Assembly (NCBI RefSeq): GCF_900167915.1
Contig: NZ_FUYM01000001.1
Span: 682,001 to 746,000 of the forward strand
Direction of reading: 5' to 3'
Origin: Rhizorhabdus histidinilytica
GTDB taxonomy: Bacteria > Pseudomonadota > Alphaproteobacteria > Sphingomonadales > Sphingomonadaceae
Length of the DNA: 64,000 bases
Position 1 is the first letter of the stretch; each line of letters starts with the position of its first letter. Below, piece after piece: positions 1 to 64,000 of the stretch. The notes below the pieces were generated by a model. The model did no database searches. It saw only the letters and a list, made by a program, of their open reading frames with translations, and had not been told where the DNA came from. A program made the translations under genes and the position numbers.

Positions 1-72
1 GAGAAGCGCCCATCCGAAATAGGCGACGATCACCGCAGACAGGGCTATGCGGGGGGCATCCTTGGCGGTCAC
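1..72 (-). CDS. Small membrane protein, lysis cassette (partial, 3' end missing)
   Basis: A GTG at 72 overlaps the stop of the endolysin gene in a GTGA arrangement (69-72), the coupling used by the neighbouring lysis genes. The 24 codons in the window encode a short polar start followed by a hydrophobic stretch (ALSAVIVAYFGWALL), so this is the beginning of a protein with an N-terminal membrane anchor. By position after the endolysin it could be an inner-membrane spanin (Rz-like) or another holin. The rest lies outside the window, so the family cannot be named. Confidence 0.5.
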   Translation of the reverse strand, partial: MTAKDAPRIALSAVIVAYFGWALL

Positions 73-668
73 CGCTCATTCCTCGAAATGATACCCGGCG
101 CCATGATCGGCAGCGGGATATGCGCCTGCGGTACGCCTGACGGCCATCGCCAGTCGGTGATGCGATCGAACGGGAAGTCAGAGATGTTCACCTGATTGCG
201 CTGGTTGCCGCCGAGCCCCTTTATGGCTCCCGCTGCGGTCCTCCCTGCGGCAAAGGTGACGTGGCCGCCTCCCTCCCGCTCCATGACGCATACGGCGCCT
301 ACCTGAGGCTCGCATTCGACGCCCCATGTCGCCCAATCGAGAGCACGCGGCGCGGTCTTTGGGATGGCGATCCCGGCATCCTTGAAACACGCGCCGATGA
401 ACGCGCCGCACCATGCCACCTCATCCGTCTTATAGATGGCATAGCCGACGCGCGCGAAAAGGTTGACGATCACGTTGTTGTGCTGTGGGCCTGGAATCTC
501 TGTCGTGCCGATCAGCTTGCGCGCTACGACCATCCATGCGGGATCGACGGAAGGAAGTTCCCAAGCCTTGGCGAGGGCGGCATTGATGTCGTCCACCTGC
601 GCCTGTTTCAGGGGGCCCCAGCGTCGGCGCAGCTCGCCATAGAAAGCGGTATGATCGAACGCCGTCAT
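69..668 (-). CDS. Phage endolysin, NlpC/P60-CHAP-like (TIGR02594 type)
   Basis: A peptidoglycan hydrolase of 199 residues that would cut cell-wall peptides at lysis. The first 35 residues form a helix-rich segment common at the N-terminus of phage lysins. From about residue 44 it has the TIGR02594/NlpC-like pattern: AWCGAF with the presumed catalytic Cys87, GGGHVTF with His136, and GGNQRNQVN with Asn155. No signal peptide is visible, so export would depend on a holin. The start at 668 is chosen because its ATG overlaps the previous stop (ATGA, 665-668) and follows a GGGAGGGGG ribosome site; the upstream extension of the frame lies in another gene. It sits between small membrane proteins, as expected for a lysis cassette. 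Confidence 0.85.
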   Translation of the reverse strand: MTAFDHTAFYGELRRRWGPLKQAQVDDINAALAKAWELPSVDPAWMVVARKLIGTTEIPGPQHNNVIVNLFARVGYAIYKTDEVAWCGAFIGACFKDAGIAIPKTAPRALDWATWGVECEPQVGAVCVMEREGGGHVTFAAGRTAAGAIKGLGGNQRNQVNISDFPFDRITDWRWPSGVPQAHIPLPIMAPGIISRNER

Positions 669-862
669 CGCCCCCTCCCATGCTCGCGGAGCCATTCGCC
701 CCAGACAATCTCCATGCGGTCCTCCAAGCGCTGGAGCCGCTTGTCCGTGTCCCCCTGAAAGGTCGAGTAGGCAGCGAAAGCCGTCATAGCGAGGCTGATC
801 AATGTCAGCACCACCGAAGGCGTCAGCTGCCAATCATTCCTGGGGTTCCTCGGACTGTTCAC
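665..862 (-). CDS. Small membrane protein with coiled-coil tail (lysis cassette)
   Basis: A 65-residue protein with one hydrophobic segment (about residues 17-33) followed by a charged, probably helical tail (DKRLQRLEDRMEIVWGEW). It starts at a GTG that overlaps the stop of the membrane protein before it (GTGA, 859-862), and its own stop overlaps the endolysin start. This single-TM plus charged-tail layout next to an endolysin is typical of small holins or accessory lysis proteins. No specific family is recognised. Confidence 0.65.
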   Translation of the reverse strand: MNSPRNPRNDWQLTPSVVLTLISLAMTAFAAYSTFQGDTDKRLQRLEDRMEIVWGEWLREHGRGR

Positions 863-1317
863 GGTTCCATGCCCGCCATGCCATGCGGGACAGGATGGTG
901 AGGCCGACCGAAAAGCCGACGAATGCCAGCGCGAAGCCCACCTCCGATCCCCCATGTCGCGACGAGAAGGATCTGCACCCAAGCCAGTCGCGTCAGCCAG
1001 AGCCAGTAGGGATAGATGCCGTCCGGGTTGTTCGTCACGGCGAAGCAGAAGTGCATGACGATCTGCGCGATATAGACCCATCCGATCGCCGACTGCCATT
1101 TGCCCGCCGGGTTCCGCAGGATCACCAGCGCCGTCACGAAATCGACGCAGGCGAACCATGCCCAAGGTGCGAAATTGCCGGTCGATGCGACGAACAGGCT
1201 GTTGACCGCCCAATTGCCGAGCATGGCAAGCGAGACGCGCATCATCTGCCTGCTACGGCAGAGCGCCGAAAGCCCCAGCAGCACGACATAGGCGATGAGG
1301 AATTCGTACAACATCAC
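859..1317 (-). CDS. Polytopic membrane protein, holin candidate
   Basis: About 152 residues with four probable transmembrane segments (starting near residues 3, 32, 82 and 111) and a basic C-terminus ending in PHHPVPHGMAGMEP. The gene begins at GTG 1317 or ATG 1314; both overlap the stop of the short Pro-rich ORF before it. Position directly upstream of the endolysin, with overlapping genes, suggests holin or anti-holin, but no known holin family can be assigned from sequence alone. Confidence 0.6.
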   Translation of the reverse strand: MMLYEFLIAYVVLLGLSALCRSRQMMRVSLAMLGNWAVNSLFVASTGNFAPWAWFACVDFVTALVILRNPAGKWQSAIGWVYIAQIVMHFCFAVTNNPDGIYPYWLWLTRLAWVQILLVATWGIGGGLRAGIRRLFGRPHHPVPHGMAGMEP

Positions 1318-1397
1318 GAATTCTTCGGCGGCTTGGGCGGGGGCGGCGTTCCTCCGCTTTTGGGCTCCGGCCGGATCGGCTTGGGCCTCTTCGCCAT
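1314..1397 (-). CDS. Tiny proline-rich ORF (27 residues)
   Basis: Codes for a basic, proline-rich peptide (MAKRPKPIRPEPKSGGT, then PPPPKPPKNS). It lies between the 680-residue ejection protein and the membrane protein, with a 4-base GTGA overlap to the next gene, which suggests translational coupling. Function is unknown. It could be a leader peptide that couples expression of the lysis genes. Confidence 0.4.
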   Translation of the reverse strand: MAKRPKPIRPEPKSGGTPPPPKPPKNS

Positions 1398-1399
1398 TC

Positions 1400-3442
1400 T
1401 CAATTCCCCTTCCTGCGGCTCATGGAGTTCTGGTTGGCCGGTGCCATGCGGTTGCGCCGCATCGTCGGCCGCTTGACGATGGGCTTGGCGGCGATCGGGT
1501 CCTGATCGTCGGCACCGGGATAAAGGGCCTCTTCCACCTGCTGCCGAAGCTTTCGGTCCCGCGCCTTTTCGGCCGCATATCGAGCGGTCCCCTTGACGCC
1601 GGGGATTTGCCCGAGAATGGACTTTTCAAGCTTCTGTAGGGCATCGACGACAACCCCGGCGGTGTTGGAGTAATTGATGGTGCCGGGTGGCGCCGTATAG
1701 GCAGCCTGCACCGTCGCATTAAGATCGCGGATTTCCTGCGCGCCCTTCTTACCGAAGATGTAATCAAGCTTTCCGGAGCTATCCAGATCGCGAACGATCG
1801 CATTGAACTTCGCGGGCGATGGGAAGGGGTTCCCCGCTGGATCGGTCGCGGGGCTCTTTGTCACCTGATCGCGGATATACTGGATGGTCTGGCCCTGAAG
1901 CTCCTTCCATGCCTGCTGGCCCGGCTCGCCGGTCTTTTTGAGGAGGCGCCCGACATTCATGGTATCGTCGAGCGACCCATCAAGGATGACGTGATCGAAT
2001 ACGTCCTCCAGCGCTACCGACCGATCCTTGGTGCCCGGCTTGCGACGCAGAAGCTTTTCCACGGCCCCCGCGTTCTCGAATTCCTTGGCGTATTGGATGC
2101 GGCGGGATCGAGCCTCACGGTAGAGCTGGCCAGTAGCGCCCTCCGTCGTGCTGTCGATGAGCTTCTTCAGTTCCGGCGCGAAGGCTGCGTTCGGGGTGCC
2201 AGGCTGCGTCGTCTTGTTGATGAGCTGCCGGATATCCTCCATTGCATTGATGGATATGGAACCCGTGTTTTCCGGGTCGTTCTTGCCGATCTGCTCGGCG
2301 ACGGCCTGAATGATCGGGGCGAGCTTTTCGCGGGTTGTCGGCGTCTGTTCGTTGACGAAATCGATCAGCGGCTTGTAGCTGACCGGCTCCTCCATCTCGC
2401 CAGCCTCGCGCGCCTTCGCATAGGCGTCGCTGACTTCCTTCTTCCGGGCCTTGGCCGCATCGACCAGCGCCTTGTCAACAACAAGACCTACCGGTCGGAG
2501 CTGCCCTTCTCCCGCTCTTTCGGCGCCCGTTGCAGAGAGATAGGCATCGAAATTAGCAAGGATATCCTCATTCTGTTCAATCTGACGCTGCACCAATGGC
2601 TGACCAACGGTATCGGCATTGGACTTGCGCGTCTCGTTTTCAAAGCGAAGCTGCGCAGGATCGCGCGTGATCTGCCCCTTTGTCAACTGGACAGGACGGC
2701 GAAGCCCCTGCGCCGTGGTCTGGCGAAGCATCGAGGCGCTGGCATCCATGGCGCCGCCGCCTTTAAGCGCAGGGGCGCCCTCGCGGGGCCTCATGGCGTT
2801 GCGGGCGACTTCGGCGGCGCGGCCGGTCTGCGCGGCGATGCTGTTGGCGATCGGGGCAGCCCCCCTCATGGCGCCACGGCCTGCCGCGCCAGCGATTTCA
2901 GGAGCGGCAAAGGACAGAGTGCCAAGATAGCTGACGATATCCTGCTCGGGCACGCCCGTCTTGTCGGAGAGCCACTTTGCGCCCTTGCCGATATTCTTGC
3001 CGATGAATTCGGAGAAGCGGCGGATATTCTCGCCCTTATATTCCGGGGTGTCGGTCACGCCGAAAATGCGCCCAACGGGGTTTTCCAGCGGAGCGGCGTC
3101 ACGGGCGGCAGCGGCGCTTGCGGCCTTCGGATCGGCTCCCATGGCGCGACGTTCGGCGTAGGATAGCCAATTGACGGCGCCGGGCAGGATTGAGCCTACA
3201 GTGGAATCGAGGAAGGAAGCGGTGTTGCGTCCGAAGCCTTTCAGGCTCACGCCATCCTGCTTAGGCTGTGCCTTCGCAGGAGCTTCAATGCCGAACCGCT
3301 GACGGATAGCCGCCTGCGTCGCCGGGTTGGCATCGGCATAGTTCGGGTCCTGCGGCGCCCATTTGTCGAAGATCGCCTTTTTCGTCGCGGCATTGGCGTT
3401 GACGAAGTTGGGATCATCCCGGATCGTGGCGAGATCGGGCAT
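1400..3442 (-). CDS. Probable DNA-ejection/internal virion protein
   Basis: A 680-residue virion-type protein. The N-terminus has two copies of a short motif (DPNFVNANAATKKAIFDKW and DPNYADANPATQAAIRQRF), which appears repeatedly in large injected podovirus proteins. A Gly/Ala-rich, membrane-active-looking segment lies near residues 160-220, and the rest is long, charged and helix-rich with a basic tail. It is the last and largest of three adjacent proteins after the tail genes, the position of P22 gp7/gp20/gp16-type ejection proteins. The assignment rests on position and composition; no enzymatic motif was seen. Confidence 0.6.
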   Translation of the reverse strand: MPDLATIRDDPNFVNANAATKKAIFDKWAPQDPNYADANPATQAAIRQRFGIEAPAKAQPKQDGVSLKGFGRNTASFLDSTVGSILPGAVNWLSYAERRAMGADPKAASAAAARDAAPLENPVGRIFGVTDTPEYKGENIRRFSEFIGKNIGKGAKWLSDKTGVPEQDIVSYLGTLSFAAPEIAGAAGRGAMRGAAPIANSIAAQTGRAAEVARNAMRPREGAPALKGGGAMDASASMLRQTTAQGLRRPVQLTKGQITRDPAQLRFENETRKSNADTVGQPLVQRQIEQNEDILANFDAYLSATGAERAGEGQLRPVGLVVDKALVDAAKARKKEVSDAYAKAREAGEMEEPVSYKPLIDFVNEQTPTTREKLAPIIQAVAEQIGKNDPENTGSISINAMEDIRQLINKTTQPGTPNAAFAPELKKLIDSTTEGATGQLYREARSRRIQYAKEFENAGAVEKLLRRKPGTKDRSVALEDVFDHVILDGSLDDTMNVGRLLKKTGEPGQQAWKELQGQTIQYIRDQVTKSPATDPAGNPFPSPAKFNAIVRDLDSSGKLDYIFGKKGAQEIRDLNATVQAAYTAPPGTINYSNTAGVVVDALQKLEKSILGQIPGVKGTARYAAEKARDRKLRQQVEEALYPGADDQDPIAAKPIVKRPTMRRNRMAPANQNSMSRRKGN

Positions 3443-3445
3443 CGG

Positions 3446-4663
3446 TCAGTCCGCCAGAAGGGGGTTGCTGGTGTCCACGCCCTTCCCCTTGCTGGGGGCT
3501 CGAACGGGTGACGCGGATTGATCGCGAAAAGCTGACGCTGGTCGCCGATATGTGGATTCCAGATTGCGTGCGGCCTTGTCGATCATCTTATCGACGATAT
3601 TAAGCTGCGTCTTTAGCGCGCTAGTTTCAGTCCGAGTCCCCGCGAAGGAGCTGGGGTCGGTCAACTGCCGCTCAAGTATCGAGATGTCTGGCCCCGCCAA
3701 GGCGCCAAGCTGATAGAGGTCCTTCAGCCCCATCATGACAGCGGTGTACTTTGCGGCTTGCGAGGCTGTCACATCATCTTTTGCAAACTCAAAGCGCCCG
3801 CCTGCCCACGCTGGCAACGTCACCCCCGACATGCCGGCACGTTTGCCACTATCCAAGGAGGCCCGGTATTCCTTCAGGGCGCCCTTCAGGTCGGCCAACT
3901 TGCGAGCGGCGTCGGAGAATGCCTGCGGGGCGCTCCCTCCAGGTCCATTAATGGCTGCGTCGCGCGCGTCCTTCTGGCGCTCGAAATTCAAACGCGCTCG
4001 GTTAACGCCAAGGTTCCCTTGCGCGACCGCCAGATTTCCCGCAGCCATTTTGTTGCTGAACAGGTCCTGCTTCTTTTTCCAATCGAACTCCCTCTCCTTG
4101 AAGTCGAAATCTAGCTTCTTTTCCGCGTCCAAGGTGCTGCGAAGCATCGCCTCCTGAATGGCGGGCAAGCTTTTCGGATCGGCGCGGATTTGCGCCTTGA
4201 TCTGCTCCGCCGCCTGAGGGTCCATACTTCCCTTCTCGACATAGCTGTCGATCGTTGCGTAGGCATCTTCCGGCGTCTTGACCGAGGAAATCGCCACCTT
4301 CGCGTCGTTAAGCTGCTGCTTGCCGAACTCATACTTGGCCTTGGCGGCTGCTGCCTGTTCGGATTCGGCCTTCGCCATTTCCGCCTGTACGCCGGGGATG
4401 AGATCGCCACGGCCAAGCCCCGCAAGGCCAGTGATCAGGCTCTTGCTGTCGATCTTACCCGTCTTGGGATCGACCGAGCGCGAATAGACGCCGCGAAGTG
4501 CGTTCTGCTCCTGCTGCTGCCGCGCCACGCGATCAATCTCGGCCTGCTGCGATTTGATCGTCATGACGTTGCTCATCATGCCAAGGCGATTCTGCGCCAT
4601 GGCATTGAAATCCGGCAACTGGACCGGCTGCACCATCAGGGGAATGCGGGTGTCGAGCGCCAT
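3446..4663 (-). CDS. Coiled-coil virion protein, ejection block
   Basis: A 405-residue protein rich in Lys, Gln, Ala and Glu, with long predicted coiled coils (about residues 35-130 and 190-240). The start ATG at 4663 is 8 bases from the preceding gene, and the next gene begins 4 bases after its stop. It is the middle gene of a three-gene block that follows the tail hub genes, which suggests a structural or ejected internal protein. No family is recognised with certainty. Confidence 0.55.
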   Translation of the reverse strand: MALDTRIPLMVQPVQLPDFNAMAQNRLGMMSNVMTIKSQQAEIDRVARQQQEQNALRGVYSRSVDPKTGKIDSKSLITGLAGLGRGDLIPGVQAEMAKAESEQAAAAKAKYEFGKQQLNDAKVAISSVKTPEDAYATIDSYVEKGSMDPQAAEQIKAQIRADPKSLPAIQEAMLRSTLDAEKKLDFDFKEREFDWKKKQDLFSNKMAAGNLAVAQGNLGVNRARLNFERQKDARDAAINGPGGSAPQAFSDAARKLADLKGALKEYRASLDSGKRAGMSGVTLPAWAGGRFEFAKDDVTASQAAKYTAVMMGLKDLYQLGALAGPDISILERQLTDPSSFAGTRTETSALKTQLNIVDKMIDKAARNLESTYRRPASAFRDQSASPVRAPSKGKGVDTSNPLLAD

Positions 4664-4670
4664 CGTTACC

Positions 4671-5516
4671 TCAAATCGGCTGAAGCGTTGTCGGGTTATT
4701 GGCGAAGTAGTTGTTCAGTCCGTTTATGTTGGAGGTGTTGAGCGCCCCAATCTGGCCGCCGATGCCCCCTCCCGGATTCATATATCCGCCCATCAGCCGG
4801 TTCATGGCGTTCATATTCTGAATGCCGCTATAGGCATTGAAGCCCTGCCCGATCGCGTTGGAGATCGCGTTGGCAGTCCCCACATAGCCCGACGCCCGCG
4901 CGTTTCCGGCCTGAAGCTGCGTATCAGCAATCCCACGCCCGAGATTGCCCGCTTCGTTCGTCAGGGTATTGGCTGAGGTCTGCCCCGCACCCATCAGGCT
5001 TTGCAGCGGATTGAGCTGGTTGGCACGGTTGGTCTGGTAGCGATTGAAGGCGTTCATGTACTCCTGCGAGCCCATGTCCTGCCCGTATCGGAGAGCGCCC
5101 TTCATATTCGCGCCGGAAATACCCATCCCCCGCGCGGCCATGGAGTTGTTGAGCGCCTTCATCCCCTCCTCAAGGCGGAACTTGTAGCCGGGATCGGCCT
5201 CGAAATCCGCCATGGAGAAATCGCGGGCATATCGACCGAATGCCGGGTCCTTGGGGTTGACGGATACCCCCTCCACATCATTGGCGGGCGACAGCCCCAG
5301 CAGTGTCAGGATGCGATTCTGCGCGGTAAGGCCAGCCTCCCGGAACGGAGCCTGCAATTCGACCTGCTTGTCGAACATGCGCTCCTGGGAGGCTTGCGCC
5401 TGCTCGGCGGCATTGGCCTGCGCCTTGGCGGCCTTCTTCGCCGCAGCGGAGCCCATCACTGCGGACCCGACAGTCGCGGCTCCGACGATACCAGCGGCGG
5501 CTATTGCGGGAGGCAT
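4671..5516 (-). CDS. DNA transfer/ejection protein (p32-like)
   Basis: This 281-residue protein has a Gly/Ala-rich hydrophobic start, a Lys/Ala/Gln helix (AAAKKAAKAQANAAEQAQ), and an Asn/Gly-rich C-terminal half with repeated NAxN and GMG patterns. This arrangement is typical of proteins often labelled DNA transfer protein p32 in podovirus genomes. In the P22 plan such proteins are packaged in the capsid and injected with the DNA. Its start overlaps the end of the upstream gene by 16 bases, consistent with coupled expression. Confidence 0.65.
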   Translation of the reverse strand: MPPAIAAAGIVGAATVGSAVMGSAAAKKAAKAQANAAEQAQASQERMFDKQVELQAPFREAGLTAQNRILTLLGLSPANDVEGVSVNPKDPAFGRYARDFSMADFEADPGYKFRLEEGMKALNNSMAARGMGISGANMKGALRYGQDMGSQEYMNAFNRYQTNRANQLNPLQSLMGAGQTSANTLTNEAGNLGRGIADTQLQAGNARASGYVGTANAISNAIGQGFNAYSGIQNMNAMNRLMGGYMNPGGGIGGQIGALNTSNINGLNNYFANNPTTLQPI

Positions 5517-5878
5517 GACGGCTTCTCCAGAATAAGGGTTTTGTCTCCGATATCCTTGAAACCAAGGCTAACCAGATAGGAGTACATGATGTCCTCGCGC
5601 TCGATCGGCCGCGCGATCACCTTCGGCATGTCGAACAGCTCGCAGAGGATATTCCGAGTGACCCAGCGCCGGCGCCACTGCGGGAGAATGGCGATGTGCA
5701 ATTCCCCGTCATGCGTGAAGGCAGTGCCGATCGGCACACCATCGCGCTCGATCGCGCGGACGACCCAGTCCTTGAAGGCTTCAAGATACTGCTCGAAGGT
5801 TATCGGATAGGGCCAGTCGATGGCCTCAAACCCTACTTTCAGTGCCGCATCGCGGTTATCGCCCAGCTTCGTGCTCAT
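5501..5878 (-). CDS. Conserved phage protein, unknown function
   Basis: A soluble protein of 125 residues starting MSTKLGDNRDAA. The ATG at 5878 makes a 4-base overlap with the upstream stop. Visible features are aromatic and acidic segments and a central MPKVIARPIERED stretch; the fold looks mixed alpha/beta and GNAT-like proteins of this size occur at this position in podoviruses, but no acetyl-CoA binding motif is clear. Lying between tail and ejection genes, it may help assembly or be a minor virion part. Confidence 0.6.
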   Translation of the reverse strand: MSTKLGDNRDAALKVGFEAIDWPYPITFEQYLEAFKDWVVRAIERDGVPIGTAFTHDGELHIAILPQWRRRWVTRNILCELFDMPKVIARPIEREDIMYSYLVSLGFKDIGDKTLILEKPSCLPQ

Positions 5879-6516
5879 GACGCGCTCGTGCAAATGCCGT
5901 TGACGAAGGTGAAGTTCGTATAGGCGCCCGATCCGGTGAATCCGGGATTGTCCGTGATGGCCGTCACGCGACCATATTCATCGGTGGTGACATCGGGATT
6001 GGAATAGGTGCCGGGCGTGACGATCGCCCCCTGCAAGTCGATTACGCCGGTCGTGCTATCGTAATTGATGCGTCCGACCGCCCCACTGATCGCCGCCCGC
6101 GCCCGCGCAACGGTGAAGTACAGGTTCGTGATGCCCTCAACGATGTTATCAGTGTTGAGCTGGAAAACCTGCGTTGCGGTCACGCGCCCCTTGTCATCGA
6201 CCGTGATCTGGATTGTGTCGCTGGCGCTTCCGTAGGTGCCTGGCGTGCCTGCGTCGGCAAGGCCCAGCGTGAAGCTGTCCGGATCGAGAAGGCGTTCCAG
6301 TTCGCCGGTCACAGGCACCAGCGCAATCGAATTGGGAAAGGCCTGCGTCTGGTCATCGGCCGTCAGCACGACAGCCCCAACAACGGAATTACCGTTGCGC
6401 CATTGCTGCTGGAGGAAATCATACCAGGGGCGCGATACGGCCCCCGTACGCTCATCGATGAACGCAACGCGCGGCGGCGTGATGTTGATCGGCTTGGTGG
6501 GAGGCTGGGACGCCAT
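5875..6516 (-). CDS. Tail appendage-like structural protein
   Basis: A 213-residue protein. The N-terminus (PPTKPINITPPRVAFIDER, then WYDFLQQQW) is a pattern seen at the start of many phage tail appendage proteins. The rest is rich in Thr, Gly and Val with short repeats of the type TxDEYGRVTAI and VDDKGRVTATQ, which suggests a beta-rich fibre. It directly follows the gp10-like gene (shared base at 6516). A minor tail fibre or adaptor role is inferred. Confidence 0.6.
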   Translation of the reverse strand: MASQPPTKPINITPPRVAFIDERTGAVSRPWYDFLQQQWRNGNSVVGAVVLTADDQTQAFPNSIALVPVTGELERLLDPDSFTLGLADAGTPGTYGSASDTIQITVDDKGRVTATQVFQLNTDNIVEGITNLYFTVARARAAISGAVGRINYDSTTGVIDLQGAIVTPGTYSNPDVTTDEYGRVTAITDNPGFTGSGAYTNFTFVNGICTSAS

Positions 6517-7952
6517 CAGGCATTCGTCGGGCTGATCAGCAGCTCCGCCCCCGAGATGATGATAGGTACGGGATCGCTACCGGAAACCTCATAGACCCGG
6601 TCGCGAATTTTCATGGTCATGCCAAGCCGCCGCCATATCGTGCGCGTACCATATTGACCCTGAGCCCCCATCGAGGCCCAATGCTCGTTCGACCATGTAT
6701 TGCCGCCATCGTCGGACCAACGCAGTATCACCTGCGGGTTCTCGCCCTGCCCCGAAATCACGCCCACACCAGTCCGGCAATCGAGTTGCAGGCTATGGTG
6801 GGCCGTGCGCTTCAGATTGTTGATGCCGGTCGGCAGAGCACGCCAGCGGCGGAGCCATTTCTGGATGGAACCGTTGTCGTCATAGGTGTAGAGATCGAAG
6901 GCGTAGATATTGCCGTTCTCGAAATCGCCTACGGCAATCTCATGATTGAAATAGACCTGACAATTGGAACGATGCCGGGTGAAAACGCCAAGGTTCGTAT
7001 CCCAGCCCGCGCGCTCGGTCCAGCTATCGGTCGCGACATCATAGACCCACGTGGTATTTGCGCTCGGGAAGATCAGCACATAGAAGCTGTGGCCGCCCTG
7101 CTGATAGGTGTAGCCGATCGCATCGGACGTATCCGCATATTGCTGGATTTGCCATTCGACGGCATGGGTCGATACGCGCTGGGCGATATAGCCCTGCGCG
7201 CGATAGACCATCCCGAACCCCCTTGCATCCTGCCCCAGCCAGTAAATCTGGTTGTCCATCTTCGCGACGGAATAGGGAGCGAGGCAGCCGACCTCGTTGA
7301 AGGCGCCCTGAATGCGGGCAAAGGGAAAATCCGCCCCTCCGGCATTGTACCACACTTCCGTGGAGTTCGTTCCGAACAGCCAGATTTCCAGATGATCGAT
7401 GATCATCGACACCACGTTGTCCGGAAAGCCCTCGGCGGAAGCGAAATCGAGTGGATCTATGCTCGTCCCGTCCAGAAGCGACGTGATCCAGAACTTCTGG
7501 CTATTCGGTTCGGTGAACACGAAAAAGCCGTCGAGATAGCCGACGATCTGTGCTCCGGGGAAATCCGGATCGGTGATCGCCGCAAAATCTCCCGTGCTGG
7601 AATTATAGATATAACCAGCAGGATTGCAGGCGATGAAAAGCTGCGTGCCGTTGTCGGCCATCGAGACCGGCCCAGTTCCGCTGACCGTGCCGATCAGGGT
7701 AGCCGACCAGTCCGACGCGATCTTGTACACCTCGTAGCCCGACACGGCATAGGCGAAGCCGCCGAACTGCCAAAGCCCCCGGATCGGACCATCCCCGATC
7801 GTGGCAAGCAGGCGCAGGCCCGGCGCGCGATTGAGGAACGCAGCGTCCTTGCCGCCCTCCGGAATGATCTCCGGAAAGAGGTTGACCATGCGGTTATCGG
7901 CCGCGTTGACCGAGCGAGCGCGATAGCTCGACCCGAGGATCGGCGTTTTCAT
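6516..7952 (-). CDS. P22 gp10-like packaged DNA stabilization / tail hub protein
   Basis: At 478 residues it matches the size of P22 gp10. The N-terminus (LGSSYRARSVNAADNRMVNLFPE, split here by function into a conserved basic start and the LFPE motif) and the following beta-propeller-like repeats ending in GxxP and YAVSG elements are typical of this family. In P22-like phages the protein plugs the portal-tail channel and holds packaged DNA in. It overlaps the upstream gp4-like gene by one base (TGATG) and is followed by appendage and ejection genes, the order expected for this module. Confidence 0.8.
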   Translation of the reverse strand: MKTPILGSSYRARSVNAADNRMVNLFPEIIPEGGKDAAFLNRAPGLRLLATIGDGPIRGLWQFGGFAYAVSGYEVYKIASDWSATLIGTVSGTGPVSMADNGTQLFIACNPAGYIYNSSTGDFAAITDPDFPGAQIVGYLDGFFVFTEPNSQKFWITSLLDGTSIDPLDFASAEGFPDNVVSMIIDHLEIWLFGTNSTEVWYNAGGADFPFARIQGAFNEVGCLAPYSVAKMDNQIYWLGQDARGFGMVYRAQGYIAQRVSTHAVEWQIQQYADTSDAIGYTYQQGGHSFYVLIFPSANTTWVYDVATDSWTERAGWDTNLGVFTRHRSNCQVYFNHEIAVGDFENGNIYAFDLYTYDDNGSIQKWLRRWRALPTGINNLKRTAHHSLQLDCRTGVGVISGQGENPQVILRWSDDGGNTWSNEHWASMGAQGQYGTRTIWRRLGMTMKIRDRVYEVSGSDPVPIIISGAELLISPTNA

Positions 7953-8662
7953 CAGCCGTAACTCCCCGAGTAGATGTTGAAGCGCGTGTTCTGAACGATC
8001 AGCGGGTAAGGAAGCGCCATCAGGTCATCGGGGTTGTTGATGCGCTTCAGGTTGCGCTTGCTCGATACTGCGATGCGGACGACCTGGCCGCTCGGCTCCA
8101 CGCCGAACTCGGGAGCCAGCTCGCAGGCCAGATTATAGCGGAAAGCGCGCAGATAGCCGGGGGGAAGCGTCACGTCCGTGCTGAGCGCCGCCGGTTGATC
8201 GAGCGTCTGGACCGAGATGAAGTGCCACAGCAGCGATGATGTCGGCACGGGATAGACGTGCATCGTGACATCAGGGAAGGTGTTGTTTACCCAGATGACG
8301 TTCGGATAGGTCGAGGTGACCGTTTTCAGCGCGATCCCGTTATACTGGTCCTCGTTGACGAACTGCACGCCGAAGGACAGGTTCGAGGGGCCGATGAAAT
8401 AGGTCGATTCCATCAACTGGATCGGCCGAATGCCCACGAAATTCCCGGAAGGGCCAAGCGTGCGGATGCGCTCGCCAGCAGGCCATGTGAACGTCTGGTC
8501 GATGGTCGAATAGACGGACAGCCGCTCTGTATTCCAGCTATCGACCATCTGGTCGAAGGCTGAAAGGCAGTCCTGCGACGTATCAGCGGAGGGGACCTCG
8601 CCCTCCGCCAGCACGCCCAGCAGCCGGAGTGCCCCATTGATGAGGTCCCCGGCCGTCGTCAT
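7952..8662 (-). CDS. P22 gp4-like tail accessory (head-tail connector) protein
   Basis: A 236-residue protein whose N-terminus (AGDLINGALRLLGVLAEGE, then SADTSQDCLSAFDQMVDSW) is the hallmark of P22 gp4 tail accessory factors. These assemble as a ring under the portal as the first tail protein. The C-terminal half carries the aromatic LRYNLA-type segment of the family (FRYNLACELAPEFG). It lies immediately before the gp10-like gene, as in P22-type genomes. No peptidoglycan-hydrolase motif was evident by eye. Confidence 0.8.
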   Translation of the reverse strand: MTTAGDLINGALRLLGVLAEGEVPSADTSQDCLSAFDQMVDSWNTERLSVYSTIDQTFTWPAGERIRTLGPSGNFVGIRPIQLMESTYFIGPSNLSFGVQFVNEDQYNGIALKTVTSTYPNVIWVNNTFPDVTMHVYPVPTSSLLWHFISVQTLDQPAALSTDVTLPPGYLRAFRYNLACELAPEFGVEPSGQVVRIAVSSKRNLKRINNPDDLMALPYPLIVQNTRFNIYSGSYG

Positions 8663-8949
8663 GCAAGCTTCTCGCGCAGAGTGTCGGCATCCCAGCCCGG
8701 AAACGGTCGCTTGCCGAACTTCTCCTGATATTCGGCCCGCAAAGCCTTCACATCGCCCTCAGGAGCCTCGGAGCCGCCCTTGCGGCCGTCCCCGTCATGG
8801 TCCAGCGGGTGGCGCGCCATGGCGTTGCGGGGCTCGGGAGCAGTCGGATCGAACCGCCTCCACCCCCGAGCCTCGTCATATTTGGCCTCAAGATCGCTGG
8901 TTGCGACCTTACAGCCCCCTTCCGGGTTGATGAGATAGATGACGGCCAT
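8659..8949 (-). CDS. Small phage protein with HeH/LEM-like C-terminus
   Basis: A 96-residue protein. The last 30 residues (ALRAEYQEKFGKRPFPGWD, followed by ADTLREKL) resemble the short helix-extended-helix domain seen in many phage capsid-region proteins. The middle is acidic and Gly-rich. Both ends overlap their neighbours (4 bases with the gp4-like gene, 1 base with the decoration-like gene), so it belongs to the morphogenesis operon. A role in head completion is possible but unproven. Confidence 0.65.
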   Translation of the reverse strand: MAVIYLINPEGGCKVATSDLEAKYDEARGWRRFDPTAPEPRNAMARHPLDHDGDGRKGGSEAPEGDVKALRAEYQEKFGKRPFPGWDADTLREKLA

Positions 8950-9350
8950 CAGCTTGCCGCCAGCAATCCGAGGTTCTTGAGCGCCAGAACGATATCGCTG
9001 ATGCGATACGCCTTGGTGCCGCTGCCGCCGGTAAAGGTGCTGTCATCGTTGACAGCCGTACCCGAGCCGGCCGTAAAGCCGGTTGCGGTGCCGGTGGTCG
9101 CCTGCTGGATCACGGGCGTTGCATTGAAGAAGCCGAGCTTCTGACTGGCAGCCGTGCCGATCTTGCTGCCGGTGCTGGTGTTGAGGGCGAGGTTGGCGGC
9201 ATCGGCCAGCGTGACGGTCCCTGAAAGCGTGGGGCTTGCAAGCGTCGGGCTGGAGAGAGTGGAGCCGGTGATGGTGGCGCCGGTGATGGTCGTGCCGCTG
9301 GTCAGCTCGGGATCGCTGTAGGCGACGCCTACGGGCTTGGTATTGGGCAT
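8949..9350 (-). CDS. Phage structural protein, decoration/fibre-like
   Basis: A 133-residue protein of low complexity, rich in Thr, Ser, Gly and Ala, with repeats such as TITGATITGSTL and SSPTLASPTLSGTVTLA. These short beta repeats suggest a trimeric fibre or capsid decoration protein. The C-terminus ends AYRISDIVLALKNLGLLAAS, a small helical cap common in this class. A strong CAGGAAAGGA ribosome site precedes the start, the same as in front of the next decoration-like gene, indicating high expression. Confidence 0.65.
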   Translation of the reverse strand: MPNTKPVGVAYSDPELTSGTTITGATITGSTLSSPTLASPTLSGTVTLADAANLALNTSTGSKIGTAASQKLGFFNATPVIQQATTGTATGFTAGSGTAVNDDSTFTGGSGTKAYRISDIVLALKNLGLLAAS

Positions 9351-9369
9351 GTCGGAATCCTTTCCTGTT

Positions 9370-9397
9370 GGGGCGCGGCAGGTTCAAACCGCGCCCC
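9370..9397 (-). other. Intergenic hairpin between two decoration-like genes
   Basis: A perfect 9-base inverted repeat, GGGGCGCGG (9370-9378) and CCGCGCCCC (9389-9397), separated by 10 bases. It lies between two highly expressed virion genes and is not followed by a T run on the minus strand, so it is more likely an RNA-processing or stability element than a full terminator. Confidence 0.5.
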
Positions 9398-9405
9398 GTG
9401 GGGAA

Positions 9406-9816
9406 TCAGCCGTAGCGGTAGATCGTCCAGGTCCCGGTTCCGGTCTTGCGGAACAGGAAAAGCTGGGACGTGCCCGCAGTCGCCGCGACGGTCTTGAGCG
9501 TCGAAGGGGTGACGCCCGTGCCGCCTTCCAGCGTGATCGCGCCCGATCCGCTGCCATCGACGTTGGTGATCGAAAGCAGGAAGGTCGAGCCCACCTTGGC
9601 ATTCGACACGGCTGCGTCGATCTGCGTGCCGGTCGGGGTGGTGTAGGTGGCCGCCGACGAGCCCGGAGAGCCCAGCAGGATGCCTGCGAGGAGCTGCGCG
9701 GTCGTGAGGGTGGCCGTCGAGGTGGCCGTGGCAGGCGTGCCCTGATAGCCAAGGCGAATCTCGTTGAGATTGCCGTCGCCGATCTGCTCGCCGCCACCAA
9801 CGGAAGGAAGTGCCAT
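9406..9816 (-). CDS. Head decoration-like structural protein
   Basis: This 136-residue protein follows the coat gene. The N-terminus (MALPSVGGGEQIGDGNLNEI) leads into a Thr/Ala/Gly-rich region and a C-terminal beta domain ending GTGTWTIYRYG. This composition is typical of capsid decoration proteins of P22-plan phages. ATG 9816 is chosen because a CAGGAAAGGA ribosome site lies just upstream; the longer frame runs into the coat gene. A decoration role is inferred from position and composition. Confidence 0.65.
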   Translation of the reverse strand: MALPSVGGGEQIGDGNLNEIRLGYQGTPATATSTATLTTAQLLAGILLGSPGSSAATYTTPTGTQIDAAVSNAKVGSTFLLSITNVDGSGSGAITLEGGTGVTPSTLKTVAATAGTSQLFLFRKTGTGTWTIYRYG

Positions 9817-9838
9817 TGTCGTAGTCCTTTCCTGTGAA

Positions 9839-11062
9839 TCAACCCCAGAGGCGGACGGCCATCTGCGGACGAATGACCGAGTAGCCGTAGAGCACGTCAA
9901 TGCGGCACGGCATGCGGTCGTTGTTGATGTCGTACTGGCGCACGATGCGGAGCGAGATGCCGTTGTGGACCTGACGCGAGGCCATATCGACGCCCTGCGG
10001 CATCACCAGATCGGCCGTCGCGAAGGTGATGGCATCGCGATGATAGATCAGGTTCTGCGGATACTGCGTCGAAGCGGTGCCCACGAACACGACGGCCGCT
10101 CCCGACTGTGGGAGAGTATCCACGGTCGCCAGCGCGTTGGAGGCCGAATAGATCGGCGCAACGGTGATGTTGCCCTCGCCCGAGCTGCCCAGCGTCACGT
10201 CCGACAGGGCGACGAACTGGAACAGCGAACCCGTCGATTCACGGGTCTGCGGGTTCACCATGTAGCACGGGTTGCTACTCGGCGTTCCCACGGTGAACAC
10301 ATCGCCCGTCTTGACGGTCGCGCCATTGCCTGCGCCGGTGATGGCGATCGTGGTCGCACCTTCGGTGGTGACGGACGCCGAGAGCGTGCCACCAGTCGCC
10401 GAACGCGAGCCCGTGGTGAACTGCTTGATCGACTGTGACATGTTGATCTCATCGTAGCCGAGCACGCCTTCACCCATCATGCCGTTCTTGAACTGCCGGC
10501 TGATGGTGCTGCCGGGGTTGAACAGGCCCTTCATACCCTCGACGAGCCCGGCATTCGCGGCCGGGTTGACGGTGGCATAGCGCGGGCTCATCACCGCCGC
10601 ATTCTCGTTGAGCTTCTGCTGGCCCTGCAACAGAACCAGCGAAGTGGCGGGGGTCGTGCCGGGAGTGCCGACCGAGTTGCCGATGCCCTTGAAGGCGTTC
10701 GCAACGTCCGCATCGACCGAAGCGGCAAGCTGCGAGATGCGCGGCTTCAGCACGCGCTCCGCGAAGTCGTCGAGCTGCATGGTAAGCTCGGCGGTCGTGA
10801 AGTTGACGCCGATATGCTTCTGGTTGGAAACGGTCAGCGTGGTGAACTGCTCGTTGTCGTCCTGCACCTGAAGCGCCGCGCCGTCCGTGACCAGAGCGCG
10901 GTCTGGCAGGCGGATGCGCAGCGTGGTGCCGATCTTGGCGCCCTCGACAGCGTAGGAGCTGTCATACTGGCGGTTGACGTTGCGGGTGATCACCAGATTG
11001 TTCTCGAGGATTTCGAGAGACTTCCGGGTGATCATGTCGATCGTGAGAAGCGAATTGCCCAT
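9839..11062 (-). CDS. Major capsid protein, P22 coat (gp5)-like
   Basis: A 407-residue coat protein. The start MGNSLLTIDMITRKSLEIL and the segment around NNLVITRNVNRQYD are characteristic of the P22 coat family; an Ig-like insertion region rich in Thr, Gly and Ala (about residues 215-280) corresponds to the P22 I-domain. It forms the capsid shell on scaffold. ATG 11062 is chosen because GGAG lies six bases upstream; a second ATG four codons earlier overlaps that ribosome site. It is placed directly after the scaffold gene and before decoration-like genes, as expected. Confidence 0.9.
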   Translation of the reverse strand: MGNSLLTIDMITRKSLEILENNLVITRNVNRQYDSSYAVEGAKIGTTLRIRLPDRALVTDGAALQVQDDNEQFTTLTVSNQKHIGVNFTTAELTMQLDDFAERVLKPRISQLAASVDADVANAFKGIGNSVGTPGTTPATSLVLLQGQQKLNENAAVMSPRYATVNPAANAGLVEGMKGLFNPGSTISRQFKNGMMGEGVLGYDEINMSQSIKQFTTGSRSATGGTLSASVTTEGATTIAITGAGNGATVKTGDVFTVGTPSSNPCYMVNPQTRESTGSLFQFVALSDVTLGSSGEGNITVAPIYSASNALATVDTLPQSGAAVVFVGTASTQYPQNLIYHRDAITFATADLVMPQGVDMASRQVHNGISLRIVRQYDINNDRMPCRIDVLYGYSVIRPQMAVRLWG

Positions 11063-11131
11063 AAAAAACTCCATCGGGCCCCGTGGGGCGCTGGGATCGG
11101 TTCGTCATCGCGACGATCCAATCAGTTGCGT

Positions 11132-11884
11132 TTAGCGTCGCTGAGCCTCCAGTTTCCGGATCTGGCGCTGCCGTTCGGCTTCGATCCATTCCGACGTGCC
11201 CATCTGGGTGATGGAGCGTGGGTCGGTGGTGTCGATCGCCTTCGCCCCACCAGTGGGACGAGTGACAGGCGAGATCGGCGCCGGAGCGCTCGATGTCTTT
11301 CGAGCGGGAGGATTGGCTTCCAGACGGGCCTCGATCTTCCCGATCTCACGCGCCTGCTGCACGGGATGGAGTGCCGAGATTCGAGCGGCTTCCTTGGGGT
11401 TGCTCCCGAGCCAGTAAAGGACATCGGGCCCCTGTTCGGATGCCTGTATCGCGAGCGCCATGTGGTCGGTGACAGGAAGGGTTGGATTATATGCGACCTG
11501 CTGGAAGTCGTCATACTTCTCCAGAGCCGACTCTTCGCGCTCGTAATACTGCTCCTGAAGCTGCCGCTGTTGCTTCTGCTGCTCTCGCTCGGCGATGATC
11601 TGCTCGGCGATCTTGTAGGGATCGCTTTCCCCGTCATCGTCGGGTTCGATCGGCATCGGCTCGGGCTGCCGCTCCATCTCGCGCCGCCATTTCCGCTCCT
11701 CGCGGGCAAGGCGCTTTGCCAGGATCGCGTCCAACTCTTCCTGAGTGAAGGTCTTGGGCGCTTCTTCGCTGGTCTCCGGCTGCTCAGTTTCAGCGGTTTC
11801 AGGAGCGGCCGTGGTCTCCTGTTCCGGCGCGGGAGCCGCTGGGACTTCCGCTTCAGGAATAATATCCTGATTTTCTTCGGACAT
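11132..11884 (-). CDS. Phage scaffolding protein (P22 gp8-like role)
   Basis: A 250-residue protein with a Glu/Pro/Ala-rich disordered N-terminus, a charged coiled-coil middle (KTFTQEELDAILAKRLAREE and REQQKQQRQLQEQYYERE) and a basic C-terminal helix (EAERQRQIRKLEAQRR). This acidic-to-basic layout is standard for scaffolds that bind coat protein through the C-terminal helix. It is immediately upstream of the coat gene. The TTG at 11887 was rejected as start in favour of ATG 11884. Confidence 0.85.
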   Translation of the reverse strand: MSEENQDIIPEAEVPAAPAPEQETTAAPETAETEQPETSEEAPKTFTQEELDAILAKRLAREERKWRREMERQPEPMPIEPDDDGESDPYKIAEQIIAEREQQKQQRQLQEQYYEREESALEKYDDFQQVAYNPTLPVTDHMALAIQASEQGPDVLYWLGSNPKEAARISALHPVQQAREIGKIEARLEANPPARKTSSAPAPISPVTRPTGGAKAIDTTDPRSITQMGTSEWIEAERQRQIRKLEAQRR

Positions 11885-11943
11885 CAACTTGATCCTTCAA
11901 GTTACCGGGCTGACCGCGCCCGTGCGGTTTCTTCAAAACTTCA

Positions 11944-13968
11944 TCAAACGGCGGCACCGGTGGCATCCACCCATGTCGTTCCGGTCCACCAGATGGGCTT
12001 ACCGGCCGCGACAAGCGTGGTATCCATGTACATGACGCCTATTTCCGTGGCAGTGAGGGTCGGACGGTTGGCCGTTGTCCCCCGATTTGCGCTGTTCTGC
12101 CCCTTGGTGAAGGCGCTATAGGTGATCGTCCAGGTGAGCCCGTTGCCCGATCGCGCATGAAACAGCGTCGGGTAAGCCATGTTGGAAACGGTGAGCGGCA
12201 CGCCGACAGCAGCGCCGTTGATCGTTCCTCCGGATGGCGGGTTGAAGGTCCACGTTCCCGTAGGGTTGAGATTGGCCCCGGTCCCCTCCGCCATGATGTA
12301 GACGGAGCCATAGCCGAACAGCCTGTTGAGGTCGCTGTCCTGCGCCAGATTGATCGTCTGCGTGTTGCGCGAAATATTGTAGAACGACATCGGCGCCGGG
12401 GTGGTCGTCGCAGTGATCGGCGACGTACTTCCTCCCGCAGCGAAATCATGTGACGGCGTAAGCGTCGCCAAGCTCATGCCGTTGAAAACGGTCGATGAGA
12501 AGGAGAAGTTGTTCGACCCGTCGCGGGGGGCGAACGAAAGGCATTTCGCATAATTGATAACGCGAGCCGATCCGAAGATATAGCCGCTGTCATCGGTGGT
12601 CAGCTTGACGATATCGAAGCTGTTTCCCTCGTAATAGGACAGCGCGCACTGACCACCTCGGGAGCCCGACGTAATCGAGGCGCCGAGGACAAAGCCGACG
12701 CCGTTGCTCTGGAAAACCCCATTATCGACCGAGGTCATGTAGAGCGAGCGGTTGTATATCCCGATCGCACACTGGATGGCGTCCAGCGTGCCGATGTAGA
12801 TGCAGCTCGCATCCCCGCCGGCGGCATAGAACCCTCCGCCTACGAGAAGCTCAAGATTGGCCGGATAGGTGACGGTGCTGTCGATCCACGGATAGACCGT
12901 GATCTTGTTCGATACCGTGTCTATGGCCGTGATGAAGTAGAGCCCCCCACCGATGATGCACATACTGATCCCGGCCTCGATATAGCTGGGAACAGTGTTG
13001 CAGGTGAGTTCGGTGCGCTGTCCGATGCTCCCGGCGCTCCCGGTATTCGATACCGAGCTGACCGTCAGAGTCACACCGGTGGTGCTCCGCGTGCCGCACC
13101 AGCGGGTGCTTACCAATCCGAAATTGTTGAGGGTTGTGGTCCCCGTGTTCTTGATGCCGTAATACTTCGTGTATTGGACATAGATCATCTCGGAATTGAG
13201 ACGGGCGCAGTTGTTGATCAGGACGCCGATGCCATTGGTGCGCGTGGACCAGGTAGAACCGCCGCCACCCCAGACCGCCAGCGATCCGGTGAGATTGCCG
13301 AAGTTCCAGCTATCGAAGCGAACAATCTCGTCCTCTGCCGTGAAGGACGCGTTGATCCGGGCCTGACAGTTGATGACCGGCGAAGCGTTGGCGGTGCCGG
13401 TGAACGTGATTTTCGACGTGACCTTAAAGACGCCCTCCATGAAGGGAATCTTCGTGTTGTTGCTCATGACGTAGTTGGCAAAACGCTGAAGGGCCACGGT
13501 ATCATCAGCTACGCCATCGCCGACCGCGCCGAAGTCATAGGGCGTCACGCGCTCGCGCATCTTGTCCTGGGACGTGCGCGCCACAGCGCCGGTGCCTGCC
13601 TGAATGAAGCCGACATAGGACGATCCGGCCGATGACCCGATATTGGCGACGAACTGGTCGAACTCTACCGACGATGCAATGCCCGGGATATTGTCATATG
13701 TCCGGATCGAGCCGCCATCAGCGTCCTTCAGCTCATATTTGTAGTTCTGCGTCGATAGCTGCCAGATTTCGCTCGGAGGACGCCCGGCGCTGTCCAGTTC
13801 GACATAGGGACCGTTGGAGACGTTCCCCGAGCTATCCGCATAGGTCGCCTCTGGGGTCGTCGTTCCGGCCTGATAGGTGTAGAGGCGACCGCCCGACAAT
13901 ATCCGGCCGTTGTCATCGAGGAACTGCCAGCCAGCCCCGCCGAGTGGAGAGAGTGCGACGTCCACCAT
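11944..13968 (-). CDS. Tailspike protein with beta-helix (pectate-lyase-like) body
   Basis: A 674-residue receptor-binding protein. Residues 1-100 form a virion-binding N-terminal domain (FLDDNGRILSGGRLYTYQAG, then TDSSG-like and DNIPG elements) found on many podovirus spikes. At about residues 140-166 the sequence VTPYDFGAVGDGVADDT is the entry signature of a right-handed beta-helix of the pectate-lyase/glycosidase type. The remaining 500 residues are Gly/Ser/Thr-rich beta rungs. It probably binds and cuts a host surface polysaccharide. It lies between the small genes after portal and the scaffold gene, not with the tail genes. Confidence 0.8.
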   Translation of the reverse strand: MVDVALSPLGGAGWQFLDDNGRILSGGRLYTYQAGTTTPEATYADSSGNVSNGPYVELDSAGRPPSEIWQLSTQNYKYELKDADGGSIRTYDNIPGIASSVEFDQFVANIGSSAGSSYVGFIQAGTGAVARTSQDKMRERVTPYDFGAVGDGVADDTVALQRFANYVMSNNTKIPFMEGVFKVTSKITFTGTANASPVINCQARINASFTAEDEIVRFDSWNFGNLTGSLAVWGGGGSTWSTRTNGIGVLINNCARLNSEMIYVQYTKYYGIKNTGTTTLNNFGLVSTRWCGTRSTTGVTLTVSSVSNTGSAGSIGQRTELTCNTVPSYIEAGISMCIIGGGLYFITAIDTVSNKITVYPWIDSTVTYPANLELLVGGGFYAAGGDASCIYIGTLDAIQCAIGIYNRSLYMTSVDNGVFQSNGVGFVLGASITSGSRGGQCALSYYEGNSFDIVKLTTDDSGYIFGSARVINYAKCLSFAPRDGSNNFSFSSTVFNGMSLATLTPSHDFAAGGSTSPITATTTPAPMSFYNISRNTQTINLAQDSDLNRLFGYGSVYIMAEGTGANLNPTGTWTFNPPSGGTINGAAVGVPLTVSNMAYPTLFHARSGNGLTWTITYSAFTKGQNSANRGTTANRPTLTATEIGVMYMDTTLVAAGKPIWWTGTTWVDATGAAV

Positions 13969-13973
13969 CGCGG

Positions 13974-14249
13974 CTACTCGTAGAAAACCGTGACCTTGGG
14001 GCCGGTTCCCCCAAGGACCACATAGAGGCCATTCGAGAAGCCAACGCCGCCCTCATCGCCGGTGAATACGTAATTTCCCGGTGCGGCAGGCGTGAACTGA
14101 GCGACGATCGGATTTCCGGTGCCGGTATCGGCGGAATCATAGATCGCGACGGTCGGATTGGTGCCTGCGCTGACGAAAACGCCCTTGAGCTTGCCGATCC
14201 CCACCTTCACATTTGCGGTGGTTTCGAGATATTTGAAGATTGCAGCCAT
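13974..14249 (-). CDS. Small beta-rich structural protein
   Basis: A 91-residue Gly/Val-rich protein (FKYLETTANVKVGIGKLKGV, with YVVLGGTGPKVTVFYE at the end). It begins six bases after the upstream stop and ends just before the tailspike start. Composition suggests a small beta-sandwich virion or spike-associated protein. No family recognised. Confidence 0.6.
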   Translation of the reverse strand: MAAIFKYLETTANVKVGIGKLKGVFVSAGTNPTVAIYDSADTGTGNPIVAQFTPAAPGNYVFTGDEGGVGFSNGLYVVLGGTGPKVTVFYE

Positions 14250-14254
14250 TTTCC

Positions 14255-14617
14255 CTACCCCAGAAACCTCAGTTTGTAGATGGTGCGAAGATAAAGCTCG
14301 CAGACCTCATCGATCAGGTTCTGGAGCGGTGAATCGTCCTTGGAGCACACGGAAAATCGGCCATTTTCGATCTCGCCAAGCTGCCCCTCAAGGAACTTGA
14401 CGATATCGTTGCCATTCTTGGGCTTTGGCAGGCTGATCGGGCCGATCAGGCCGTGTCTGCCCTGATATGTCTCCGCGAAATCATCGGCGAGCCCAATAAT
14501 TCCCTCGTAAAACTTGTTGAGCGCCTTGTGCCTGGCATAGGAGCGCGTGTTCAGATGCGCCGAATGGGCCACATCTCGCCCCAGAAACAGCAGGCCGATG
14601 AACTGCGCGGCGTTCAT
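14255..14617 (-). CDS. Phage protein resembling DUF5856
   Basis: A 120-residue, mostly helical protein. The pattern HLNTRSYARHKALNKFYEGI is reminiscent of the ferritin-like DUF5856 proteins found in phage structural modules, although the match was judged by eye only. Its start overlaps the portal stop by four bases. Likely a minor component or assembly factor of the head; function is not established. Confidence 0.6.
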   Translation of the reverse strand: MNAAQFIGLLFLGRDVAHSAHLNTRSYARHKALNKFYEGIIGLADDFAETYQGRHGLIGPISLPKPKNGNDIVKFLEGQLGEIENGRFSVCSKDDSPLQNLIDEVCELYLRTIYKLRFLG

Positions 14618-16779
14618 TCCGCCATCCCCGCCGCTGGTGCCGGAGGCGCGCCCGGAGGAGGCATCATTGCCCCTCCAGCATCAGTTTCCGGCCCCTCTCC
14701 CCCGCCAAAAAGCGGCTCGTCAGGCGTCTCGCCGATGAATTGGGAGGTTTCCAGCGCGTCACGAAGCGTCGAAAGCACGAGCGCCTGCACATCTTCCGGT
14801 TGCAGGCCGGTATTCATCGCGGAAATGCGCTTGGTTACAGCGTCATATTCCTTGGTATCCGCGTCGCGCGCCTCAATCGAGTTGTGCGCGTTCTGGAGCA
14901 TGCCCATCGCCTGCTCGAGCTGCTGCGTGAGCATCTGAATCTGCTGCTGCGCGGCTGCCAGAGCGGGGTTGTCGTCCTCTTCGCCGATGATCTTCGGATC
15001 GATCGTGCGCTTGATGCGCTCCGCCATGTCCTGTGCGCCCGGCCAGTCCATGTTACGGATCATCAAATCGCCGATGATCGGCCAAAGCTGCGGCGCGGCT
15101 TGCAGAACCGACACCATGCCCTCGACGGCCTCCTGCCGCTTGGTCATGTAGCTCGGGCCTGTCGTGACCATAACGTCATAGGTGCCGACGCCGGGGTTGT
15201 AGATCTTCTCGATCACAATCCCGGCTTCGTTCTTGACCTCCCGAACCGGCTCCAGCTGCGCCGGGTTGATCTTGACCATCTTCACTTCGTCATCGACGCC
15301 GATGATCCGTGCGATGCGCTGCGTGTCGTAGATTTTCGGGATCAGGTCGATCAGTTGCCGGGTAATGTGGCGGATCGCGCGGGCGAGATTGTCCACATAG
15401 TGATAGGTCCCAACATCGCCCTGACGCTCGCGTGCGAGGATCGCCTTGCCCGACTGCTCGTTCGACTGCGCGCCGAGCGATGCGTCATACTGACCCGTGG
15501 TGCCCTTGATGTCGTCCGAGGCGCCCATCTTGGCCTGCCAGAGGCCCGACTGCGGGAGAGGTGGTGCTGCGCGCTGCGGAAGCGGCAGAGGGCCTCCTTG
15601 CGCATCGGTGACATCGGGATTTACCTCAAGATACGGCCAGTTGTTCGTGTTGGCTGTCTTCCATTGGGTTTCGTAGCCCTCGAACTGACCGCCATAGCCG
15701 ACAAACGGAGCCTTGGGAGCGAGCGCCAGCATCTCTGCTTCCTGACTCGTCCAGTAGTTGTACATGCGCTGCGCATCCTTGGCATTGCGCACCAGACCGG
15801 ACAGCCAGACGCGGCCCTCCACCTCGAACTCATTGCCGACGACGCGGACGACGGGAATCCACTTGCCCGGCCATTCCCGGCTTTCGAGCACCTCGAAGCC
15901 GTTGGTCTTGACCCACATCACGCGCTTGCGCTGGACTTCGCGCGTCTTGATCGGTGCGCCCTGCGCCAGCTCGATCAGCTTATTGTTGCGATCGGAGGTG
16001 AACGCCGTCTGACCGCTGGCGTAGAGATTGAGCGTGTCGGCCTTGTACTCATAGTAGAAATATTCGGCGACGCGGACGGTATCCTGCTGAATCCACGCGC
16101 CGATGCTTTCGTCGCCTACGCCCTGATCCTGCAACCCGGTGACCGGCAGAGCGTCGGGAAACTCGCGCTCATACTCGTCCTTGGTCATGTCCTGCGTGAT
16201 GAAGCACCACTCGGCATCCGAGCCGCAGGGGTCCTGTATCGTCGGGTCCATGTAGACCGAGAAGGCGTTGCGGATGCGCCCGATCTTAATATCCTGATCG
16301 AAACTGTCCTCGCGGCAATATTCGGTCAGGAGGCGGATATAGCCTTCGCCATAGGTGACCTGATTCTCGCAGGCCGTGTCATAGGCAACGTCGGCATCCG
16401 AGATATACTCGATGTGCCGAACCATGCCCTCGTAGATTTCGGCTACCTCGATGTCGGCGTTGTCATCGACTGGAATGACCTTGCCGCTCGGACGGTTCTG
16501 CCGCTGCTCGTTCGTGACCTGGCGCACATGCTGCGGGAGCTTGTTGATGGTCAGGCAAGGGCGCGCGTTGATCGTCTGTCCCTGCACGCTGCCGCGCGTG
16601 CTGAGCACGTCCATCGGCCATTGCCATTGATTGTCCGGCGAGCCCGCGAAAAAGCGGAGATCGTCCAGCTCATCCTCGCGGCTGTCGGAGAAGGCGGCTT
16701 CGGCCATGCGGAGACGCTGGCGCATGGTTGCCAGCATGGTCTCTTGAGACTTATCGAGGCCGCGCGCTTCCCCCGTCAT
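14614..16779 (-). CDS. Portal protein, P22 gp1-like
   Basis: A 721-residue protein, the right size for P22-type portals. The N-terminus (EDELDDLRFFAGSPDNQW and RPCLTINKLPQHVRQVTNEQRQ) is the conserved core of the family, followed by the wing and stem regions, and a long C-terminal helix rich in Gln (AAAQQQIQMLTQQLEQAMG) that would build the barrel. Twelve copies form the DNA entry and exit ring at one capsid vertex. It lies downstream of the terminase genes in the usual order. Confidence 0.9.
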   Translation of the reverse strand: MTGEARGLDKSQETMLATMRQRLRMAEAAFSDSREDELDDLRFFAGSPDNQWQWPMDVLSTRGSVQGQTINARPCLTINKLPQHVRQVTNEQRQNRPSGKVIPVDDNADIEVAEIYEGMVRHIEYISDADVAYDTACENQVTYGEGYIRLLTEYCREDSFDQDIKIGRIRNAFSVYMDPTIQDPCGSDAEWCFITQDMTKDEYEREFPDALPVTGLQDQGVGDESIGAWIQQDTVRVAEYFYYEYKADTLNLYASGQTAFTSDRNNKLIELAQGAPIKTREVQRKRVMWVKTNGFEVLESREWPGKWIPVVRVVGNEFEVEGRVWLSGLVRNAKDAQRMYNYWTSQEAEMLALAPKAPFVGYGGQFEGYETQWKTANTNNWPYLEVNPDVTDAQGGPLPLPQRAAPPLPQSGLWQAKMGASDDIKGTTGQYDASLGAQSNEQSGKAILARERQGDVGTYHYVDNLARAIRHITRQLIDLIPKIYDTQRIARIIGVDDEVKMVKINPAQLEPVREVKNEAGIVIEKIYNPGVGTYDVMVTTGPSYMTKRQEAVEGMVSVLQAAPQLWPIIGDLMIRNMDWPGAQDMAERIKRTIDPKIIGEEDDNPALAAAQQQIQMLTQQLEQAMGMLQNAHNSIEARDADTKEYDAVTKRISAMNTGLQPEDVQALVLSTLRDALETSQFIGETPDEPLFGGGEGPETDAGGAMMPPPGAPPAPAAGMAE

Positions 16780-16824
16780 GGGGGAGATCAGTTATACTAA
16801 CTGGTACGTGTCAGACAGGGCTCT

Positions 16825-17079
16825 TTAATTCGGCCGCCACAGCTTCCCGGAACTCGATCGGCGAAGATAGGAGGCTGGATGAAGATTCTGCCGTAACCAT
16901 ATATCCATAAGGACTTGCTTGTGCCTCGCCACAGCCGTGATATGTTGCGCCTTTCTTCGTTCGCGCTCCAATGTTACGATTGCGCAAAATATCGCACGCG
17001 CATTGGCGTAGGGGTCGTGGAAGCCATGTCGCCATGCGTACATGCGCCACAGCCAGATCAGCGAGCGTGGGATTCTCAC
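16825..17079 (-). CDS. Small basic protein, unknown
   Basis: An 84-residue, Arg/Trp-rich reading frame starting at a GTG whose GTGA overlaps the stop of the winged-helix gene (17076-17079). It contains SLIWLWRMYAWRHGFHDPY and a basic tail. The overlap and lack of other coding content between terminase-side genes and portal support it, but codon evidence is weak and no family is recognised. Confidence 0.45.
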   Translation of the reverse strand: MRIPRSLIWLWRMYAWRHGFHDPYANARAIFCAIVTLERERRKAQHITAVARHKQVLMDIWLRQNLHPASYLRRSSSGKLWRPN

Positions 17080-17273
17080 AGCATCCCCATGTCGCGCAAC
17101 TGCCTCAACACGCGATTGGCATTCCAGCGATGCTCGAAGCCGCAAGCGCGCATCAACTCGCCCTTGGTATAATTCTCGTTCGCCGCCTGCTTGGCGATGA
17201 CGAACGCGAGCACCTTGCGCTTGGCTCGGGTAAGCTGCCCCTTCGGTCGGCCACGGATCGTTGCCTCCTGCAT
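17076..17273 (-). CDS. Small winged-helix-like DNA-binding protein
   Basis: A 65-residue basic protein. Residues 12-62 (LTRAKRKVLAFVIAKQAANE through WNANRVLRQLRDMGML) look like a small helix-turn-helix or winged-helix unit. ATG 17273 has GGAG eight bases upstream and fits better than the longer frame, which overlaps the neighbour. It may regulate late genes or assist the terminase; this is inferred from fold and place only. Confidence 0.55.
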   Translation of the reverse strand: MQEATIRGRPKGQLTRAKRKVLAFVIAKQAANENYTKGELMRACGFEHRWNANRVLRQLRDMGML

Positions 17274-17274
17274 G

Positions 17275-17466
17275 TTACCACTCCTCGTCCCTGCCAAAGC
17301 CAATGGGGCGCGCCGTGCGGTAGATTGGCGTGCCGTCTGACCAGATCAGGCCAGTGTCGACATCTTCGCTGCCGTCCACCTCGAAATGAGGCAATAGAGG
17401 CTTGTCCGTCGAAAACGTCTCATCTTCGACCCACCCGCGAGCTTTTGGCCTGCGAACGTACCTCAT
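17275..17466 (-). CDS. Small phage protein, unknown
   Basis: A 63-residue acidic protein (MRYVRRPKARGWVEDETFST at the start, then an acidic middle and GFGRDEEW end). It starts 4 bases after the large terminase stop and ends 1 base before the next gene. No known domain is seen; genes of this size beside the terminase are common in podoviruses. Confidence 0.55.
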   Translation of the reverse strand: MRYVRRPKARGWVEDETFSTDKPLLPHFEVDGSEDVDTGLIWSDGTPIYRTARPIGFGRDEEW

Positions 17467-17470
17467 GCCC

Positions 17471-18724
17471 TCACGCTCCCATCCACGATGCGGAACCGGG
17501 CATGACGAGAGGCCGATGCACGATATCGCGCGATTGCCGGTTCCTGGGATTGCGCCGCACGGCCTCGCAGGCGTAGCGCAGCGCGTCGATCAGGTGATTG
17601 TTCTTGTCCTCCAGCACCGACAGGATTTTGTCCGTCAGGGGATCGCGCTTGTAGCTGTAGTGGGTCAGCTCATCGATAAGGTGGACGCAGCGCGGGTGGA
17701 CGATGATGTCGTAGCTTTGGAGGAACGAAACGCCCTCCTCAAGCGACCGAGCGCCCTTCACCGCCGATTGTATCTTCGGGAAGCCGTGGCGGCGGAGATA
17801 GTTGATCGTCTCGGGGCGCGAGCTGTCCGAGATCAGCGGCCAGCGTTCGATCTCCGGGACGGCCATGAACAGGTCCGGCAACTCGTCGATCTCGCAGCCG
17901 ATGCGATAGCTCTCGTAATCGACGTAGAGATTGTGGCCATCAATCCAGCACCGAAGCGCGCAGGACGGATCGATCGAATAGCCGAAGTCGGCGCCATAGC
18001 GGAAAACGGCACCGTTCGGTGGCTCGCATTCCTCGACGCGCCAGCGCTTGAACACGCGCGTTTCGCTGTTCGTGAGATAGCCGCCCTCCCACACATGGCG
18101 AAACTTCTCGGGATCGCGCTTGCGGTCGTATTCGGCCTCCACCAGCATCTCATCGGGACACCACGGATTGTCCTGATAGTTGACATGGACAACGATCGCG
18201 CCGGGCGGTGGCGTCTCCCCGCACAGCAGGGCATCGACAGGATCGTCCGGGCTGTTCGGGTTCCACGTGAACCACAGTTCGGAGCCGGGCTTGCGGATGG
18301 TAGGGCGCAACAGGTCCAGCGATCGCTGGCTGAGCGTCTGGGCTTCCTCGACCCATGCCCGATCGAACCCCTCCAGCGACTTGATGCTGTCGGCTGTGTG
18401 GTTCTGCATGCCCTGGAAGATGATCAGCCCCTTGCCGTGACGCGACTTGATGATTGATTCCTGCACCTCGAAATATTGCTGGGCACCGAGGCTCTCGATC
18501 TTCGCTTCCAGCAGGCGCTTGACCGATTGCTGGAGCGTTTTCTGCACCTCGCGGATGCAGACGCTCGCGCTGTTCTGGTCGATGATGTGCGCCTCGATCA
18601 TGGCCTCCGCGCGCTCATGCGATTTGCCCGAGGCGCGCCCGCCCTTGATGCCCTTGTAGCGTGCGGGTTCAAGGAGCGGGACGGCCCAGCGCGGGGTCGG
18701 GATCGAGAGGACGCCTTCAGGCAT
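17471..18724 (-). CDS. Terminase large subunit (Terminase_3/PBSX type)
   Basis: The 417-residue DNA-packaging motor. The ATPase domain has Walker A GGRASGKS at residues 28-35 and Walker B with the catalytic carboxylate WVEEAQ at 124-129; the coupling motif WFTWNPNSPDD follows. The C-terminal nuclease part has acidic clusters including YGADFGYSIDP, SDSSRPE and DALRYA. It pairs with the small subunit encoded just upstream (8-base overlap) and docks on the portal. The family suggests headful or cos-type packaging cannot be told apart from sequence alone. Confidence 0.92.
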   Translation of the reverse strand: MPEGVLSIPTPRWAVPLLEPARYKGIKGGRASGKSHERAEAMIEAHIIDQNSASVCIREVQKTLQQSVKRLLEAKIESLGAQQYFEVQESIIKSRHGKGLIIFQGMQNHTADSIKSLEGFDRAWVEEAQTLSQRSLDLLRPTIRKPGSELWFTWNPNSPDDPVDALLCGETPPPGAIVVHVNYQDNPWCPDEMLVEAEYDRKRDPEKFRHVWEGGYLTNSETRVFKRWRVEECEPPNGAVFRYGADFGYSIDPSCALRCWIDGHNLYVDYESYRIGCEIDELPDLFMAVPEIERWPLISDSSRPETINYLRRHGFPKIQSAVKGARSLEEGVSFLQSYDIIVHPRCVHLIDELTHYSYKRDPLTDKILSVLEDKNNHLIDALRYACEAVRRNPRNRQSRDIVHRPLVMPGSASWMGA

Positions 18725-19001
18725 CGGGGCTTTCCGCGCTCTTATCGATCACTTCACGCCGGATCGTGTTGATCACGTTCAGCGGATTGTCGGCATCGCC
18801 CGCGACTTGCATCGGCAGCACCTTGCCTACCAGCGTCATGAACGCGGCGGGGTTTGCCTTTGCCTGGTCGGCGAGGTACGTTTGCCCTCCAGCGTCGTCC
18901 AACGCGCCTAGGATCATATCCTTCAGCGCTTTCGTGACCTTGTTGGGCGTGCCTTTCTGGCGACCGCCGGTCTTTTGCCTACCCGTCTCTAGTTTAGACA
19001 T
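18717..19001 (-). CDS. Probable terminase small subunit
   Basis: A 94-residue basic protein, MSKLETGRQKTGGRQKGTPN followed by a helical domain. The Gly/Lys-rich NKVTKAL start and the LVGKVLPMQV segment resemble DUF5681-like small subunits. It sits immediately before the large subunit with an 8-base overlap. The AGGAGG ribosome site six bases before ATG 19001 sets the start. DNA recognition of the pac or cos site would be its job. Assignment is mainly by position. Confidence 0.65.
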   Translation of the reverse strand: MSKLETGRQKTGGRQKGTPNKVTKALKDMILGALDDAGGQTYLADQAKANPAAFMTLVGKVLPMQVAGDADNPLNVINTIRREVIDKSAESPDA

Positions 19002-19087
19002 GGACAACCTCCTGCCGAATGCCCTCTATTTTGCCCGGAGAGGTGCCTTGTGGCGCGAAGAATGGATTTTGGGTACAAAGACACCAT

Positions 19088-19297
19088 TCACCCCTCCCGC
19101 GCCTTGAGATGGCCATTGATCCCAGCCTCAAACGCGAGAAGCTCGATCGCCTCGATCACATATTGGATCGTGTCGAAGCGGTTATAGATATCCTCGCCGA
19201 GAGGATTGGCAGCTGCGTGCTTGGCACGATAAATGTTCAACCGCTTCTCGAATGCCTTGACGATACGGTCGAGCGCGTCCGCTTGACCCTCGCTCAT
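19088..19297 (-). CDS. Small phage protein, unknown
   Basis: A 69-residue helical protein (ALDRIVKAFEKRLNIYRAKH) whose start overlaps the previous stop by four bases. It opens the group of short genes between replication and packaging modules. No domain recognised; it may be a dsDNA-mimic or host-takeover protein, but there is no evidence for either. Confidence 0.55.
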   Translation of the reverse strand: MSEGQADALDRIVKAFEKRLNIYRAKHAAANPLGEDIYNRFDTIQYVIEAIELLAFEAGINGHLKAREG

Positions 19298-19515
19298 CCC
19301 TGCTTCTCCTTGAGATGATCCCCGCGCGAGATTTTGGCTGCCGCGAGGTACAGCGCATTGTATGCGCCGGCGCTCCAGGCGTTGCTCAGATGCTCTGTCC
19401 CCGGCTGTTCGGGATCAGGCGCGCGGTTGAGTGCGGCCTCAGCTCGTTGCTCCAACCAAGCCACGATCGCGGCGCGCTCGGCTTCGGCGCTCTGTCGGAA
19501 ATCAGGATCGCCCAT
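19294..19515 (-). CDS. Small phage protein, unknown
   Basis: A 73-residue helical, Ala/Glu-rich protein (AEAERAAIVAWLEQRAEAAL, then AYNALYLAAAKISRGDHL). This composition recurs in short early genes of siphoviruses and podoviruses. It overlaps both neighbours (1 and 4 bases). Function unknown. Confidence 0.55.
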   Translation of the reverse strand: MGDPDFRQSAEAERAAIVAWLEQRAEAALNRAPDPEQPGTEHLSNAWSAGAYNALYLAAAKISRGDHLKEKQG

Positions 19516-19778
19516 TACTTCTCTCCCACGGCAGCGCGGATCATGGCGGTGAAGATCGGATCGAGGTCGTCAGCAGTGCCCGACCAATTGCAGGGCGTCT
19601 CATCCCAACCGGATTGGCGCATCTCTCGGCTCACATTCTCGGCGAGCGCGGTGAGGCAGGCGCGGGCCAGAATGTCGTATGGGCACTCTTCGGGGAGGGC
19701 CAAGCCGGGATAGTCACGTGACCACGACACGGCTCGCTCTTCCATCGCCCGAGCGCAGGCTGTCAGGGTGTCGGTCAT
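19515..19778 (-). CDS. Small phage protein, unknown
   Basis: An 87-residue acidic protein (MTDTLTACARAMEERAVSWS) with an ALCRAALTAL-like helix and a C-terminal ADDLDPIFTAMIRAAVGE. Similar short proteins occur in many proteobacterial prophages but have no assigned role. The stop shares one base with the next gene start. Confidence 0.55.
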   Translation of the reverse strand: MTDTLTACARAMEERAVSWSRDYPGLALPEECPYDILARACLTALAENVSREMRQSGWDETPCNWSGTADDLDPIFTAMIRAAVGEK

Positions 19779-19975
19779 GGGGCTTTCCTAAAGGACGGGT
19801 AGGTCATCACCATGCACACGACCCATGTATTGAAGGTGAGCAAGAGCAGGCGATTGAACGGAGGCCACCGATCGATGCTGGGCGGCATTTCCCAAACCGT
19901 GAATGCGTAGGCAGCGACCAAGAACAGGTTCACGGCCACAAGCCAGATCAACGCGAAGGCCAACTTCCGTTTCAT
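19775..19975 (-). CDS. Small membrane protein
   Basis: A 66-residue protein with two hydrophobic segments (LAFALIWLVAVNLFLVAAYA and LLLLTFNTWVVCMVMTY). ATG 19975 overlaps the upstream stop (TGATG); a GTG one codon earlier is possible. Inner-membrane location is expected. Superinfection exclusion or holin-like roles are possible but nothing shows them. Confidence 0.55.
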   Translation of the reverse strand: MKRKLAFALIWLVAVNLFLVAAYAFTVWEMPPSIDRWPPFNRLLLLTFNTWVVCMVMTYPSFRKAP

Positions 19976-20226
19976 CACTCCTCTCCCTTGATGGCTGGGG
20001 TGGCAGCTAAAGCAGGGGTAAGGTCACGTGCGGAAACCCAAGCATCCACCGGCTTTGCGCCACGTCGCTTCACGTCAAAAATGATCTTGATCGGATCATG
20101 AAGGAGATCAGGCCGAATGTTCTCAATCGTCGCGAGACGCCCCTCCTTCGCAAACTTGCGGTAAGGCAGATTCCACGATGGGCAGAAGTTCAGCGTAACG
20201 CGGTCGCCGACTGCAAAATCACTCAT
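19975..20226 (-). CDS. Small beta-rich phage protein, unknown
   Basis: An 83-residue protein starting MSDFAVGDRVTLNF and containing EGRLATIENIRPD and KIIFDVKRRGAKPVD. The pattern GDRV-x(n)-G-x-IENI-x(n)-VWV is like small KOW/SH3-type barrels, but this was not confirmed. It overlaps both neighbours by a few bases in the early operon. Confidence 0.5.
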   Translation of the reverse strand: MSDFAVGDRVTLNFCPSWNLPYRKFAKEGRLATIENIRPDLLHDPIKIIFDVKRRGAKPVDAWVSARDLTPALAATPAIKGEE

Positions 20227-20711
20227 ATCCTCTCTCCCTTCTCGACCTTGGCGGCGGGCATGAGCTCTGCGTCCGGGAAATGCTGCTTGGCCTGCCTGAC
20301 GATCTCCACGGTCGCGAGAAGCGTTGCGACCTCATTGGGGGTCAGCAGCACCAGCGGTTCGCCATAGCGGGCTGCAAGAGCGTCTCTGGACCCCTTATGC
20401 TCGGCTATGACGACCTGGATGCCGGACGCATCGTCCATGCCCATCAGATAGGCATCCTCTGGCGCCTGAGCGGCTTCCATGGCTTTGCAGGCAGCAGCCC
20501 AGCCACGAACCATGGCCTCAGACTGCACGCGCAGTTCGTCAGACGCGCCGATCGTGAAGGCGGCGTGATAGAGCTCGATCTGCTCGGTGAGGGCCTCATG
20601 GAGATCGGCATCCACCCGCTTGAGCGAGGATAGCCGCCACCGGGAATGATAGGCTTGCTCGGCGGGCGCGACGAGTTCGAGGGCGGCGGCGCAGGCGGCT
20701 TCAGTTGGCAT
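20223..20711 (-). CDS. Phage protein, unknown
   Basis: A 162-residue, helical protein starting MPTEAACAAALELVAPAEQA. The N-terminal half has heptad-like spacing, and the C-terminal half has LTPNEVATLLATVEIVRQAK. ATG 20711 is the first start downstream of the repeat region; the longer frame would cover the putative origin. It lies immediately downstream of the repeats in the direction of transcription. No family recognised. Confidence 0.5.
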   Translation of the reverse strand: MPTEAACAAALELVAPAEQAYHSRWRLSSLKRVDADLHEALTEQIELYHAAFTIGASDELRVQSEAMVRGWAAACKAMEAAQAPEDAYLMGMDDASGIQVVIAEHKGSRDALAARYGEPLVLLTPNEVATLLATVEIVRQAKQHFPDAELMPAAKVEKGERI

Positions 20712-20788
20712 GGCAACCGCCCTCCGACGCATGGCGACGGGATGGCAGGGCACTCGCGCGCGCGTATACCCCTATATCTCTCTCCATT

Positions 20789-21062
20789 TTCCTTTTTCCT
20801 ACACCATATAAAGTTTTATAAAAAAGTGCCCCAGTGCCCCTGACCGACACCTTCACCATTGAAATCAAAGGATTATTTGTGGGGGCACATTTGGGGGCAC
20901 ATCTGCGGATGGGGGCACAAAAGTGCCCCGCGCTCAGAAAAAAGTGACCCCCTGAGGTGGCGAAGTGCCCCAAATGTGCCCCATAAAGTGCCCCGGACAT
21001 TTCGGCTAAAACCTTGTTTTAGCGAGGTCTCTGCCGGTTGGTGGGGCAGATACCGGGGGCAC
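20789..21062. repeat. GTGCCCC repeat cluster with AT-rich flank: candidate replication origin
   Basis: Ten copies of GTGCCCC or its complement occur at 20826, 20834, 20882, 20894, 20912, 20923, 20965, 20976, 20988 and 21056, in both orientations. Several adjacent copies are 11-12 bases apart, about one helical turn. An AT-rich stretch, including ATATAAAGTTTTATAAAA, lies just left of them at about 20789-20825. The block lies between the primase-helicase gene and the next gene. Iteron-like repeats plus an AT-rich segment beside a replication gene are the layout of phage and plasmid origins. The stretch from 20712 to 21005 holds no convincing gene. Confidence 0.5.
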
Positions 21063-23624
21063 TTTTTCTTCATCAGAAGAAGAATTGATCACATTCCTGT
21101 AAGCAGGACGCATGTCATAATACCGATTGACCTCCTCTTTCACAAGGGAGAAGCCGACCTTCTTGTCGAATCCCGCTGCCGATCCCACGCGGTGATCCCA
21201 AGCGAATAGACCTTCCTCATTGAGTCGTATCCCGCCGAACATTCGCTCGCCGTGTGATTTGCATTCATCTATTGTCGGGAAGCGGGAAAGGATCTCTCGC
21301 GTGATGGAATTTGATGAGAAATCCTTCCCATCTTCACTCTCCAATGCCCACCAGCCATTGAAGCTGGCTGCGAGATCTTTTCGAGCGACTTTAGTATCAT
21401 CCGACAGCTCGACGCATTCGCGTATCCAAGTCCCAATCGGGTCATTGCTGTCCTGGAAGCTTCGCTTGGCATCCGTCATAGGTGCCGGCGGATCGAACCG
21501 ACCACGCGCCATGACACGCCGCCTGCCTTCCACAGCCCACCAAAGGACGCCGGTAAGCTCCTCGGCTATCACCTTGTCGGCGAGGCTTTCGTAGCCCTCG
21601 GGCTCGGGAGCGGTTTCCGGACGCACGACCGTCATCGGCAATATAAGGCTTCGGTTATATGTGGCGTCCGACTTGTCGTTGACGCGCGGTAGATTGTTGG
21701 CGGTCAGCATGACCGGAAAGCCGAAGCGACCTTCCCAGTTCTTACCGCCCTTCATCTGCGCCGAGGTGTCCTCGCCGGTCACGACGACCTTATAGGTCTC
21801 GGCATCGAGATATTCCTTCGGGCCAATCGCGTCGTCAGCGATCCACCCGCGCTTGCCGATGAGCGGCTCCTTGCCGAACCGGCCCTCAAGATCGCGCATC
21901 AGTGCGTTGCAGATATGCTTGGGGCCAAGGAGGCCACGCAGCACCTTGGATACCTGTGTCTTGCCGCTGCGCGATGGCCCATGGACCAGCATGCCTTTAA
22001 GCAGCGGTCGACTGCGCGTGACCGCGATCGAGACGCCGTACCATTCCTGGATTGTCGAGATGATCTCTGCGGAGCAGCCCCGGTCGGCGAATGCGCCCTG
22101 AAGGAAGTCGAGCCATGCCGGACATTCGCGCGAGCCCCGGACGTTGGCCGACACCTTGAATAGAGCATAGTGCTTCGGGCTATGGTCGATGATCTCGAGC
22201 GTGTTGAGGTCGAGACAGCCATCCTCTGCGATGAGCAGGCCGTGCGCGTCGAACGTCACCTCGTTATGAGTGAGTTCCGGCCTGTCCATGAAATAGGCCT
22301 TGGCAGCATTGAGCAGCGCCGTCTTTGGTTCGAGACCCAGCGCCGCGCAGGCTTCTTGAATAATCGCCCGCAAGCGCTGGTGAAGCGTGTCGTTCCAGAC
22401 CTCCCAGATGCCGCCTTCATAGCAATAGGTGGTCCCCTGGGTATGCATCACCGGCCCGTATCGCTCTTTCCACACTCCGATCGCGGCCTTCCCCACCGCG
22501 ACAGTGGCCGACTTACTTTCCTTGACGGTACCCTTGGGAGACGGCTCTTCCTCGTCATCCGCATCCGCATCATGAACGAGCTTCAGCGCAGCATTGCCGC
22601 TGGTGGAGGGAATCACCCTTTGGGGTGCTGATTTCTGCCGCTCCTCGACCTTTTTGCGGCCAGAGGAAATCATGTTGCGGAGCGCCTTTTCCTCCGCGCT
22701 CCAGTCCCATCGATCATTGGCCGGCGCGTGATGAGCAGTCGCCTTCAGCAGCATCTCGACGATCTCGTCATCGTCATAGCCGCGCGCGAGGAGACTCATC
22801 GATACGCGAAGTTGTGTCGGATGGATGCCGTTGCGATGATGGCCTGGGACGATCCCTGCCAGTTCAGCTTCGACATCGATTGCAGGCTCGTAGCCGACCT
22901 CGCGTGCGTAGCGAACGAATGGGTCGGTCTCGACGACAGGCCGCGGCGCTTCGATGCGACCATGCAGGACGGCGCGCTGCGTGCCCAGCCATAGGCGCAG
23001 CGTGTCGAAGTCATGGACGCGGCCGCTGTTCTCGATCACCTCGCACAGGGCGGGCTGTCCATCATAGAGCAGCTTGGTAGCGCTCTTACTGTTCATCGTG
23101 CCTGGCAGGCGCAGGATGCGGGCGAGTTCGGCGCATTGGAGGTCGCCTGCCAGCACCATGGCAAGCTGGCGCAGACATGCGGTTACGACCTCACGGGTAT
23201 GCTGGCCCGGCGAAACGTCGACAGGTTGTTCGAGCAACCAATAGGCATGGAGGCCACCGCCTGAATTGACGATCAGCGATGGGGGATGTGGCAGGAAATT
23301 GAGCGCGGCCAAGGCATCGTCACCGGAGATGCCCTGCTTCGCACAGTCGATATCGACCCAAAGCGCGGGGCATTCGGCAACCGTATCGAGATTGCCGCTG
23401 GTGGCGCCCTCCTGCCGCGTGCAGACACCGAAATACACGCCGATCCCGTCGACGTCCTTCTCGATGCAGAAGGACACGCGCTGGAGGTCGGTATCGGTCA
23501 TCACCGACTTGGCACCGGCCAGTCCCTTGACGTTCGGGCACGCGCGCAGCTCGACCTTGTGAAGGGTCTCGGCGAAGAAGCCCTTCAGAAAGTCAGCCGT
23601 TGCGGTGTAATCCCTGTTTCGCAT
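21006..23624 (-). CDS. Primase-SF3 helicase (D5-like replication protein)
   Basis: A fusion of about 872 residues. The N-terminal part has a primase/RepB-like core: WVDIDC (near residue 90) and PSLIVNSGGGLHAYWLL, the metal-binding and nucleotide-binding motifs of archaeo-eukaryotic-type primases. A D5_N-like region follows and then an SF3 helicase with Walker A HGPSRSGKT (about 548-556) and Walker B GKRGWIADDA. It would prime and unwind phage DNA. The start ATG 23624 (or 23627) is preferred to the TTG at 23693, because a hairpin lies between. The last codons form an 8-base palindrome (21005-21023), and the protein ends LAKTRF. Confidence 0.88.
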   Translation of the reverse strand: MRNRDYTATADFLKGFFAETLHKVELRACPNVKGLAGAKSVMTDTDLQRVSFCIEKDVDGIGVYFGVCTRQEGATSGNLDTVAECPALWVDIDCAKQGISGDDALAALNFLPHPPSLIVNSGGGLHAYWLLEQPVDVSPGQHTREVVTACLRQLAMVLAGDLQCAELARILRLPGTMNSKSATKLLYDGQPALCEVIENSGRVHDFDTLRLWLGTQRAVLHGRIEAPRPVVETDPFVRYAREVGYEPAIDVEAELAGIVPGHHRNGIHPTQLRVSMSLLARGYDDDEIVEMLLKATAHHAPANDRWDWSAEEKALRNMISSGRKKVEERQKSAPQRVIPSTSGNAALKLVHDADADDEEEPSPKGTVKESKSATVAVGKAAIGVWKERYGPVMHTQGTTYCYEGGIWEVWNDTLHQRLRAIIQEACAALGLEPKTALLNAAKAYFMDRPELTHNEVTFDAHGLLIAEDGCLDLNTLEIIDHSPKHYALFKVSANVRGSRECPAWLDFLQGAFADRGCSAEIISTIQEWYGVSIAVTRSRPLLKGMLVHGPSRSGKTQVSKVLRGLLGPKHICNALMRDLEGRFGKEPLIGKRGWIADDAIGPKEYLDAETYKVVVTGEDTSAQMKGGKNWEGRFGFPVMLTANNLPRVNDKSDATYNRSLILPMTVVRPETAPEPEGYESLADKVIAEELTGVLWWAVEGRRRVMARGRFDPPAPMTDAKRSFQDSNDPIGTWIRECVELSDDTKVARKDLAASFNGWWALESEDGKDFSSNSITREILSRFPTIDECKSHGERMFGGIRLNEEGLFAWDHRVGSAAGFDKKVGFSLVKEEVNRYYDMRPAYRNVINSSSDEEKVPPVSAPPTGRDLAKTRF

Positions 23625-23650
23625 CATGCCCCCGTAGGCTGGTGTGGAGT

Positions 23651-23682
23651 GGTCCCGGCAGCGTTGCAGCGCCACCGGGACC
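23651..23682. other. Hairpin in leader of primase-helicase gene
   Basis: A perfect 8-base inverted repeat, GGTCCCGG (23651-23658) and CCGGGACC (23675-23682), with 16 bases between. It lies in the gap between two replication genes and is not followed by a T run on the minus strand. It could control translation or mRNA processing of the primase-helicase. Confidence 0.45.
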
Positions 23683-23693
23683 GGAAGTCTCAA

Positions 23694-24398
23694 TTAAAAG
23701 CGGGTCTTCGCGCCGGCTGCCTTCGTGGCGGCCGGCGTCTCCGTCACAGTGGCACTTGCTGAAAGGGTATCATCCTCTTCGACGGCTCCGACCGGAGGTG
23801 GCACGCTGCCATTCTCGACCCAATCGACGATGTTGAGCACGGGCACGTAGGTCTTCTTGTAGACCGGGTGCATGTAGCTGTTCCGGGCCAGTTCCAGGAC
23901 CGGAAACAGGCCAGGGTGCTGGCCCCGCTGGGCGGCATATGCCTTGCACAGGTTGCCGATGCAGCCGATGCCACCCTTCGACGACGCCGAGAACGTCATC
24001 TGCTCACCGGTCTCGGGATCCGCGAGCGGAAGTTCATTGGTGAAGTTCCACGGGTCGACCGGCTTGCCGTCCGCGTCGGTGTCCCAGAGCGTCTGGTCGG
24101 TGTAACCGAGTTCTGCGCGGCTATCGGGTCGGATACCGGAGGTAAGCAGGTTCATCCGGCGCTCGGCCGGCTTACCATCCTCCCAGCGAATCCACCCGAT
24201 CGAAAGCTCGTTCATATTGGCGACGAGCAGGCGACCGAGTTCGACATCCTGATTGTCCTGCCCGAGCAGCCATTCGCCCTTGGAGAACTTCAGGAAGGTG
24301 CCGCCATTGGCGGCTTCCGCGCCATAGGCTGCAAAGGGATCATATCCCCCCTGCACGGCGATCGCGCCGCCCTGTTCGACATTCGTAAGTGCATTCAT
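23694..24398 (-). CDS. Phage protein with DPFAAYG motif, possible DNA-binding factor
   Basis: A 234-residue protein starting MNALTNVEQGGAIAVQGG, then YDPFAAYGAEAANG. The core contains DxxGKPxDPWNFTNELPL and a possible metal-binding pair (GGIGCIGNLCKAYAAQRG), with an acidic linker and a C-terminus ending GAKTRF. Its place just upstream of the primase-helicase, its size and disordered acidic tail resemble phage single-strand binding or recombination mediator proteins, but no OB-fold signature is clear. It shares the DPFAAYG motif with the next two genes and the KTRF end with the primase-helicase. Confidence 0.6.
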   Translation of the reverse strand: MNALTNVEQGGAIAVQGGYDPFAAYGAEAANGGTFLKFSKGEWLLGQDNQDVELGRLLVANMNELSIGWIRWEDGKPAERRMNLLTSGIRPDSRAELGYTDQTLWDTDADGKPVDPWNFTNELPLADPETGEQMTFSASSKGGIGCIGNLCKAYAAQRGQHPGLFPVLELARNSYMHPVYKKTYVPVLNIVDWVENGSVPPPVGAVEEDDTLSASATVTETPAATKAAGAKTRF

Positions 24399-24412
24399 CT
24401 TCTTGCTTCCTT

Positions 24413-24724
24413 CTACTGAAAGGCCGGCGCTGGCCGGTCCTGATGTTCAAGCCGCTCCTGTGCGGCTTGAATCTCACGCTCGAGACCGAGGAAGTCGTCT
24501 TCCCCGTCCCAAAAAAGAGGGAGTTCGGCCTTGAATTGCGCGATGTCGGCCGCAATGCTGGTGACATAAGCCTCCAGCATGTTGACATCCTCACAGGCGC
24601 CAAGTTCGCTGATGATCTCGGCGTAGCGGAGGCGCGCGGCCGCTCGGGTTTTCGTGACACCGACTAGGCGATCGGGCGCCGTACTGGTGGCCTTCCTGCC
24701 ATAAGCGGCGAACGGATCGGTCAT
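24413..24724 (-). CDS. Early phage protein with DPFAAYG motif
   Basis: A 103-residue helical protein starting MTDPFAAYGRKATSTAPDRL. The rest is a charged helical hairpin. The N-terminal motif is nearly identical to that of the following 234-residue protein (YDPFAAYG), and a relaxed form (MDDLFAEYGNKA) begins the gene before it. Function unknown; a common binding partner for the three is inferred. ATG 24724 overlaps the upstream stop by four bases. Confidence 0.6.
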   Translation of the reverse strand: MTDPFAAYGRKATSTAPDRLVGVTKTRAAARLRYAEIISELGACEDVNMLEAYVTSIAADIAQFKAELPLFWDGEDDFLGLEREIQAAQERLEHQDRPAPAFQ

Positions 24725-25173
24725 GCCCTGCCTCCCGCATGCAGGAGAGCGCGGGCACGAAAATAGACGTTGGTTTCCGGCGGCAGTGGATCGTCCAGGA
24801 TTTCGTTGCCGAGGCGCAGATTGAGCCGGTTGCAGTGGCGATCGACCATGCGCAGCGCGTAGATGCGAACATCCTGGCGGCTCTCCGGCAACCAGCTTTC
24901 CGCGATAGCTCCGATCAGTTCATCGCCGTCCTGCGGCTCGATCTTGCGAAGATAACGATTGAACGCCCGCAGACGTGGCTCGCTGGCCAGCGTTGCGCGC
25001 GCTTCACTGGTCTTCCACTTGCGATAGCGCGCCGACAGCCGTTGCTTTTCCTCCATCCGCTCTTCGAACGCGGACTTGACGTCCTTACGGAGCTGCGCAC
25101 GCATCTGCGGCGCGGGAATGGCCTTGTTGCCATATTCGGCGAACAGGTCGTCCATGGGCGACTGGTAGGTCAT
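24721..25173 (-). CDS. Early phage protein with DLFAEYG motif
   Basis: A 150-residue protein starting MTYQSPMDDLFAEYGNKAIP. The middle is basic and helical (EERMEEKQRLSARYRKWKT), and the C-terminal half has DVRIYALRMVDRHCNRLNLR. The ATG at 25173 overlaps the nuclease stop (25170-25173). The N-terminal motif relates it to the next two genes. No enzyme motif is visible. Confidence 0.6.
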   Translation of the reverse strand: MTYQSPMDDLFAEYGNKAIPAPQMRAQLRKDVKSAFEERMEEKQRLSARYRKWKTSEARATLASEPRLRAFNRYLRKIEPQDGDELIGAIAESWLPESRQDVRIYALRMVDRHCNRLNLRLGNEILDDPLPPETNVYFRARALLHAGGRA

Positions 25174-25571
25174 GCCGCCACCTTCATGGCGGGCACAGGC
25201 GCACCCCATTCCCGCAGCTTGGCGAACAGCGACGCGCTGTTGTTGAACACGCCGCAGTTGAAGCCGGCTTGTGTCAGCCAGTTGAGCCAGTTGATCTGGT
25301 CGACGGACAGGGAGCCGTTGCGCGCCTTGATCTCCACGAACGCGATGCCGCCGGGCCAGAGGATTGTCGCGTCGGGGAAGCCTGCCGCCAGTCCCTCAGC
25401 CTTGCTCTTACGAGCCTCCCACATGGTGCGGCGCGCACCGTTGGGAGTCGCCACAAAGCGGAGCTTCGGCGCGATCTTGAGCAGCGTCGTGCGCATGCGC
25501 ACCTGGATGGCAAGTTCATCGCCCTGCTCTGCGTTAGCGCGTGGATCGACGTGGAAGAGATAGCCGGTCAT
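25170..25571 (-). CDS. VRR-NUC domain nuclease
   Basis: A 133-residue protein that is almost entirely a VRR-NUC domain, a Holliday-junction-resolvase-like nuclease fold. The conserved elements are PNGARR (43-48), GFPDATI with catalytic Asp67, VEIKARNG with Glu80 and Lys82, and QINWLNWL. Stand-alone phage members cut branched DNA during replication or recombination. It is embedded in the early operon with 4-base overlaps on both sides. Confidence 0.85.
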   Translation of the reverse strand: MTGYLFHVDPRANAEQGDELAIQVRMRTTLLKIAPKLRFVATPNGARRTMWEARKSKAEGLAAGFPDATILWPGGIAFVEIKARNGSLSVDQINWLNWLTQAGFNCGVFNNSASLFAKLREWGAPVPAMKVAA

Positions 25572-25864
25572 GCGACCCTCTTCCGGCTGTTTTCCTGAGC
25601 GCGCACAGCTTCTTCCAGCACGACGCTTTCCAGCTCGGTCAAAGCGCGGGTGCGCCCGATCGCGGTATAGCGCTCCTCGATCTCGCGATTGTTCATGCCG
25701 GGCGCGAGGCGCGCTTTTGCATCAAGGATGCAGCGCCGGCAGTAGAGATGCGTCTTGGTAGCCGCGCACTCGGCGCTGGTGCAAACGTCGGGATGCCGGC
25801 GCATCTCCAGCAACTTGGGACGCCCTTGCAGGTTACGCGGAGCTTCGTAGTTGAAACTTACCAT
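25568..25864 (-). CDS. Small Cys-rich phage protein, unknown
   Basis: A 98-residue protein starting MVSFNYEAPRNLQGRPKLLE. Four cysteines in the pattern CTSAEC and CRRC (around residues 27-42) could bind zinc. The C-terminus is helical and acidic (LTELESVVLEEAVRAQE). ATG 25864 is preferred to a longer frame that runs through the intergenic gap. Possibly a small DNA- or protein-binding factor. Confidence 0.55.
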   Translation of the reverse strand: MVSFNYEAPRNLQGRPKLLEMRRHPDVCTSAECAATKTHLYCRRCILDAKARLAPGMNNREIEERYTAIGRTRALTELESVVLEEAVRAQENSRKRVA

Positions 25865-25913
25865 AGCCGTTCTCTCGTTATCGGGGTGCCGCCCAACACC
25901 CCGGCGAATGGGG

Positions 25914-26264
25914 TTAGGTGGCGCAGCGGCACAGCGCGCTGTCAGCGGCACGAGCATCCGAAGTGTCGTCGAAAACCCGGTAGACGAGCCCGCGAGCGGT
26001 CAGCATGTCGCCGGCCTGAAGCGCTGCGATGAAGTCGCCGATCAGATTATGGTCGACGACGGGCTCGACATCAGGAATACCCTCGCCCTCACAGAGCCCG
26101 CAGGCATCGTTGATGTCGCCTTGGTCGACCGCGACCTCAAATATGCTCAGAGTGTCATCTTCGCTGAGTGTCGAGATGTCTTCTAAATCGCGTTTTGCCA
26201 GCGCGTTGCGGATTTCCGCGATCGACACGCGGGCAGTCAGCTTCACGGTTCCCACATATTTCAT
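25914..26264 (-). CDS. Small early phage protein, unknown
   Basis: A 116-residue acidic protein (MKYVGTVKLTARVSIAEIRN) that carries a CGLCEGEG element and ends in CRCAT, so a few cysteines are clustered. The start overlaps the next gene stop by four bases. No known domain was identified. Confidence 0.5.
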   Translation of the reverse strand: MKYVGTVKLTARVSIAEIRNALAKRDLEDISTLSEDDTLSIFEVAVDQGDINDACGLCEGEGIPDVEPVVDHNLIGDFIAALQAGDMLTARGLVYRVFDDTSDARAADSALCRCAT

Positions 26265-26569
26265 GCTTTCCTCCCACGAAAGCTCATGCTCTCGGTGACT
26301 TGCTCAACCGAAAGGTTCATGTGCTCGGCGATGCGATTGAACGGGACCTTGGTGGTCGCGTAATAATCGAGCATCGTCTTGATCTTGGCGTTGAACTGGC
26401 GCTCCTTGTATTCGCGCGCATTCTTCACGATCGGCGCGGGAGCCTGGAACATCTGGAGCGTTCGCTTGGATGGGCTGCGCTTCTTGGGCGCGCCCTCAAC
26501 TTCGACAAGGTTCAGGCGCAGCGGGTTCGCAAGTGGCGCATCGACGAGCGATTGCATGAACTTATCCAT
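26261..26569 (-). CDS. Small HTH-like phage protein
   Basis: A 102-residue basic protein. The C-terminal half (IKTMLDYYATTKVPFNRIAE and HMNLSVEQVTESMSFRG) has the helix spacing of a helix-turn-helix, which suggests DNA binding. The N-terminal part is a basic linker (GAPKKRSPSKRTL). It overlaps both neighbours. Function unknown, possibly an early regulator. Confidence 0.55.
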   Translation of the reverse strand: MDKFMQSLVDAPLANPLRLNLVEVEGAPKKRSPSKRTLQMFQAPAPIVKNAREYKERQFNAKIKTMLDYYATTKVPFNRIAEHMNLSVEQVTESMSFRGRKA

Positions 26570-26693
26570 GGAGCTTCCCCACCTTGATCAGATGAGCCCG
26601 CATGGCGCTCGTGGTTTTACGGATAGCCTTGCGCTGCTGTCGGGCCTTGCGGGACAGGGGCTTGGCGGCGAGGCGGGTGAGGAAGCGCGTCAT
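26562..26693 (-). CDS. Very basic small protein (43 residues)
   Basis: A short frame coding MTRFLTRLAAKPLSRKARQQ and then RKAIRKTTSAMRAHLIK. The start at 26693 overlaps the stop of the upstream membrane protein (ATGA), and its 3' end overlaps the next gene by eight bases, so it fills the only gap in the operon. The very high Arg/Lys content suggests nucleic-acid binding. Confidence 0.5.
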   Translation of the reverse strand: MTRFLTRLAAKPLSRKARQQRKAIRKTTSAMRAHLIKVGKLHG

Positions 26694-26956
26694 GCTGCAA
26701 TCGCCTCGCGCTGGCGCCGAGACATGTTGCGGCGAGCCTTGAAAGCTCGAAGCTCTTCGTTCTGCGCCCGAAGTGCATCGCGCTGTGCGATGGCGATCTG
26801 GTAATCACGAAACCAGCGGTCGCCGCGCTTCTCGGTCAGGGCAATGCGCGCCTCCAGCGTCGCGATCCTGCGGCGAGCCGGATTGAGCGCGAGAAGCTGG
26901 ATACCGATCCCGGCGGCGGATGCCCCGGCGAGCGCGAAAAGGAATTCATGGTACAT
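26690..26956 (-). CDS. Membrane-anchored coiled-coil protein
   Basis: An 88-residue protein with an N-terminal hydrophobic stretch (FLFALAGASAAGIGIQLLAL) and a charged coiled coil to the end. The Arg-rich C-terminus (AFKARRNMSRRQREAIAA) suggests contact with nucleic acid or acidic proteins. Function unknown. Confidence 0.55.
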   Translation of the reverse strand: MYHEFLFALAGASAAGIGIQLLALNPARRRIATLEARIALTEKRGDRWFRDYQIAIAQRDALRAQNEELRAFKARRNMSRRQREAIAA

Positions 26957-26974
26957 GGGTATTCCTCCTGTTGG

Positions 26975-27436
26975 TTAGGCGGCGCCGCGCAGTTCATCTG
27001 CTTGGCGAACAATGGCGTTCAGCGCCCCGAGATGCGGCCGCAGCAGCGCGGCAATCGCGAGCGTCTCGTTGTGATCGCGGTGGCTGTCGTCCTGGCTGCG
27101 GATCAGCGCGGCCATGGCGTCGATCGTCCCAGCGGCCGTGCTGAGGTCGTTCGCGGCCTCGACAGTCATCGGGACCATCTTGAAGCCGTAGAGCGCCGCA
27201 ACCTCGTAGAGCGCGGTCGGGTCGGCGAAGAGGCTGTTGAAGATCGTGTGCGCCTCGGGGAGATTGCTCGCCGTCACTGCACGATCGATCGTCTTGGTGC
27301 TGTCCAGCCCCATGGCAGCGGCCATCGTGCCTTTGCCGACAGCAGGCCATACCCGCCCCCAAGCCGCAGCAAGGGCGCGCTGAAACTTGTCCTTCTGGAT
27401 CGGCTCGCGCTGACAGACTTTTGTGCGTTGCGTCAT
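26975..27436 (-). CDS. Early regulatory-type phage protein, unknown
   Basis: A 153-residue, mostly helical protein. The region AVGKGTMAAAMGLDSTKTID (about 32-51) reads like a small helix-turn-helix of the CII or Cox kind, followed by a helical C-terminal half (AANDLSTAAGTIDAMAALIR). It is the third or fourth gene of the leftward early operon, where such regulators occur. The start ATG overlaps the previous stop (TAATG). The DNA-binding assignment is tentative. Confidence 0.5.
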   Translation of the reverse strand: MTQRTKVCQREPIQKDKFQRALAAAWGRVWPAVGKGTMAAAMGLDSTKTIDRAVTASNLPEAHTIFNSLFADPTALYEVAALYGFKMVPMTVEAANDLSTAAGTIDAMAALIRSQDDSHRDHNETLAIAALLRPHLGALNAIVRQADELRGAA

Positions 27437-27627
27437 TAGAGCTTGTCTCCATTATGGACCGAACCGCCCACAGCAGCGCCTTCACCGCCGTCGTCATCTC
27501 GCCGGGGTGCTGGTTGGTGGTGCGGGGTGTCGCGACCCGGGTCCCATTCACCGGCAGCATCGATCTCGGCGACCGTGCTGTGCGGATAGGGCCAGATGGC
27601 GGCTGCGGCGGTGGGAAGAGCACTCAT
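27436..27627 (-). CDS. Small Pro/Asp-rich protein
   Basis: A 63-residue frame (MSALPTAAAAIWPYPHSTVA and later RRDDDGGEGAAVGG). It is accepted because it fits exactly between neighbours: ATGA overlap at 27624-27627 and TAATG at the other end. The composition suggests disorder. Function unknown. Confidence 0.45.
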   Translation of the reverse strand: MSALPTAAAAIWPYPHSTVAEIDAAGEWDPGRDTPHHQPAPRRDDDGGEGAAVGGSVHNGDKL

Positions 27628-28274
27628 GCGGCCTCACTCCGGGAGGCGCTTCCATGAGCCGTCCGCGCGATAGTCAGGAGCAGATCGCGGAAGGCGGGTG
27701 GCGTTCCGATGCGTGGGCTGCTGTCAGTGCCGCCCCCGCGCCCTCCAACTTCTCCCAGACGCTTGGCACGGGCGAGGCCCATGCGCGCAATGATCGCCGG
27801 ATCGAGGCGCGGTTCCCCGATACCCCAATCCAGTTCGGGCAGCTCGCAACCGACCGCGTAGAGCCAGGTCGGCTTGCGGGCGTAATGGCCGTAGCGCCCC
27901 TGTTCGACACAGCAGGTCCACCCGCCATGAAAGTCGGCGGCGATCCAGCCACCCTCACGAGGAGGCCGGTTCAGCCCGAAATGCGCCCATGCATGGCTTT
28001 GGTCGGGATGCTCAAGGATGCCACCCCATTTCCGGACGGCTTCAAGCGCAGCCTTGAAGCAGCCGCCATCGTCGCCCTTGATCTTCCGGATGCCGGTCTT
28101 CTTGACGGTCAGCGGCTGACCAAACCACATCTTGCCCCAGCGCTGGCAAGGCGGGTGCGCCACGACCGGATGCGGGCCGGTGTACTGCCGGGCATCCCGC
28201 GCTTCATCCCACGGGTCCACATCAGGCAGCCCGAAATAGCAGCCGCCGGTTTCGACGTAGAGAGCCGCGATCAT
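27624..28274 (-). CDS. Conserved phage protein with PPCQ (C5-methylase-like) motif
   Basis: A 216-residue protein starting MIAALYVETGGCYFGLPDVD. It has VVAHPPCQRWGKMW (37-50), which looks like motif IV of cytosine-C5 methylases with the PPCQ cysteine, and GGILEHPDQSHAWAHFG, like motif VI. The AdoMet-binding FxGxG of motif I is absent at the N-terminus. Related phage proteins are usually left unannotated. It could be a diverged base-modifying enzyme or an anti-restriction protein. The start overlaps the previous stop by four bases. Confidence 0.65.
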   Translation of the reverse strand: MIAALYVETGGCYFGLPDVDPWDEARDARQYTGPHPVVAHPPCQRWGKMWFGQPLTVKKTGIRKIKGDDGGCFKAALEAVRKWGGILEHPDQSHAWAHFGLNRPPREGGWIAADFHGGWTCCVEQGRYGHYARKPTWLYAVGCELPELDWGIGEPRLDPAIIARMGLARAKRLGEVGGRGGGTDSSPRIGTPPAFRDLLLTIARTAHGSASRSEAA

Positions 28275-28471
28275 TCCCCCTGCTCCCTGATGATCCGCAG
28301 CGCTTCACGCTGTTCATCTGAAAGACCGTCGTGATCTTCGGGATCGAGTTCGTCGGCGCGGGTCAGCATCCACATGGCTGCGAACCACAGGGCGATCGGG
28401 TAAAGGATGATCGCGCATCCCGCCGCTGCGAGACGGTCGGCTTCGGTCCAGATGATGGGGAGCACGGTCAT
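28271..28471 (-). CDS. Small membrane protein
   Basis: A 66-residue protein with one or two hydrophobic segments (AAAGCAIILYPIALWFAAMW) and an acidic tail (DELDPEDHDGLSDEQREAL). It is the second gene of the leftward early operon, right after the Cro-like gene, a position often taken by exclusion or host-takeover proteins. Function is unknown. Confidence 0.55.
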   Translation of the reverse strand: MTVLPIIWTEADRLAAAGCAIILYPIALWFAAMWMLTRADELDPEDHDGLSDEQREALRIIREQGE

Positions 28472-28677
28472 GCGGCTGCCTGCGGCGCGCGTTGGTACTC
28501 CGCCATAAAACGCATCAGCCGCTCGGCATTCCTGAGCGTCAGCGAACGTCCATTGCGGAGATTGCTGACGAGGTTGCCATCACCTAGCGCGTCCAACCCT
28601 AAGCGCGTGGGCTTGATGTTGGTATCGGCGATGAAGGCGTCGATTGCCTGCAAAAGCTCGGCGTCGGTCATAAGCAT
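28468..28677 (-). CDS. Cro-like small helix-turn-helix regulator
   Basis: A protein of about 69 residues, the first gene leftward of the switch. The core TNIKPTRLGLDALGDGNLVS (about 18-37) followed by NLRNGRSLTLRNAERLM is the helix-turn-helix and dimer layout of Cro/CI proteins, and it resembles the N-terminal part of the repressor encoded divergently. It would repress the repressor promoter and favour the lytic course. The ATG at 28677 lies only about 8 bases after the -10 box, so the mRNA may be leaderless; ATG 28671 is the alternative. Confidence 0.7.
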   Translation of the reverse strand: MLMTDAELLQAIDAFIADTNIKPTRLGLDALGDGNLVSNLRNGRSLTLRNAERLMRFMAEYQRAPQAAA

Positions 28678-28684
28678 GACCAGA

Positions 28685-28713
28685 TTGATAAGATATTTCT
28701 GATTACATGGCAA
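28685..28713 (-). promoter_or_regulatory. Leftward early promoter (PR-like) with operator in spacer
   Basis: On the minus strand TTGCCA (28713-28708) and TATCAA (28690-28685) are separated by exactly 17 bases. A palindromic operator (28689-28702) covers the spacer and the -10, so bound repressor would block RNA polymerase. It would drive the Cro-like gene and the whole leftward early operon. Confidence 0.6.
28689..28702. promoter_or_regulatory. Repressor operator site 1 (TAAGATATTTCTGA)
   Basis: Matches 12 of 14 positions of the perfect palindrome at 28722-28735. It lies in the spacer of the leftward promoter. Confidence 0.6.
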
Positions 28714-28721
28714 CCATTAGA

Positions 28722-28735
28722 TCAGATATATCTGA
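28722..28735. promoter_or_regulatory. Repressor operator site 2 (TCAGATATATCTGA)
   Basis: A perfect 14-base palindrome, 33 bases from site 1, between the divergent regulator genes. It overlaps a possible rightward -10 box (GATATA, 28725-28730) preceded by TTACAT 16 bases upstream. Confidence 0.65.
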
Positions 28736-28757
28736 ATTGGCTCTCGCGCGCCTGCCG

Positions 28758-28771
28758 TGGGATATTTCTCA
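28758..28771. promoter_or_regulatory. Weak repressor operator site 3 (TGGGATATTTCTCA)
   Basis: Matches the palindrome at 10 of 14 positions, 36 bases from site 2 and just before ATG 28773. It is the weakest of the three and may be chance. Confidence 0.35.
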
Positions 28772-28772
28772 C

Positions 28773-29264
28773 ATGGCGAAGTTCCAGAAACCCGATGTGC
28801 GGCCGCAAGTTCTGCGTTTCATGGCGCGCTTAGATGAAATACGTCCTGACGACCTGAAGGACTCGGAACACTGCAAGCTTGCCAAGGTGAACAGCAATTA
28901 TTTGCAGAACCTGCGTGAGGGCAAAGAACCAGGATTGTTCAAGGCGGACCGCCTTGCCAGTGTCGCAGGTGTCACACTGGCCGAGCTTATGGAGGGGGTG
29001 GGTAGACCATTTTGGCCTAATGCAGAGCAGCTCGCCTCAATGATCGATCGGGCAATGGGAGAGATTCCCGCCATTGCGACGCGCGCGGAGATGCCGCGAT
29101 ACGTCGCCCAAGGTCTTCTGAAGCGGCTAGAGCGATTTCGATCTCACGGGATAATTGACGATGACGATGAGGATATAGGCTCCGCTCCCGATACGCCCGC
29201 TCCAACTCCGACCGCCACCACTGAAGGCGCTCCGGCAGAACCGCGCATTCAAGCGAACAAGTGA
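28773..29264 (+). CDS. CI-like phage repressor, short form without peptidase domain
   Basis: A protein of about 163 residues with an N-terminal helix-turn-helix (DLKDSEHCKLAKVNSNYLQN, then LREGKEPGLFKADRLASVAG) and a disordered C-terminus rich in Asp, Pro and Thr. It has no S24 LexA-like domain, so RecA-driven self-cleavage is not expected, and induction must work another way, such as an anti-repressor. It would bind the TCAGATATATCTGA sites. The start at 28773 is preferred because operator 2 and a plausible -10 box lie downstream of the other possible start at 28707, which would add 22 residues. No clear ribosome site precedes either. Confidence 0.7.
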   Translation: MAKFQKPDVRPQVLRFMARLDEIRPDDLKDSEHCKLAKVNSNYLQNLREGKEPGLFKADRLASVAGVTLAELMEGVGRPFWPNAEQLASMIDRAMGEIPAIATRAEMPRYVAQGLLKRLERFRSHGIIDDDDEDIGSAPDTPAPTPTATTEGAPAEPRIQANK

Positions 29265-29497
29265 CACATCCAACCTCGCACGCAGGCTCGCGCAGCAGTA
29301 GCTCCTTAGCCATCGACTCGACCCTCCGTTCCATGTTTGTTCTCATAACGGGCTCCCTGAGTCGAGATTGTTTTTCCTATAATTTTCCTATCGGGTGCGA
29401 ATGGGCCAGCTTCGTTAGGAAAGCTTACCCAAAGGTTAAAGGTCCGAATTCGACCGATTTCCGGCATCGCAACGGCCATTAAAACGGGGTGGGTGGG

Positions 29498-29680
29498 ATG
29501 ATCTGGGCGCCGACGATTCTTCAGCGCGTCATCTTCGGTTTTGGAGCTGTCGGCTGCTTTCTGTGGGCGCTTCAGCGACCGGGCCACGGGTCGGGCGATG
29601 TGTTGCCAATGGTACTATTTGTGGCCGCGACCGCTCTCGGCTACTTGGCGGCGTGGCCCATGGCTCGCGAGCGAGATTGA
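29498..29680 (+). CDS. Small membrane protein
   Basis: A 60-residue protein starting MIWAPTILQRVIFGFGAVGC with two hydrophobic segments. ATG 29498 follows a GGGGTGGGTGGG ribosome site. The 233 bases before it (29265-29497) hold no convincing gene; they include a TATAAT (29377-29382) that may be its -10 box, without a good -35. It is placed after the repressor, a typical spot for genes expressed in the lysogen. Confidence 0.5.
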   Translation: MIWAPTILQRVIFGFGAVGCFLWALQRPGHGSGDVLPMVLFVAATALGYLAAWPMARERD

Positions 29681-29766
29681 TCTCCCGCGACCGTTTTGGA
29701 CATGAAATCATTTGACGACTCGAAGGACGGTGGCGACAGCGAGTGTGTAGTCAGGGTGGATAGCGT

Positions 29767-30579
29767 ATGTTCCAGACGGCCATAAGCCTGCTCGATCGCC
29801 AACCCAAAGAGATCGCGGGCTCCAATATCGTACTGCCCACCGGCAGCGGTCTATCGGCTCAATGGAAGACCCAGCAGGAAGGCTCGATCTCTCGATACGA
29901 GAGTGAAAGCTATGAGGCGGACCGGACCATCTCGATGCTGTTCGGTGGCTTCATCGCCACTACGCTCGACAAGCAATATCCGGTGCTCGACGTGGGCTGC
30001 GGCCTGTTTCGAGAACTGCCCTCCTATGTGAGCGACATGGGGCTGCGCAGCTACATCGGCATGGAGCCGCTGGAGGTGATCGTCGAGCGCGACTATCCGT
30101 GCCTGGTTGGCTCCGTCGCGGAGGATATTCCACTTAAGGATGGCAGCATCGGGGCCGCGATCTTCGCGACATCGCTCGATCATATCGAGAAGCCGGAAGT
30201 CGCAATCAATGAGGTCCTACGCGTCCTTCGGCCCGGTGGTAGCCTCTATTTCTGGAATGGTCTCTACGACCCGCATATCCTTGCCGAGCAAAAGACGTTC
30301 GGCAATATCCTCAACCATTCGCGCGGCCTGAAGCGAGCGCTGCGGGTGCTCGTACCGCAGATCGAATATGCTGTCCTGCTGCGACGAATGTGGAACCGCA
30401 AGCGCGACCTGGCGGCCGGCCGGCCGCTGGACCACGCCCACTATCGCTATTTCACGCAGGCCAAGATCCAGGCGGACATGGAATCCTATGGCCTACGGAT
30501 CGTCCGGCAAGTGTTGGTGCCTGGGAGCAATTCCCATTTCTCGGAATGCAAGCCGATCAAGCGCGTAGCGTCGCGATGA
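29767..30579 (+). CDS. Class I SAM-dependent methyltransferase (cargo gene)
   Basis: A 270-residue protein with the Rossmann methyltransferase core: motif I VLDVGCG (73-79), an acidic residue after YIGMEP, motif GSVAEDIPLKDGSIGAAIFA and post-motif LRVLRPGGSLYFW (about 153-165). This is the Methyltransf_11 layout used on small molecules, lipids or sugars rather than DNA. Residues 175-230 are basic and may contact a membrane or glycan. Lying by itself between repressor and lipoproteins, it is probably expressed in the lysogen and might modify surface polysaccharide to block superinfection; this role is inference. Confidence 0.75.
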   Translation: MFQTAISLLDRQPKEIAGSNIVLPTGSGLSAQWKTQQEGSISRYESESYEADRTISMLFGGFIATTLDKQYPVLDVGCGLFRELPSYVSDMGLRSYIGMEPLEVIVERDYPCLVGSVAEDIPLKDGSIGAAIFATSLDHIEKPEVAINEVLRVLRPGGSLYFWNGLYDPHILAEQKTFGNILNHSRGLKRALRVLVPQIEYAVLLRRMWNRKRDLAAGRPLDHAHYRYFTQAKIQADMESYGLRIVRQVLVPGSNSHFSECKPIKRVASR

Positions 30580-30609
30580 TCAATCCTGGGGTTAAAGGGG
30601 GAGGGATTT

Positions 30610-30834
30610 ATGCGCGGCATGTTCCTTGTGGGTCTATTAATGCTCGGCGGGTGTGCGCCAACGATCAAGGCAAATAACGAGCTGGGCGGGATCATCGATC
30701 TTAAGGTAGGGCATCGAGAAAACGCCGGCCTCGCCCTCGCAGATGCCGAATGCCAGAAATACGGGAAGCGAGCTCGGATAACGAACAACGACGAATGGAC
30801 CGGCCAGATGCGCTATGAGTGCGTCAAACCTTGA
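30610..30834 (+). CDS. Small lipoprotein
   Basis: A 74-residue protein with a lipoprotein signal: MRGMFLVGLLMLGGC, where the lipobox LGGC gives Cys15 as the mature start. The remaining 60 residues include a DAECQKYGKRARI and MRYECVKP pair of cysteines that could form a disulfide. It is followed by a second lipoprotein, so the pair probably forms an operon. Outer or inner membrane location; immunity or exclusion is possible. Confidence 0.65.
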   Translation: MRGMFLVGLLMLGGCAPTIKANNELGGIIDLKVGHRENAGLALADAECQKYGKRARITNNDEWTGQMRYECVKP

Positions 30835-30848
30835 AAAATGGGGCGCAA

Positions 30849-31148
30849 ATGCGGCGGGCGGGCTTGCTGTTGGGTGTCCTGACATTGGCCGGATGCGACG
30901 GGCTCAAGTTGAACAAGGTCCAGCGCGACCAAGTTTATGAGATATCTGAAACCGTGGCGTCGGCCCAAGCCATCCGACAAGCTGAAACGGAGGGCGGCCT
31001 TTCAACGCGAGTCACGGACCTTGAGAACCGCGTGAAGCTACTCGAAATGCGGGCGAGCGAGAACGACAAGGAGCATAAGCTGATAGCCACGTCCGTCGAC
31101 CGCTTCGCTGGAAAATACAACGAGCATATCGAGACGATGCACCGCTGA
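30849..31148 (+). CDS. Lipoprotein with coiled-coil body
   Basis: A 99-residue protein starting MRRAGLLLGVLTLAGCDG, a lipoprotein signal with Cys16. The mature part is a charged coiled coil (TRVTDLENRVKLLEMRASEN). ATG 30849 follows GGGGCG and lies 14 bases after the previous stop, so the two lipoprotein genes are likely cotranscribed. Similar to spanin-like or Lpp-like small lipoproteins, but no family can be named. Confidence 0.65.
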   Translation: MRRAGLLLGVLTLAGCDGLKLNKVQRDQVYEISETVASAQAIRQAETEGGLSTRVTDLENRVKLLEMRASENDKEHKLIATSVDRFAGKYNEHIETMHR

Positions 31149-31247
31149 CCCTATCCCCTAGGACTGAGGGTGGGGAGTAAGTCGAATTGGATGCGTTATG
31201 ACTCGACTCTGGCGGGGTGTTTGGTAGGTTCTCGCCCGGAGATTTTC

Positions 31248-31541
31248 ATGGACGATGACGCGGCTGCGGAAGATTTTTATGCGGACACCATGGCGCGTTA
31301 TCGCCACCGTGATGTCCCGACCATTTATGCGGACGGTATACTCGGGCATGCATCCGCAAATGGGGTCCATCGGTTGACTTTCGTGCAGCAGATTTTCGAC
31401 CACACGCCTGGGGCAACCCAGACGGCGATCGTGCCTGTCTTGGTGCTGGCTTATCCCACTGAGCAATTAGTGGGCTTGGCGCGTAGCGTTATCGAGTTTC
31501 ATGAAAACCTAGCCAGAAAGAATGTCGAAAATGCTGAATGA
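31248..31541 (+). CDS. Small protein of DUF3467-like form
   Basis: A 97-residue protein starting MDDDAAAEDFYADTMARY. The core VPTIYADGILGHASANGVHR followed by VPVLVLAYPTEQLVGLARSV resembles the short DUF3467-type proteins, a weak match judged by eye. GGAG seven bases before ATG 31248 sets the start, and the longer frame was rejected. A 7-base hairpin (31540-31556) follows the stop. Confidence 0.55.
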   Translation: MDDDAAAEDFYADTMARYRHRDVPTIYADGILGHASANGVHRLTFVQQIFDHTPGATQTAIVPVLVLAYPTEQLVGLARSVIEFHENLARKNVENAE

Positions 31542-31556
31542 GAGCATTCTGCTCTC
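31540..31556 (+). terminator. Short hairpin after 31541 stop
   Basis: GAGAGCA and TGCTCTC form a perfect 7-base stem with a 3-base loop just at the stop of the upstream gene. No T run follows, so it is a weak terminator or an mRNA stabiliser. Confidence 0.35.
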
Positions 31557-31722
31557 GCGTGCTGGCTTCCAAGCGCCGGCCCGAGCATCGAACACGCCCA
31601 AGTCGGCAAATGCCCATTTCGGGAGAATACCATTCGCCGGGCTCTCAACCGTCTCTGTAAATTTGGCGTCTGCATACGTATATAAGGGGCAGACGGATCA
31701 GCGGCTCGCGACTCCACAGGAT

Positions 31723-31938
31723 ATGAGGATCGAAGTGACGAATGCTCGGGAGGATAGGGCTCTCTGCTTAGCTGCAACGCTGAGCGCAGCCTTTTTCGTC
31801 CTAGCGCTGATCGCCGCCGGCCTCTCGTTTGTGCCGCGCATATCGGAAATATCCAAGACCGCCGGGCTCGTTTTGCTGCTCATTTGCATATACTTCGCCA
31901 GCTCGGCGTCTGACCTGGCACGCGATGATGGCGAGTGA
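31723..31938 (+). CDS. Small membrane protein
   Basis: A 71-residue protein starting MRIEVTNAREDRALCLAATL with two hydrophobic segments. A longer frame opens at 31522, but its first 67 codons run through the hairpin and look non-coding, so ATG 31723 is preferred. Two membrane proteins in a row (this and the next, overlapping by 14 bases) suggest a pair that acts together. Confidence 0.5.
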   Translation: MRIEVTNAREDRALCLAATLSAAFFVLALIAAGLSFVPRISEISKTAGLVLLLICIYFASSASDLARDDGE

Positions 31939-32149
31939 CGCCAATACCAAATTCATCAAAAAGGCGATAAAGAACTCATCCAAGCTTTTTTGGCGAGGCG
32001 TGGGCGGCTTGGTCGCCGCCGCGCTCGTATACCGTTTCCTACCCGATACCGATGAGACTCCAATCATCGTGATGAAATGGCTATTGGTCGCCGTAGCGGC
32101 AGGGAGCGCTGGAGCGACATTGATAGGCATTTTCGCCAAGGGCAAATAG
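31925..32149 (+). CDS. Small membrane protein
   Basis: A 74-residue protein starting MMASDANTKFIKKAIKNSSK with a basic first third and two hydrophobic segments (GGLVAAALVYRFL and WLLVAVAAGSAGATLIGI). It overlaps the previous gene by 14 bases, which supports translational coupling. Role unknown; superinfection exclusion or holin-like function are candidates. Confidence 0.5.
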   Translation: MMASDANTKFIKKAIKNSSKLFWRGVGGLVAAALVYRFLPDTDETPIIVMKWLLVAVAAGSAGATLIGIFAKGK

Positions 32150-32158
32150 CGCAAGGCC

Positions 32159-32560
32159 CTAACACCCCCTCAACCGCCCTCCCCGATCGAATTTCTCCCA
32201 TCGCACCGCGACGCCGGCCCGGATCGCCAAGCACGACAGGTCGCGGCCGTCTGGTAGCGTCGCCCAGGCCGTGACGCGCGTGTAGCTTTTGCGTATCGGC
32301 TCATAGGTCAGCCGCACGGGCTCGGCGAAATAGATCTGCCCTCCATTCGGTGAGCGTGTTTCCCGCGCGATCGTAGCCCCCATGGCCCCTGCCATCCGCC
32401 GCCGTTGCTCGATCGGATCACCGGGCGCGCAGGGCTGGTTTGGCCGACACGTCCCATCCATCTCCAATGCCCCAATGCCTTGCAGGCGGAGCTTCGTGCC
32501 GTCTGCGCAGTGGATGGGGCCGTCAACGTCGTGGAGGGCGATGGCGAGGCAAAGCAACAT
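32159..32560 (-). CDS. Staphylococcal-nuclease-like (thermonuclease family) protein
   Basis: A protein of about 133 residues on the opposite strand to its neighbours. The pattern DGPIHCADGTKLRLQGIGAL-EMDGTC and later TAWATLPDGRDLSCLAIRAG, VAVRWEKF follows the thermonuclease family scheme with Arg after the first acidic cluster and a late Ala-Gly-Val-Ala strand. MLLCLAIAL at the start may be a short signal sequence, which would place it in the periplasm. Start uncertain; ATG 32560 is the last start before the core. Codes alone on its strand, as expected for a separately acquired cargo gene. Confidence 0.6.
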   Translation of the reverse strand: MLLCLAIALHDVDGPIHCADGTKLRLQGIGALEMDGTCRPNQPCAPGDPIEQRRRMAGAMGATIARETRSPNGGQIYFAEPVRLTYEPIRKSYTRVTAWATLPDGRDLSCLAIRAGVAVRWEKFDRGGRLRGC

Positions 32561-32640
32561 CACGGGCGAACTCGCATCATTCTGTGTCAGACTCGACTCT
32601 ACCTGACCAAGCGGTAGCATTTGGGGCGAGGGGGAATCAC

Positions 32641-33456
32641 ATGAGCAACGCAGCGTCAGAAGATGGAAGTGTTGCGCTTCCTCCAAGCGCGTTACTCAAG
32701 TTACGCCGTGCCGACCAGCATATCAGCGATCTTGTTGGGCTAGTCGATGCATTTCTTGACGAACGCCCGTTCAAGTTGATCCGCCGCTTCGATCCAGATA
32801 CTGGCGACCTGACGATTTCGATTAAGCAGGAGAAGCCCACGCCAGATATCATCCCGCTCACCTTGGGCGACGCCCTACACAATCTCCGTTGCGTATTAGA
32901 CCACACCTATTTCGCCATTATCAGTCGACATACCCACAGGCGCGATAATATTCAGTTCCCGATCTACAGGCCAGAAATCAAAGAGAGTGTGTTGGGGCGT
33001 CGCCTCATAAAGCTGACCACGAAGGAGGTCGGTAGTGCTGTTGAAGCTTGTGAACCTGAGCCCGGCGGCCGCTACGGCATCTATGAACTCGATGCCATTG
33101 ACGTTGAAGATAAGCATCGGGTCCTGCTCATCACAGCTAGGGGCGTAGATATTCCGGCGCAACTTTTCAACTTTATCGCCCCCGAAGCTGGCTTGATCAT
33201 TACCGGACCTGGCATAGTCCGCTTCGCTGGCGGCGATGGCGGTGAGGATAATTATATCTTTAGCGTCCCCCTTCCCCCATCGCATCCCACAGCCCAATCT
33301 GGCGCAATCGAAACGGACATTCCCGTGCGGGTAAAGTTTGCTCTTACCTTCGGAGATGGGCCATTCGCTGGCACAGATATAATCCCTAAAGTCGCTCAGC
33401 TCCGCACGCTCATTGAAGAGGCTGCTTCCAGCATCTGGCGAGCGGCCAATCCCTGA
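32641..33456 (+). CDS. Unknown protein with HEPN-like segment (cargo gene)
   Basis: A 271-residue soluble protein starting MSNAASEDGSVALPPSALLK. The segment LGDALHNLRCVLDHTYFAII (about 79-98) matches the NLRxxLDH pattern common in a broad group of uncharacterised bacterial proteins that fold like HEPN helices, with the HNL and LDH residues conserved. The rest is beta-rich. A strong ribosome site (GGGGCGAGGGGG) sets the start. The promoter and operator block begins right after it. No biochemical role is known. Confidence 0.6.
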   Translation: MSNAASEDGSVALPPSALLKLRRADQHISDLVGLVDAFLDERPFKLIRRFDPDTGDLTISIKQEKPTPDIIPLTLGDALHNLRCVLDHTYFAIISRHTHRRDNIQFPIYRPEIKESVLGRRLIKLTTKEVGSAVEACEPEPGGRYGIYELDAIDVEDKHRVLLITARGVDIPAQLFNFIAPEAGLIITGPGIVRFAGGDGGEDNYIFSVPLPPSHPTAQSGAIETDIPVRVKFALTFGDGPFAGTDIIPKVAQLRTLIEEAASSIWRAANP

Positions 33457-33496
33457 AGCCGCTTCCACGGCATTATCAGCGCGCGAATCAAGAACA

Positions 33497-33510
33497 TCAG
33501 ATTTTTCTGA
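33497..33510. promoter_or_regulatory. Repressor operator at second locus (TCAGATTTTTCTGA)
   Basis: Matches the CI/Cro-region palindrome (28722-28735) at 13 of 14 positions. It lies just upstream of the rightward promoter at 33519-33547. Confidence 0.6.
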
Positions 33511-33518
33511 TTTTAATG

Positions 33519-33547
33519 TTGACGATAAGAAATATCTGATCCATACA
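33519..33547 (+). promoter_or_regulatory. Rightward early promoter with operator in spacer
   Basis: TTGACG (33519-33524) and CATACA (33542-33547) are separated by 17 bases. A second operator fills the spacer (33526-33539). It would drive the rightward operon from 33677 to the integrase, silent in the lysogen. Confidence 0.55.
33526..33539. promoter_or_regulatory. Repressor operator at second locus (TAAGAAATATCTGA)
   Basis: The reverse complement, TCAGATATTTCTTA, matches the perfect palindrome at 12 of 14 positions. It lies 29 bases from the other site, inside the promoter spacer. Confidence 0.6.
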
Positions 33548-33676
33548 ACCTCCATCACCTGACCTGCCCCGGCACGCGAGACGGTGAACAAGCGCTCTCC
33601 CCCAGACCGCTTGGAGCAATGGCCCGACGCTCTCCATGCCCCCTCGGATGAGCGTCGGGCCGAAATGGAGGATGAG

Positions 33677-34147
33677 ATGGATACCAAGCAGATTATCGAA
33701 GTGAATGGCGTGAAGCTCGAAGTTGACCTGCGCACCGCGCGCCGGATCGAGGAGCTTCAGGTCGGTAGCCGCGTCAAGGTTCTCGACAGCACTGGGTACA
33801 GCGGCGCTCAGGTTTATCCCGGCATCATCGTCGGGTTCGAGCCCTTCAAGGAACTTCCGACGATCATAGTCGCCTATGTGAAGGCGGAATACAATGATGT
33901 TGGGCTGAAGACCATCAGTTACAACGCCAAGACCGAAAAGGTCGAGATCGTCGCCAGCATCGACGATGACTTCAGCGTCTCCAAGAAGGAGGTGTTGGGA
34001 TGGTTCGACCGTGAAGAGCAGAAGGCGCGCAATACGCTCGCCGAGATCGCGGCCAAGCGCGAATTCTTCCTCGATCGCTTCAAAGCCTATTGGCGTGATG
34101 AGCCTCTTGTCGACGCGATGACCAAGGACGGTCTCGCGACCGCCTAA
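33677..34147 (+). CDS. First gene of rightward operon, conserved phage protein
   Basis: A 156-residue protein starting MDTKQIIEVNGVKLEVDLRT. The region VGSRVKVLDSTGYSGAQVYP followed by GIIVGFEPFKELPTIIVAYV looks like a KOW- or SH3-like beta barrel, with a helical C-terminal half. Related proteins occur in other phages but lack an assigned role. GGAG six bases before ATG 33677 sets the start; an in-frame ATG at 33665 is an alternative. It is the first gene after the repressor-controlled promoter, hence an early gene. Confidence 0.65.
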   Translation: MDTKQIIEVNGVKLEVDLRTARRIEELQVGSRVKVLDSTGYSGAQVYPGIIVGFEPFKELPTIIVAYVKAEYNDVGLKTISYNAKTEKVEIVASIDDDFSVSKKEVLGWFDREEQKARNTLAEIAAKREFFLDRFKAYWRDEPLVDAMTKDGLATA

Positions 34148-34172
34148 CCCACCCTCCGCCCGCCTTGCGGCT
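34146..34172 (+). repeat. 27-base intergenic direct repeat, copy 1
   Basis: Begins inside the stop codon of the 33677 gene. It is identical over 27 bases to 35804-35830 and includes CCGCCCGCCTTGCGGCT, which can form a small hairpin. The two copies flank the module 34173-35803. Confidence 0.6.
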
Positions 34173-34200
34173 ACCCGGCTCTCACGAAGGATCAAGAATA

Positions 34201-35442
34201 ATGGCGAAGATCATGAAGCTCACGCCGGAACAGGAGGCCGAGCTTCCCGCATTCAGGCAGAAATATCTGGACATAGCATGCGGCGGTTTGCGGATTAATC
34301 GCGAGAAGCTTCAAGGCCATCTGAACGATGCCTATGCGTTAATCGGTAAGCCTGCACCCGCGCTGTTCATCTTCGATAGCCCTGCTGCTTGCATGCTGGC
34401 GATTAAGATATTCAAGATGGGCGAGAAGGGGTTGAGCCAGCTCTACAGCCAGCTCCGCAGCCAGCTCTACAGCCAGCTCGGCAGCCAGCTCGACAGCCAG
34501 CTCTACAGCCAGCTCTACAGCCAGCTCCGCAGCCAGCTCTACAGCCAGCTCCGCAGCCAGCTCTACAGCCAGCTCGGCAGCCAGCTCGACAGCCAGCTCT
34601 ACAGCCAGCTCTACAGCCAGCTCGGCAGCCAGCTCGACAGCCAGCTCTACAGCCAGCTCGGCAGCCAGCTCTACAGCCAGCTCCGCAGCCAGCTCGGCAG
34701 CCAGCTCGACAGCCAGCTCTACAGCCAGCTCTACAGCCAGCTCCGCAGCCAGCTCTACAGCCAGCTCGGCAGCCAGCTCTACAGCCAGCTCTGCAATGAG
34801 GGTCTATGGGAAGGCGGCTACCTCTGGGGGGCCCTCGACCTCTATTGGCTGGCGTCCTGCCGGTTCGGCCAGAAGATTGGGGCTCGATATGACGAGGATA
34901 GTGCTCGGCGCCTCGACATCATGGAGGGCATTTCCTCACAGTGCGGATACTGGTGGCCGTTCGAAGGTATCGTCATTGCCTCGGAAAAGCCGATCAGGGT
35001 TCGTTGGGATGACAGCAGACTACTTCACGGCGAGACGGGTCCGTCCGTTGAATGGGCGGACGGCTATGCACTTCACACATGGCATGGACAGTCGATACCC
35101 GCCGCGTGGGTGACCGATAGACCGCCGACACCGGCCGAGGCCCTGACCTGGGAAAATCTCGACCAGCGCGCAGCCGCCTGCGAGATCATCGGATGGCACC
35201 ATATCCTCGATGAGGTGGGTGCGGTCACGCTCGACGACAGCGGCGACCCAGCCTGGGGTAAGCTCGTAGAGGTCAACCTGCCCGATAACGGACCACAGCG
35301 CATGCTTGATGCGATGTGCGGTACGGGCCGCCGGTTCGCGCTGCTTGTCCCCAACTCCGTCGCCACAGTCGATGAGGCTCAGTCTGAGCTGCACGGCGGT
35401 ATCCCCGCATCGATCCTCCGCAACTGCCACGAAAGGACCTGA
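34201..35442 (+). CDS. SQLx tandem-repeat protein (DUF6745-like C-terminus)
   Basis: A 413-residue protein in three parts: a helical N-terminal head (1-78), thirty back-to-back SQLx tetrapeptides (about 79-198), and a C-terminal domain with RLLHGETGPSVEWADGYALH and WHGQSIPAAWVTDRPP, a pattern that resembles DUF6745 proteins. In the repeat the variable residue is only Tyr, Arg, Gly, Asp or (once) Cys. Similar SQL repeats occur in front of this C-terminal domain in other bacterial proteins. Gene start ATG 34201 is chosen over an upstream frame. Function unknown; the repeat should build an elongated rod or solenoid. Confidence 0.7.
   Translation: MAKIMKLTPEQEAELPAFRQKYLDIACGGLRINREKLQGHLNDAYALIGKPAPALFIFDSPAACMLAIKIFKMGEKGLSQLYSQLRSQLYSQLGSQLDSQLYSQLYSQLRSQLYSQLRSQLYSQLGSQLDSQLYSQLYSQLGSQLDSQLYSQLGSQLYSQLRSQLGSQLDSQLYSQLYSQLRSQLYSQLGSQLYSQLCNEGLWEGGYLWGALDLYWLASCRFGQKIGARYDEDSARRLDIMEGISSQCGYWWPFEGIVIASEKPIRVRWDDSRLLHGETGPSVEWADGYALHTWHGQSIPAAWVTDRPPTPAEALTWENLDQRAAACEIIGWHHILDEVGAVTLDDSGDPAWGKLVEVNLPDNGPQRMLDAMCGTGRRFALLVPNSVATVDEAQSELHGGIPASILRNCHERT
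34435..34794 (+). repeat. Tandem array of thirty 12-base repeats (SQLx)
   Basis: Thirty copies of AGCCAGCTCnnC, where nn is TA, CG, GG, GA or (last copy) TG. Nine of the twelve bases plus the last C are invariant at DNA level, so synonymous drift is nearly absent. Order of the variable residues is Y R Y G D Y Y R Y R and so on, with larger blocks (such as YGDYY) reappearing. This points to recent expansion by slippage or unequal crossing-over. Confidence 0.9.
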
Positions 35443-35443
35443 C

Positions 35444-35803
35444 ATGAAGTTCGATTTCGACACCTCGCGCAAGAGTCACGCTCAGGGGGATGTGTACCTG
35501 ATCCCTATCGTTGCCATCCCCGCCGAAGCTCTGGCCCAGCCAGTTGAGGCTGAAGCTGGCAAGTTGATCGTCACGCACTCGGAAACCGGCCATCATCATA
35601 TCGTGATGGAGCGTCCCGACGTGAAGATGTTTCGCGGCATGGACATGTTTCGCGACTTCCTCCTGATCGAGAACAATCCGGCGACGCTGGAACATCTTCG
35701 CGATCACCACACCCATGCGCCACAGGAGATCCAGCCCGGCGCCTACCTGATTCAGCGCCAGCGCCAGCCATCGCCCGAAGGCTGGCAGCGCGCTTCCGAC
35801 TGA
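35444..35803 (+). CDS. Conserved phage protein, unknown
   Basis: A 119-residue protein starting MKFDFDTSRKSHAQGDVYLI. A His-rich segment (VTHSETGHHHIVMERPD) and a later LRDHHTHAPQEIQPG form a likely metal-binding set in a small beta barrel, as in cupin-like folds. The ATG is 1 base after the previous stop (TGACATG), so the pair is cotranscribed. The longer frame was rejected. Function unknown. Confidence 0.6.
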   Translation: MKFDFDTSRKSHAQGDVYLIPIVAIPAEALAQPVEAEAGKLIVTHSETGHHHIVMERPDVKMFRGMDMFRDFLLIENNPATLEHLRDHHTHAPQEIQPGAYLIQRQRQPSPEGWQRASD

Positions 35804-35830
35804 AACCCACCCTCCGCCCGCCTTGCGGCT
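35804..35830 (+). repeat. 27-base intergenic direct repeat, copy 2
   Basis: Identical to 34146-34172; also starts at a stop codon. The following 36 bases hold the ribosome site of the HNH gene. See copy 1. Confidence 0.6.
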
Positions 35831-35866
35831 CCCCTGTCGCAAGGCCCCGCAACAGCGAGGATCCCC

Positions 35867-36412
35867 ATGATAGACCAAAAGTCTCAAGAGAGGTTCTTTA
35901 GCAAGTTCGACGCGACTAAGCCGACCGAATGCTGGCTATGGCGCGGCTGCCTTACCAAAGACGGTTATGGACGATTTCCTATAAACCAGCGCCATATTCG
36001 CGCTCATCGGCTCTCTTGGGCCCTCGCTAACGGCAGAAATATCCCGGAAGGAATGGTTGTCTGCCACTCCTGCGACGTACGCCATTGCGTTAACCCCTCG
36101 CATCTTTGGCTCGGCACTCCCGCTGCCAATACTGCAGACATGATCGCAAAAGGGAGGCAGCCGCGAAAATACGGCCCTACCTCTGGACCACTGTGGTTTA
36201 GGGATGCAATTGCGAAAATTGAAGCTGGCTTGCCGGCATTCAATCGGCTCGGTGGTCGGATCAAAACTCATTGCCGGGCTGGGCACCGCAGGTCGTTCGA
36301 AACCTGTACCCCGCATGCTGTTCCGGGCGCGCAAAGCATTCTTTGCAAGGTTTGTAAGCTTAGCTCGCTTCGTAAGGCTCGGGCCAACCTCAAGCATGGG
36401 ACGGCGTCATGA
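35867..36412 (+). CDS. HNH endonuclease (HNH_3 type)
   Basis: A 181-residue protein. The HNH_3 core lies at about 20-95: WLWRGCLTKDGYGRF, HRLSWALANG, VCHSCDVRHCVNPSHLWLGT and ANTADMIAKGR. The CDVRHCVNPSHL part holds the zinc ligands and the active-site His/Asn. This family includes free-standing homing endonucleases in phage genomes. A second Cys pair (CRAGH and CKVCK) forms a C-terminal zinc site. It starts 36 bases after a 27-base direct repeat and has lower GC than its neighbours, which fits later insertion. Confidence 0.8.
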   Translation: MIDQKSQERFFSKFDATKPTECWLWRGCLTKDGYGRFPINQRHIRAHRLSWALANGRNIPEGMVVCHSCDVRHCVNPSHLWLGTPAANTADMIAKGRQPRKYGPTSGPLWFRDAIAKIEAGLPAFNRLGGRIKTHCRAGHRRSFETCTPHAVPGAQSILCKVCKLSSLRKARANLKHGTAS

Positions 36413-36729
36413 ACGCTCCTGCCAAGATCACTGCTCCGACCGAGCCCAAGATGCTCGCGGACTTCCGCGCCCTGCCGGACATCGCCCGCCACAAGGTGCT
36501 GCAACTGCTGATTACAGAGTTCGGCTTGGCGGATCGGGAAGCCGACCTGTTCCTAGCCGCAGCCGCTTGGGAGCTTGCCAACGGCAATGAGGAGCGCGCC
36601 AGCGATCTCTATCCCAAGGGCTGCATCAGCCGCGACGGATGGGATCGCCATAACGCCCAGATCGCCCGCGATGTCATGGCTTACGAGCAGACACGGGGCT
36701 TTCGCATCGCGAAGGGCGCCGGGCTGTGA
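36409..36729 (+). CDS. Small phage protein, unknown
   Basis: A 106-residue helical protein (KMLADFRALPDIARHKVLQL) with a C-terminal DGWDRHNAQIARDVMAYEQT. It overlaps the HNH stop and the next start by four bases each. No domain recognised. Confidence 0.55.
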   Translation: MNAPAKITAPTEPKMLADFRALPDIARHKVLQLLITEFGLADREADLFLAAAAWELANGNEERASDLYPKGCISRDGWDRHNAQIARDVMAYEQTRGFRIAKGAGL

Positions 36730-37397
36730 GCGCGCAGCGCACACCGCTCCGAGAACGCCTCTTGGCGCGTGTAGGGGGCTCCGTTGAAGCTTTCGCGGTT
36801 AACTGGAATTGGCGCTCGCATTCGCCGCGCGTCCGGGCCGAGCAGAGCCTTGCGGATGCCGAGCGAGAAATCAACGATGTCCTTGCGGAATTGAGCGCCG
36901 ATGGCGCTACGCCGGAACAGGCGGATAGCTGGATTGAACGCTATCTCGACAAGTGGGCGGCATACGAAGCGGCCGGCGCACGCACCGCCAACCCGATGAT
37001 CACCGGTCCCGCGAACTTCCCGGTCGAACGGAACCGTAAGCTGCTCGCGACCGAGATGCGGCGGTATGACGAGCTAAGTCAGCACGTCAAAGGTGCCGGG
37101 GCGTGGCTGCGCCGCCAGAACCGTATCGCGCAAGCGAAACTAGCGGCCAGCGATGGAAACTCGGGCGCCTTCAAGTCGGTCGAGGTCGATGGCGTCCGCG
37201 TCGTCGAAAACACCGAGATGGATCGGATCCAGATATTCTTCCCTGGAAAGCCCGCTCCAGATGAAATCGCCCTGCTCAAAGGGAGAGCCTTCAAGTGGGC
37301 GCCCAGCATTGGGGCTTGGCAGAGGCAGCTTACCGACAATGCGCGGCGGGCAACGCAGCAGGTTCTTGCCGCCATCGCCAAGGCGACCGGCGCATGA
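36726..37397 (+). CDS. Conserved mobile-element protein with NPMITGPANFP motif
   Basis: A 223-residue protein starting at GTG 36726 (coded as Met), in a GTGA overlap. The segment ARTANPMITGPANFPVERNR (about 95-114) is a hallmark shared by proteins carried on plasmids and phages with large polyvalent protein-associated domains, followed by a helical MRRYDELSQHVKG and a C-terminal domain with VRVVENTEMDRIQIFFPGK. The role is not known; anti-restriction has been suggested for related proteins, which is not shown here. Confidence 0.65.
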   Translation: MSAQRTPLRERLLARVGGSVEAFAVNWNWRSHSPRVRAEQSLADAEREINDVLAELSADGATPEQADSWIERYLDKWAAYEAAGARTANPMITGPANFPVERNRKLLATEMRRYDELSQHVKGAGAWLRRQNRIAQAKLAASDGNSGAFKSVEVDGVRVVENTEMDRIQIFFPGKPAPDEIALLKGRAFKWAPSIGAWQRQLTDNARRATQQVLAAIAKATGA

Positions 37398-37594
37398 CTC
37401 TGTCCCACAGCCTCTGCACCGGCGCCATGATCGCCGCCGGCATCGTCGCGCTTGTCGCGATCGTCATCAGCTTCCGTGAGGAATGGTCACGCGTCCGCGT
37501 GGTCCTTGGTTTCCAGCCGGCCGCTCCCATCGTGCCGCATACCCCTAGCCCTGCCGAGGAGCGCGGTGGGGCCAACCGGGAGATCGTGGGATGA
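37394..37594 (+). CDS. Small membrane protein
   Basis: A 66-residue protein starting MTLSHSLCTGAMIAAGIVAL with one transmembrane segment and a Pro-rich tail. ATG 37394 overlaps the previous stop (ATGA). Unknown function. Confidence 0.55.
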   Translation: MTLSHSLCTGAMIAAGIVALVAIVISFREEWSRVRVVLGFQPAAPIVPHTPSPAEERGGANREIVG

Positions 37595-37725
37595 CCAAGC
37601 CCCCGCTCCCGGTCGGCTACCGCCACCCCTGGTTCGTCCCTCCCACCCCCGCCGAATCCCTCCGCTTCCACCTCAACCGACTGAAGGAGGCCAGCCGTGG
37701 CCATCTCGAAATATCACGCCGTTGA
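37591..37725 (+). CDS. Tiny Pro-rich ORF (44 residues)
   Basis: A short frame MTKPPLPVGYRHPWFVPPTP ending LKEASRGHLEISRR. It starts in a four-base overlap with the previous stop and continues past the GGAGG of the next gene, which starts inside it at 37697. Supported by overlaps only. Confidence 0.45.
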   Translation: MTKPPLPVGYRHPWFVPPTPAESLRFHLNRLKEASRGHLEISRR

Positions 37726-37900
37726 ACTGAGCGATGAAGAGCCAAATGGCGCTTCGGCCATCGCGGTAATGCAGGTCTTCACCAACGCCGCCGCCACGAT
37801 CGAGGTTCGTCAGGAGGACGACATGATCTGGATGTCCTTTGAGCACGCACGGGCTCTCGGTGAGGCTCTCCTTGAACTGACCAAGGATGTCGCAGCATGA
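37697..37900 (+). CDS. Small phage protein, unknown
   Basis: A 67-residue acidic protein (MAISKYHAVELSDEEPNGAS) starting at GTG 37697, six bases after GGAGG. It reads SFEHARALGEALLELTKDVA at the end. It overlaps the next gene by four bases. Function unknown. Confidence 0.55.
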   Translation: MAISKYHAVELSDEEPNGASAIAVMQVFTNAAATIEVRQEDDMIWMSFEHARALGEALLELTKDVAA

Positions 37901-38763
37901 CCACCGACCCCACCCGCGCGGCGGAGATCGTCGTGGAGCAGCGGCATATTGATGCAGCACAACACATCTATGACAAGGTTCCACTCTTCGCGATGGGGCA
38001 TGTCAAAGCGCGGCCCAGTCACGATCTCGTTCAAGCCTTCGCCCGCTTCGAACGCGACCACATGCAGCGCCCCACCGATACCGCGAGGGCGGGGGAGCGA
38101 GCGACTATCCAGAAGTGGAGAGATAACGCATTCGAAGCCGCTGCGACTATCGTAAAGAGGTATGTCGAAGTCGGTGGCGCGGACGAAGCAGCATATGCGG
38201 TCCATGACATTCTCGCACTGCATAGTGATCCAGCAGCGGGTGTAGCCGCTATTGGTGGCTACGAGATAAAGCAGACGCCCATCGCCACCCCCTTCGCCTG
38301 TAAGGATGAGACGGTGAGCGGCCGGTTGGTCCAAGGTGCTGAGAGTGACGAAGAGGCAGTTGCCTGCCTCATCTGGGCGCAGTTGTGCCCTGGCATGGTC
38401 ATGGGCGACGAGGACCTACCTCACTATCTCAACGCCGCGAGGGCCGCACTGGCTGAGCTTGGTGTCGCCGCCCTCGCCTCCACCCCACAACCGGCGGCAG
38501 CGGAGACGGTGGACGCGCTCTGGCTTGAACTATGCGAGTACGACGATCGCACGTCGCCCGAAGAATATCCCGACCACGCCCTGATAACTCGTGACGAGTT
38601 GGCAGAATTCATTGCACGGGCCGTAGCAGCCGAGCGCGAGCGGTGCGCGGTGATCGCTGAAAGGGAAACCGGTTACTACCCTTCCGGAAACATGATGTTC
38701 GGGCCATCGGTGCCTCGCGTCATCGCCGCAGCCATCCGCCAGAGCGCGAAGGGCGGCGAGTGA
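37897..38763 (+). CDS. Phage protein, unknown
   Basis: A 288-residue, Ala/Glu-rich helical protein (EIVVEQRHIDAAQHIYDKVP at the start). Repeated short helices such as LIWAQLCPGMVMG and EFIARAVAAERERC point to a coiled, scaffold-like build. Similar long early proteins of unknown role are common in siphoviruses. It ends at the TGATG that starts the DNA methyltransferase, so the two are coupled. Confidence 0.55.
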   Translation: MTTDPTRAAEIVVEQRHIDAAQHIYDKVPLFAMGHVKARPSHDLVQAFARFERDHMQRPTDTARAGERATIQKWRDNAFEAAATIVKRYVEVGGADEAAYAVHDILALHSDPAAGVAAIGGYEIKQTPIATPFACKDETVSGRLVQGAESDEEAVACLIWAQLCPGMVMGDEDLPHYLNAARAALAELGVAALASTPQPAAAETVDALWLELCEYDDRTSPEEYPDHALITRDELAEFIARAVAAERERCAVIAERETGYYPSGNMMFGPSVPRVIAAAIRQSAKGGE

Positions 38764-39263
38764 TGGGCGCCTACGAAGCTGCTGGCGAAAGCGACGAATG
38801 GTACACGCCGCGTTATATCTTTGAGGCGCTGGGCGTGCGGTTCGATCTCGATGTGGCGTGCCCTGTCGATCGGACGCATATCGCGGTCCCAGCGGACAGT
38901 TTCATTTCCGAGGGCAGTCTTGATAAGCAATGGTCTGGGCTGATCTGGATGAACCCACCATTCGGCCACCAAGCGACCAAGCGTAAATGGCTCGGCAAGT
39001 TTTTTGACCATGGCAACGGCATCGCGCTTACGCCTGATCGCACATCGGCGCCTTGGTTTAGAGAGGCGTGGCGGCGCGCGGATATCGTGCTGTTCACGCC
39101 CAAGATCAAGTTCGTGCGACCCGATGGATCCCTAGGGTTGTCGCCGGGAACTGGAACTTGTCTCTGGGCGGCCGGCCCTGTCGCGATCAAGGCGCTGCAC
39201 CACGCGGCCGACGGCGGTCTAGGCATCGTCGCAAAGCCTATATCCCCCGGAGCCGACCAATGA
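38763..39263 (+). CDS. Phage DNA N6-adenine methyltransferase (Dam-type)
   Basis: A 166-residue protein of the small phage Dam family. Motif IV NPPF lies at 64-67 (WMNPPFGHQ), preceded by the YTP start and LDVACPVDR (about 29-37, the AdoMet-binding region). It would methylate adenine in phage DNA and protect it from host restriction. The TGATG overlap favours ATG 38763; a GTG at 38760 is the alternative. No matching endonuclease is seen next to it. Confidence 0.8.
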   Translation: MGAYEAAGESDEWYTPRYIFEALGVRFDLDVACPVDRTHIAVPADSFISEGSLDKQWSGLIWMNPPFGHQATKRKWLGKFFDHGNGIALTPDRTSAPWFREAWRRADIVLFTPKIKFVRPDGSLGLSPGTGTCLWAAGPVAIKALHHAADGGLGIVAKPISPGADQ

Positions 39264-39511
39264 GCGAAGATAATGCGCCCGACGTTGCGGGGATCGCGGC
39301 GCGGTTGAGCGAGGCTCAGTGTCGTGCGCTGCTTGAGGGCCAATGTGGAGCCGCGCCGGGCAACGAGTCGTGCCTGTGCGCTTTCCCTGAAAATGCGGCC
39401 CTATGGGAGCTCGGGCTGGTCGAGCGCAAGGGAACGGCCGCCATATGGCGTACCGCCCTCGGCAAACAGGTCCGCAATCACCTCATGGAGAAGAACGATG
39501 TCCAGGGATGA
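39260..39511 (+). CDS. Small phage protein, unknown
   Basis: An 83-residue protein starting MSEDNAPDVAGIAARLSEAQ with a short helix and ENAALWELGLVERKGTAAIW, like a small winged-helix domain. The ATG overlaps the previous stop (ATGA). The longer frame was rejected. Unknown. Confidence 0.5.
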   Translation: MSEDNAPDVAGIAARLSEAQCRALLEGQCGAAPGNESCLCAFPENAALWELGLVERKGTAAIWRTALGKQVRNHLMEKNDVQG

Positions 39512-40103
39512 GCAGGCGCGGGTGCATGGCCTAACCATCGCGCGCGGGATCGTCGAAGCCGACCTTGTCGATGCAAAAGCGCACGCGGATTGGGACTGGA
39601 TCGGCCAGTCGCAAGAAGCGCTTGATGCGATAGACGAAGCCCTCCGAGGCGCTTCGGGCGGTGGGGTGGAGGATTCCTACATCGCATTCCAGCAGCGACG
39701 TGGGCGGCTCCCGGATTTGATTGAGGGGGCGATCGAAATCCATCGCAATTTCATGCTCGACGATGATTATGACACCCAGCGATGCCTTGATCGTGTCATC
39801 GAGAAGCTCAAACAGGCGCGGGACTTTTACGACGCACCCACCCCCGACCACCCCGCAGAAAACGCAAAGTCCTCGGGCGACGTGCGGGCGGCGTTATATG
39901 AGGATGGTTACCTCTGGAAATGGGTCGAGCGCGGCTTATTCGACGAACATATCAGCCCCCGTAATGCTCTTGAAGTTATGGCTCACCATCCGGGAGCGCC
40001 TTGGAAAGAGGGGCGTTGGAACGTCGACCACAAACCATATGCGAAGGCTTTTTATGAGGCGTTCCCCCGCGCCGCCCTCGCGCGCAGCGGCAAGGGGGAG
40101 TGA
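39498..40103 (+). CDS. Phage protein, unknown
   Basis: A 201-residue acidic protein starting MSRDEQARVHGLTIARGIVE and rich in helices (QEALDAIDEALRGASGGG, then CLDRVIEKLKQARDFYDAP). Its start overlaps the previous gene by 14 bases. The C-terminal WVERGLFDEHISPRNALEVM may be a small domain. No family recognised. Confidence 0.5.
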   Translation: MSRDEQARVHGLTIARGIVEADLVDAKAHADWDWIGQSQEALDAIDEALRGASGGGVEDSYIAFQQRRGRLPDLIEGAIEIHRNFMLDDDYDTQRCLDRVIEKLKQARDFYDAPTPDHPAENAKSSGDVRAALYEDGYLWKWVERGLFDEHISPRNALEVMAHHPGAPWKEGRWNVDHKPYAKAFYEAFPRAALARSGKGE

Positions 40104-40107
40104 TTCC

Positions 40108-40425
40108 ATGACCGGTCAAGCCGAGCGCATTCCGATCGCTCAGGCTGAGTTGATAACCGGGCTCCCCCGGCGCACCTTGCAGAGCTTGGCCGCGCGCGGG
40201 GAAGTCTGGAGCGCGGCGAAGCTGGGACGCGGATGGACCTTTAACGAACAGAGCTTGCGAGCATGGATAAAGGCAAAGGAAAACGCGGTGGGGAGCCGGA
40301 AAACCTCTACCAGCGCGAGAACGGCATTTGGTATGGCCGTATCACCGTCGATGGGCGTGATCTCCGAAAGTCCCTTAAGACGCGCAATCGAAAAGAAGCT
40401 GAGAGACGCCGCGAAGCTTGGCTGA
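40108..40425 (+). CDS. Excisionase-like small DNA-binding protein
   Basis: A 105-residue protein. The first 52 residues (PIAQAELITGLPRRTLQSLA, then RGEVWSAAKLGRGWTFNEQS) are a MerR-type winged helix as in excisionases and HTH_17 proteins. It would bend att DNA and direct excision. The last 54 codons are shared out of frame with the integrase start (40263-40425), so the C-terminal part is of doubtful meaning. Confidence 0.7.
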   Translation: MTGQAERIPIAQAELITGLPRRTLQSLAARGEVWSAAKLGRGWTFNEQSLRAWIKAKENAVGSRKTSTSARTAFGMAVSPSMGVISESPLRRAIEKKLRDAAKLG

Positions 40426-41354
40426 AGGAGAACAGCCCGTACAAGGGCACGGTCCGCCATACCTTTCAGGAGGCATCCGTACTGTGGCTGGAAGCTGGAG
40501 AATGGAAGCCCAAGACCCTCGAAGGCTATGCGAAGCTCCTGAAGGGCGTGGAGGCGCATTTCGGAGCGATGTTCTGGGATCAGGTCAACAAGGCTGAGCT
40601 ACAGCGCTTCATCGCGGCCCGGCGCCTGGCGGGTTCCGGCACCGCGACGATCAATCGCTACCTCACGGTCATATCGGGCATTGCCGACCACGTGCGCGAG
40701 CTGCCGGGATGGCCCGACCTCAACCCGGTAAAGCTGCTTCCGGTAAAGCCGCGCAAGGAAAAGCGGCATCCCTATATTCGTCCCCCGGCATCGCACATCG
40801 AGGCCTATTTCGCCCGCATGCGAGGCACCTTCGGGGACCTGTGCAGGTTCGCATTGGAGACAGGCGCTCGGAAGGATGAGATCACCACATTGAAGCGCCA
40901 CGACGCGGACGGCGGCAAGGCGCAGTTGTGGCGGACCAAATCGCACTTCCGGGTTATCTCACTGTCGCCAGTGGCTCGCGCCATCGTTGAACGGCAGCCG
41001 GCCGGGAGGTCGGATTACCTGTTCGAGACGAGTAACGGCGACCGGTACAAGCGCGTCACTGAGATGTGGCGCGAGGTGGTGAACCGGGCACAAATGATGG
41101 CACAGCGCGAAGGGCGCGCATTGGTCCCGATGCGCTTCCACGATCTGCGCCATGAGCACGCCATCCGCTACCTGGAGAACGGCGGGAATATCTACACGTT
41201 GAAAGAGCGGCTCGGGCATTCCACAATCCGCCAGACTGAGGAATATTTGCGCTACCTGACCCCGGAGCAAGCAGCTATAGCAAGGGGGCAGAGCGGCACA
41301 AATCACGGCACACACGCAACAGTTTCTGTAGACGGTGAGAGGGAATTAGTCTAG
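40263..41354 (+). CDS. Tyrosine site-specific integrase
   Basis: A 363-residue tyrosine recombinase. The N-terminal arm-binding part (ENLYQRENGIWYGRITVDGR) is followed by a core-binding helix region and the catalytic domain, with Arg203, Lys226, the box HDLRHEHA (His293, Arg296), His319 and Tyr328, so all active-site residues are present. It ends 15 bases before tRNA-Ser(UGA), the likely attachment target. Its start overlaps the excisionase-like gene by 163 bases in another frame. The integrase sits on the 5' side of the tRNA gene, opposite to the usual arrangement. Confidence 0.92.
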   Translation: MDKGKGKRGGEPENLYQRENGIWYGRITVDGRDLRKSLKTRNRKEAERRREAWLKENSPYKGTVRHTFQEASVLWLEAGEWKPKTLEGYAKLLKGVEAHFGAMFWDQVNKAELQRFIAARRLAGSGTATINRYLTVISGIADHVRELPGWPDLNPVKLLPVKPRKEKRHPYIRPPASHIEAYFARMRGTFGDLCRFALETGARKDEITTLKRHDADGGKAQLWRTKSHFRVISLSPVARAIVERQPAGRSDYLFETSNGDRYKRVTEMWREVVNRAQMMAQREGRALVPMRFHDLRHEHAIRYLENGGNIYTLKERLGHSTIRQTEEYLRYLTPEQAAIARGQSGTNHGTHATVSVDGERELV

Positions 41355-41369
41355 AGTTTACGGGCTTTC

Positions 41370-41459
<90 letters not shown>

Positions 41460-41530
41460 TTTTCCGCAGTATGCGCCCTGCCAGCCTCCATCCGCGGGGC
41501 GATTTGTCGTTTGCGGACACGCGGCGAACC

Positions 41531-42034
41531 ATGCATCAAACTGTACGGATGCCGGCCGCTCCGCAGGATCCCCAGCTTCTCCGCCGCCTGCTGCGCGCCA
41601 GGGACCGTATGGACGTCGCCTCGGACGAGGATTGGCCGGTGCGCCGCCTGGCGCGGGTGAGTGGGGTTTCCGAGGCGCATTTCGCGCGCTCCTTCCGCCA
41701 GGCATTCGGCATCCCGCCCCACCGCTACCTGCTGTCCCGCCGCGTCGAGCGGGCGGCGGCGTTGCTGCGCGATACCGACCTGTCGGTCACCGAGATCGCC
41801 TTCCAGGCGGGCTGGAACAGCCTTGGCACCTTTTCGCGCACCTTCCGCGACGTGACCGGCGAGAGCCCCAGCGAATGGCGCGACAGGATGCGGGGCGAGC
41901 CCCACCATCTAGGACTGGTGCCGCACTGCTTCGTCCGCGCCGCGCACCGGCCCGACCTCAAGATGGCAGTTTCGGAGAAGCGCCCTCGGGCGGGCGCGGC
42001 TAAGTGCCCTTCCGTCAGGAAGGAGGACTTATGA
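41531..42034 (+). CDS. AraC-family transcriptional regulator
   Basis: A 167-residue regulator that consists mostly of the double helix-turn-helix domain: DEDWPVRRLARVSGVSEAHF and LTDTDLSVTEIAFQAGWNS-like second helix set (about 45-140). There is no sensor domain of usual size, so it is a short form. ATG 41531 fits because the next gene starts in a four-base overlap with its stop. The VOC protein and small membrane protein behind it form an operon, probably autoregulated. Confidence 0.75.
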   Translation: MHQTVRMPAAPQDPQLLRRLLRARDRMDVASDEDWPVRRLARVSGVSEAHFARSFRQAFGIPPHRYLLSRRVERAAALLRDTDLSVTEIAFQAGWNSLGTFSRTFRDVTGESPSEWRDRMRGEPHHLGLVPHCFVRAAHRPDLKMAVSEKRPRAGAAKCPSVRKEDL

Positions 42035-42432
42035 CCCAAGGTGTCCAGGTAGCCGGTCTGTACGTTCGCGATCAGGACGAGGCGCTGCAATTCTATGTCG
42101 AGAAGCTCGGTTTCCGCGTCCACACCGATGTGCGCAACGGCGATTATCGCTGGCTGACCGTCCAGCACCCCGAGCAGCCGGACTTCCAGCTCGGTCTGTT
42201 CCGGCCGCAGGCGCCGATGGTCGACGACGCCACCGCCCGCGCGCTGCAGGAGGCGGTCGCCAAGGGCGCGATGCCGCCGCTGGTGCTGGCGGTCGAGGAT
42301 TGCCGCGCTGCCCATGCCGAGATGCGCGGGCGCGGCGTCGAGTTCACGCAGGAGCCGATCGAGCGCTATGGCGCCGTCGATGCGAGCTTCCGCGATCCGT
42401 CGGGCAATGGCTGGAAGCTGGTCCAGCGCTGA
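42031..42432 (+). CDS. VOC-family protein (glyoxalase/bleomycin-resistance fold)
   Basis: A 133-residue protein starting MTQGVQVAGLYVRDQDEALQ. The core FYVEKLGFRVHTDVRNGDYR and the C-terminal VDASFRDPSGNGWKLVQR are the two beta-alpha-beta units of the VOC fold. Metal ligands for glyoxalase activity are not all clear, so it may bind rather than cut a small molecule. AAGGAGG lies eight bases before ATG 42031, which overlaps the AraC stop. Confidence 0.8.
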   Translation: MTQGVQVAGLYVRDQDEALQFYVEKLGFRVHTDVRNGDYRWLTVQHPEQPDFQLGLFRPQAPMVDDATARALQEAVAKGAMPPLVLAVEDCRAAHAEMRGRGVEFTQEPIERYGAVDASFRDPSGNGWKLVQR

Positions 42433-42474
42433 CCCCTCCCCGTCCATCTCCTCCAAAATCGAAAGGGAGACCGC

Positions 42475-42690
42475 ATGTCCACGCAAGCCTGGATCCGGCA
42501 GGGTCATCGCTGGCTGGGGATCGTCCTCACGCTGACCATCCTCGCCAATTTCGTCGCCATGGGCTTCGGCCAGCCGCCGGCGCCGATCGTCTACGCGCCG
42601 CTCGTCCCGCTCGCGCTGCTGCTGGCGAGCGGGCTGTACATGTTCGTGCAGCCCTATCTCGGCCGGAAAGACGCGGGGCCCGCCGCCTGA
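42475..42690 (+). CDS. Small membrane protein
   Basis: A 71-residue protein (WLGIVLTLTILANFVAMGFG and PLVPLALLLASGLYMFVQPY) with two transmembrane segments. It is the third gene of the AraC-VOC operon, 42 bases after the previous stop. Similar small membrane proteins follow VOC genes in sphingomonads; the function is not known. Confidence 0.65.
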   Translation: MSTQAWIRQGHRWLGIVLTLTILANFVAMGFGQPPAPIVYAPLVPLALLLASGLYMFVQPYLGRKDAGPAA

Positions 42691-42702
42691 CCGGGCACGC
42701 CT

Positions 42703-43407
42703 TCAGGCCGACTGCGCCCGCAGCGCCGCCTCGACGATCTCGGTCGCGCCGGTGACGTCGGGATAGCAGAGGCCCGGATCGGCGCGGAAGCGTTCCATGA
42801 ACGCCCGTTCGGCGGCCAGCCATTTGAGGCTGCCCTCGATCGCCTCGTCGAGCTGGTCGCGCGGGATGACGACGACGCCGTTGTCGTCGGCGAGGATCGC
42901 GTCGCCGGGCGCGACCGCGACGCCGCCGCAGCTGATCGGCACGTTCATCTCCCCGCCCATGCCGCGATATTTGGTGGTGACCGGGCTGATGCTGCGCGCC
43001 CAGATCGGCAAGCCGGCCTCGCGGGCGTCCTCCATGTCGTTCACAGCGCCGTCGACGATCACGCCCTCCAGCCCGGTCGCCGCGGCGGCGTGGATGGTCG
43101 CGCCGCCCCAGTTGCAGGTGCGCTGGTCCTGCCCGCGGTCGATCAGCAGTACGTCGCCCGGCCGGGTGAATTTGAGCGCATAGTGCGCCATCACCGAATC
43201 GGGCACGGTGATCCGCACCGTGACGGCGGTGCCGACGATCCTGCTGCCCGGGATGCGCGGGATCATGCCGCCGTCCATGAAGCCGGCCTCGAGATGGTGG
43301 CCCACCGTGCCGGTGTCGAGGTCCAGCAGCGCGGCGCGCTGGTCGGCGCGCATCTGCTCGGGCATCGGGTTGACGACATAGATGCGCCGTTCGGGAAGCA
43401 TCGCCAT
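42703..43407 (-). CDS. RraA-like protein, last gene of catabolic cluster
   Basis: A 234-residue protein of the RraA/4-hydroxy-4-methyl-2-oxoglutarate aldolase fold. The conserved loop GGATIHAAAATGLEGVIVDG (101-120) is present, but the usual DGxxRD has become DGAVND, so the Arg that binds the substrate carboxylate in aldolases is Asn123. The enzyme might therefore be inactive on the usual keto acids or act on another substrate. It lies after the TonB receptor and may process the product of the hydantoinase pair. Confidence 0.75.
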   Translation of the reverse strand: MAMLPERRIYVVNPMPEQMRADQRAALLDLDTGTVGHHLEAGFMDGGMIPRIPGSRIVGTAVTVRITVPDSVMAHYALKFTRPGDVLLIDRGQDQRTCNWGGATIHAAAATGLEGVIVDGAVNDMEDAREAGLPIWARSISPVTTKYRGMGGEMNVPISCGGVAVAPGDAILADDNGVVVIPRDQLDEAIEGSLKWLAAERAFMERFRADPGLCYPDVTGATEIVEAALRAQSA

Positions 43408-43476
43408 GATCAGGTCATCCTTGCAGAAAAGGGAGGGCGCCGGGGCAGGACGGCACGGCCGCCCTGCCCTGCGTCG

Positions 43477-45639
43477 TCAGAAGCGGTAGCGCATCTCGAC
43501 GCCATAGGTGCGCGGCTCGCCCCAGACCGCCTGGTCGAGGCCGCCGAACACGCGGGCATAGGTGCGATAGTCCTGCTTGGTGAGGTTCTTGCCCCACAGC
43601 GCGATCATCAGGTCGCCGACCTCATAACCGATCCGCGCGTCGATCAGCGTATAGCCCGATTCGTGATATTTCGGCAGCTTCTCGGGCTGGAGATACATGT
43701 CGCCGGTATAGGTGGCGCTGCCGACCAGGAAGACCTCGCCCGGCCCGGCGGGGAAGCGATATTCGGCCTGTCCGCCGATCATCCAGTCGGGCGTGAACTC
43801 GATCCGGTTGCCGGCATAGGAGACCGCCACCGTCGACCCGATCGTCGAATAATCGAAGCGGGTATATTTCGCGTCGAGATAGGAAGCGCTGCCCGACAGG
43901 CTCAACCCTTCGAAAGGCCGCAGCGTCGCTTCCACCTCGAAGCCCTTGATCCGCGCCTTGCCGGCGTTGGTGACCTGGACCGAGGAGACGGTGCTCGCCC
44001 CGGTCGGCACGATCTGGGCGACCTGCTTGTCCGAATAGTCCATGCGGAACGCCGCCAGGCTGTAGCGCAGCAGCCGGCCGAACAATTGGCCCTTGATCCC
44101 GGCCTCATAGTTGATCACCGATTCCGGGCCGAAGATCAGGTCGCGCGAGATCAGGTTGGCGGCGCCGATCGTGTCGAGGTTGAAGCCGCCCGACTTGAAG
44201 CCCTTCGAGACGGTCCCGTAGATCGTCAGCTCGCGGGTCGGCTTGTAGGTCAGGCTTCCGGTCCAGGAGACATTCTTGTCGCTGCGGCGCAGATCGTCGA
44301 AATCATAGCTCAGCACCGGGCCGCGGACCTGCAGATAGTCGCCGGTCTTCTTCTCGTAGGTGTAGCGCAGGCCGCCGTTGAGGGTGAGCTGCGGCAGCAG
44401 GTCGTAATCGGCGTTGATATAGGCGGCGTAGCTGTTGGTGATCGCCTTGGCGCGGTTGAGCGCGCCGTTGGCCAGCGACCCGCCGATGTAGATCTGCCGC
44501 AGCGCGGTGCCTTTCTGGTGGTAATAATAGAGGCCGCCGACGTAGCGGAACGGCCCGTCGCTGGGCGAGGTGATCCGGAATTCCTGACTCGCCATCTGCA
44601 CGAAGTCGGTCAAGGGATTGGAATTGAACAGATTGATCGGAAGCTGATCGATGTCGCTCGACACCGTGACATTGATCTTCCGATAGGCCGAGATCGATGC
44701 CAGCACCATGTCGTTGGGCAGGCTGTATTCCGCCGTCAGGTCGGTGCCCCACATGTTGCGCTTGTCGCCGTTGGGCTGGTCGCTGTTCGCCTCGAACCGG
44801 TTGCCGGTATAATAGGGCGCGGCGGCGCCGGCCGGCGAATCCATCTGGGTCTGGAGCACGGTGCGCCGGTCGCGGGTGAAGTCGGCGTTGAGCTTGACCT
44901 TCAGCGCGTCGGACGGCTTGAAGACGATCTGCGCGCGGGCGCCGCGACGGTTCTCGTCGTTGACGTCCTGATCGTTGAAGATGTTGTGGATATAGCCGTC
45001 GCGGTCGTAGGTCGCGACGGTCAGCTTGGCCGACAGCGTGTCCGACAGCGGGCCGGAGATGCTCGCCTGCGTCCGGAAGGCGTTGTAGTTGCCGTAGCTG
45101 GCATAGACGCTGCCCTCGACGGTGTCGCCGGGCTCCTTGGTGGTGATGTTGATGACGCCGCCGATCGTGTTCTTGCCGAACAGCGTCCCCTGCGGTCCGC
45201 GCAGCACCTCGACCTGGGCGATCTCGGCCAGGTCGGCGTTGTAGCCCGAGGTGCGGGGAATGTAGACGCCGTCGAGATACATGCCGACGCCGGCCTCGAT
45301 GCCGATGTTGCGCGAATCCCCGCCGACGCCGCGGATGGTGAGCTGGGTCGACAGGCTGCCGCGCTCGGTGAACTGGACGCCGGGCATCAGCCGCGACATG
45401 TCGCGCAGGCTCTTGATCCCGGCGGTTTCGAGCTGGGTCTGGTCGAAGGCGGTCACCGAGACAGGAACGTCCTGCAGGCTCTCGGCGCGGCGCCGGGCGG
45501 TGACGACGATCTCGCCGCTGTCGACAGAAGAAGCCTCGCTATCCGCGCCGGTTTCGGCCGCGAATACCGCATTGGCCGGCGCCATGCAGAGGATAAAGCC
45601 AAGCACTTTTATGGATGACCCAGAAATTATCTTCTTCAT
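43477..45639 (-). CDS. TonB-dependent outer-membrane receptor
   Basis: A 720-residue receptor. The signal peptide (MKKIISGSSIKVLGFILCMA then AFA) is followed by the TonB box region EIVVTARRR, a plug domain (DVPVSVTAFDQTQLETAGIK and VLRGPQGTLFGKNTIGGVIN) and a beta barrel ending in RYRF with terminal Phe. It brings a substrate across the outer membrane using TonB energy. A TATAAT on the minus strand (45733-45728), about 90 bases upstream and after the MFS stop, may be its own promoter. It belongs to the catabolic cluster by position. Confidence 0.92.
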   Translation of the reverse strand: MKKIISGSSIKVLGFILCMAPANAVFAAETGADSEASSVDSGEIVVTARRRAESLQDVPVSVTAFDQTQLETAGIKSLRDMSRLMPGVQFTERGSLSTQLTIRGVGGDSRNIGIEAGVGMYLDGVYIPRTSGYNADLAEIAQVEVLRGPQGTLFGKNTIGGVINITTKEPGDTVEGSVYASYGNYNAFRTQASISGPLSDTLSAKLTVATYDRDGYIHNIFNDQDVNDENRRGARAQIVFKPSDALKVKLNADFTRDRRTVLQTQMDSPAGAAAPYYTGNRFEANSDQPNGDKRNMWGTDLTAEYSLPNDMVLASISAYRKINVTVSSDIDQLPINLFNSNPLTDFVQMASQEFRITSPSDGPFRYVGGLYYYHQKGTALRQIYIGGSLANGALNRAKAITNSYAAYINADYDLLPQLTLNGGLRYTYEKKTGDYLQVRGPVLSYDFDDLRRSDKNVSWTGSLTYKPTRELTIYGTVSKGFKSGGFNLDTIGAANLISRDLIFGPESVINYEAGIKGQLFGRLLRYSLAAFRMDYSDKQVAQIVPTGASTVSSVQVTNAGKARIKGFEVEATLRPFEGLSLSGSASYLDAKYTRFDYSTIGSTVAVSYAGNRIEFTPDWMIGGQAEYRFPAGPGEVFLVGSATYTGDMYLQPEKLPKYHESGYTLIDARIGYEVGDLMIALWGKNLTKQDYRTYARVFGGLDQAVWGEPRTYGVEMRYRF

Positions 45640-45751
45640 GCCCAATCCCCTTCGCAAGTTTATTGATGGTTTATTGGCGGCAGGGACTAGGGCTACCATT
45701 CCATCGAATAATTTCGAGTTTGATTTAATTATAAATCCCTATCAGCGATTC

Positions 45752-47083
45752 TTATGAGCCATAGGCCGGGCGGACGTCCGCCGCGAAACCGTGCCCCGTC
45801 GACCGCGCCAGCCAGGCGAGCACCGCCGCGGCCGCCAGCATCGCCGGGCCGATCACCAGCGCCATCGAAAGCCTGAGCGAGGCGGCGTCGGGCCCCATGC
45901 CGGTCGACAGCAGGCCGACGAGGGTCGGCCCGAGCCCGAGCCCGACCACGTTGATGAACAGCACATAGAGGCCCGACACCTGCGCCCGGGCGGCCGGCGG
46001 CGTCGCGAGCTGGAGGAAGGCGGGCACGACACCCATCGGCATCGAGGCCGCGAAATGGAGGCCGCCCACGACCAGCAGCAGCCCCATGGGGCCGCTCGGC
46101 AGGGCGAGGGCGAGCGCGAACGGCAGGCCGAGCAGCGCCGCCAGCGCGACGACGCGGACATGCGCATTGCCGCTTCCCGAGCGCAGCAGCGCATCGGCGA
46201 GCCACCCGCCCGCGAGCAGCCCGACCGGGCTCGCCGACAGCACGACGAGCCCATAGCGCACACCGATCACCTCGGCCGGCCAGTGGAACTCGCGGCCGAG
46301 CACCGCCGGCATCCACGATACCAGCGCATAGCTGGTCATGATCACCCCCGACATGCCGACGAACAGCGGCAGATAGAGGCCGATGCGCGATCGCACCGCC
46401 GCCACCATCGCCGCGAAGCCGCGCGGCTCGCCGGTCCCGGCGCCATCGGCCGGCCCGGCGACACGCTCGGGTTCGCGGATCGCCGCGATCAGGATCAGGA
46501 AGAGCAGACCCGGCGTGGCGATGGCGAGGAAGGTCTGCTGCCACGGCCGCAGCCCGCCGATCAGGGGCAGGTCCGCCCCGCCCCCGCCGGTGAAATAGCG
46601 ATAGACATAGCCGGTGATCAGCAGCGCCAGCCCGGCGCCGAGCACGCCACCGACCTGGAACAGGCTGATCGCGCGGCCCAGTTGCTCGCGCGGGAAGCGG
46701 TCATGGACGATCGAGTAGCTGGCGGGGGCGAGCCCCGCCTCCCCCGCCCCGACCCCGATCCGTGCAAGCAGGAGCTGGGGGAAGTTGGCGGCGAGCCCGC
46801 AGGCCGCCGTCGCGACCGACCACATGCCCACGCCGAGCATGATCGTGCCCTTGCGCGACCAGCGGTCGGCGAGCCAGCCGAGCGGCAGGCCCATCACCGC
46901 GAAGAACAGGCCGAAGGCGATGCCCTGGAGCAGGCCGATCTCGGCATCGCTGATGCCCAGGTCGGCCCGGATCGGATCGACCAGCAGCGACAAGCCGATC
47001 CGATCGACGAAGGACAGGATCAAAGCGGCCATCAGCAGCAACACGACCAGCCAGTCCCTGATCCGTCCCTTTTCCATGTGCAT
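45752..47083 (-). CDS. MFS transporter
   Basis: A 443-residue protein with 12 predicted membrane segments. The MFS loop motif is visible as GWLADRWSRKGTIM (about 68-82), and a second similar motif occurs in the C-terminal half (GGWLADALLRSGS). It would carry a substrate of the cluster, probably a small organic anion, across the inner membrane. It starts 27 bases after hyuB-type gene stop, so it is in the same operon. Confidence 0.9.
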   Translation of the reverse strand: MHMEKGRIRDWLVVLLLMAALILSFVDRIGLSLLVDPIRADLGISDAEIGLLQGIAFGLFFAVMGLPLGWLADRWSRKGTIMLGVGMWSVATAACGLAANFPQLLLARIGVGAGEAGLAPASYSIVHDRFPREQLGRAISLFQVGGVLGAGLALLITGYVYRYFTGGGGADLPLIGGLRPWQQTFLAIATPGLLFLILIAAIREPERVAGPADGAGTGEPRGFAAMVAAVRSRIGLYLPLFVGMSGVIMTSYALVSWMPAVLGREFHWPAEVIGVRYGLVVLSASPVGLLAGGWLADALLRSGSGNAHVRVVALAALLGLPFALALALPSGPMGLLLVVGGLHFAASMPMGVVPAFLQLATPPAARAQVSGLYVLFINVVGLGLGPTLVGLLSTGMGPDAASLRLSMALVIGPAMLAAAAVLAWLARSTGHGFAADVRPAYGS

Positions 47084-47109
47084 TCGCTTCCTTCCTGTTC
47101 CGTCCCACC

Positions 47110-48849
47110 TCAGGCCGACAGTCGTTCGGCCTCGGCCGCTTTCGCCTCGCCATAGGCGGCGCGCACTGCCGCCGGCGTCACCCGGCCCTGGCGCAGGTCG
47201 GCCGCGATCGCGGCGACATCGCGCGCCTGCGGATCGCCGAAGCCGCCGCCGCCAGGCGTCTCGATCCGCACCGACTGGCCGGGTGCCAGCACCAGCCGGG
47301 GCTGGTTGGCGGGTATCTCATGCTCGCCCGGGGTCCCCCGGTCGCGGATGATATGGGCGACCGCCCCCTTGCCGCCGCCGAACACGCCATCGGCGGGAAC
47401 GATCGTGCCCTCGCTCGACGCATAGCAGAAGGTGTCGTCGTCGAGCGCGCGGATCTGCCGGGCGATGCCCATGCCGCCGCGCCACTGGCCGGCGCCGCCA
47501 CTGTCGGTGACGAGGCTATATTCGTCGACCACCAGCGGATATTCGTTCTCCAGCGCCTCGGCGGGCAGGTTCGACGAGTTGGTGATGTGGACATGGGTGC
47601 CGTCGGCGCCGTCATGTCCCGCTCGCCCGCCCGCGCCGCCGCCGATCGTCTCGACATAGACATAGGTGCCCGGACGCCGCCGGCTGCGGCCGGAGAAGAC
47701 CATCGCCGGCATCGCGTCGTTGCTCGCCGCCATCACCCGCTCGCGCGGCAGGAAGTGCGCGAAGGCCCCGATCACCGACGCCGCGACCCGCTGCGCGGTG
47801 TTCGATCGCATGCCGACCGCCGCCGGGAAGGTCGGGTTGGTGATCGTTCCTTCGGGCGCGCGCATCGTGATCGAGGCGAACATGCCTTCATTCGCCATCA
47901 GCTCGGGATCGAGCATCGTCTTGACCGCATAATAGACGCTCGCCAGCATGGCGCTCTTGGGCATGTTGTAGCTGCCCCGGCACTGGGGCCCCGATCCGTC
48001 GAAGTCCACCGTCAGATTCTCGCCCTCGACCGTCAGGGTCGCGCGGATCGCCACCGGATCGCCGCCGAAGCCGTCATCGTCGAGATGGCAGACATGGCTG
48101 CCGGTGCCATCCTTCAGCGCGGCGATGCGGTTGCGCAGCCGTCGGGCGGTATAGGCCAGGATGTCCTCGATCGACTGTTCGACCGCGTCGATGCCGAGCT
48201 GGCGGACCAGTTCGAGCATGAGCTGCGCGCCGCGCTCGTTGGCGGCGATCTGCACCTTGAGGTCGGCGACCCGGTCCGCCGGCTCGCGGCTGTTCTGCGC
48301 CAGCAGGGTCAGCAGCCCGGTATCCAGCTCGCCCTCGCGGACGATGCGGACCAGCGGGATGCGGATGCCTTCCTCGAACACTGTCCGCGCGGTCGGGGAA
48401 ACCGAGCCCGGATAAGTGCCGCCGACGTCCGAATGATGGCCGATGTTCGCGGCGAAGAAGCGGCAGCGCCCTTCCCAGAAGATCGGCGTGACGATGGTGA
48501 TGTCGGGGGCGTGTGTGCCGCCCGCCAGATAGGCGTCGTTGCAGATGAAGACGTCGCCCTCGCGGACATTGTCGACGCCATAGTCGCCCAGCACCGTCTC
48601 TACCCCGCCCGACAGCGAGCCGAGGTGCATCGGGATATGCGCGGCCTGAGCGATCAATCGCCCCTTGCCGTCGAACATCGCGACCGAGCAGTCCTTGCGC
48701 TCCTTGATGTTGGGCGAGAAGGAGGCGCGGACCAGCCGATTGCCCATATCCTCGGTGATCGAGAGCAGGCGATTGGAGAATACCTCCATCGCGATCGGAT
48801 CGAACAACTGGCCCTCGGCCTTGCTGATCGGGGAATCCCTGTCTGCCAT
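47110..48849 (-). CDS. Hydantoinase/oxoprolinase family, B subunit
   Basis: A 579-residue protein with the HyuB/oxoprolinase-B start (LFDPIAMEVFSNRLLSITED, then MGNRLVRASFSPNIKERKDC). Other family marks are HIPMHLGSL, GDVFICNDAY, THAPDITIVTPIF and NIGHHSDVGG. It forms an ATP-dependent amidase or carboxylase-like complex with the A subunit, encoded 12 bases upstream. Depending on the subgroup the substrate may be a hydantoin, 5-oxoproline or ketone-type compound. The gene lies in a five-gene leftward cluster. Confidence 0.9.
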   Translation of the reverse strand: MADRDSPISKAEGQLFDPIAMEVFSNRLLSITEDMGNRLVRASFSPNIKERKDCSVAMFDGKGRLIAQAAHIPMHLGSLSGGVETVLGDYGVDNVREGDVFICNDAYLAGGTHAPDITIVTPIFWEGRCRFFAANIGHHSDVGGTYPGSVSPTARTVFEEGIRIPLVRIVREGELDTGLLTLLAQNSREPADRVADLKVQIAANERGAQLMLELVRQLGIDAVEQSIEDILAYTARRLRNRIAALKDGTGSHVCHLDDDGFGGDPVAIRATLTVEGENLTVDFDGSGPQCRGSYNMPKSAMLASVYYAVKTMLDPELMANEGMFASITMRAPEGTITNPTFPAAVGMRSNTAQRVAASVIGAFAHFLPRERVMAASNDAMPAMVFSGRSRRRPGTYVYVETIGGGAGGRAGHDGADGTHVHITNSSNLPAEALENEYPLVVDEYSLVTDSGGAGQWRGGMGIARQIRALDDDTFCYASSEGTIVPADGVFGGGKGAVAHIIRDRGTPGEHEIPANQPRLVLAPGQSVRIETPGGGGFGDPQARDVAAIAADLRQGRVTPAAVRAAYGEAKAAEAERLSA

Positions 48850-48861
48850 GGTCTGCTATTC

Positions 48862-50904
48862 CTATTCGAAGATCGATACGATGAGGTTGCCGACCGGATC
48901 GACCGTGACGGTCTGGCCGGGCTGGACGATGAGGGTCGAGCTCATCTCCTCGATGATCGCGGGCCCCGCGAAGGTGCGTCCGATCGGCAATTGCCCGCGG
49001 CGGTAGATCGACGTCTCCACCCAGCCGGCATCCTTGCCGAAATAGACCGGGCGGCGCCCCTTGACGGCGTCGAGGCCGTGGACGGGTACCGGCGCCGAGA
49101 CCGGCACCCGCGCCACCCGGCCGATCGCCTGGATGCGGCAGTTGACGATCTCGACCGGGCGGTCGGACACGTCATAACCATATTCCTGGACATGCTGGCG
49201 GCGGAAGCGCTCGACCATGTCGCGGAGCCCATCCTCGCGAACCTCGTCGAGCGGCACCGAGACCTCGAAATTCTGGCCGTCATAGCGCGCGTCGACCATG
49301 ATCCGGAGCTGACGGTCCTCCTCGGCCACGCCCTCGCGGACCAGCCAGGCGGTCGCCTCGTCGCGCATCTCGCCGAGCACCGCACAGACGCGCCGCCACG
49401 ACGCCTCGCCGGCGAGGCTCAGTTCGCTGCGGACGAAGTCCATGTTGATGTCCGACAGCAGGATGCCGCGCGCGCACAGCGTTCCCGGCTCCTGCGGCAC
49501 CAGCACGGTGCGGATGCCGCAATCCTGGGCCAGGTCACAGGCATGAAGCGGTCCGGCGCCGCCATAGGCGAACAGCGCGAAGTCGCGGATGTCGTGGCCC
49601 CGTTCGGTCGACACCGATCTGATCGCGCGGCTCATATTGGCGTTGGCGATGCGCAGGATGCCATAGGCCGCCTCCTCGACCGACAGGCCGAGCGGCCGCG
49701 CGATCCGCTCCTCGATCACCGCGCGGGCCGCGGCGGCGTCGACCGGCAGCCGCCCTTCGAGCAGCGCGACCGGATCGAGCCGGCCGAGCACGATGTTCGC
49801 GTCGGTGATCGTCGGTTCGGTACCGCCGCGGCCATAGGCGACCGGGCCGGGCGCTGCGCCGGCACTGCGCGGACCGACCTTGAGCGCGCCGGCGTCGTCG
49901 ATCGCGGCGATGCTGCCGCCGCCCGCGCCGATGACGTGGATGTCGATCATCGGCGTCTTGACCGGATAGTCCGCCACCAGCCGGTCCGACGCGAACAGCG
50001 GTTTGCCGCCGACGATCACCGACACGTCGGTCGAGGTGCCGCCGACATCGAAGGTGACGAGATTGGGGAAGTTGGCTACACGGCCGATCTCCGCCGCGCC
50101 GATCACCCCTGCCGCCGGACCCGACACGCAGGTCCGCACCGGAATCTCGCGCACCGTCGGCACCGACATCAGGCCGCCGTTCGAATGGACGGTGTCGAGC
50201 TCGCCGGTGATGCCGAGATCGCCGACCCGGCCGAGCAGCCGTTCCAGATAGGTGCCCATGCGCGGGCCCATATAGGCGTTGAGCACAGTCGTGGACATGC
50301 GCTCATACTCCCGGAATTCGGGCAGGACGTTCGACGACAGGCTGACATAGGCGTCGGGCAGGATCGCGCGGACGATCTCGCCGGCGCGGCGCTCGTGGTC
50401 GGGTCGACGATAGCTGTGCAGGAAGCAGATCACCACCGCTCCGACCCCGGCCTCGCCGAGCTTGCGGGCGGCCTCGGCGACCTGCTCCTCGTCGAGCGGA
50501 ACCTCGACAGTGCCGTCGGACAGGGTGCGCTCATCGACTTCCAGGCGCAGGTCGCGCGGCACCAGCGGGGTCGGCCGTCCGATCGAATAGTCGTAGAGGT
50601 GCGGACGGGTCTGCCGACCGATCTCGAGCGTGTCGCGAAAGCCGCGCGTCGTGATCAGCCCGGTCAGCGCGCCCTTGCGCTCGATCACCATATTGGTCGC
50701 GACCGTGGTACCGTGGCCCAGGTGACGGACCAGCGCCGGATCGATGTCATGGTCGGCGATCAGCGCCGACAGTCCGGCCCCGATCGCCTCGGACGGATCG
50801 TGCGGCGTCGAAGGCACCTTGAAGTAATGGACTGAGCCGCGCCCTTCATCGAGCATGGTGAAGTCGGTGAAGGTCCCGCCCACGTCGAACCCTATGCGAT
50901 ACAT
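48862..50904 (-). CDS. Hydantoinase/oxoprolinase family, A subunit
   Basis: A 680-residue protein of the HyuA family. The ATP-binding start IGFDVGGTFTDF (4-15) and the second part of the actin-like fold (TFDVGGTSTDVSVIVGG, about 273-289) are present, with GHGTTVATNMVIERKGA near residue 64. The enzyme hydrolyses ATP to activate a cyclic amide or ketone. Directly followed by the B subunit. A LysR-type regulator gene diverges 314 bases upstream, so it is likely controlled by that regulator. Confidence 0.92.
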   Translation of the reverse strand: MYRIGFDVGGTFTDFTMLDEGRGSVHYFKVPSTPHDPSEAIGAGLSALIADHDIDPALVRHLGHGTTVATNMVIERKGALTGLITTRGFRDTLEIGRQTRPHLYDYSIGRPTPLVPRDLRLEVDERTLSDGTVEVPLDEEQVAEAARKLGEAGVGAVVICFLHSYRRPDHERRAGEIVRAILPDAYVSLSSNVLPEFREYERMSTTVLNAYMGPRMGTYLERLLGRVGDLGITGELDTVHSNGGLMSVPTVREIPVRTCVSGPAAGVIGAAEIGRVANFPNLVTFDVGGTSTDVSVIVGGKPLFASDRLVADYPVKTPMIDIHVIGAGGGSIAAIDDAGALKVGPRSAGAAPGPVAYGRGGTEPTITDANIVLGRLDPVALLEGRLPVDAAAARAVIEERIARPLGLSVEEAAYGILRIANANMSRAIRSVSTERGHDIRDFALFAYGGAGPLHACDLAQDCGIRTVLVPQEPGTLCARGILLSDINMDFVRSELSLAGEASWRRVCAVLGEMRDEATAWLVREGVAEEDRQLRIMVDARYDGQNFEVSVPLDEVREDGLRDMVERFRRQHVQEYGYDVSDRPVEIVNCRIQAIGRVARVPVSAPVPVHGLDAVKGRRPVYFGKDAGWVETSIYRRGQLPIGRTFAGPAIIEEMSSTLIVQPGQTVTVDPVGNLIVSIFE

Positions 50905-51218
50905 TCATCTTCCCTCTGGCAAGCGACCGGGCATCCTTCACGGAAACCCGTCGAGAGACGGCGCATCGCGCCCACCGGATGGCGCCGTCGGTCGCCCTTG
51001 AGTAGCGTCGCCCTTTCGCGGCCGGCCAACGCGATTTTCCGATGGGATGCGATCAGCATTTGTAATCGCGCCCGGAAAACCGGGCCGAACGGGCCATGCC
51101 AACCTCCGCCGATCGACTTTCATCGGAAGAAACGATTGGGTCCGCCCACCCCCTGTCCGGCTATGGTCGGGGCAGCTACCATGGCCGTCGCAGGCGACGG
51201 AGCGGGACGGACGAGCGG
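50905..51218. promoter_or_regulatory. Divergent regulatory region of LysR and hydantoinase genes
   Basis: The 314-base gap contains no gene. It has an imperfect palindrome ATGC-GATCA-GCAT (51047-51059) nested in an inverted repeat GCGATT (51031-51036) and AATCGC (51064-51069). This is a plausible LysR binding site; the T-N11-A consensus itself is not clear by eye. Confidence 0.4.
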
Positions 51219-52154
51219 ATGAACACACGATTTCTCGAGACCTTCATCTGGCTGGCGCGGCTCAAGAGCTTCAGTCGCACCGCCGAAAAGCTGCACGCGA
51301 GCCAGCCCGCCGTCTCGGGCCGGATCGTCGCGCTCGAGGAACTGCTCGGGGTCACGCTCTACGAGCGCAATTCCAAGGGGTTCGAGCTGACTGCCGCCGG
51401 CCGCCGCGTGCTCGACCGCTGCGAACGGATCGTCGAGCTGTCGAACGAGCTCAAGTCGATCGCGACCGAGGACAATGTGCTGGGCCGCCCGGTGCGGATC
51501 GGCGCGTCGGACGTGATCACGCTCAGCTGGATGAGCGACCTCGTCGCCGTGCTCGGCAGCAAATATGTCGACTATCAGTTCGACATCGTCACCGACAGCG
51601 CCAACAATCTCAGTCGGATGCTGATGGCCGACGAGATCGACATCGCGCTGATCGCCAACAGCATCGACGCGAACCGGATCGTCAACGCGCCGTTGTGCAA
51701 CTATCGCATCGAATGGCTCGCCAATCCGCGCCGCTTCGACGTCACCAAGCCGATCAACATCGAACAGCTCTGCGAGCTGCCGATCATCATGCCGCCGCCC
51801 GGGACGCCCGGCTACACCTGGCAGGTCGAATATCTCAAGCGGCACAACCCCAACTACTCGCCCGACCGGCCGTCGCCGCTGCGCATCTCCTGCGGCTATT
51901 CGCCAGCCACCGGCATCCAGATGGTGGCGCAGGGCTTCGGCGTGCTGCCGGTGCCCGTGCTCCTCGCGCGGCCCTGGATCGCGTCGGGCGAAGTTGCCCC
52001 GCTCAAGGTCAAGGAAAGCTTCCCGGCCTGGGCGATGAACGCCTGCTACAAGTCGCCGCCGACCATCCCGATCATCGTCAGCCTCGTCGAAACCGCGCAG
52101 GCGGTCGCCAAGGCCTATGCCGATCGGCGTGGCGGATCGGATTTCTGGCCCTGA
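51219..52154 (+). CDS. LysR-type transcriptional regulator
   Basis: A 311-residue regulator. The helix-turn-helix (FLETFIWLARLKSFSRTAEK, then LHASQPAVSGRIVALEELLG) at residues 5-45 and the substrate-binding domain from about 90 onward (VRIGASDVITLSWMSDLVAV) are typical. It is transcribed away from the hydantoinase operon, the usual layout for a regulator and its target. Its ligand probably is a pathway intermediate. ATG 51219 was chosen by the family start MNTRFLETF. Confidence 0.9.
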   Translation: MNTRFLETFIWLARLKSFSRTAEKLHASQPAVSGRIVALEELLGVTLYERNSKGFELTAAGRRVLDRCERIVELSNELKSIATEDNVLGRPVRIGASDVITLSWMSDLVAVLGSKYVDYQFDIVTDSANNLSRMLMADEIDIALIANSIDANRIVNAPLCNYRIEWLANPRRFDVTKPINIEQLCELPIIMPPPGTPGYTWQVEYLKRHNPNYSPDRPSPLRISCGYSPATGIQMVAQGFGVLPVPVLLARPWIASGEVAPLKVKESFPAWAMNACYKSPPTIPIIVSLVETAQAVAKAYADRRGGSDFWP

Positions 52155-52174
52155 CCGACCAAGGACAAACGACC

Positions 52175-53095
52175 ATGCCGCACGATCCGGTCCTCGCCCG
52201 CGCCATCGCGCAGGTCGAGGCCCCTGCCCCGCACCGCCCCGCGATCAGGAGCTTCTTCGATCCGGCGACGTCGACCATATCGCATGTGGTCCACGATCCG
52301 GTCAGCCGCGAGGCCGCGGTGGTCGATCCGGTGATCGGCTACGACCCGGCGTCGGGACGCACCGACAGCCGCCCGGCCGATATGATCGCCGCCTATGTCG
52401 AGGCGGAGGGGCTGCGCGTCGTCTGGCTGCTCGAAACCCATGTCCATGCCGATCATCTGTCGGGCGCGCCCTATCTGCAGGAGCGGATCGGCGGGCAGAT
52501 CGCGATCGGCGAGCAGATCTCCGCCGTCCAGACCAGCTTCGGCCGCCTGTTCCGGCCGGGCCGCGAATTCGCCGCCGACGGATCGGATTTCGACCGGCTG
52601 TTCGCCGATGGGGACCGCTTCCGCATCGGGGAGCTGGAGGCGACCGTCCTTCACGTCCCCGGCCATACCCCGGCGTGCGTCGCCTATGTGGTCGGCGACG
52701 TCGCCTTTGTCGGCGACACGATGTTCATGCCCGACTATGGCACCGCCCGCGCCGATTTCCCCGGCGGCGACGCCCGCCAGCTTTTCCGATCGCTGCGGCG
52801 CATCCTGAAGCTGCCGGGCCACACCCGGCTGTTCATGTGTCACGACTATCTGCCGGAAGGGCGCGACAGCTATCAGTGGGAGACGACGGTCGAGGCCGAA
52901 CGACGCGGCAATGTCCATGCCCGCGACGGGATCAGCGAGGATGCGTTCGTCGCGATGCGCGAAGGCCGCGATGCCGGCCTGGCGGTGCCCCGGCTGCTGC
53001 TGCCCTCGATCCAGGTCAACATGCGCGCCGGCCACCCGCCGGCCCCCGAGGACAACGGCATCCGCTACCTGCGGATCCCGCTCGATGCCTTTTAG
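52175..53095 (+). CDS. ETHE1-like metallo-beta-lactamase fold hydrolase
   Basis: A 306-residue metallohydrolase. The motif HVHADH lies at His89-Val-His91-Ala-Asp93-His94, with other metal ligands in HVPGHTP and FVGDTMFMPDYGTARADFPGG. This arrangement matches the ETHE1/Blh group (persulfide dioxygenase-like), where it turns over glutathione persulfide, although the size of about 300 is larger than human ETHE1. It is 20 bases downstream of the LysR gene and on the same strand, so the two are cotranscribed. Its link to the hydantoinase pathway is not clear. Confidence 0.75.
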   Translation: MPHDPVLARAIAQVEAPAPHRPAIRSFFDPATSTISHVVHDPVSREAAVVDPVIGYDPASGRTDSRPADMIAAYVEAEGLRVVWLLETHVHADHLSGAPYLQERIGGQIAIGEQISAVQTSFGRLFRPGREFAADGSDFDRLFADGDRFRIGELEATVLHVPGHTPACVAYVVGDVAFVGDTMFMPDYGTARADFPGGDARQLFRSLRRILKLPGHTRLFMCHDYLPEGRDSYQWETTVEAERRGNVHARDGISEDAFVAMREGRDAGLAVPRLLLPSIQVNMRAGHPPAPEDNGIRYLRIPLDAF

Positions 53096-53116
53096 TGCAT
53101 TTGGGGCAACCTGCCT

Positions 53117-53174
53117 CCGCTCATCCTGAGGACGGACTGAGCCTTGGCGAAGGTCCGTCTCGAAGGATGAGCGG
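53117..53174. repeat. REP-like inverted repeat element
   Basis: CCGCTCATCCT (53117-53127) is mirrored by AGGATGAGCGG (53164-53174), with GACGGAC and GTCCGTC pairing inside. The whole 58-base unit would form a long hairpin. Sequences of this kind (GCTCATCC-type palindromes) are dispersed repeats in sphingomonad genomes. It sits between two converging genes, a suitable spot for a bidirectional terminator. Confidence 0.7.
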
Positions 53175-53229
53175 GTCGGATAGAGAGTTCGATGCTCTAC
53201 GTCCGCCGGCATGATCTAGGATCGGAACC

Positions 53230-53589
53230 CTATCGGCGGCGCAGCCGCTCGACGATCAGCGCCGCGCCGAGCGCGACGAGGATGGCCGCGCTGTCCGCCA
53301 CCCAGTCCCAGGCGCTGGCGTCGCGCCGCAGGGCCGGGATCGCCTGGGTCAGCTCTATCAGGATGCCGAACAGCGACAGGCCCGTTGCGAGCCGCCAGGC
53401 GGCGACGGAGCGGTAGGCGGTCCGGCCCAGCAGGGTCAGGACGAAAAAGGCTGCGATATGGTTGACCTTGTCGCCTGCGCCTAGGCTCGGGGCCTGGTCG
53501 GCCGGCATGATCGCCAGGCCATAGACGACCAGCAGCGTCATCCAGAAGACGGGCGACTTGAAGCGCCGGTAGAGGGCGATCAGCGGCAT
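53230..53589 (-). CDS. VanZ-like small membrane protein
   Basis: A 119-residue protein starting MPLIALYRRFKSPVFWMTLL with four predicted membrane segments and the VanZ pattern around DKVNHIAAFFVLTLLGRTAY and FGILIELTQAIP with DWVADSAAILVALG. Function is unknown in this family. The start is 12 bases from the rpmE terminator, so it has its own signals or is transcribed by read-through. Confidence 0.75.
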   Translation of the reverse strand: MPLIALYRRFKSPVFWMTLLVVYGLAIMPADQAPSLGAGDKVNHIAAFFVLTLLGRTAYRSVAAWRLATGLSLFGILIELTQAIPALRRDASAWDWVADSAAILVALGAALIVERLRRR

Positions 53590-53600
53590 TCCCTGCCCCG

Positions 53601-53631
53601 AAATGAAAATGGCCGGGTCATACCCGGCCAT
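53601..53631 (-). terminator. Rho-independent terminator of rpmE
   Basis: A perfect 10-base stem, ATGGCCGGGT (53609-53618) and ACCCGGCCAT (53622-53631), with a 3-base loop, followed on the minus strand by a T-rich stretch (TTTCATTT, 53608-53601). It ends transcription coming from rpmE. Confidence 0.8.
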
Positions 53632-53659
53632 ATCCACGTCCGAAGGTTCGGAACCAAGC

Positions 53660-53890
53660 TTACTTCTTGCCGAGCGTGAGCCCGCCGAAGCGCTTGTTGA
53701 AGCGGGCCACCTGGCCACCGGCGTCGAGGAGCTGCGACTTGCCGCCCGTCCAGGCCGGATGCACCGACGGGTCGATGTCGAGCTGGAGCGTGTCGCCGGC
53801 CGAGCCGTAGGTCGAGCGGGTCTGGTAGGTGGTTCCGTCGACCAGCTGCACCGTGATGCTGTGGTAGTCGGGATGGATATCTTTCTTCAT
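53660..53890 (-). CDS. rpmE: 50S ribosomal protein L31
   Basis: A 76-residue protein starting [20 protein letters not shown], the standard L31 start. It lacks the CxxC zinc pair of the zinc-containing form (only Ser and Thr at those sites), so it is the zinc-free kind. It binds the 50S central protuberance. It has its own terminator and lies between fabZ and the VanZ-like gene. Confidence 0.93.
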
Positions 53891-53990
53891 CGTCGTCTGG
53901 CTCCAGAAAAATGGCTGGTTTCCGACCAGCCGGGAAGCGAAGCGGCGCCTCTACAGCCTCGGGCCCGATAAGGCAAGCGAAGCAGCTTGC

Positions 53991-54464
53991 TCAGTCGGTG
54001 GGCGGGTCCGCGATCATCGCGGTGAAATTGGCCTGGGCGGCGAGCTTGTCGCCGATATAGGCCTTGCCCTCGAACTTGCAGACACTGCCGCGCTTCTGCG
54101 CGAAGGCGACTTCCAGGCGCAGGAGCACGCCCGGCTCGACCGGGGTACGGAACTTCACCTCGTCGATCGTCATGAAATAGACGAGCTTGCCCGAGCCGGC
54201 GAGACCGAGCGATTCGACCGCCAGCACGCCCGCCGCCTGCGCCATCGCCTCGACGATCAGCACGCCCGGCATGATCGGGCGGCCGGGGAAATGGCCCTGG
54301 AAGAAGTTCTCGTTGATCGTGACGGCCTTCACCGCCGTGATCCGTTCGTCGACCACCAGCTCCTCGACGCGATCGACGAGGAGCAGGGGGTAACGATGCG
54401 GCAGCGCGGCCATGACCCGCCGGACGTCCAGCGGGCCAAGGATCTTCGGTGCGTCTTCGCTCAT
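53991..54464 (-). CDS. fabZ: 3-hydroxyacyl-[ACP] dehydratase FabZ
   Basis: A 157-residue hot-dog enzyme that dehydrates 3-hydroxyacyl-ACP in fatty-acid synthesis. The active-site motif [20 protein letters not shown] is present with His58 and Glu72. It follows skp with 10 bases between them. The lpxD gene found between skp and fabZ in many bacteria is absent here. Confidence 0.95.
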
Positions 54465-54474
54465 CGAGGGAAGA

Positions 54475-55113
54475 TCAGCGTCCCGCCGGAGCGGCGGCCT
54501 GCTCGGCCTGGCCCGGCTGCCAGTTGGCCGGCGGCGTGATCGACACGCTCGGCACCAGCGCGTTGAGCTGGGTCACGACGTCGGGGGTCAGGTCCGAACC
54601 GCCCTGGACGGCGACGACCGCCTCCGGGCCGATCACGACACCGACCCGCTTCGCGGTCATCGCGGCCTTGAGGGCCTGCTCGACCTTGGCGCCGATCTGC
54701 TCCTTCACATAGGCCTGCGGACGGGCGATCGGGGCGGCAAGGCGCTGCAGCTCGGCCTGGGCGGCCTGGCCCTTCTGCTGGAAGGCAGCGATCTTCGCGT
54801 CGAGCGTCGCCTTCGGCGTCGCCGGGTTCTTCTGCAGGTTCTCGATCTCGGTGCGGAGCGGGCCAAGTTCGCCCTGCAGGGCGGTCTGGCGGGTTTGCAG
54901 CGCGGTGAACTGCGCCTTGTAGGTAGTCTCGATCTGCGTCATCGCCGAACGGTAGGCCGCCGAGTTGGCGACCGCGCCTTCGAGGTCGACGACGGCGACG
55001 CCGGTGTTGGCGGTCGCGGCGGGCGCTGGCGTCGTCGCGGCCTGGGCATTGGCGGCGACGGGAAGGAGCGCGAGGGCGGCCAGGCTGGCCGCCGTCTTCA
55101 GGAAGGATTTCAT
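54475..55113 (-). CDS. skp: Periplasmic chaperone Skp/OmpH
   Basis: A 212-residue protein with a signal peptide ([20 protein letters not shown], ending NAQA) and the Skp pattern: [20 protein letters not shown] at the start, a long coiled-coil arm (about 60-150) and a C-terminal domain. It is a trimer that carries outer-membrane proteins to BamA. The ATG at 55113 overlaps the BamA stop (TGATG), so the two are coupled. The C-terminal tail is Ala/Pro-rich and longer than in Escherichia coli Skp. Confidence 0.9.
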
Positions 55114-57857
55114 CAGAACTGTGTCCCTACGTTGAAAGTGAAGAGCTTGGTGTTGTCGCCCGGCTCCTTGAGGAGAGCCTTGGCGATGTCGATGCGGAAC
55201 GGACCGAAGGGCGAGTTCCAGTTGACGCCGAAGCCGACCGAGAGGCGCGGCTTGGCGGAGTCGCCGTAGAAATCCTCGCGGAACGGGCTGATCGTGCTCT
55301 GAGCCTTGTCGTTCCTGACGCCACCAACGCACGGGTTCTTCGCCGAGGACGAATATCCGATCTCGCAGAGCGTGTAGGCGCCCGCATTGTCGTTGCCCAC
55401 GGCCGAGATGTAGAGTTGGCGCCCCTTGCTGTCGAGCACCGGCCGCAGCACGGGCAGATATTTGCCGTCCTCGTCCAGCGCGAATGGATAGCCGGGATTT
55501 TCCGGCGCGATCAGCGCCGGCTTCGAGACACCGAACACCGCGCCGACGTCCATGAAGATCGACGGGCGCAGGCCGAGCTCGCGGGCGCCGTTGCCGAGCG
55601 GCAGCTCGAGCTCGAGGCGACCGCGATAATAGGCCTTGCCGCCGAGGGCGTCGTCGTTGGTGTAGTTCTTGTCGTTGACCGCGGCGAACTGGCCGGTGTT
55701 CGGGTCGATGTAGCGGCGGATCACCCGCGGGCCGACGCCGCGGATGCCGAAGCCGCGCATGTCGGGCTCGCCGAGATAGAAGCGGTCGATCAGGCGGACG
55801 TCCTGGCCAAGGCCCTTGATGTAGCCGCCCTCGCCGCCCGCCGAGAAGATGAAGCCGCCGCCGATGCCCCAATATTTGGTCGCCTGCACCGAGGTCTTGA
55901 TATAGCGGACCTTGCCGCCGAGGCCGGCGAAATCCTGGCTGAACACGGCGCGCTGGCCGCGCGACGGGCGGATGCGGTTGTTGAGGTTGTCGAACACCAG
56001 CGAGTAGCCGACCGACGAGGTCACCCGGTTGCCGATCGCATCGCAGAGATAGCGCCCCGCCACGACCGGGTCGCAGGCGTCGCGGATGCCGTCGCCGTTC
56101 GTATCGGTGTAATAGGTGAACTTGTTCAGCGACACCTGATCATAGCTGAGGCCGTAGCGTGTCGCGAGCGTGATGAACTCGGTCAGCGGCACACCGGCGC
56201 GGAGCTGGAAGCCGGTCGTGGTCTGCTCATAGGTGGTGTTGCGGTCGTTGCCGGCGAAGTTGAACGAGTTGTAGTCGCGCCGGAAAAGGTCGACGCCGAC
56301 CGCGATGTTCTTGTCGAACACATAGGGCTCGGTGAAGCCCAGCTCAATCGACTTCGAATAGGTCGAGTAGCTGACCCCGGCGCGGAGCTCCTGCCCCTTG
56401 CCCATGAAGTTGCGTTCGCGGATCGACAGGTCGACGATGAAGCGCTCGAGGCTCGAATAGCCCGCCGACACCTGCAGCTCGCCGGTCGATTTCTCCTCGA
56501 CGTTCGCCTCCAGCACGACCCGGTCGGGCGCCGACCCAGGCTTCTGCTCGACCTCGAACTTGTCCTGGAAGAAGCCGAGCGACTGGATGCGATCGCGCGA
56601 GCGCTTGACCTTGAAGCTGTTGAAGGCGTCGCCTTCCGACAGGCGGAATTCGCGGCGGACGACCTTGTCCTTGGTGTGGGTGTTGCCGTTGATGTCGATC
56701 CGCTCGACATAGACGCGGGGGCTCTGGTTGATCTTGAAGACCACCCCCATGGTCAGGTCATCCTTGTCGCGGGTGAAGTCCGGACGGACGTCGGGGGTGA
56801 AGCCGAACACGCCGGTCGCCTCGGTGATGGCGTCGACCGTGTCCTCGACCTGCTTCGCGTTGTACCAGTCGCCTTTCTTCATCGGCAGCAGATATTTGAA
56901 GGTCGACGCCTTGATGTCGCGGATCTCGCTTTCGAGGTCGACGTCACCGAATTTGTAGCGCGAGCCTTCCTCGACCACATAGGTGATGATGAAGTCCCGC
57001 TTGTCCGGCGTCAGCTCGGCGACGGCGGACACGACGCGGAAATCGGCATAGCCTTGCGTCAGGTAGAACTGGCGCAGCTTCTGCTGGTCGTAGGACATGC
57101 GGTCGGGGTCGTAGCTGGTGCCCGACGAGAATATCTTGGTGAGCCCGGTCTGCTTGGTCGCCATCTCGCCGCGCAGGCGGCCGTCCGAGAATTTCTCGTT
57201 GCCGATGATGTTGATCTTGCGGACCTTCGACTTGTCGCCCTCGTGGATCTCGAAGATGATGTCGACGCGGTTCTGGTCGAGCTGAACCATCTTCGGCTCG
57301 ACGGTCGCGGCGAAGCGGCCCTGGCGGCGATAGAGCTCGATGATGCGGTTGACGTCGGCCCGGACCTTCGACCGGGTGAAGATCTGGCGCGGCGCCAGCT
57401 TGATCTCGGGGTTGATCTTGTCGGCCTTGAGCCGCTTGTTGCCTTCCAGCACGATGCGGTTGACGACCGGGTTCTCGCGGACCTGGAGGGTGATGTTGCC
57501 CTGCCCGTCGTCGCGTACCTGCACGTCGGCGAACAGCTCCGTCTCGTAGAGGTCCTTCAGCGCCTGGTCGAGCGCCTCACGGGTGTAGCTCTCGCCCGGG
57601 GCCAGCTTGACATAGGACCGCACGGTGTCGGCCTCGAGCCGTTCCGAGCCGGCGACGTTGACCGACTTGATGGTGCCGAGCGCCTGCGCCGGCCCAAGCG
57701 GCGCGGGCTGGGCGGCCGGAGCCGCGGGCTCGGGAGCCGGGGGCTGGGCCGGGGCCTGCTGCGCCATCGCCGGCTGCGCCAGCCCGCCGAGCATCGTGCC
57801 GACGAGGAGCGCCGACAAAAGCCGCGCCCGATGGATGTTCGTCGTCGTCGCCGTCAC
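55113..57857 (-). CDS. bamA: Outer-membrane assembly factor BamA
   Basis: A protein of about 914 residues with a signal peptide (LLSALLVGTMLGGLAQPAMA), a Pro/Ala-rich linker, five POTRA domains (about 60-450) and a C-terminal beta barrel. In the barrel MRGFGIRGVGPR matches the conserved VRGF loop, and the protein ends in an aromatic (TQF). It inserts beta-barrel proteins. Start is taken as GTG 57857 with a GGGGAA site; a longer form begins at GTG 57914. Confidence 0.93.
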   Translation of the reverse strand: MTATTTNIHRARLLSALLVGTMLGGLAQPAMAQQAPAQPPAPEPAAPAAQPAPLGPAQALGTIKSVNVAGSERLEADTVRSYVKLAPGESYTREALDQALKDLYETELFADVQVRDDGQGNITLQVRENPVVNRIVLEGNKRLKADKINPEIKLAPRQIFTRSKVRADVNRIIELYRRQGRFAATVEPKMVQLDQNRVDIIFEIHEGDKSKVRKINIIGNEKFSDGRLRGEMATKQTGLTKIFSSGTSYDPDRMSYDQQKLRQFYLTQGYADFRVVSAVAELTPDKRDFIITYVVEEGSRYKFGDVDLESEIRDIKASTFKYLLPMKKGDWYNAKQVEDTVDAITEATGVFGFTPDVRPDFTRDKDDLTMGVVFKINQSPRVYVERIDINGNTHTKDKVVRREFRLSEGDAFNSFKVKRSRDRIQSLGFFQDKFEVEQKPGSAPDRVVLEANVEEKSTGELQVSAGYSSLERFIVDLSIRERNFMGKGQELRAGVSYSTYSKSIELGFTEPYVFDKNIAVGVDLFRRDYNSFNFAGNDRNTTYEQTTTGFQLRAGVPLTEFITLATRYGLSYDQVSLNKFTYYTDTNGDGIRDACDPVVAGRYLCDAIGNRVTSSVGYSLVFDNLNNRIRPSRGQRAVFSQDFAGLGGKVRYIKTSVQATKYWGIGGGFIFSAGGEGGYIKGLGQDVRLIDRFYLGEPDMRGFGIRGVGPRVIRRYIDPNTGQFAAVNDKNYTNDDALGGKAYYRGRLELELPLGNGARELGLRPSIFMDVGAVFGVSKPALIAPENPGYPFALDEDGKYLPVLRPVLDSKGRQLYISAVGNDNAGAYTLCEIGYSSSAKNPCVGGVRNDKAQSTISPFREDFYGDSAKPRLSVGFGVNWNSPFGPFRIDIAKALLKEPGDNTKLFTFNVGTQF

Positions 57858-57927
57858 GCGTTCCCCGCCTCGAAAGAATCCCTGACCCCCGAACGTGGGA
57901 GCGTGCGCATGCACTGCCCCAACAAGC

Positions 57928-59061
57928 TCAGCCGATCAACCCGGCAAGCCGCTCCAGAGCCCCCAGCGAGAGAATATCGTTGAGCGTCACGAAGATCATG
58001 AACGACAGCAGCACCGCCAGACCCGATCGAAACGCCCATTCCATCGCCCTTTCCGGTACAGGCCGGCGCGCTATCCCCTCGAACAGGTAAAAGACCAGAT
58101 GGCCACCGTCGAGCATGGGGATTGGCAACAGGTTGATGAATCCGAGATTAATCGAAATGAGCGCCATCAGCATGACGAAGTTGAGCAGGCCGAGCGACGC
58201 CTGCTGGCCGGAGACCTGGGCGATCTTGATCGGGCCGCCCAGTTCCTTGACCGAACGGCGGCCGGTGACGATCTGGCCGAGCGTGTCGACCATCATCCGG
58301 ACGATCCCGAAGGTCTGGCGGGTCGCTTCGACCGGAAGCTCGTGCAGCGGCACCGGAACCACGACCTGCGGGCCCGACATCACGCCGATCGTACCCTTGC
58401 GGAACTCGTTGCCGAAGCGGTCGCGTTCCACGTTGGCGACCGGCACCACGAACAGCGACCTTGTCTCCGAACCGCGCACCAGGTCGATCCGCAGCCGCTC
58501 GTCGGGGCGGAAACGGATCATGTCGGCGAGATCGTCGAAACGTTCGATCGGCCGCCCTTCGATCGCGACGATCCGATCGCCGGGCTGCATCCCCGCCCGG
58601 GCCGCCGGAGAACCCTCGATCACCGCCGATACCACCGATGGGGTGCGGGGGGCGCCATAGACCGCGAAGAAGGCCATGAAGATGCCGATCGCGACGACGA
58701 AATTGGTGAACGGCCCCGCGAAGACGATCAGGAAACGCTGCCACACCGGCTTGGCCTGGAAGGTCTTCGCGCGCTCCTCGGGCGGCAAAGCGAGCCATTC
58801 GGGCGTCGGCACGCTCGCCGGGTTCATGTCCCCGGCGAACTTCACATAGCCGCCCATCGGTATCCAGCCGAGCTTCCACCGGGTCCCGCGCGAATCGGTA
58901 TAGCCGGCGATCTCCCGCCCGAAGCCGATCGAAAAGACGTCGGCCTTCACGCCGCACCAGCGCCCAGCCAGGTAATGGCCGAGCTCATGGACGAAGATCA
59001 GCGGCCCGATGACGAGCAGGAAAGCCAATATCGTGAAGAGGATACCGGGGCTGTCTGTCAC
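57928..59061 (-). CDS. rseP: Site-2 zinc metalloprotease RseP
   Basis: A 377-residue integral membrane protease that cuts the anti-sigma factor RseA. Zinc motif HELGH at 25-29, a PDZ domain (about 120-200) with GSPAARAGMQPGDRIVAIEG, and the third zinc ligand region NLLPIPMLDGGHL in the C-terminal half. It starts at GTG 59061 overlapping the dxr stop. Confidence 0.94.
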   Translation of the reverse strand: MTDSPGILFTILAFLLVIGPLIFVHELGHYLAGRWCGVKADVFSIGFGREIAGYTDSRGTRWKLGWIPMGGYVKFAGDMNPASVPTPEWLALPPEERAKTFQAKPVWQRFLIVFAGPFTNFVVAIGIFMAFFAVYGAPRTPSVVSAVIEGSPAARAGMQPGDRIVAIEGRPIERFDDLADMIRFRPDERLRIDLVRGSETRSLFVVPVANVERDRFGNEFRKGTIGVMSGPQVVVPVPLHELPVEATRQTFGIVRMMVDTLGQIVTGRRSVKELGGPIKIAQVSGQQASLGLLNFVMLMALISINLGFINLLPIPMLDGGHLVFYLFEGIARRPVPERAMEWAFRSGLAVLLSFMIFVTLNDILSLGALERLAGLIG

Positions 59062-60221
59062 GCCGTCATAACCTCCATCGTCGCCTGTGCGGCCCTGCGG
59101 GCGCCGGCGTCGATCGCAAAGACGTCGTCGAGCGAGGCCGGAGCCGGCGGATCGTAGCGCTCCAAGGCTTTGCGGACGATTAACGCGATGTCGAGAAAGC
59201 CGATCCGTCCGTCGAGGAAGGCGGCGACCGCCACCTCGTTGGCCGCGTTGAGGATCGCCGGGCGCGCCCCGCCGGCCGCGAGCACGTCGAGCGCGATCGC
59301 CAGCGCCGGGAAGCGTTCGAGGTCGGGCGCGAGGAAATCGAGCCGGCCGACCGTCGCCAGGTCGAGCCGGCGACAGGGCGTCGCCATGCGCTGCGGCCAG
59401 GCCAGGCTGTGGGCGATCGGCGTGCGCATGTCGGGCGTGCCGAGCTGCGCCAGCACCGACCCGTCGACATAGTCGACCAGCGCGTGGACCACCGACTGCG
59501 GATGAATGATCGCATCGAATGCGTCGGGCGGCAGCGGGAAGAGGTGGAAAGCCTCGATCAGTTCGAGGCCCTTGTTCATCAGGGTCGCGGAGTCGACCGA
59601 GATCTTGGCGCCCATCGACCAGTTGGGATGCTTGACGGCCTGGGCCGGTGTCGCCGCGCGCATCGCCTCGATGGTCCAGTCGCGAAACGGCCCGCCGCTT
59701 GCGGTCAGCGTCACCTTGCGGATGCTGCCCGGCGCCGCATGGTCGAAGCATTGGAAGACGGCATTATGCTCCGAATCGACCGGCAGCAGCGTCGCGCCGT
59801 GCGCCCGCGCCGCATCGGTCATCAGCGCGCCCGCGGAGACCAGCGATTCCTTGTTAGCGAGCGCGACCGTCCCGCCGGCGGCCAGCGCCGCCAGGGTAGG
59901 CCGCAGCCCCGCGATCCCGACGATCGCGGCCATCGTCCAATCGGCGCCGGCCGCCGCGGCCTCGACGATCGCCTCCGGCCCCGCCGCGACGTGCGTGCCG
60001 GTACCGGCCAGCGCCGCCCTGAGATCCTGGTAGCGTGCCGGATCACCGATCACGGCCAATTCAGCGCCGGTCCGCCGCGCCGCCGCCGCGAGGCCATCGA
60101 CGTCGCGCTGCGCGGTGAGCGCGGTCACCCGGAAGCGATCGGGCTCCCGCTCGACGAGATCGAGCGTCGAGGTGCCGATCGAGCCGGTCGCGCCGAGGAT
60201 GGCGATGCTCCGCACGGTCAC
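59058..60221 (-). CDS. dxr: 1-deoxy-D-xylulose 5-phosphate reductoisomerase
   Basis: A 387-residue enzyme of the MEP isoprenoid pathway that turns DXP into methylerythritol phosphate with NADPH. NADPH motif GATGSIG at 10-16, metal and substrate residues in PVDSEHNAVFQC and KISVDSATLMNKGLELIEA, and HPQSVVHALVDYVDGSVLAQ. The GTG at 60221 overlaps the cdsA stop. Confidence 0.94.
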   Translation of the reverse strand: MTVRSIAILGATGSIGTSTLDLVEREPDRFRVTALTAQRDVDGLAAAARRTGAELAVIGDPARYQDLRAALAGTGTHVAAGPEAIVEAAAAGADWTMAAIVGIAGLRPTLAALAAGGTVALANKESLVSAGALMTDAARAHGATLLPVDSEHNAVFQCFDHAAPGSIRKVTLTASGGPFRDWTIEAMRAATPAQAVKHPNWSMGAKISVDSATLMNKGLELIEAFHLFPLPPDAFDAIIHPQSVVHALVDYVDGSVLAQLGTPDMRTPIAHSLAWPQRMATPCRRLDLATVGRLDFLAPDLERFPALAIALDVLAAGGARPAILNAANEVAVAAFLDGRIGFLDIALIVRKALERYDPPAPASLDDVFAIDAGARRAAQATMEVMTA

Positions 60222-61024
60222 AGCCAGCCCCCCGCGACGGCGGCGGCGACCAGCACCGCCACCGGCACGACGCCGTCGAGCCGGTCGAGCACCCCGCCAT
60301 GGCCGGGCAGCAGCTTGCCGCTGTCCTTGACGCCCGAGCGGCGCTTGAGCCAGCTTTCGAACAGGTCGCCCGCCTGCGCGGCGACCGCGAGCGGCGCGGC
60401 GGCGAACAGGCAGAAGGCCGGCAGGCCGCCGGCCCGCGCGACGAGCGCGCCAACGATCGCGGCGGCGATCATCCCGCCGATCAGCCCCGCCCAGGTCTTG
60501 TTGGGGCTGAGCGCCGGCGCGAGCTTGGGTCCGCCGATCGCCCGGCCGGCGAAGAAGGCGCCGATGTCGGTCGCCCAGACGATGACGAGCGTCCATAGGG
60601 CGAGGACAAGCCCCTGCCCCGCCTGCTCCCGCAGGAAGACGAGCGCGATCGCCGGCAGCGCGGTGTAGAGCACGCCCGCGCCTAGCCGTGCGCGGAAGCT
60701 GATCACGGCCAGCAGGATCGCGGCAAGCCCGGTCAGGTCGATCGTCTGTGCGATCAGCCGGCCGGAATAGCGCGCGAGCATCGCCGGATCGATGAAGGAA
60801 AGCGCCGTCACCATCAGCGCGGCGACGATCGCGGCACCGAGCGCGGCCTGCCACCTGGTGGCCTTGGCCATCGCCGACCATTCGAGCATCATCAGCACCG
60901 CCAGCAGCGATGCCAGCGCCCAGAAAGCGGGCCCGCCCAGCCACAACGCGCCCAGCGCCACCGCGATCATCGCGACGCCCGAAAGGATGCGGAGCTGGAG
61001 CTCGGAGGCCGGAGCCTGTGCCAT
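60218..61024 (-). CDS. cdsA: Phosphatidate cytidylyltransferase CdsA
   Basis: A 268-residue membrane enzyme that makes CDP-diacylglycerol for phospholipids. The signature SWLKRRSGVKDSGKLLPGHG, then GVLDRLDG, is intact near the C-terminus, with SPNKTWAGLIGG before it. About eight membrane segments. ATG 61024 was chosen because the longer frame overlaps uppS. Confidence 0.93.
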   Translation of the reverse strand: MAQAPASELQLRILSGVAMIAVALGALWLGGPAFWALASLLAVLMMLEWSAMAKATRWQAALGAAIVAALMVTALSFIDPAMLARYSGRLIAQTIDLTGLAAILLAVISFRARLGAGVLYTALPAIALVFLREQAGQGLVLALWTLVIVWATDIGAFFAGRAIGGPKLAPALSPNKTWAGLIGGMIAAAIVGALVARAGGLPAFCLFAAAPLAVAAQAGDLFESWLKRRSGVKDSGKLLPGHGGVLDRLDGVVPVAVLVAAAVAGGWL

Positions 61025-61028
61025 GACC

Positions 61029-61775
61029 TTATCGGCCGCCGAAGCGGCGTTCCCGCGCACCGAAGTCGGCGATCGCGGCGGCCAGCGCCGCGCCATCGAA
61101 ATCGGGCCACAGCGTGTCGACGAACAACAGTTCGGCATAGGCCGCCTGCCAGAGCAGAAAATTGGAAAGCCGCCGTTCCCCGGAGGTGCGGATCAGCAGG
61201 TCGAGCGGCGGCAGGTCCTGTGTATCGAGCCGGCCGTCGATCACGGCGCTGCAGATGTCCTCGGGCGCGAGCCGGCCGTCGCGCACATCGGCGGCGATCT
61301 CGCGCACCGCGCGCACCATCTCGTCCTGCGCGCCGTAATTGAGCGCCAGCACGAAATCGAGCCGGCGATTATGCCGGGTGCGCTCGACCCCCTCCCGTAC
61401 CAGGTCGACCAGGTCGCCCTCGAGCCCGTTGATGTCGCCGATCGTCCGCAGCCGGATGCCGTTGCGGTCGAGCTCGGCGACCTCCTTGCGCAGATAGTGG
61501 CGCAGCAGACCCATCAGGTCGGACACCTCCTCCGTCGACCGGCGCCAGTTCTCCGATGAGAAAGCATAGAGGGTCAGCGCCTGGAGGCCCATGTCGGCCG
61601 CGGCCTTGACGGTGGTGCGCACCGCCTCCGCCCCGGCGCGGTGCCCGGCGACGCGCGGCAGGAAGCGGCGCTTGGCCCAACGGCCGTTGCCGTCCATGAT
61701 GATCGCGACATGGCGCGGCGCCGCCCCCGCGCCCGCGAGGGTGCTGGAGGCGGGGCTGGCCGAAAGGCCGCTCAC
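61029..61775 (-). CDS. uppS: Undecaprenyl-diphosphate synthase UppS
   Basis: A 248-residue cis-prenyltransferase that makes the C55 lipid carrier for cell-wall synthesis. Motifs: [13 protein letters not shown] with Asp28, [14 protein letters not shown], and [20 protein letters not shown]. The start is GTG 61775, overlapping the frr stop in a GTGA. Confidence 0.94.
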
Positions 61776-62329
61776 TTGCCGAGGATTTCCTTTTCCTTCG
61801 CCGCGGCGGCCGCATCGATCTCCGAAATGGTCGCGTCGGTCAGCTTCTGGACCTCGGTCTCGCGGCGCTTGCGATCGTCCTCGCCGATCTCGCCCTTCTT
61901 TTCGTCGGTCTTCAGGCTGTCCATGCCATCGCGGCGGACGTTGCGGACGGCAACGCGCGCCTTCTCGGCATATTGGCTGGCGAGCTTGGCGAGTTCCTTG
62001 CGGCGCTCCTCGGTCAGGTCGGGGATCGGGATACGCAGCGTCTGGCCGTCGACGATCGGGTTGAGGCCGAGACCGGCCGAGCGGATCGCCTTGTCGACCG
62101 GGCCGACGTTCGAGCGGTCCCACACCTGCACGGACAGCATGCGCGGCTCGGGCGCGGTGACCGTCGCGGCCTGGTTGAGCGGCATGTGCGCGCCATAGAT
62201 CTCGACCGTCACCGGATCGAGCAGGTTGACCGACGCGCGGCCGGTGCGCAGGCCGGTCAGGTCGCTCTTGAGCGCTTCGACGGCTCCGTGCATGCGGCGT
62301 TCGAGATCGGCCTTGTCATAGGCGGGCAT
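61772..62329 (-). CDS. frr: Ribosome recycling factor
   Basis: A 185-residue protein that splits the post-termination ribosome together with EF-G. Three long helices with [20 protein letters not shown] and the C-terminal [19 protein letters not shown] are diagnostic. It lies 12 bases after pyrH. Confidence 0.96.
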
Positions 62330-62341
62330 GATGGTCTCCCC

Positions 62342-63055
62342 TCAGTTCTGAACGGTCGTGGCCGTTCCCGAACCCGCGAGCACCCGGGCGAGATTTCCCT
62401 GCTCACGGATATTGAATACCACGATCGGAATGTCGTTGTCGCGGCACAGCGCGACGGCGCTCGCGTCCATCACCTTCAGGTCGTCGGCGAGGACGCGGTT
62501 GAAGGTGACGGTCTCGTAACGGGTGGCGGTCGGATCCTTCTTCGGGTCGGCGTTGTAGACGCCGTCGACCGAGGTTCCCTTGAACAGTGCGTCGCAGCCC
62601 ATTTCGGCGGCGCGCAGCGCAGCGGCGCTGTCGGTGGTGAAATAGGGATTGCCGGTGCCTGCCGCGAAGATCACGATCCGGCCTTTTTCCAGGTGCCGCT
62701 CGGCGCGACGACGGATGAAGGGCTCGCACACCGTGCTCATCGGGATCGCCGACTGGACGCGGGTGTCGACACCGATCTGCTCAAGCGCATTCTGTACCGC
62801 GAGCGCGTTCATCACCGTGGCCAGCATGCCCATATAGTCGGCGCTGGTGCGATCGAAGCCCTTGGCGGCGGCGGCCAGGCCACGGAAGATGTTACCGCCG
62901 CCGACGACGAGGCACAGCTCGTAATTGGTGGCGACGTCGGCGATCTCGCGGGCGACGCGGGCGACCGTCTCGGGATCGATCCCGAACTGCCCCTGCCCCA
63001 TCAGCACCTCACCCGATAGCTTCAGAAGGATTCGTTTGAAGCGCGGGCGATCCAT
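62342..63055 (-). CDS. pyrH: UMP kinase PyrH
   Basis: A 237-residue bacterial UMP kinase of the amino-acid-kinase fold, which makes UDP. Motifs [14 protein letters not shown] at the start, [10 protein letters not shown] (about 51-60), and [18 protein letters not shown] (about 131-149). It lies between tsf and frr in the usual order. Confidence 0.95.
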
Positions 63056-63163
63056 GGGTTCTTCTTCACTTTAATTCTGCGGCGTGGCCGGCACATTAGG
63101 GGCAGGTTTCGAACCTGCCAAGCGCCTGAGCGGCCGGTGATCCGGAAATCGGGCGGCGACCAC

Positions 63164-63207
63164 GAAAAAGGCCCGCTCTTCCGGCCGAAAAACCGGAAGA
63201 GCGGGCC
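63164..63207 (-). terminator. Rho-independent terminator after tsf
   Basis: A perfect 15-base stem (63170-63184 with 63193-63207) and an 8-base loop, followed on the minus strand by TTTTT (63169-63165). It lies between tsf and pyrH, so the downstream genes need another promoter or read-through. Confidence 0.85.
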
Positions 63208-63220
63208 CTGTTTCGATCGA

Positions 63221-64000
63221 TCAGCCCTTGACGGCTGCAGCAACCTCGGCAGCGAAATCGCTGGCTTCCTTCTCGATGCCTTCACCGAGCTGGAAGCGGA
63301 CATAGTCCTTCAGCGTGATCGAGCCGCCGGCCGCCTTTGCGGCGTTGGCGACGACCTGCGCGATCGGGGTCTTGTTGTCGATCACGAAGATCTGGCTGAG
63401 CAGCGCGTTCTCCTTGCGGAACTTCGCGACGGCGCCCTGCACCATCTTCTCGATGATCTCGGCCGGCTTGCCCGATTCGGCAGCCTTCTCGGCGGCGATC
63501 GCACGCTCGCGCTCGATCACGGCCGGGTCGAGGCCATCCTCGGTCAGCGCCTGCGGGAAGGCAGCGGCGATGTGCATCGCGATCTGCTTGCCGACGGTCT
63601 CCATCTCGGCGACCGGGGCGTCGCCCTCGAGCGCGACCAGCACGCCGATCTTGCCGAGGCCCGGCACGGCGGCGTTATGGACGTAGGGAACGACCGTGCC
63701 CTTCGACACTTCGACGACCTTGGCGCGGCGCAGCGTCTGGTTCTCGCCGATCGTCGCGATGTTCGACGTCAGCTTCTCCGACACGGTGCCGCCGCCCGGA
63801 TAGGCGGCGCCGGCCAGGGCCGCGACGTCATCGCCCGCGGTCAGCGCGATCTGGGTCACGGTCCGGACGAAATCCTGGAACTGGTCGTTCTTGGCGACGA
63901 AGTCGGTCTCCGAGTTGACCTCGACGGCTGCACCCTTGGTGCCCTCGACGGCGACGCCGACCAGGCCCTCGGCCGCGGTGCGGCTCGACTTCTTGGCGGC
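63221..64000 (-). CDS. tsf: Elongation factor Ts (5' end outside window)
   Basis: The C-terminal 259 residues of EF-Ts, which recycles EF-Tu by GDP exchange. The region [20 protein letters not shown] (just before the end of the window) and the C-terminal dimer part ([20 protein letters not shown] and [20 protein letters not shown]) are typical. The reading frame runs off the window edge, so the start is missing. Confidence 0.93.

Follow-up and report, generated by a model that had tools for sequence, protein, structure and literature searches.

In the immunity region of phage lambda, the -35 element of a promoter is located between two operators, one of which fills the spacer. The region comprises OR with PR and PRM, OL with PL and the genes cI, rexA and rexB between these clusters. 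Two sets of three operators, about 2.3 kb apart, are described for lambda (PMC5880393). Non-cleavable repressors and antirepressors are described for Gifsy-type prophages (PMC3121763), and in the leader of the T4 gene e, as reported in PMC3014915, the ribosome-binding site is covered by a fold of the read-through RNA, whereas RNA initiated at the late promoter is devoid of the 5' strand.

We have analysed a stretch of 64,000 nucleotides from the Sphingomonadaceae member Rhizorhabdus histidinilytica (the window), which harbours the immunity region of a prophage. With a length of about 45.6 kb, this prophage is marked by 43-bp attachment repeats, one lying in the 5' half of a tRNA-Ser (repeat 41369-41411, + strand; tRNA 41370-41459) and an exact copy, which starts at G000:C24:677726, located 4.3 kb beyond the left end of the window. 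In the immunity region, a short CI-like repressor acting on a palindrome of 14-16 bp would, with high probability, hold off both early operons. The arrangement is of the lambda type: two promoters that enclose the repressor gene share one operator family, a helix-turn-helix (HTH) repressor stands divergent to a Cro-type gene, accessory genes occupy the interval between the clusters and the operon on one side leads to an integrase. As in lambda, the rightward promoter has its -35 element between two operators, one of them filling the spacer. Unlike lambda, the second cluster contains two recognised sites, the clusters are separated by 4.8 kb, a leader structure is predicted at the second promoter and the repressor lacks an S24 peptidase domain, for which reason neither self-cleavage nor S24-mediated oligomerisation should be assumed. 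In the last respect it resembles the repressors of Gifsy-type prophages, although we identified no antirepressor gene here and the number of LexA-type boxes (2 compared to 1.53 expected) is at chance level, which led us to reject a box near 29328 as induction signal. With a non-cleavable repressor, induction by DNA damage would not be anticipated unless the prophage has an antirepressor.

Operator sites and promoters at the two clusters

The palindromes, none of which has a strand, are real. The perfect copy O2 (28722-28735) serves as 14-base reference and is located, together with O1 (28689-28702, 12 of 14 positions) and the weaker O3 (28758-28771, 10 of 14), between the repressor gene and the divergent Cro-like gene. 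O4 (33497-33510) and O5 (33526-33539), each matching in 12 of 14 positions, are placed on either side of the -35 element of the rightward promoter. A first-pass annotation had listed all five sites and its positions are confirmed, as are its counts except for O4, where the claimed 13 of 14 matches are 12 on recount; its description of O5 as a match 'as complement' is uninformative because the reference is a perfect palindrome. The predicted leftward, PR-like promoter (- strand) consists of TTGCCA (28713-28708) and TATCAA (28690-28685) and its rightward, PL-like counterpart (+ strand) of TTGACG (33519-33524) and CATACA (33542-33547), with a spacer of 17 bases in both cases. Transcription would start near 28678 (- strand) and 33554 (+ strand), respectively. 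The claim that an operator would lie exactly in this spacer at both loci holds for O5, which is contained entirely; O1 fills most of the leftward spacer and extends two bases into the -10 element. Operators thus overlap predicted promoter elements at both clusters. Since a generic promoter scan reported neither of the two promoters, while finding two others where 3.2 are expected by chance, the predicted hexamers on their own constitute little proof. CATACA is a poor -10 hexamer, and the leftward hexamers around O1 reach at least 7 of 12 matches in only 8 of 12 loci.

Within the window, the 14-mer is found at six places with up to three mismatches, compared to 0.78 expected, a number that was reached in none of 100 shuffles. 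In the genome of 5.47 Mb, eight places show up to two mismatches, including the reference, three other operators and four located elsewhere (C28 twice, C11 and C36). The two on C28 and the one on C11 were examined and are all within long coding frames. The pair on C28 was considered as sign of a second prophage and rejected, as both sites are coding, belong to two paralogous genes and encode the same peptide DNRQKYLMFV. In a genome-wide scan with the 16-base consensus ATMAGAWWTWTCTGAW, four of the sites match fully, by construction, and no further place is found with one mismatch and 14 others with two. When a matrix was built from the CI-Cro sites of the window alone, the best second pair was the one at 33497 and 33526.

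The repressor, its divergent partner and the interval between the clusters

The repressor gene (28773-29264, + strand) encodes 163 amino acids, with a lambda-type HTH followed by two more helices and a tail of low confidence. Its structure model contains five helices within the first 73 residues and the best Foldseek match is the HTH domain of DdrO (E 9.9e-3), while no Pfam family was matched. A CI HTH profile of eight loci matches HTH domains of the XRE/CI type with solved structures, the best E value being 0.00019, and beyond this fold no likeness to the lambda repressor was found. By Pfam, Peptidase_S24 is present in nine of nine long relatives tested (L058 among them) and absent from the repressors of the window, L043 and L008, so that lambda-like self-cleavage is not expected for these three; as judged from its missing C-terminal domain, the window repressor would fall outside the full-length self-cleaving lambda CI family. 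Close relatives of the protein were found neither in the phage collection nor, apart from its own genome, in 298 genomes of the family, nor in a pattern search of genome contigs, and viral contigs gave only its own prophage. By eye, we noticed a GATATT at -12 of the repressor gene in the window and in L043 only, a candidate signal for leaderless mRNA.

The gene leading the leftward early operon (28468-28677, - strand) codes for a protein of 69 residues whose Cro-like nature is suggested by homologues and predicted fold. Homologues in L008 and L009 are 51 and 53% identical and occupy the same divergent position, and the model shows four helices (pLDDT 88). Foldseek returned weak matches to HTH regulators (best E 0.29), including the N-domain of lambda cI, so the Cro fold is weakly supported.

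We infer that the CI-like protein binds these sites and that binding represses. The three sites at the CI-Cro junction would shut the leftward operon, which comprises the Cro-like gene and replication genes, and the two sites 4.8 kb away would shut the rightward operon. The repressor probably also tunes its own expression, because in 7 of 13 loci, the window being one of them, the third operator stops one base before the ATG of the repressor gene.

The interval of about 4.8 kb proposed to separate the clusters is borne out, the second cluster being 4.7 kb from the repressor start. Its cargo (29489-33456) is mostly encoded on the + strand, the exception being one gene of opposite orientation (phrog_18798, 32159-32686). 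It comprises a methyltransferase (29767-30579) together with two genes for small lipoprotein-like products and several others of membrane or unknown type, and the lysogen probably expresses it. A defence role of the cargo was rejected, as none of its eight open reading frames tested with PADLOC gave a match; the sole, weak PADLOC matches concern a repeat protein at 34201-35442. Past the second cluster, the rightward operon begins with a gene of unknown function (phrog_15098, 33677-34147, + strand) and ends with a tyrosine integrase (40263-41354, + strand) scoring above the Pfam cut-off.

Recurrence of the layout in related phages

The relatives were reached in two steps, first by way of the Cro-like gene and subsequently with CI HTH profiles. 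One search at a loose cut-off had matches in 303 of 397 genomes, some of them to long proteins of about 430-500 residues, and of all these matches the top phage-like ones alone were used. We removed duplicates (L056 and L060 of L045, L063 of L058, L065 of L009 and L069, whose CI is that of L064), records of the window's own prophage (L001, L003-L007, L010, L040, L066) and short copies (L011-L015 and L055, of L043-L047 and L045), and left unscored for second clusters the matches of the Cro profile (L016-L039, L048-L054; L048 and L016-L019 were inspected) and L059, where 22 residues matched. The resulting set contains 13 distinct loci including the window, 12 of which are testable for a second cluster; in L008, just 1,341 bases follow the repressor ATG and the contig ends too early. 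Four further weak CI matches were obtained besides G608, with L070 and L071 among those taken, and of the four more distant CI relatives L067, L068, L070 and L071, three are without clear module and one is doubtful.

For each phage, a matrix trained solely on its own CI-Cro sites was used to find a second pair. The automatic search located such a pair around TTGAC in 10 of 13 loci, the window and nine of the other 12, eight of these with none of 300 simulated sequences scoring as high and L009 with one of 300. It failed in L008, L046 and L044, where wrong sites were picked, and in a separate simulation 40 (L046) and 91 (L008) of 500 sequences scored as high. The pairs in L044 and L046 were recognised by eye after the fact. 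With these included, all 12 testable loci have a second operator pair in the corresponding position (10 automatically, two by eye), with TTGAC between the sites in each of them. The distance from the repressor start is 1.2-3.6 kb in the relatives. The operator letters vary between phages while the layout is constant. Motifs have clearly diverged in four phages (window, L043, L045 and L047), and in each of these the own CI-Cro matrix fits the second cluster best of 11. In the larger group of similar motifs it ranks 2, 3, 3, 4, 6, 6 and 6, with the row of L058 having taken a site that is shifted by one base; the case for operator co-variation therefore rests on the four diverged phages. An integrase above the Pfam cut-off is encoded 3' of the second cluster on the same strand in the window, L043, L062 and L057; the one of L009 scores below the cut-off, and the stretch of L047 contains no integrase domain by Pfam and a tblastn match at 30% only.

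Together, the HTH, the divergent Cro-like gene, the same arrangement in homologues, the recurring second pair with its own-motif fit in the four diverged phages, the downstream integrase and an interval that varies between 1.2 and 4.7 kb argue for the reading of the first-pass annotation, in which one short repressor would control leftward and rightward operons in analogy to PR and PL. Short AT-rich palindromes do arise by chance, and the 14 genomic places within two mismatches of the 16-mer illustrate this, but the score of the window pair was reached in none of 300 and, in a separate run, none of 500 simulated sequences, and the recurrence of phage-specific pairs around TTGAC in every testable locus makes it very improbable that the two clusters have their motif in common by accident, the second being a relic or the target of a host regulator. 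A more serious alternative, to which we assign a little less than an even chance, is that the Cro-like protein is the main user of the sites, or that both it and CI use them in the manner of lambdoid phages. The predicted helical fold of the Cro-like protein with its HTH-type look-alikes and the position of its gene next to the sites in the loci compared are in line with this view; CI autoregulation is still the simplest reading of an operator at the CI start codon, although nothing separates the two proteins, and sharing of the sites would leave the logic of two promoters under joint control unchanged.

A predicted leader at the rightward promoter

Following the rightward -10 element, an RNA leader (33549-33671, + strand) is predicted to fold such that CCUCCAU (33549-33555) pairs with AUGGAGG (33665-33671), the Shine-Dalgarno sequence of the ATG at 33677, with a perfect inner stem (33621-33632/33650-33661). 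The leaders of all 12 loci are more stable than the average of their shuffled versions, with z between -1.9 and -6.2 and no more than 9 of 200 shuffles reaching the same stability. By our reading of the 12 structures, the Shine-Dalgarno region falls within the 3' strand or overlaps with it in all but L043. Across the 12 loci, the strand just 3' of the -10 element of the second promoter co-varies with the ribosome-binding site of the first gene, as the pairing of own strand and own pre-start region is better than with permuted partners (0 of 20,000; 1 of 20,000 without L043). Upon loss of the upstream strand, the predicted accessibility of the Shine-Dalgarno sequence in the window rises from 0.02 to 0.71. 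With starts being inferred, the gain is at least 0.18 in 8 of 12 loci and at most 0.09 in L043, L047, L061 and L064. Shuffling of the upstream strand reveals a clear effect in the window, L045 and L044 (2, 3 and 1 of 150 as low), a weak one in L043 and L009 (10 and 12), non-significant values in six loci (20-43) and no effect in L061 (96).

From these models we predict, as a new element, that the leader silences read-through RNA from the co-oriented repressor and cargo genes by masking the ribosome-binding site of the first gene, which would be free in promoter-started RNA. This is the logic of the T4 gene e leader, although the structure described here is a prediction, at a repressed early promoter of temperate phages and beside operators. 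Among the literature matches listed in an open-access search, we recognised nothing on the switch of this prophage family or on a comparable leader at an early promoter of temperate phages. We are less confident of this second layer. Nearly even odds would be given to the hairpin being an RNA stabiliser, an antitermination element or a protein-binding site: much of the stem survives in promoter-initiated RNA of L043, L047, L061 and L064 and the shuffled-prefix control is non-significant in seven single loci. The co-variation of the 3' strand with the Shine-Dalgarno region and the large change in accessibility in the window speak against such roles. We only tentatively propose a double lock of the early promoter in temperate phages of Sphingomonadaceae, where operators would block initiation and the leader helix, with its 5' strand at the start site or directly 5' of it, translation of read-through RNA, both co-varying phage by phage, and where this insulation would let cargo of 1-4.7 kb be inserted or exchanged between the repressor and the early promoter without waking the prophage.

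The predicted switch belongs to a prophage lineage for which a query with window positions 19000-42000 against 50,697 phage records retrieved no close relatives at the DNA level, the tRNA-Ser being the sole match. It places the cargo slot precisely and shows that repressors without self-cleavage domain still keep the operator layout, and its naturally varying, matched pairs of repressor and operator offer material for work on the divergence of immunity specificities among phages. The proposed leader, finally, would account in a testable manner for the presence of lysogenic cargo 5' of a co-directional lytic promoter.

Operators at the CI-Cro junction and the host genome

The window (G000:C24:682001-746000, in a genome of 5.47 Mb of the family Sphingomonadaceae) contains most of one prophage, with terminase, portal, tail proteins and primase encoded on the minus strand and an integrase (40263-41354, plus strand) identified in domain and gene-family searches. 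At the integrase end of the prophage resides a tRNA-Ser (41370-41459), whose 5' half is part of a perfect 43-bp repeat (41369-41411) with a copy 4.3 kb to the left of the window, which places the size of the element at about 45.6 kb. This attachment repeat spans the 5' half and not the 3' end of the tRNA, the intact copy of which is found at the integrase end. One contig in IMG/VR carries repressor and Cro-like genes identical to those of the window, and we found no description of this Sphingomonadaceae phage lineage in the open-access literature. Within the prophage, a DUF6745 protein (34201-35442) contains 29 tetrapeptides SQL[Y/R/G/D], encoded by near-identical 12-base units (repeats at about 34434-34790).

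The first-pass annotation had described five palindromic sites, three of them (28689, 28722 and 28758) in one cluster and two in a distant one (33497 and 33526); the first three lie between the divergent repressor and Cro-like genes. All five were borne out by sequence, pattern search and recount, with the agreement at 33497-33510 corrected from 13 to 12 of 14 positions. With up to three mismatches, the palindrome occurs at six places in the 64-kb window compared to 0.78 expected, a number reached in none of 100 shuffles. The many further matches that would have spoken against a dedicated operator did not appear in a scan of the whole genome, where eight places show at most two mismatches to the perfect palindrome, four of them being these sites, and where the 16-base consensus has no further place at one mismatch and 14 at two. 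On another contig (G000:C28:124296 and 139719), the operator is mimicked by the codons for DNRQKYLMFV, a peptide common to two paralogous proteins; the N-terminal segment of one of them matches the Cro-like profile (E 5e-9).

The repressor is encoded in a rightward open reading frame (28707-29264, plus strand) and most likely starts at 28773 (163 residues), directly past the third site, as in its relatives. No Pfam family was found for this protein, while a helix-turn-helix profile built from eight CI proteins matches solved domains of the XRE/CI type (best E 0.00019). Its structural model shows five helices in the first 73 residues followed by two helices and a low-confidence tail, with the DNA-binding domain of DdrO as best match (probability 1.00, E 9.9e-3; no structure gave an E below 0.001). 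A LexA-type box (GTTCN7GTTC, 29328-29342) directly past the gene belongs to a pattern occurring at chance level. The leftward Cro-like gene (28468-28677, minus strand) has homologues of 51 and 53% identity at the equivalent position in the related loci L008 and L009; its model is helical with weak helix-turn-helix matches (best E 0.29). Transcription is predicted to start at 28678, seven bases past the -10 and one base before the first Cro-like ATG (region 28677-28685), and the mRNA may thus be nearly leaderless.

A second operator cluster in related phages

We compared 13 distinct CI-Cro loci, including the window, L008, L009, L043-L047, L057, L058, L061, L062 and L064. Wherever sites are readable, the junction carries three of them, with the sequences TAAGATATTTCTGA, TCAGATATATCTGA and TGGGATATTTCTCA in the window, versions of TTGGAAATTTATCA in L043 and L008, TCAGCGNNCGCTGA-like sites in L047 and TCGGANNNNTCCGA-like sites in most of the group with Peptidase_S24 repressors. 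The third site ends one base ahead of the repressor ATG in 7 of 13 loci, and the hexamers flanking the first retain at least 7 of 12 consensus letters in 8 of 12.

A preliminary matrix search with hand-set sites located a second cluster in five of seven loci. For each phage, a matrix trained solely on its own junction sites was then scanned over the entire locus and over 300 simulated sequences. The best pair outside the junction is 33497/33526 in the window, at +4724 from the repressor ATG, with equivalent pairs in L043 (+1448), L045 (+2166), L047 (+1530), L009 (+1808), L057 (+1856), L058 (+3644), L061 (+1925), L062 (+2086) and L064 (+1742). Their scores were matched by none of the simulated sequences in nine of these ten loci and by one in L009. 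The automatic search was unsuccessful in L008, whose sequence stops 1,341 bases past the repressor ATG, and in L046 and L044, where the layout was picked out by eye at +1166 and about +1.6 kb. In 12 of 12 loci, TTGAC is located between the paired sites, 2-4 bases ahead of the second. The own matrix ranks first of 11 for the second cluster in four phages with clearly different motifs and second to sixth in the other seven. The proposal of one repressor acting on both promoters, akin to PR and PL, is well supported by the comparison across related loci.

In the relatives, the repressor is separated from the second cluster by one to a few genes, including a HIRAN-domain gene in L061 (PF08797; 9994-10392) directly before the cluster, a MerR-type gene in L043 and a gene with TerB and WYL matches, both below cut-off, in L047. 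By eye, look-alikes of the HIRAN gene, which was not seen in the interval of the window, are present in L045, L009, L062, L064 and L057, all phages with S24 repressors. The interval of the window (about 4.2 kb from the repressor end) holds a methyltransferase and mostly uncharacterised small genes; a gene of this interval (32159-32686, minus strand, phrog_18798) has a look-alike, recognized by eye, adjoining a different CI-Cro pair (L019, 322-747). In lambda, rexAB occupies the equivalent place, and by this analogy cargo expressed in the lysogen would be the natural reading. The window, L043, L062 and L057 each encode an integrase in the same orientation downstream of this cluster; the match in L009 is below the Pfam cut-off, and the stretch in L047 shows a tblastn match only and no integrase domain.

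A predicted leader helix at the second promoter

Repressor and cargo genes are, with one exception, co-oriented with the rightward operon, and read-through would therefore switch on lytic genes in the lysogen, an outcome that could be averted by a leader whose fold forms in read-through RNA only. In the relatives, a helix starts directly past the -10 of the second promoter; in the window (leader 33549-33671) and 11 related loci, this helix is predicted to cover the ribosome-binding site of the first gene, has its 5' strand at the -10/+1 region and co-varies between phages. Folded up to the first start codon, all 12 leaders exceed the average stability of their 200 dinucleotide-shuffled versions (z -1.9 to -6.2), with no more than 9 of the 200 being equally stable. 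In comparison to RNA assumed to begin seven bases past the -10, a position that is itself inferred, the predicted accessibility of the Shine-Dalgarno sequence is lower in upstream RNA in 12 of 12 loci (mean 0.15 vs 0.41; computed for the window, 0.02 vs 0.71). The gain is at least 0.18 in eight loci and at most 0.09 in L043, L047, L061 and L064.

The 12 bases past the -10 pair with their own pre-start region better than with permuted partners (20,000 of 20,000; 19,999 without L043), a result that shows the helix and not the read-through logic, since part of these bases is kept in promoter-initiated RNA. Two controls speak in part against this logic. When 150 shuffled upstream strands were used per locus (in brackets, the number of them giving an accessibility as low), the effect is clear in the window (2), L045 (3) and L044 (1) and weak in L043 (10) and L009 (12). 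L061 (96) shows no effect, and significance is not reached in L057, L064, L058, L047, L062 and L046 (20-43). For L047, upstream strands taken from other phages are at least as effective in hiding the site in 8 of 11 cases; the figure is 6 of 11 each for L062 and L064 and none of 11 for the window, L044 and L061. From these folding predictions, we consider it possible, if slightly on the doubtful side, that the leader blocks translation of read-through RNA from the repressor-cargo genes. A study on T4 gene e (PMC3014915) describes a leader blocking read-through expression by a logic that matches the one predicted here.

Repressor class and relation to lambda

Peptidase_S24 was detected in all nine long repressors tested (L009, L045, L046, L047, L057, L058, L061, L062 and L064) and was absent in a Pfam search from those of L043, L008 and the window. 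The lack of this domain makes induction of the window prophage through self-cleavage unlikely, as judged from sequence. Non-cleavable repressors of Gifsy prophages are inactivated by antirepressors, according to PMC3121763; we found no antirepressor candidate for this prophage. Its repressor is outside the self-cleaving CI family, in which the system differs from lambda, whereas the comparison of sequences provides good support for a region that would work like the lambda immunity region, with an extra RNA insulation beside the operators being plausible.
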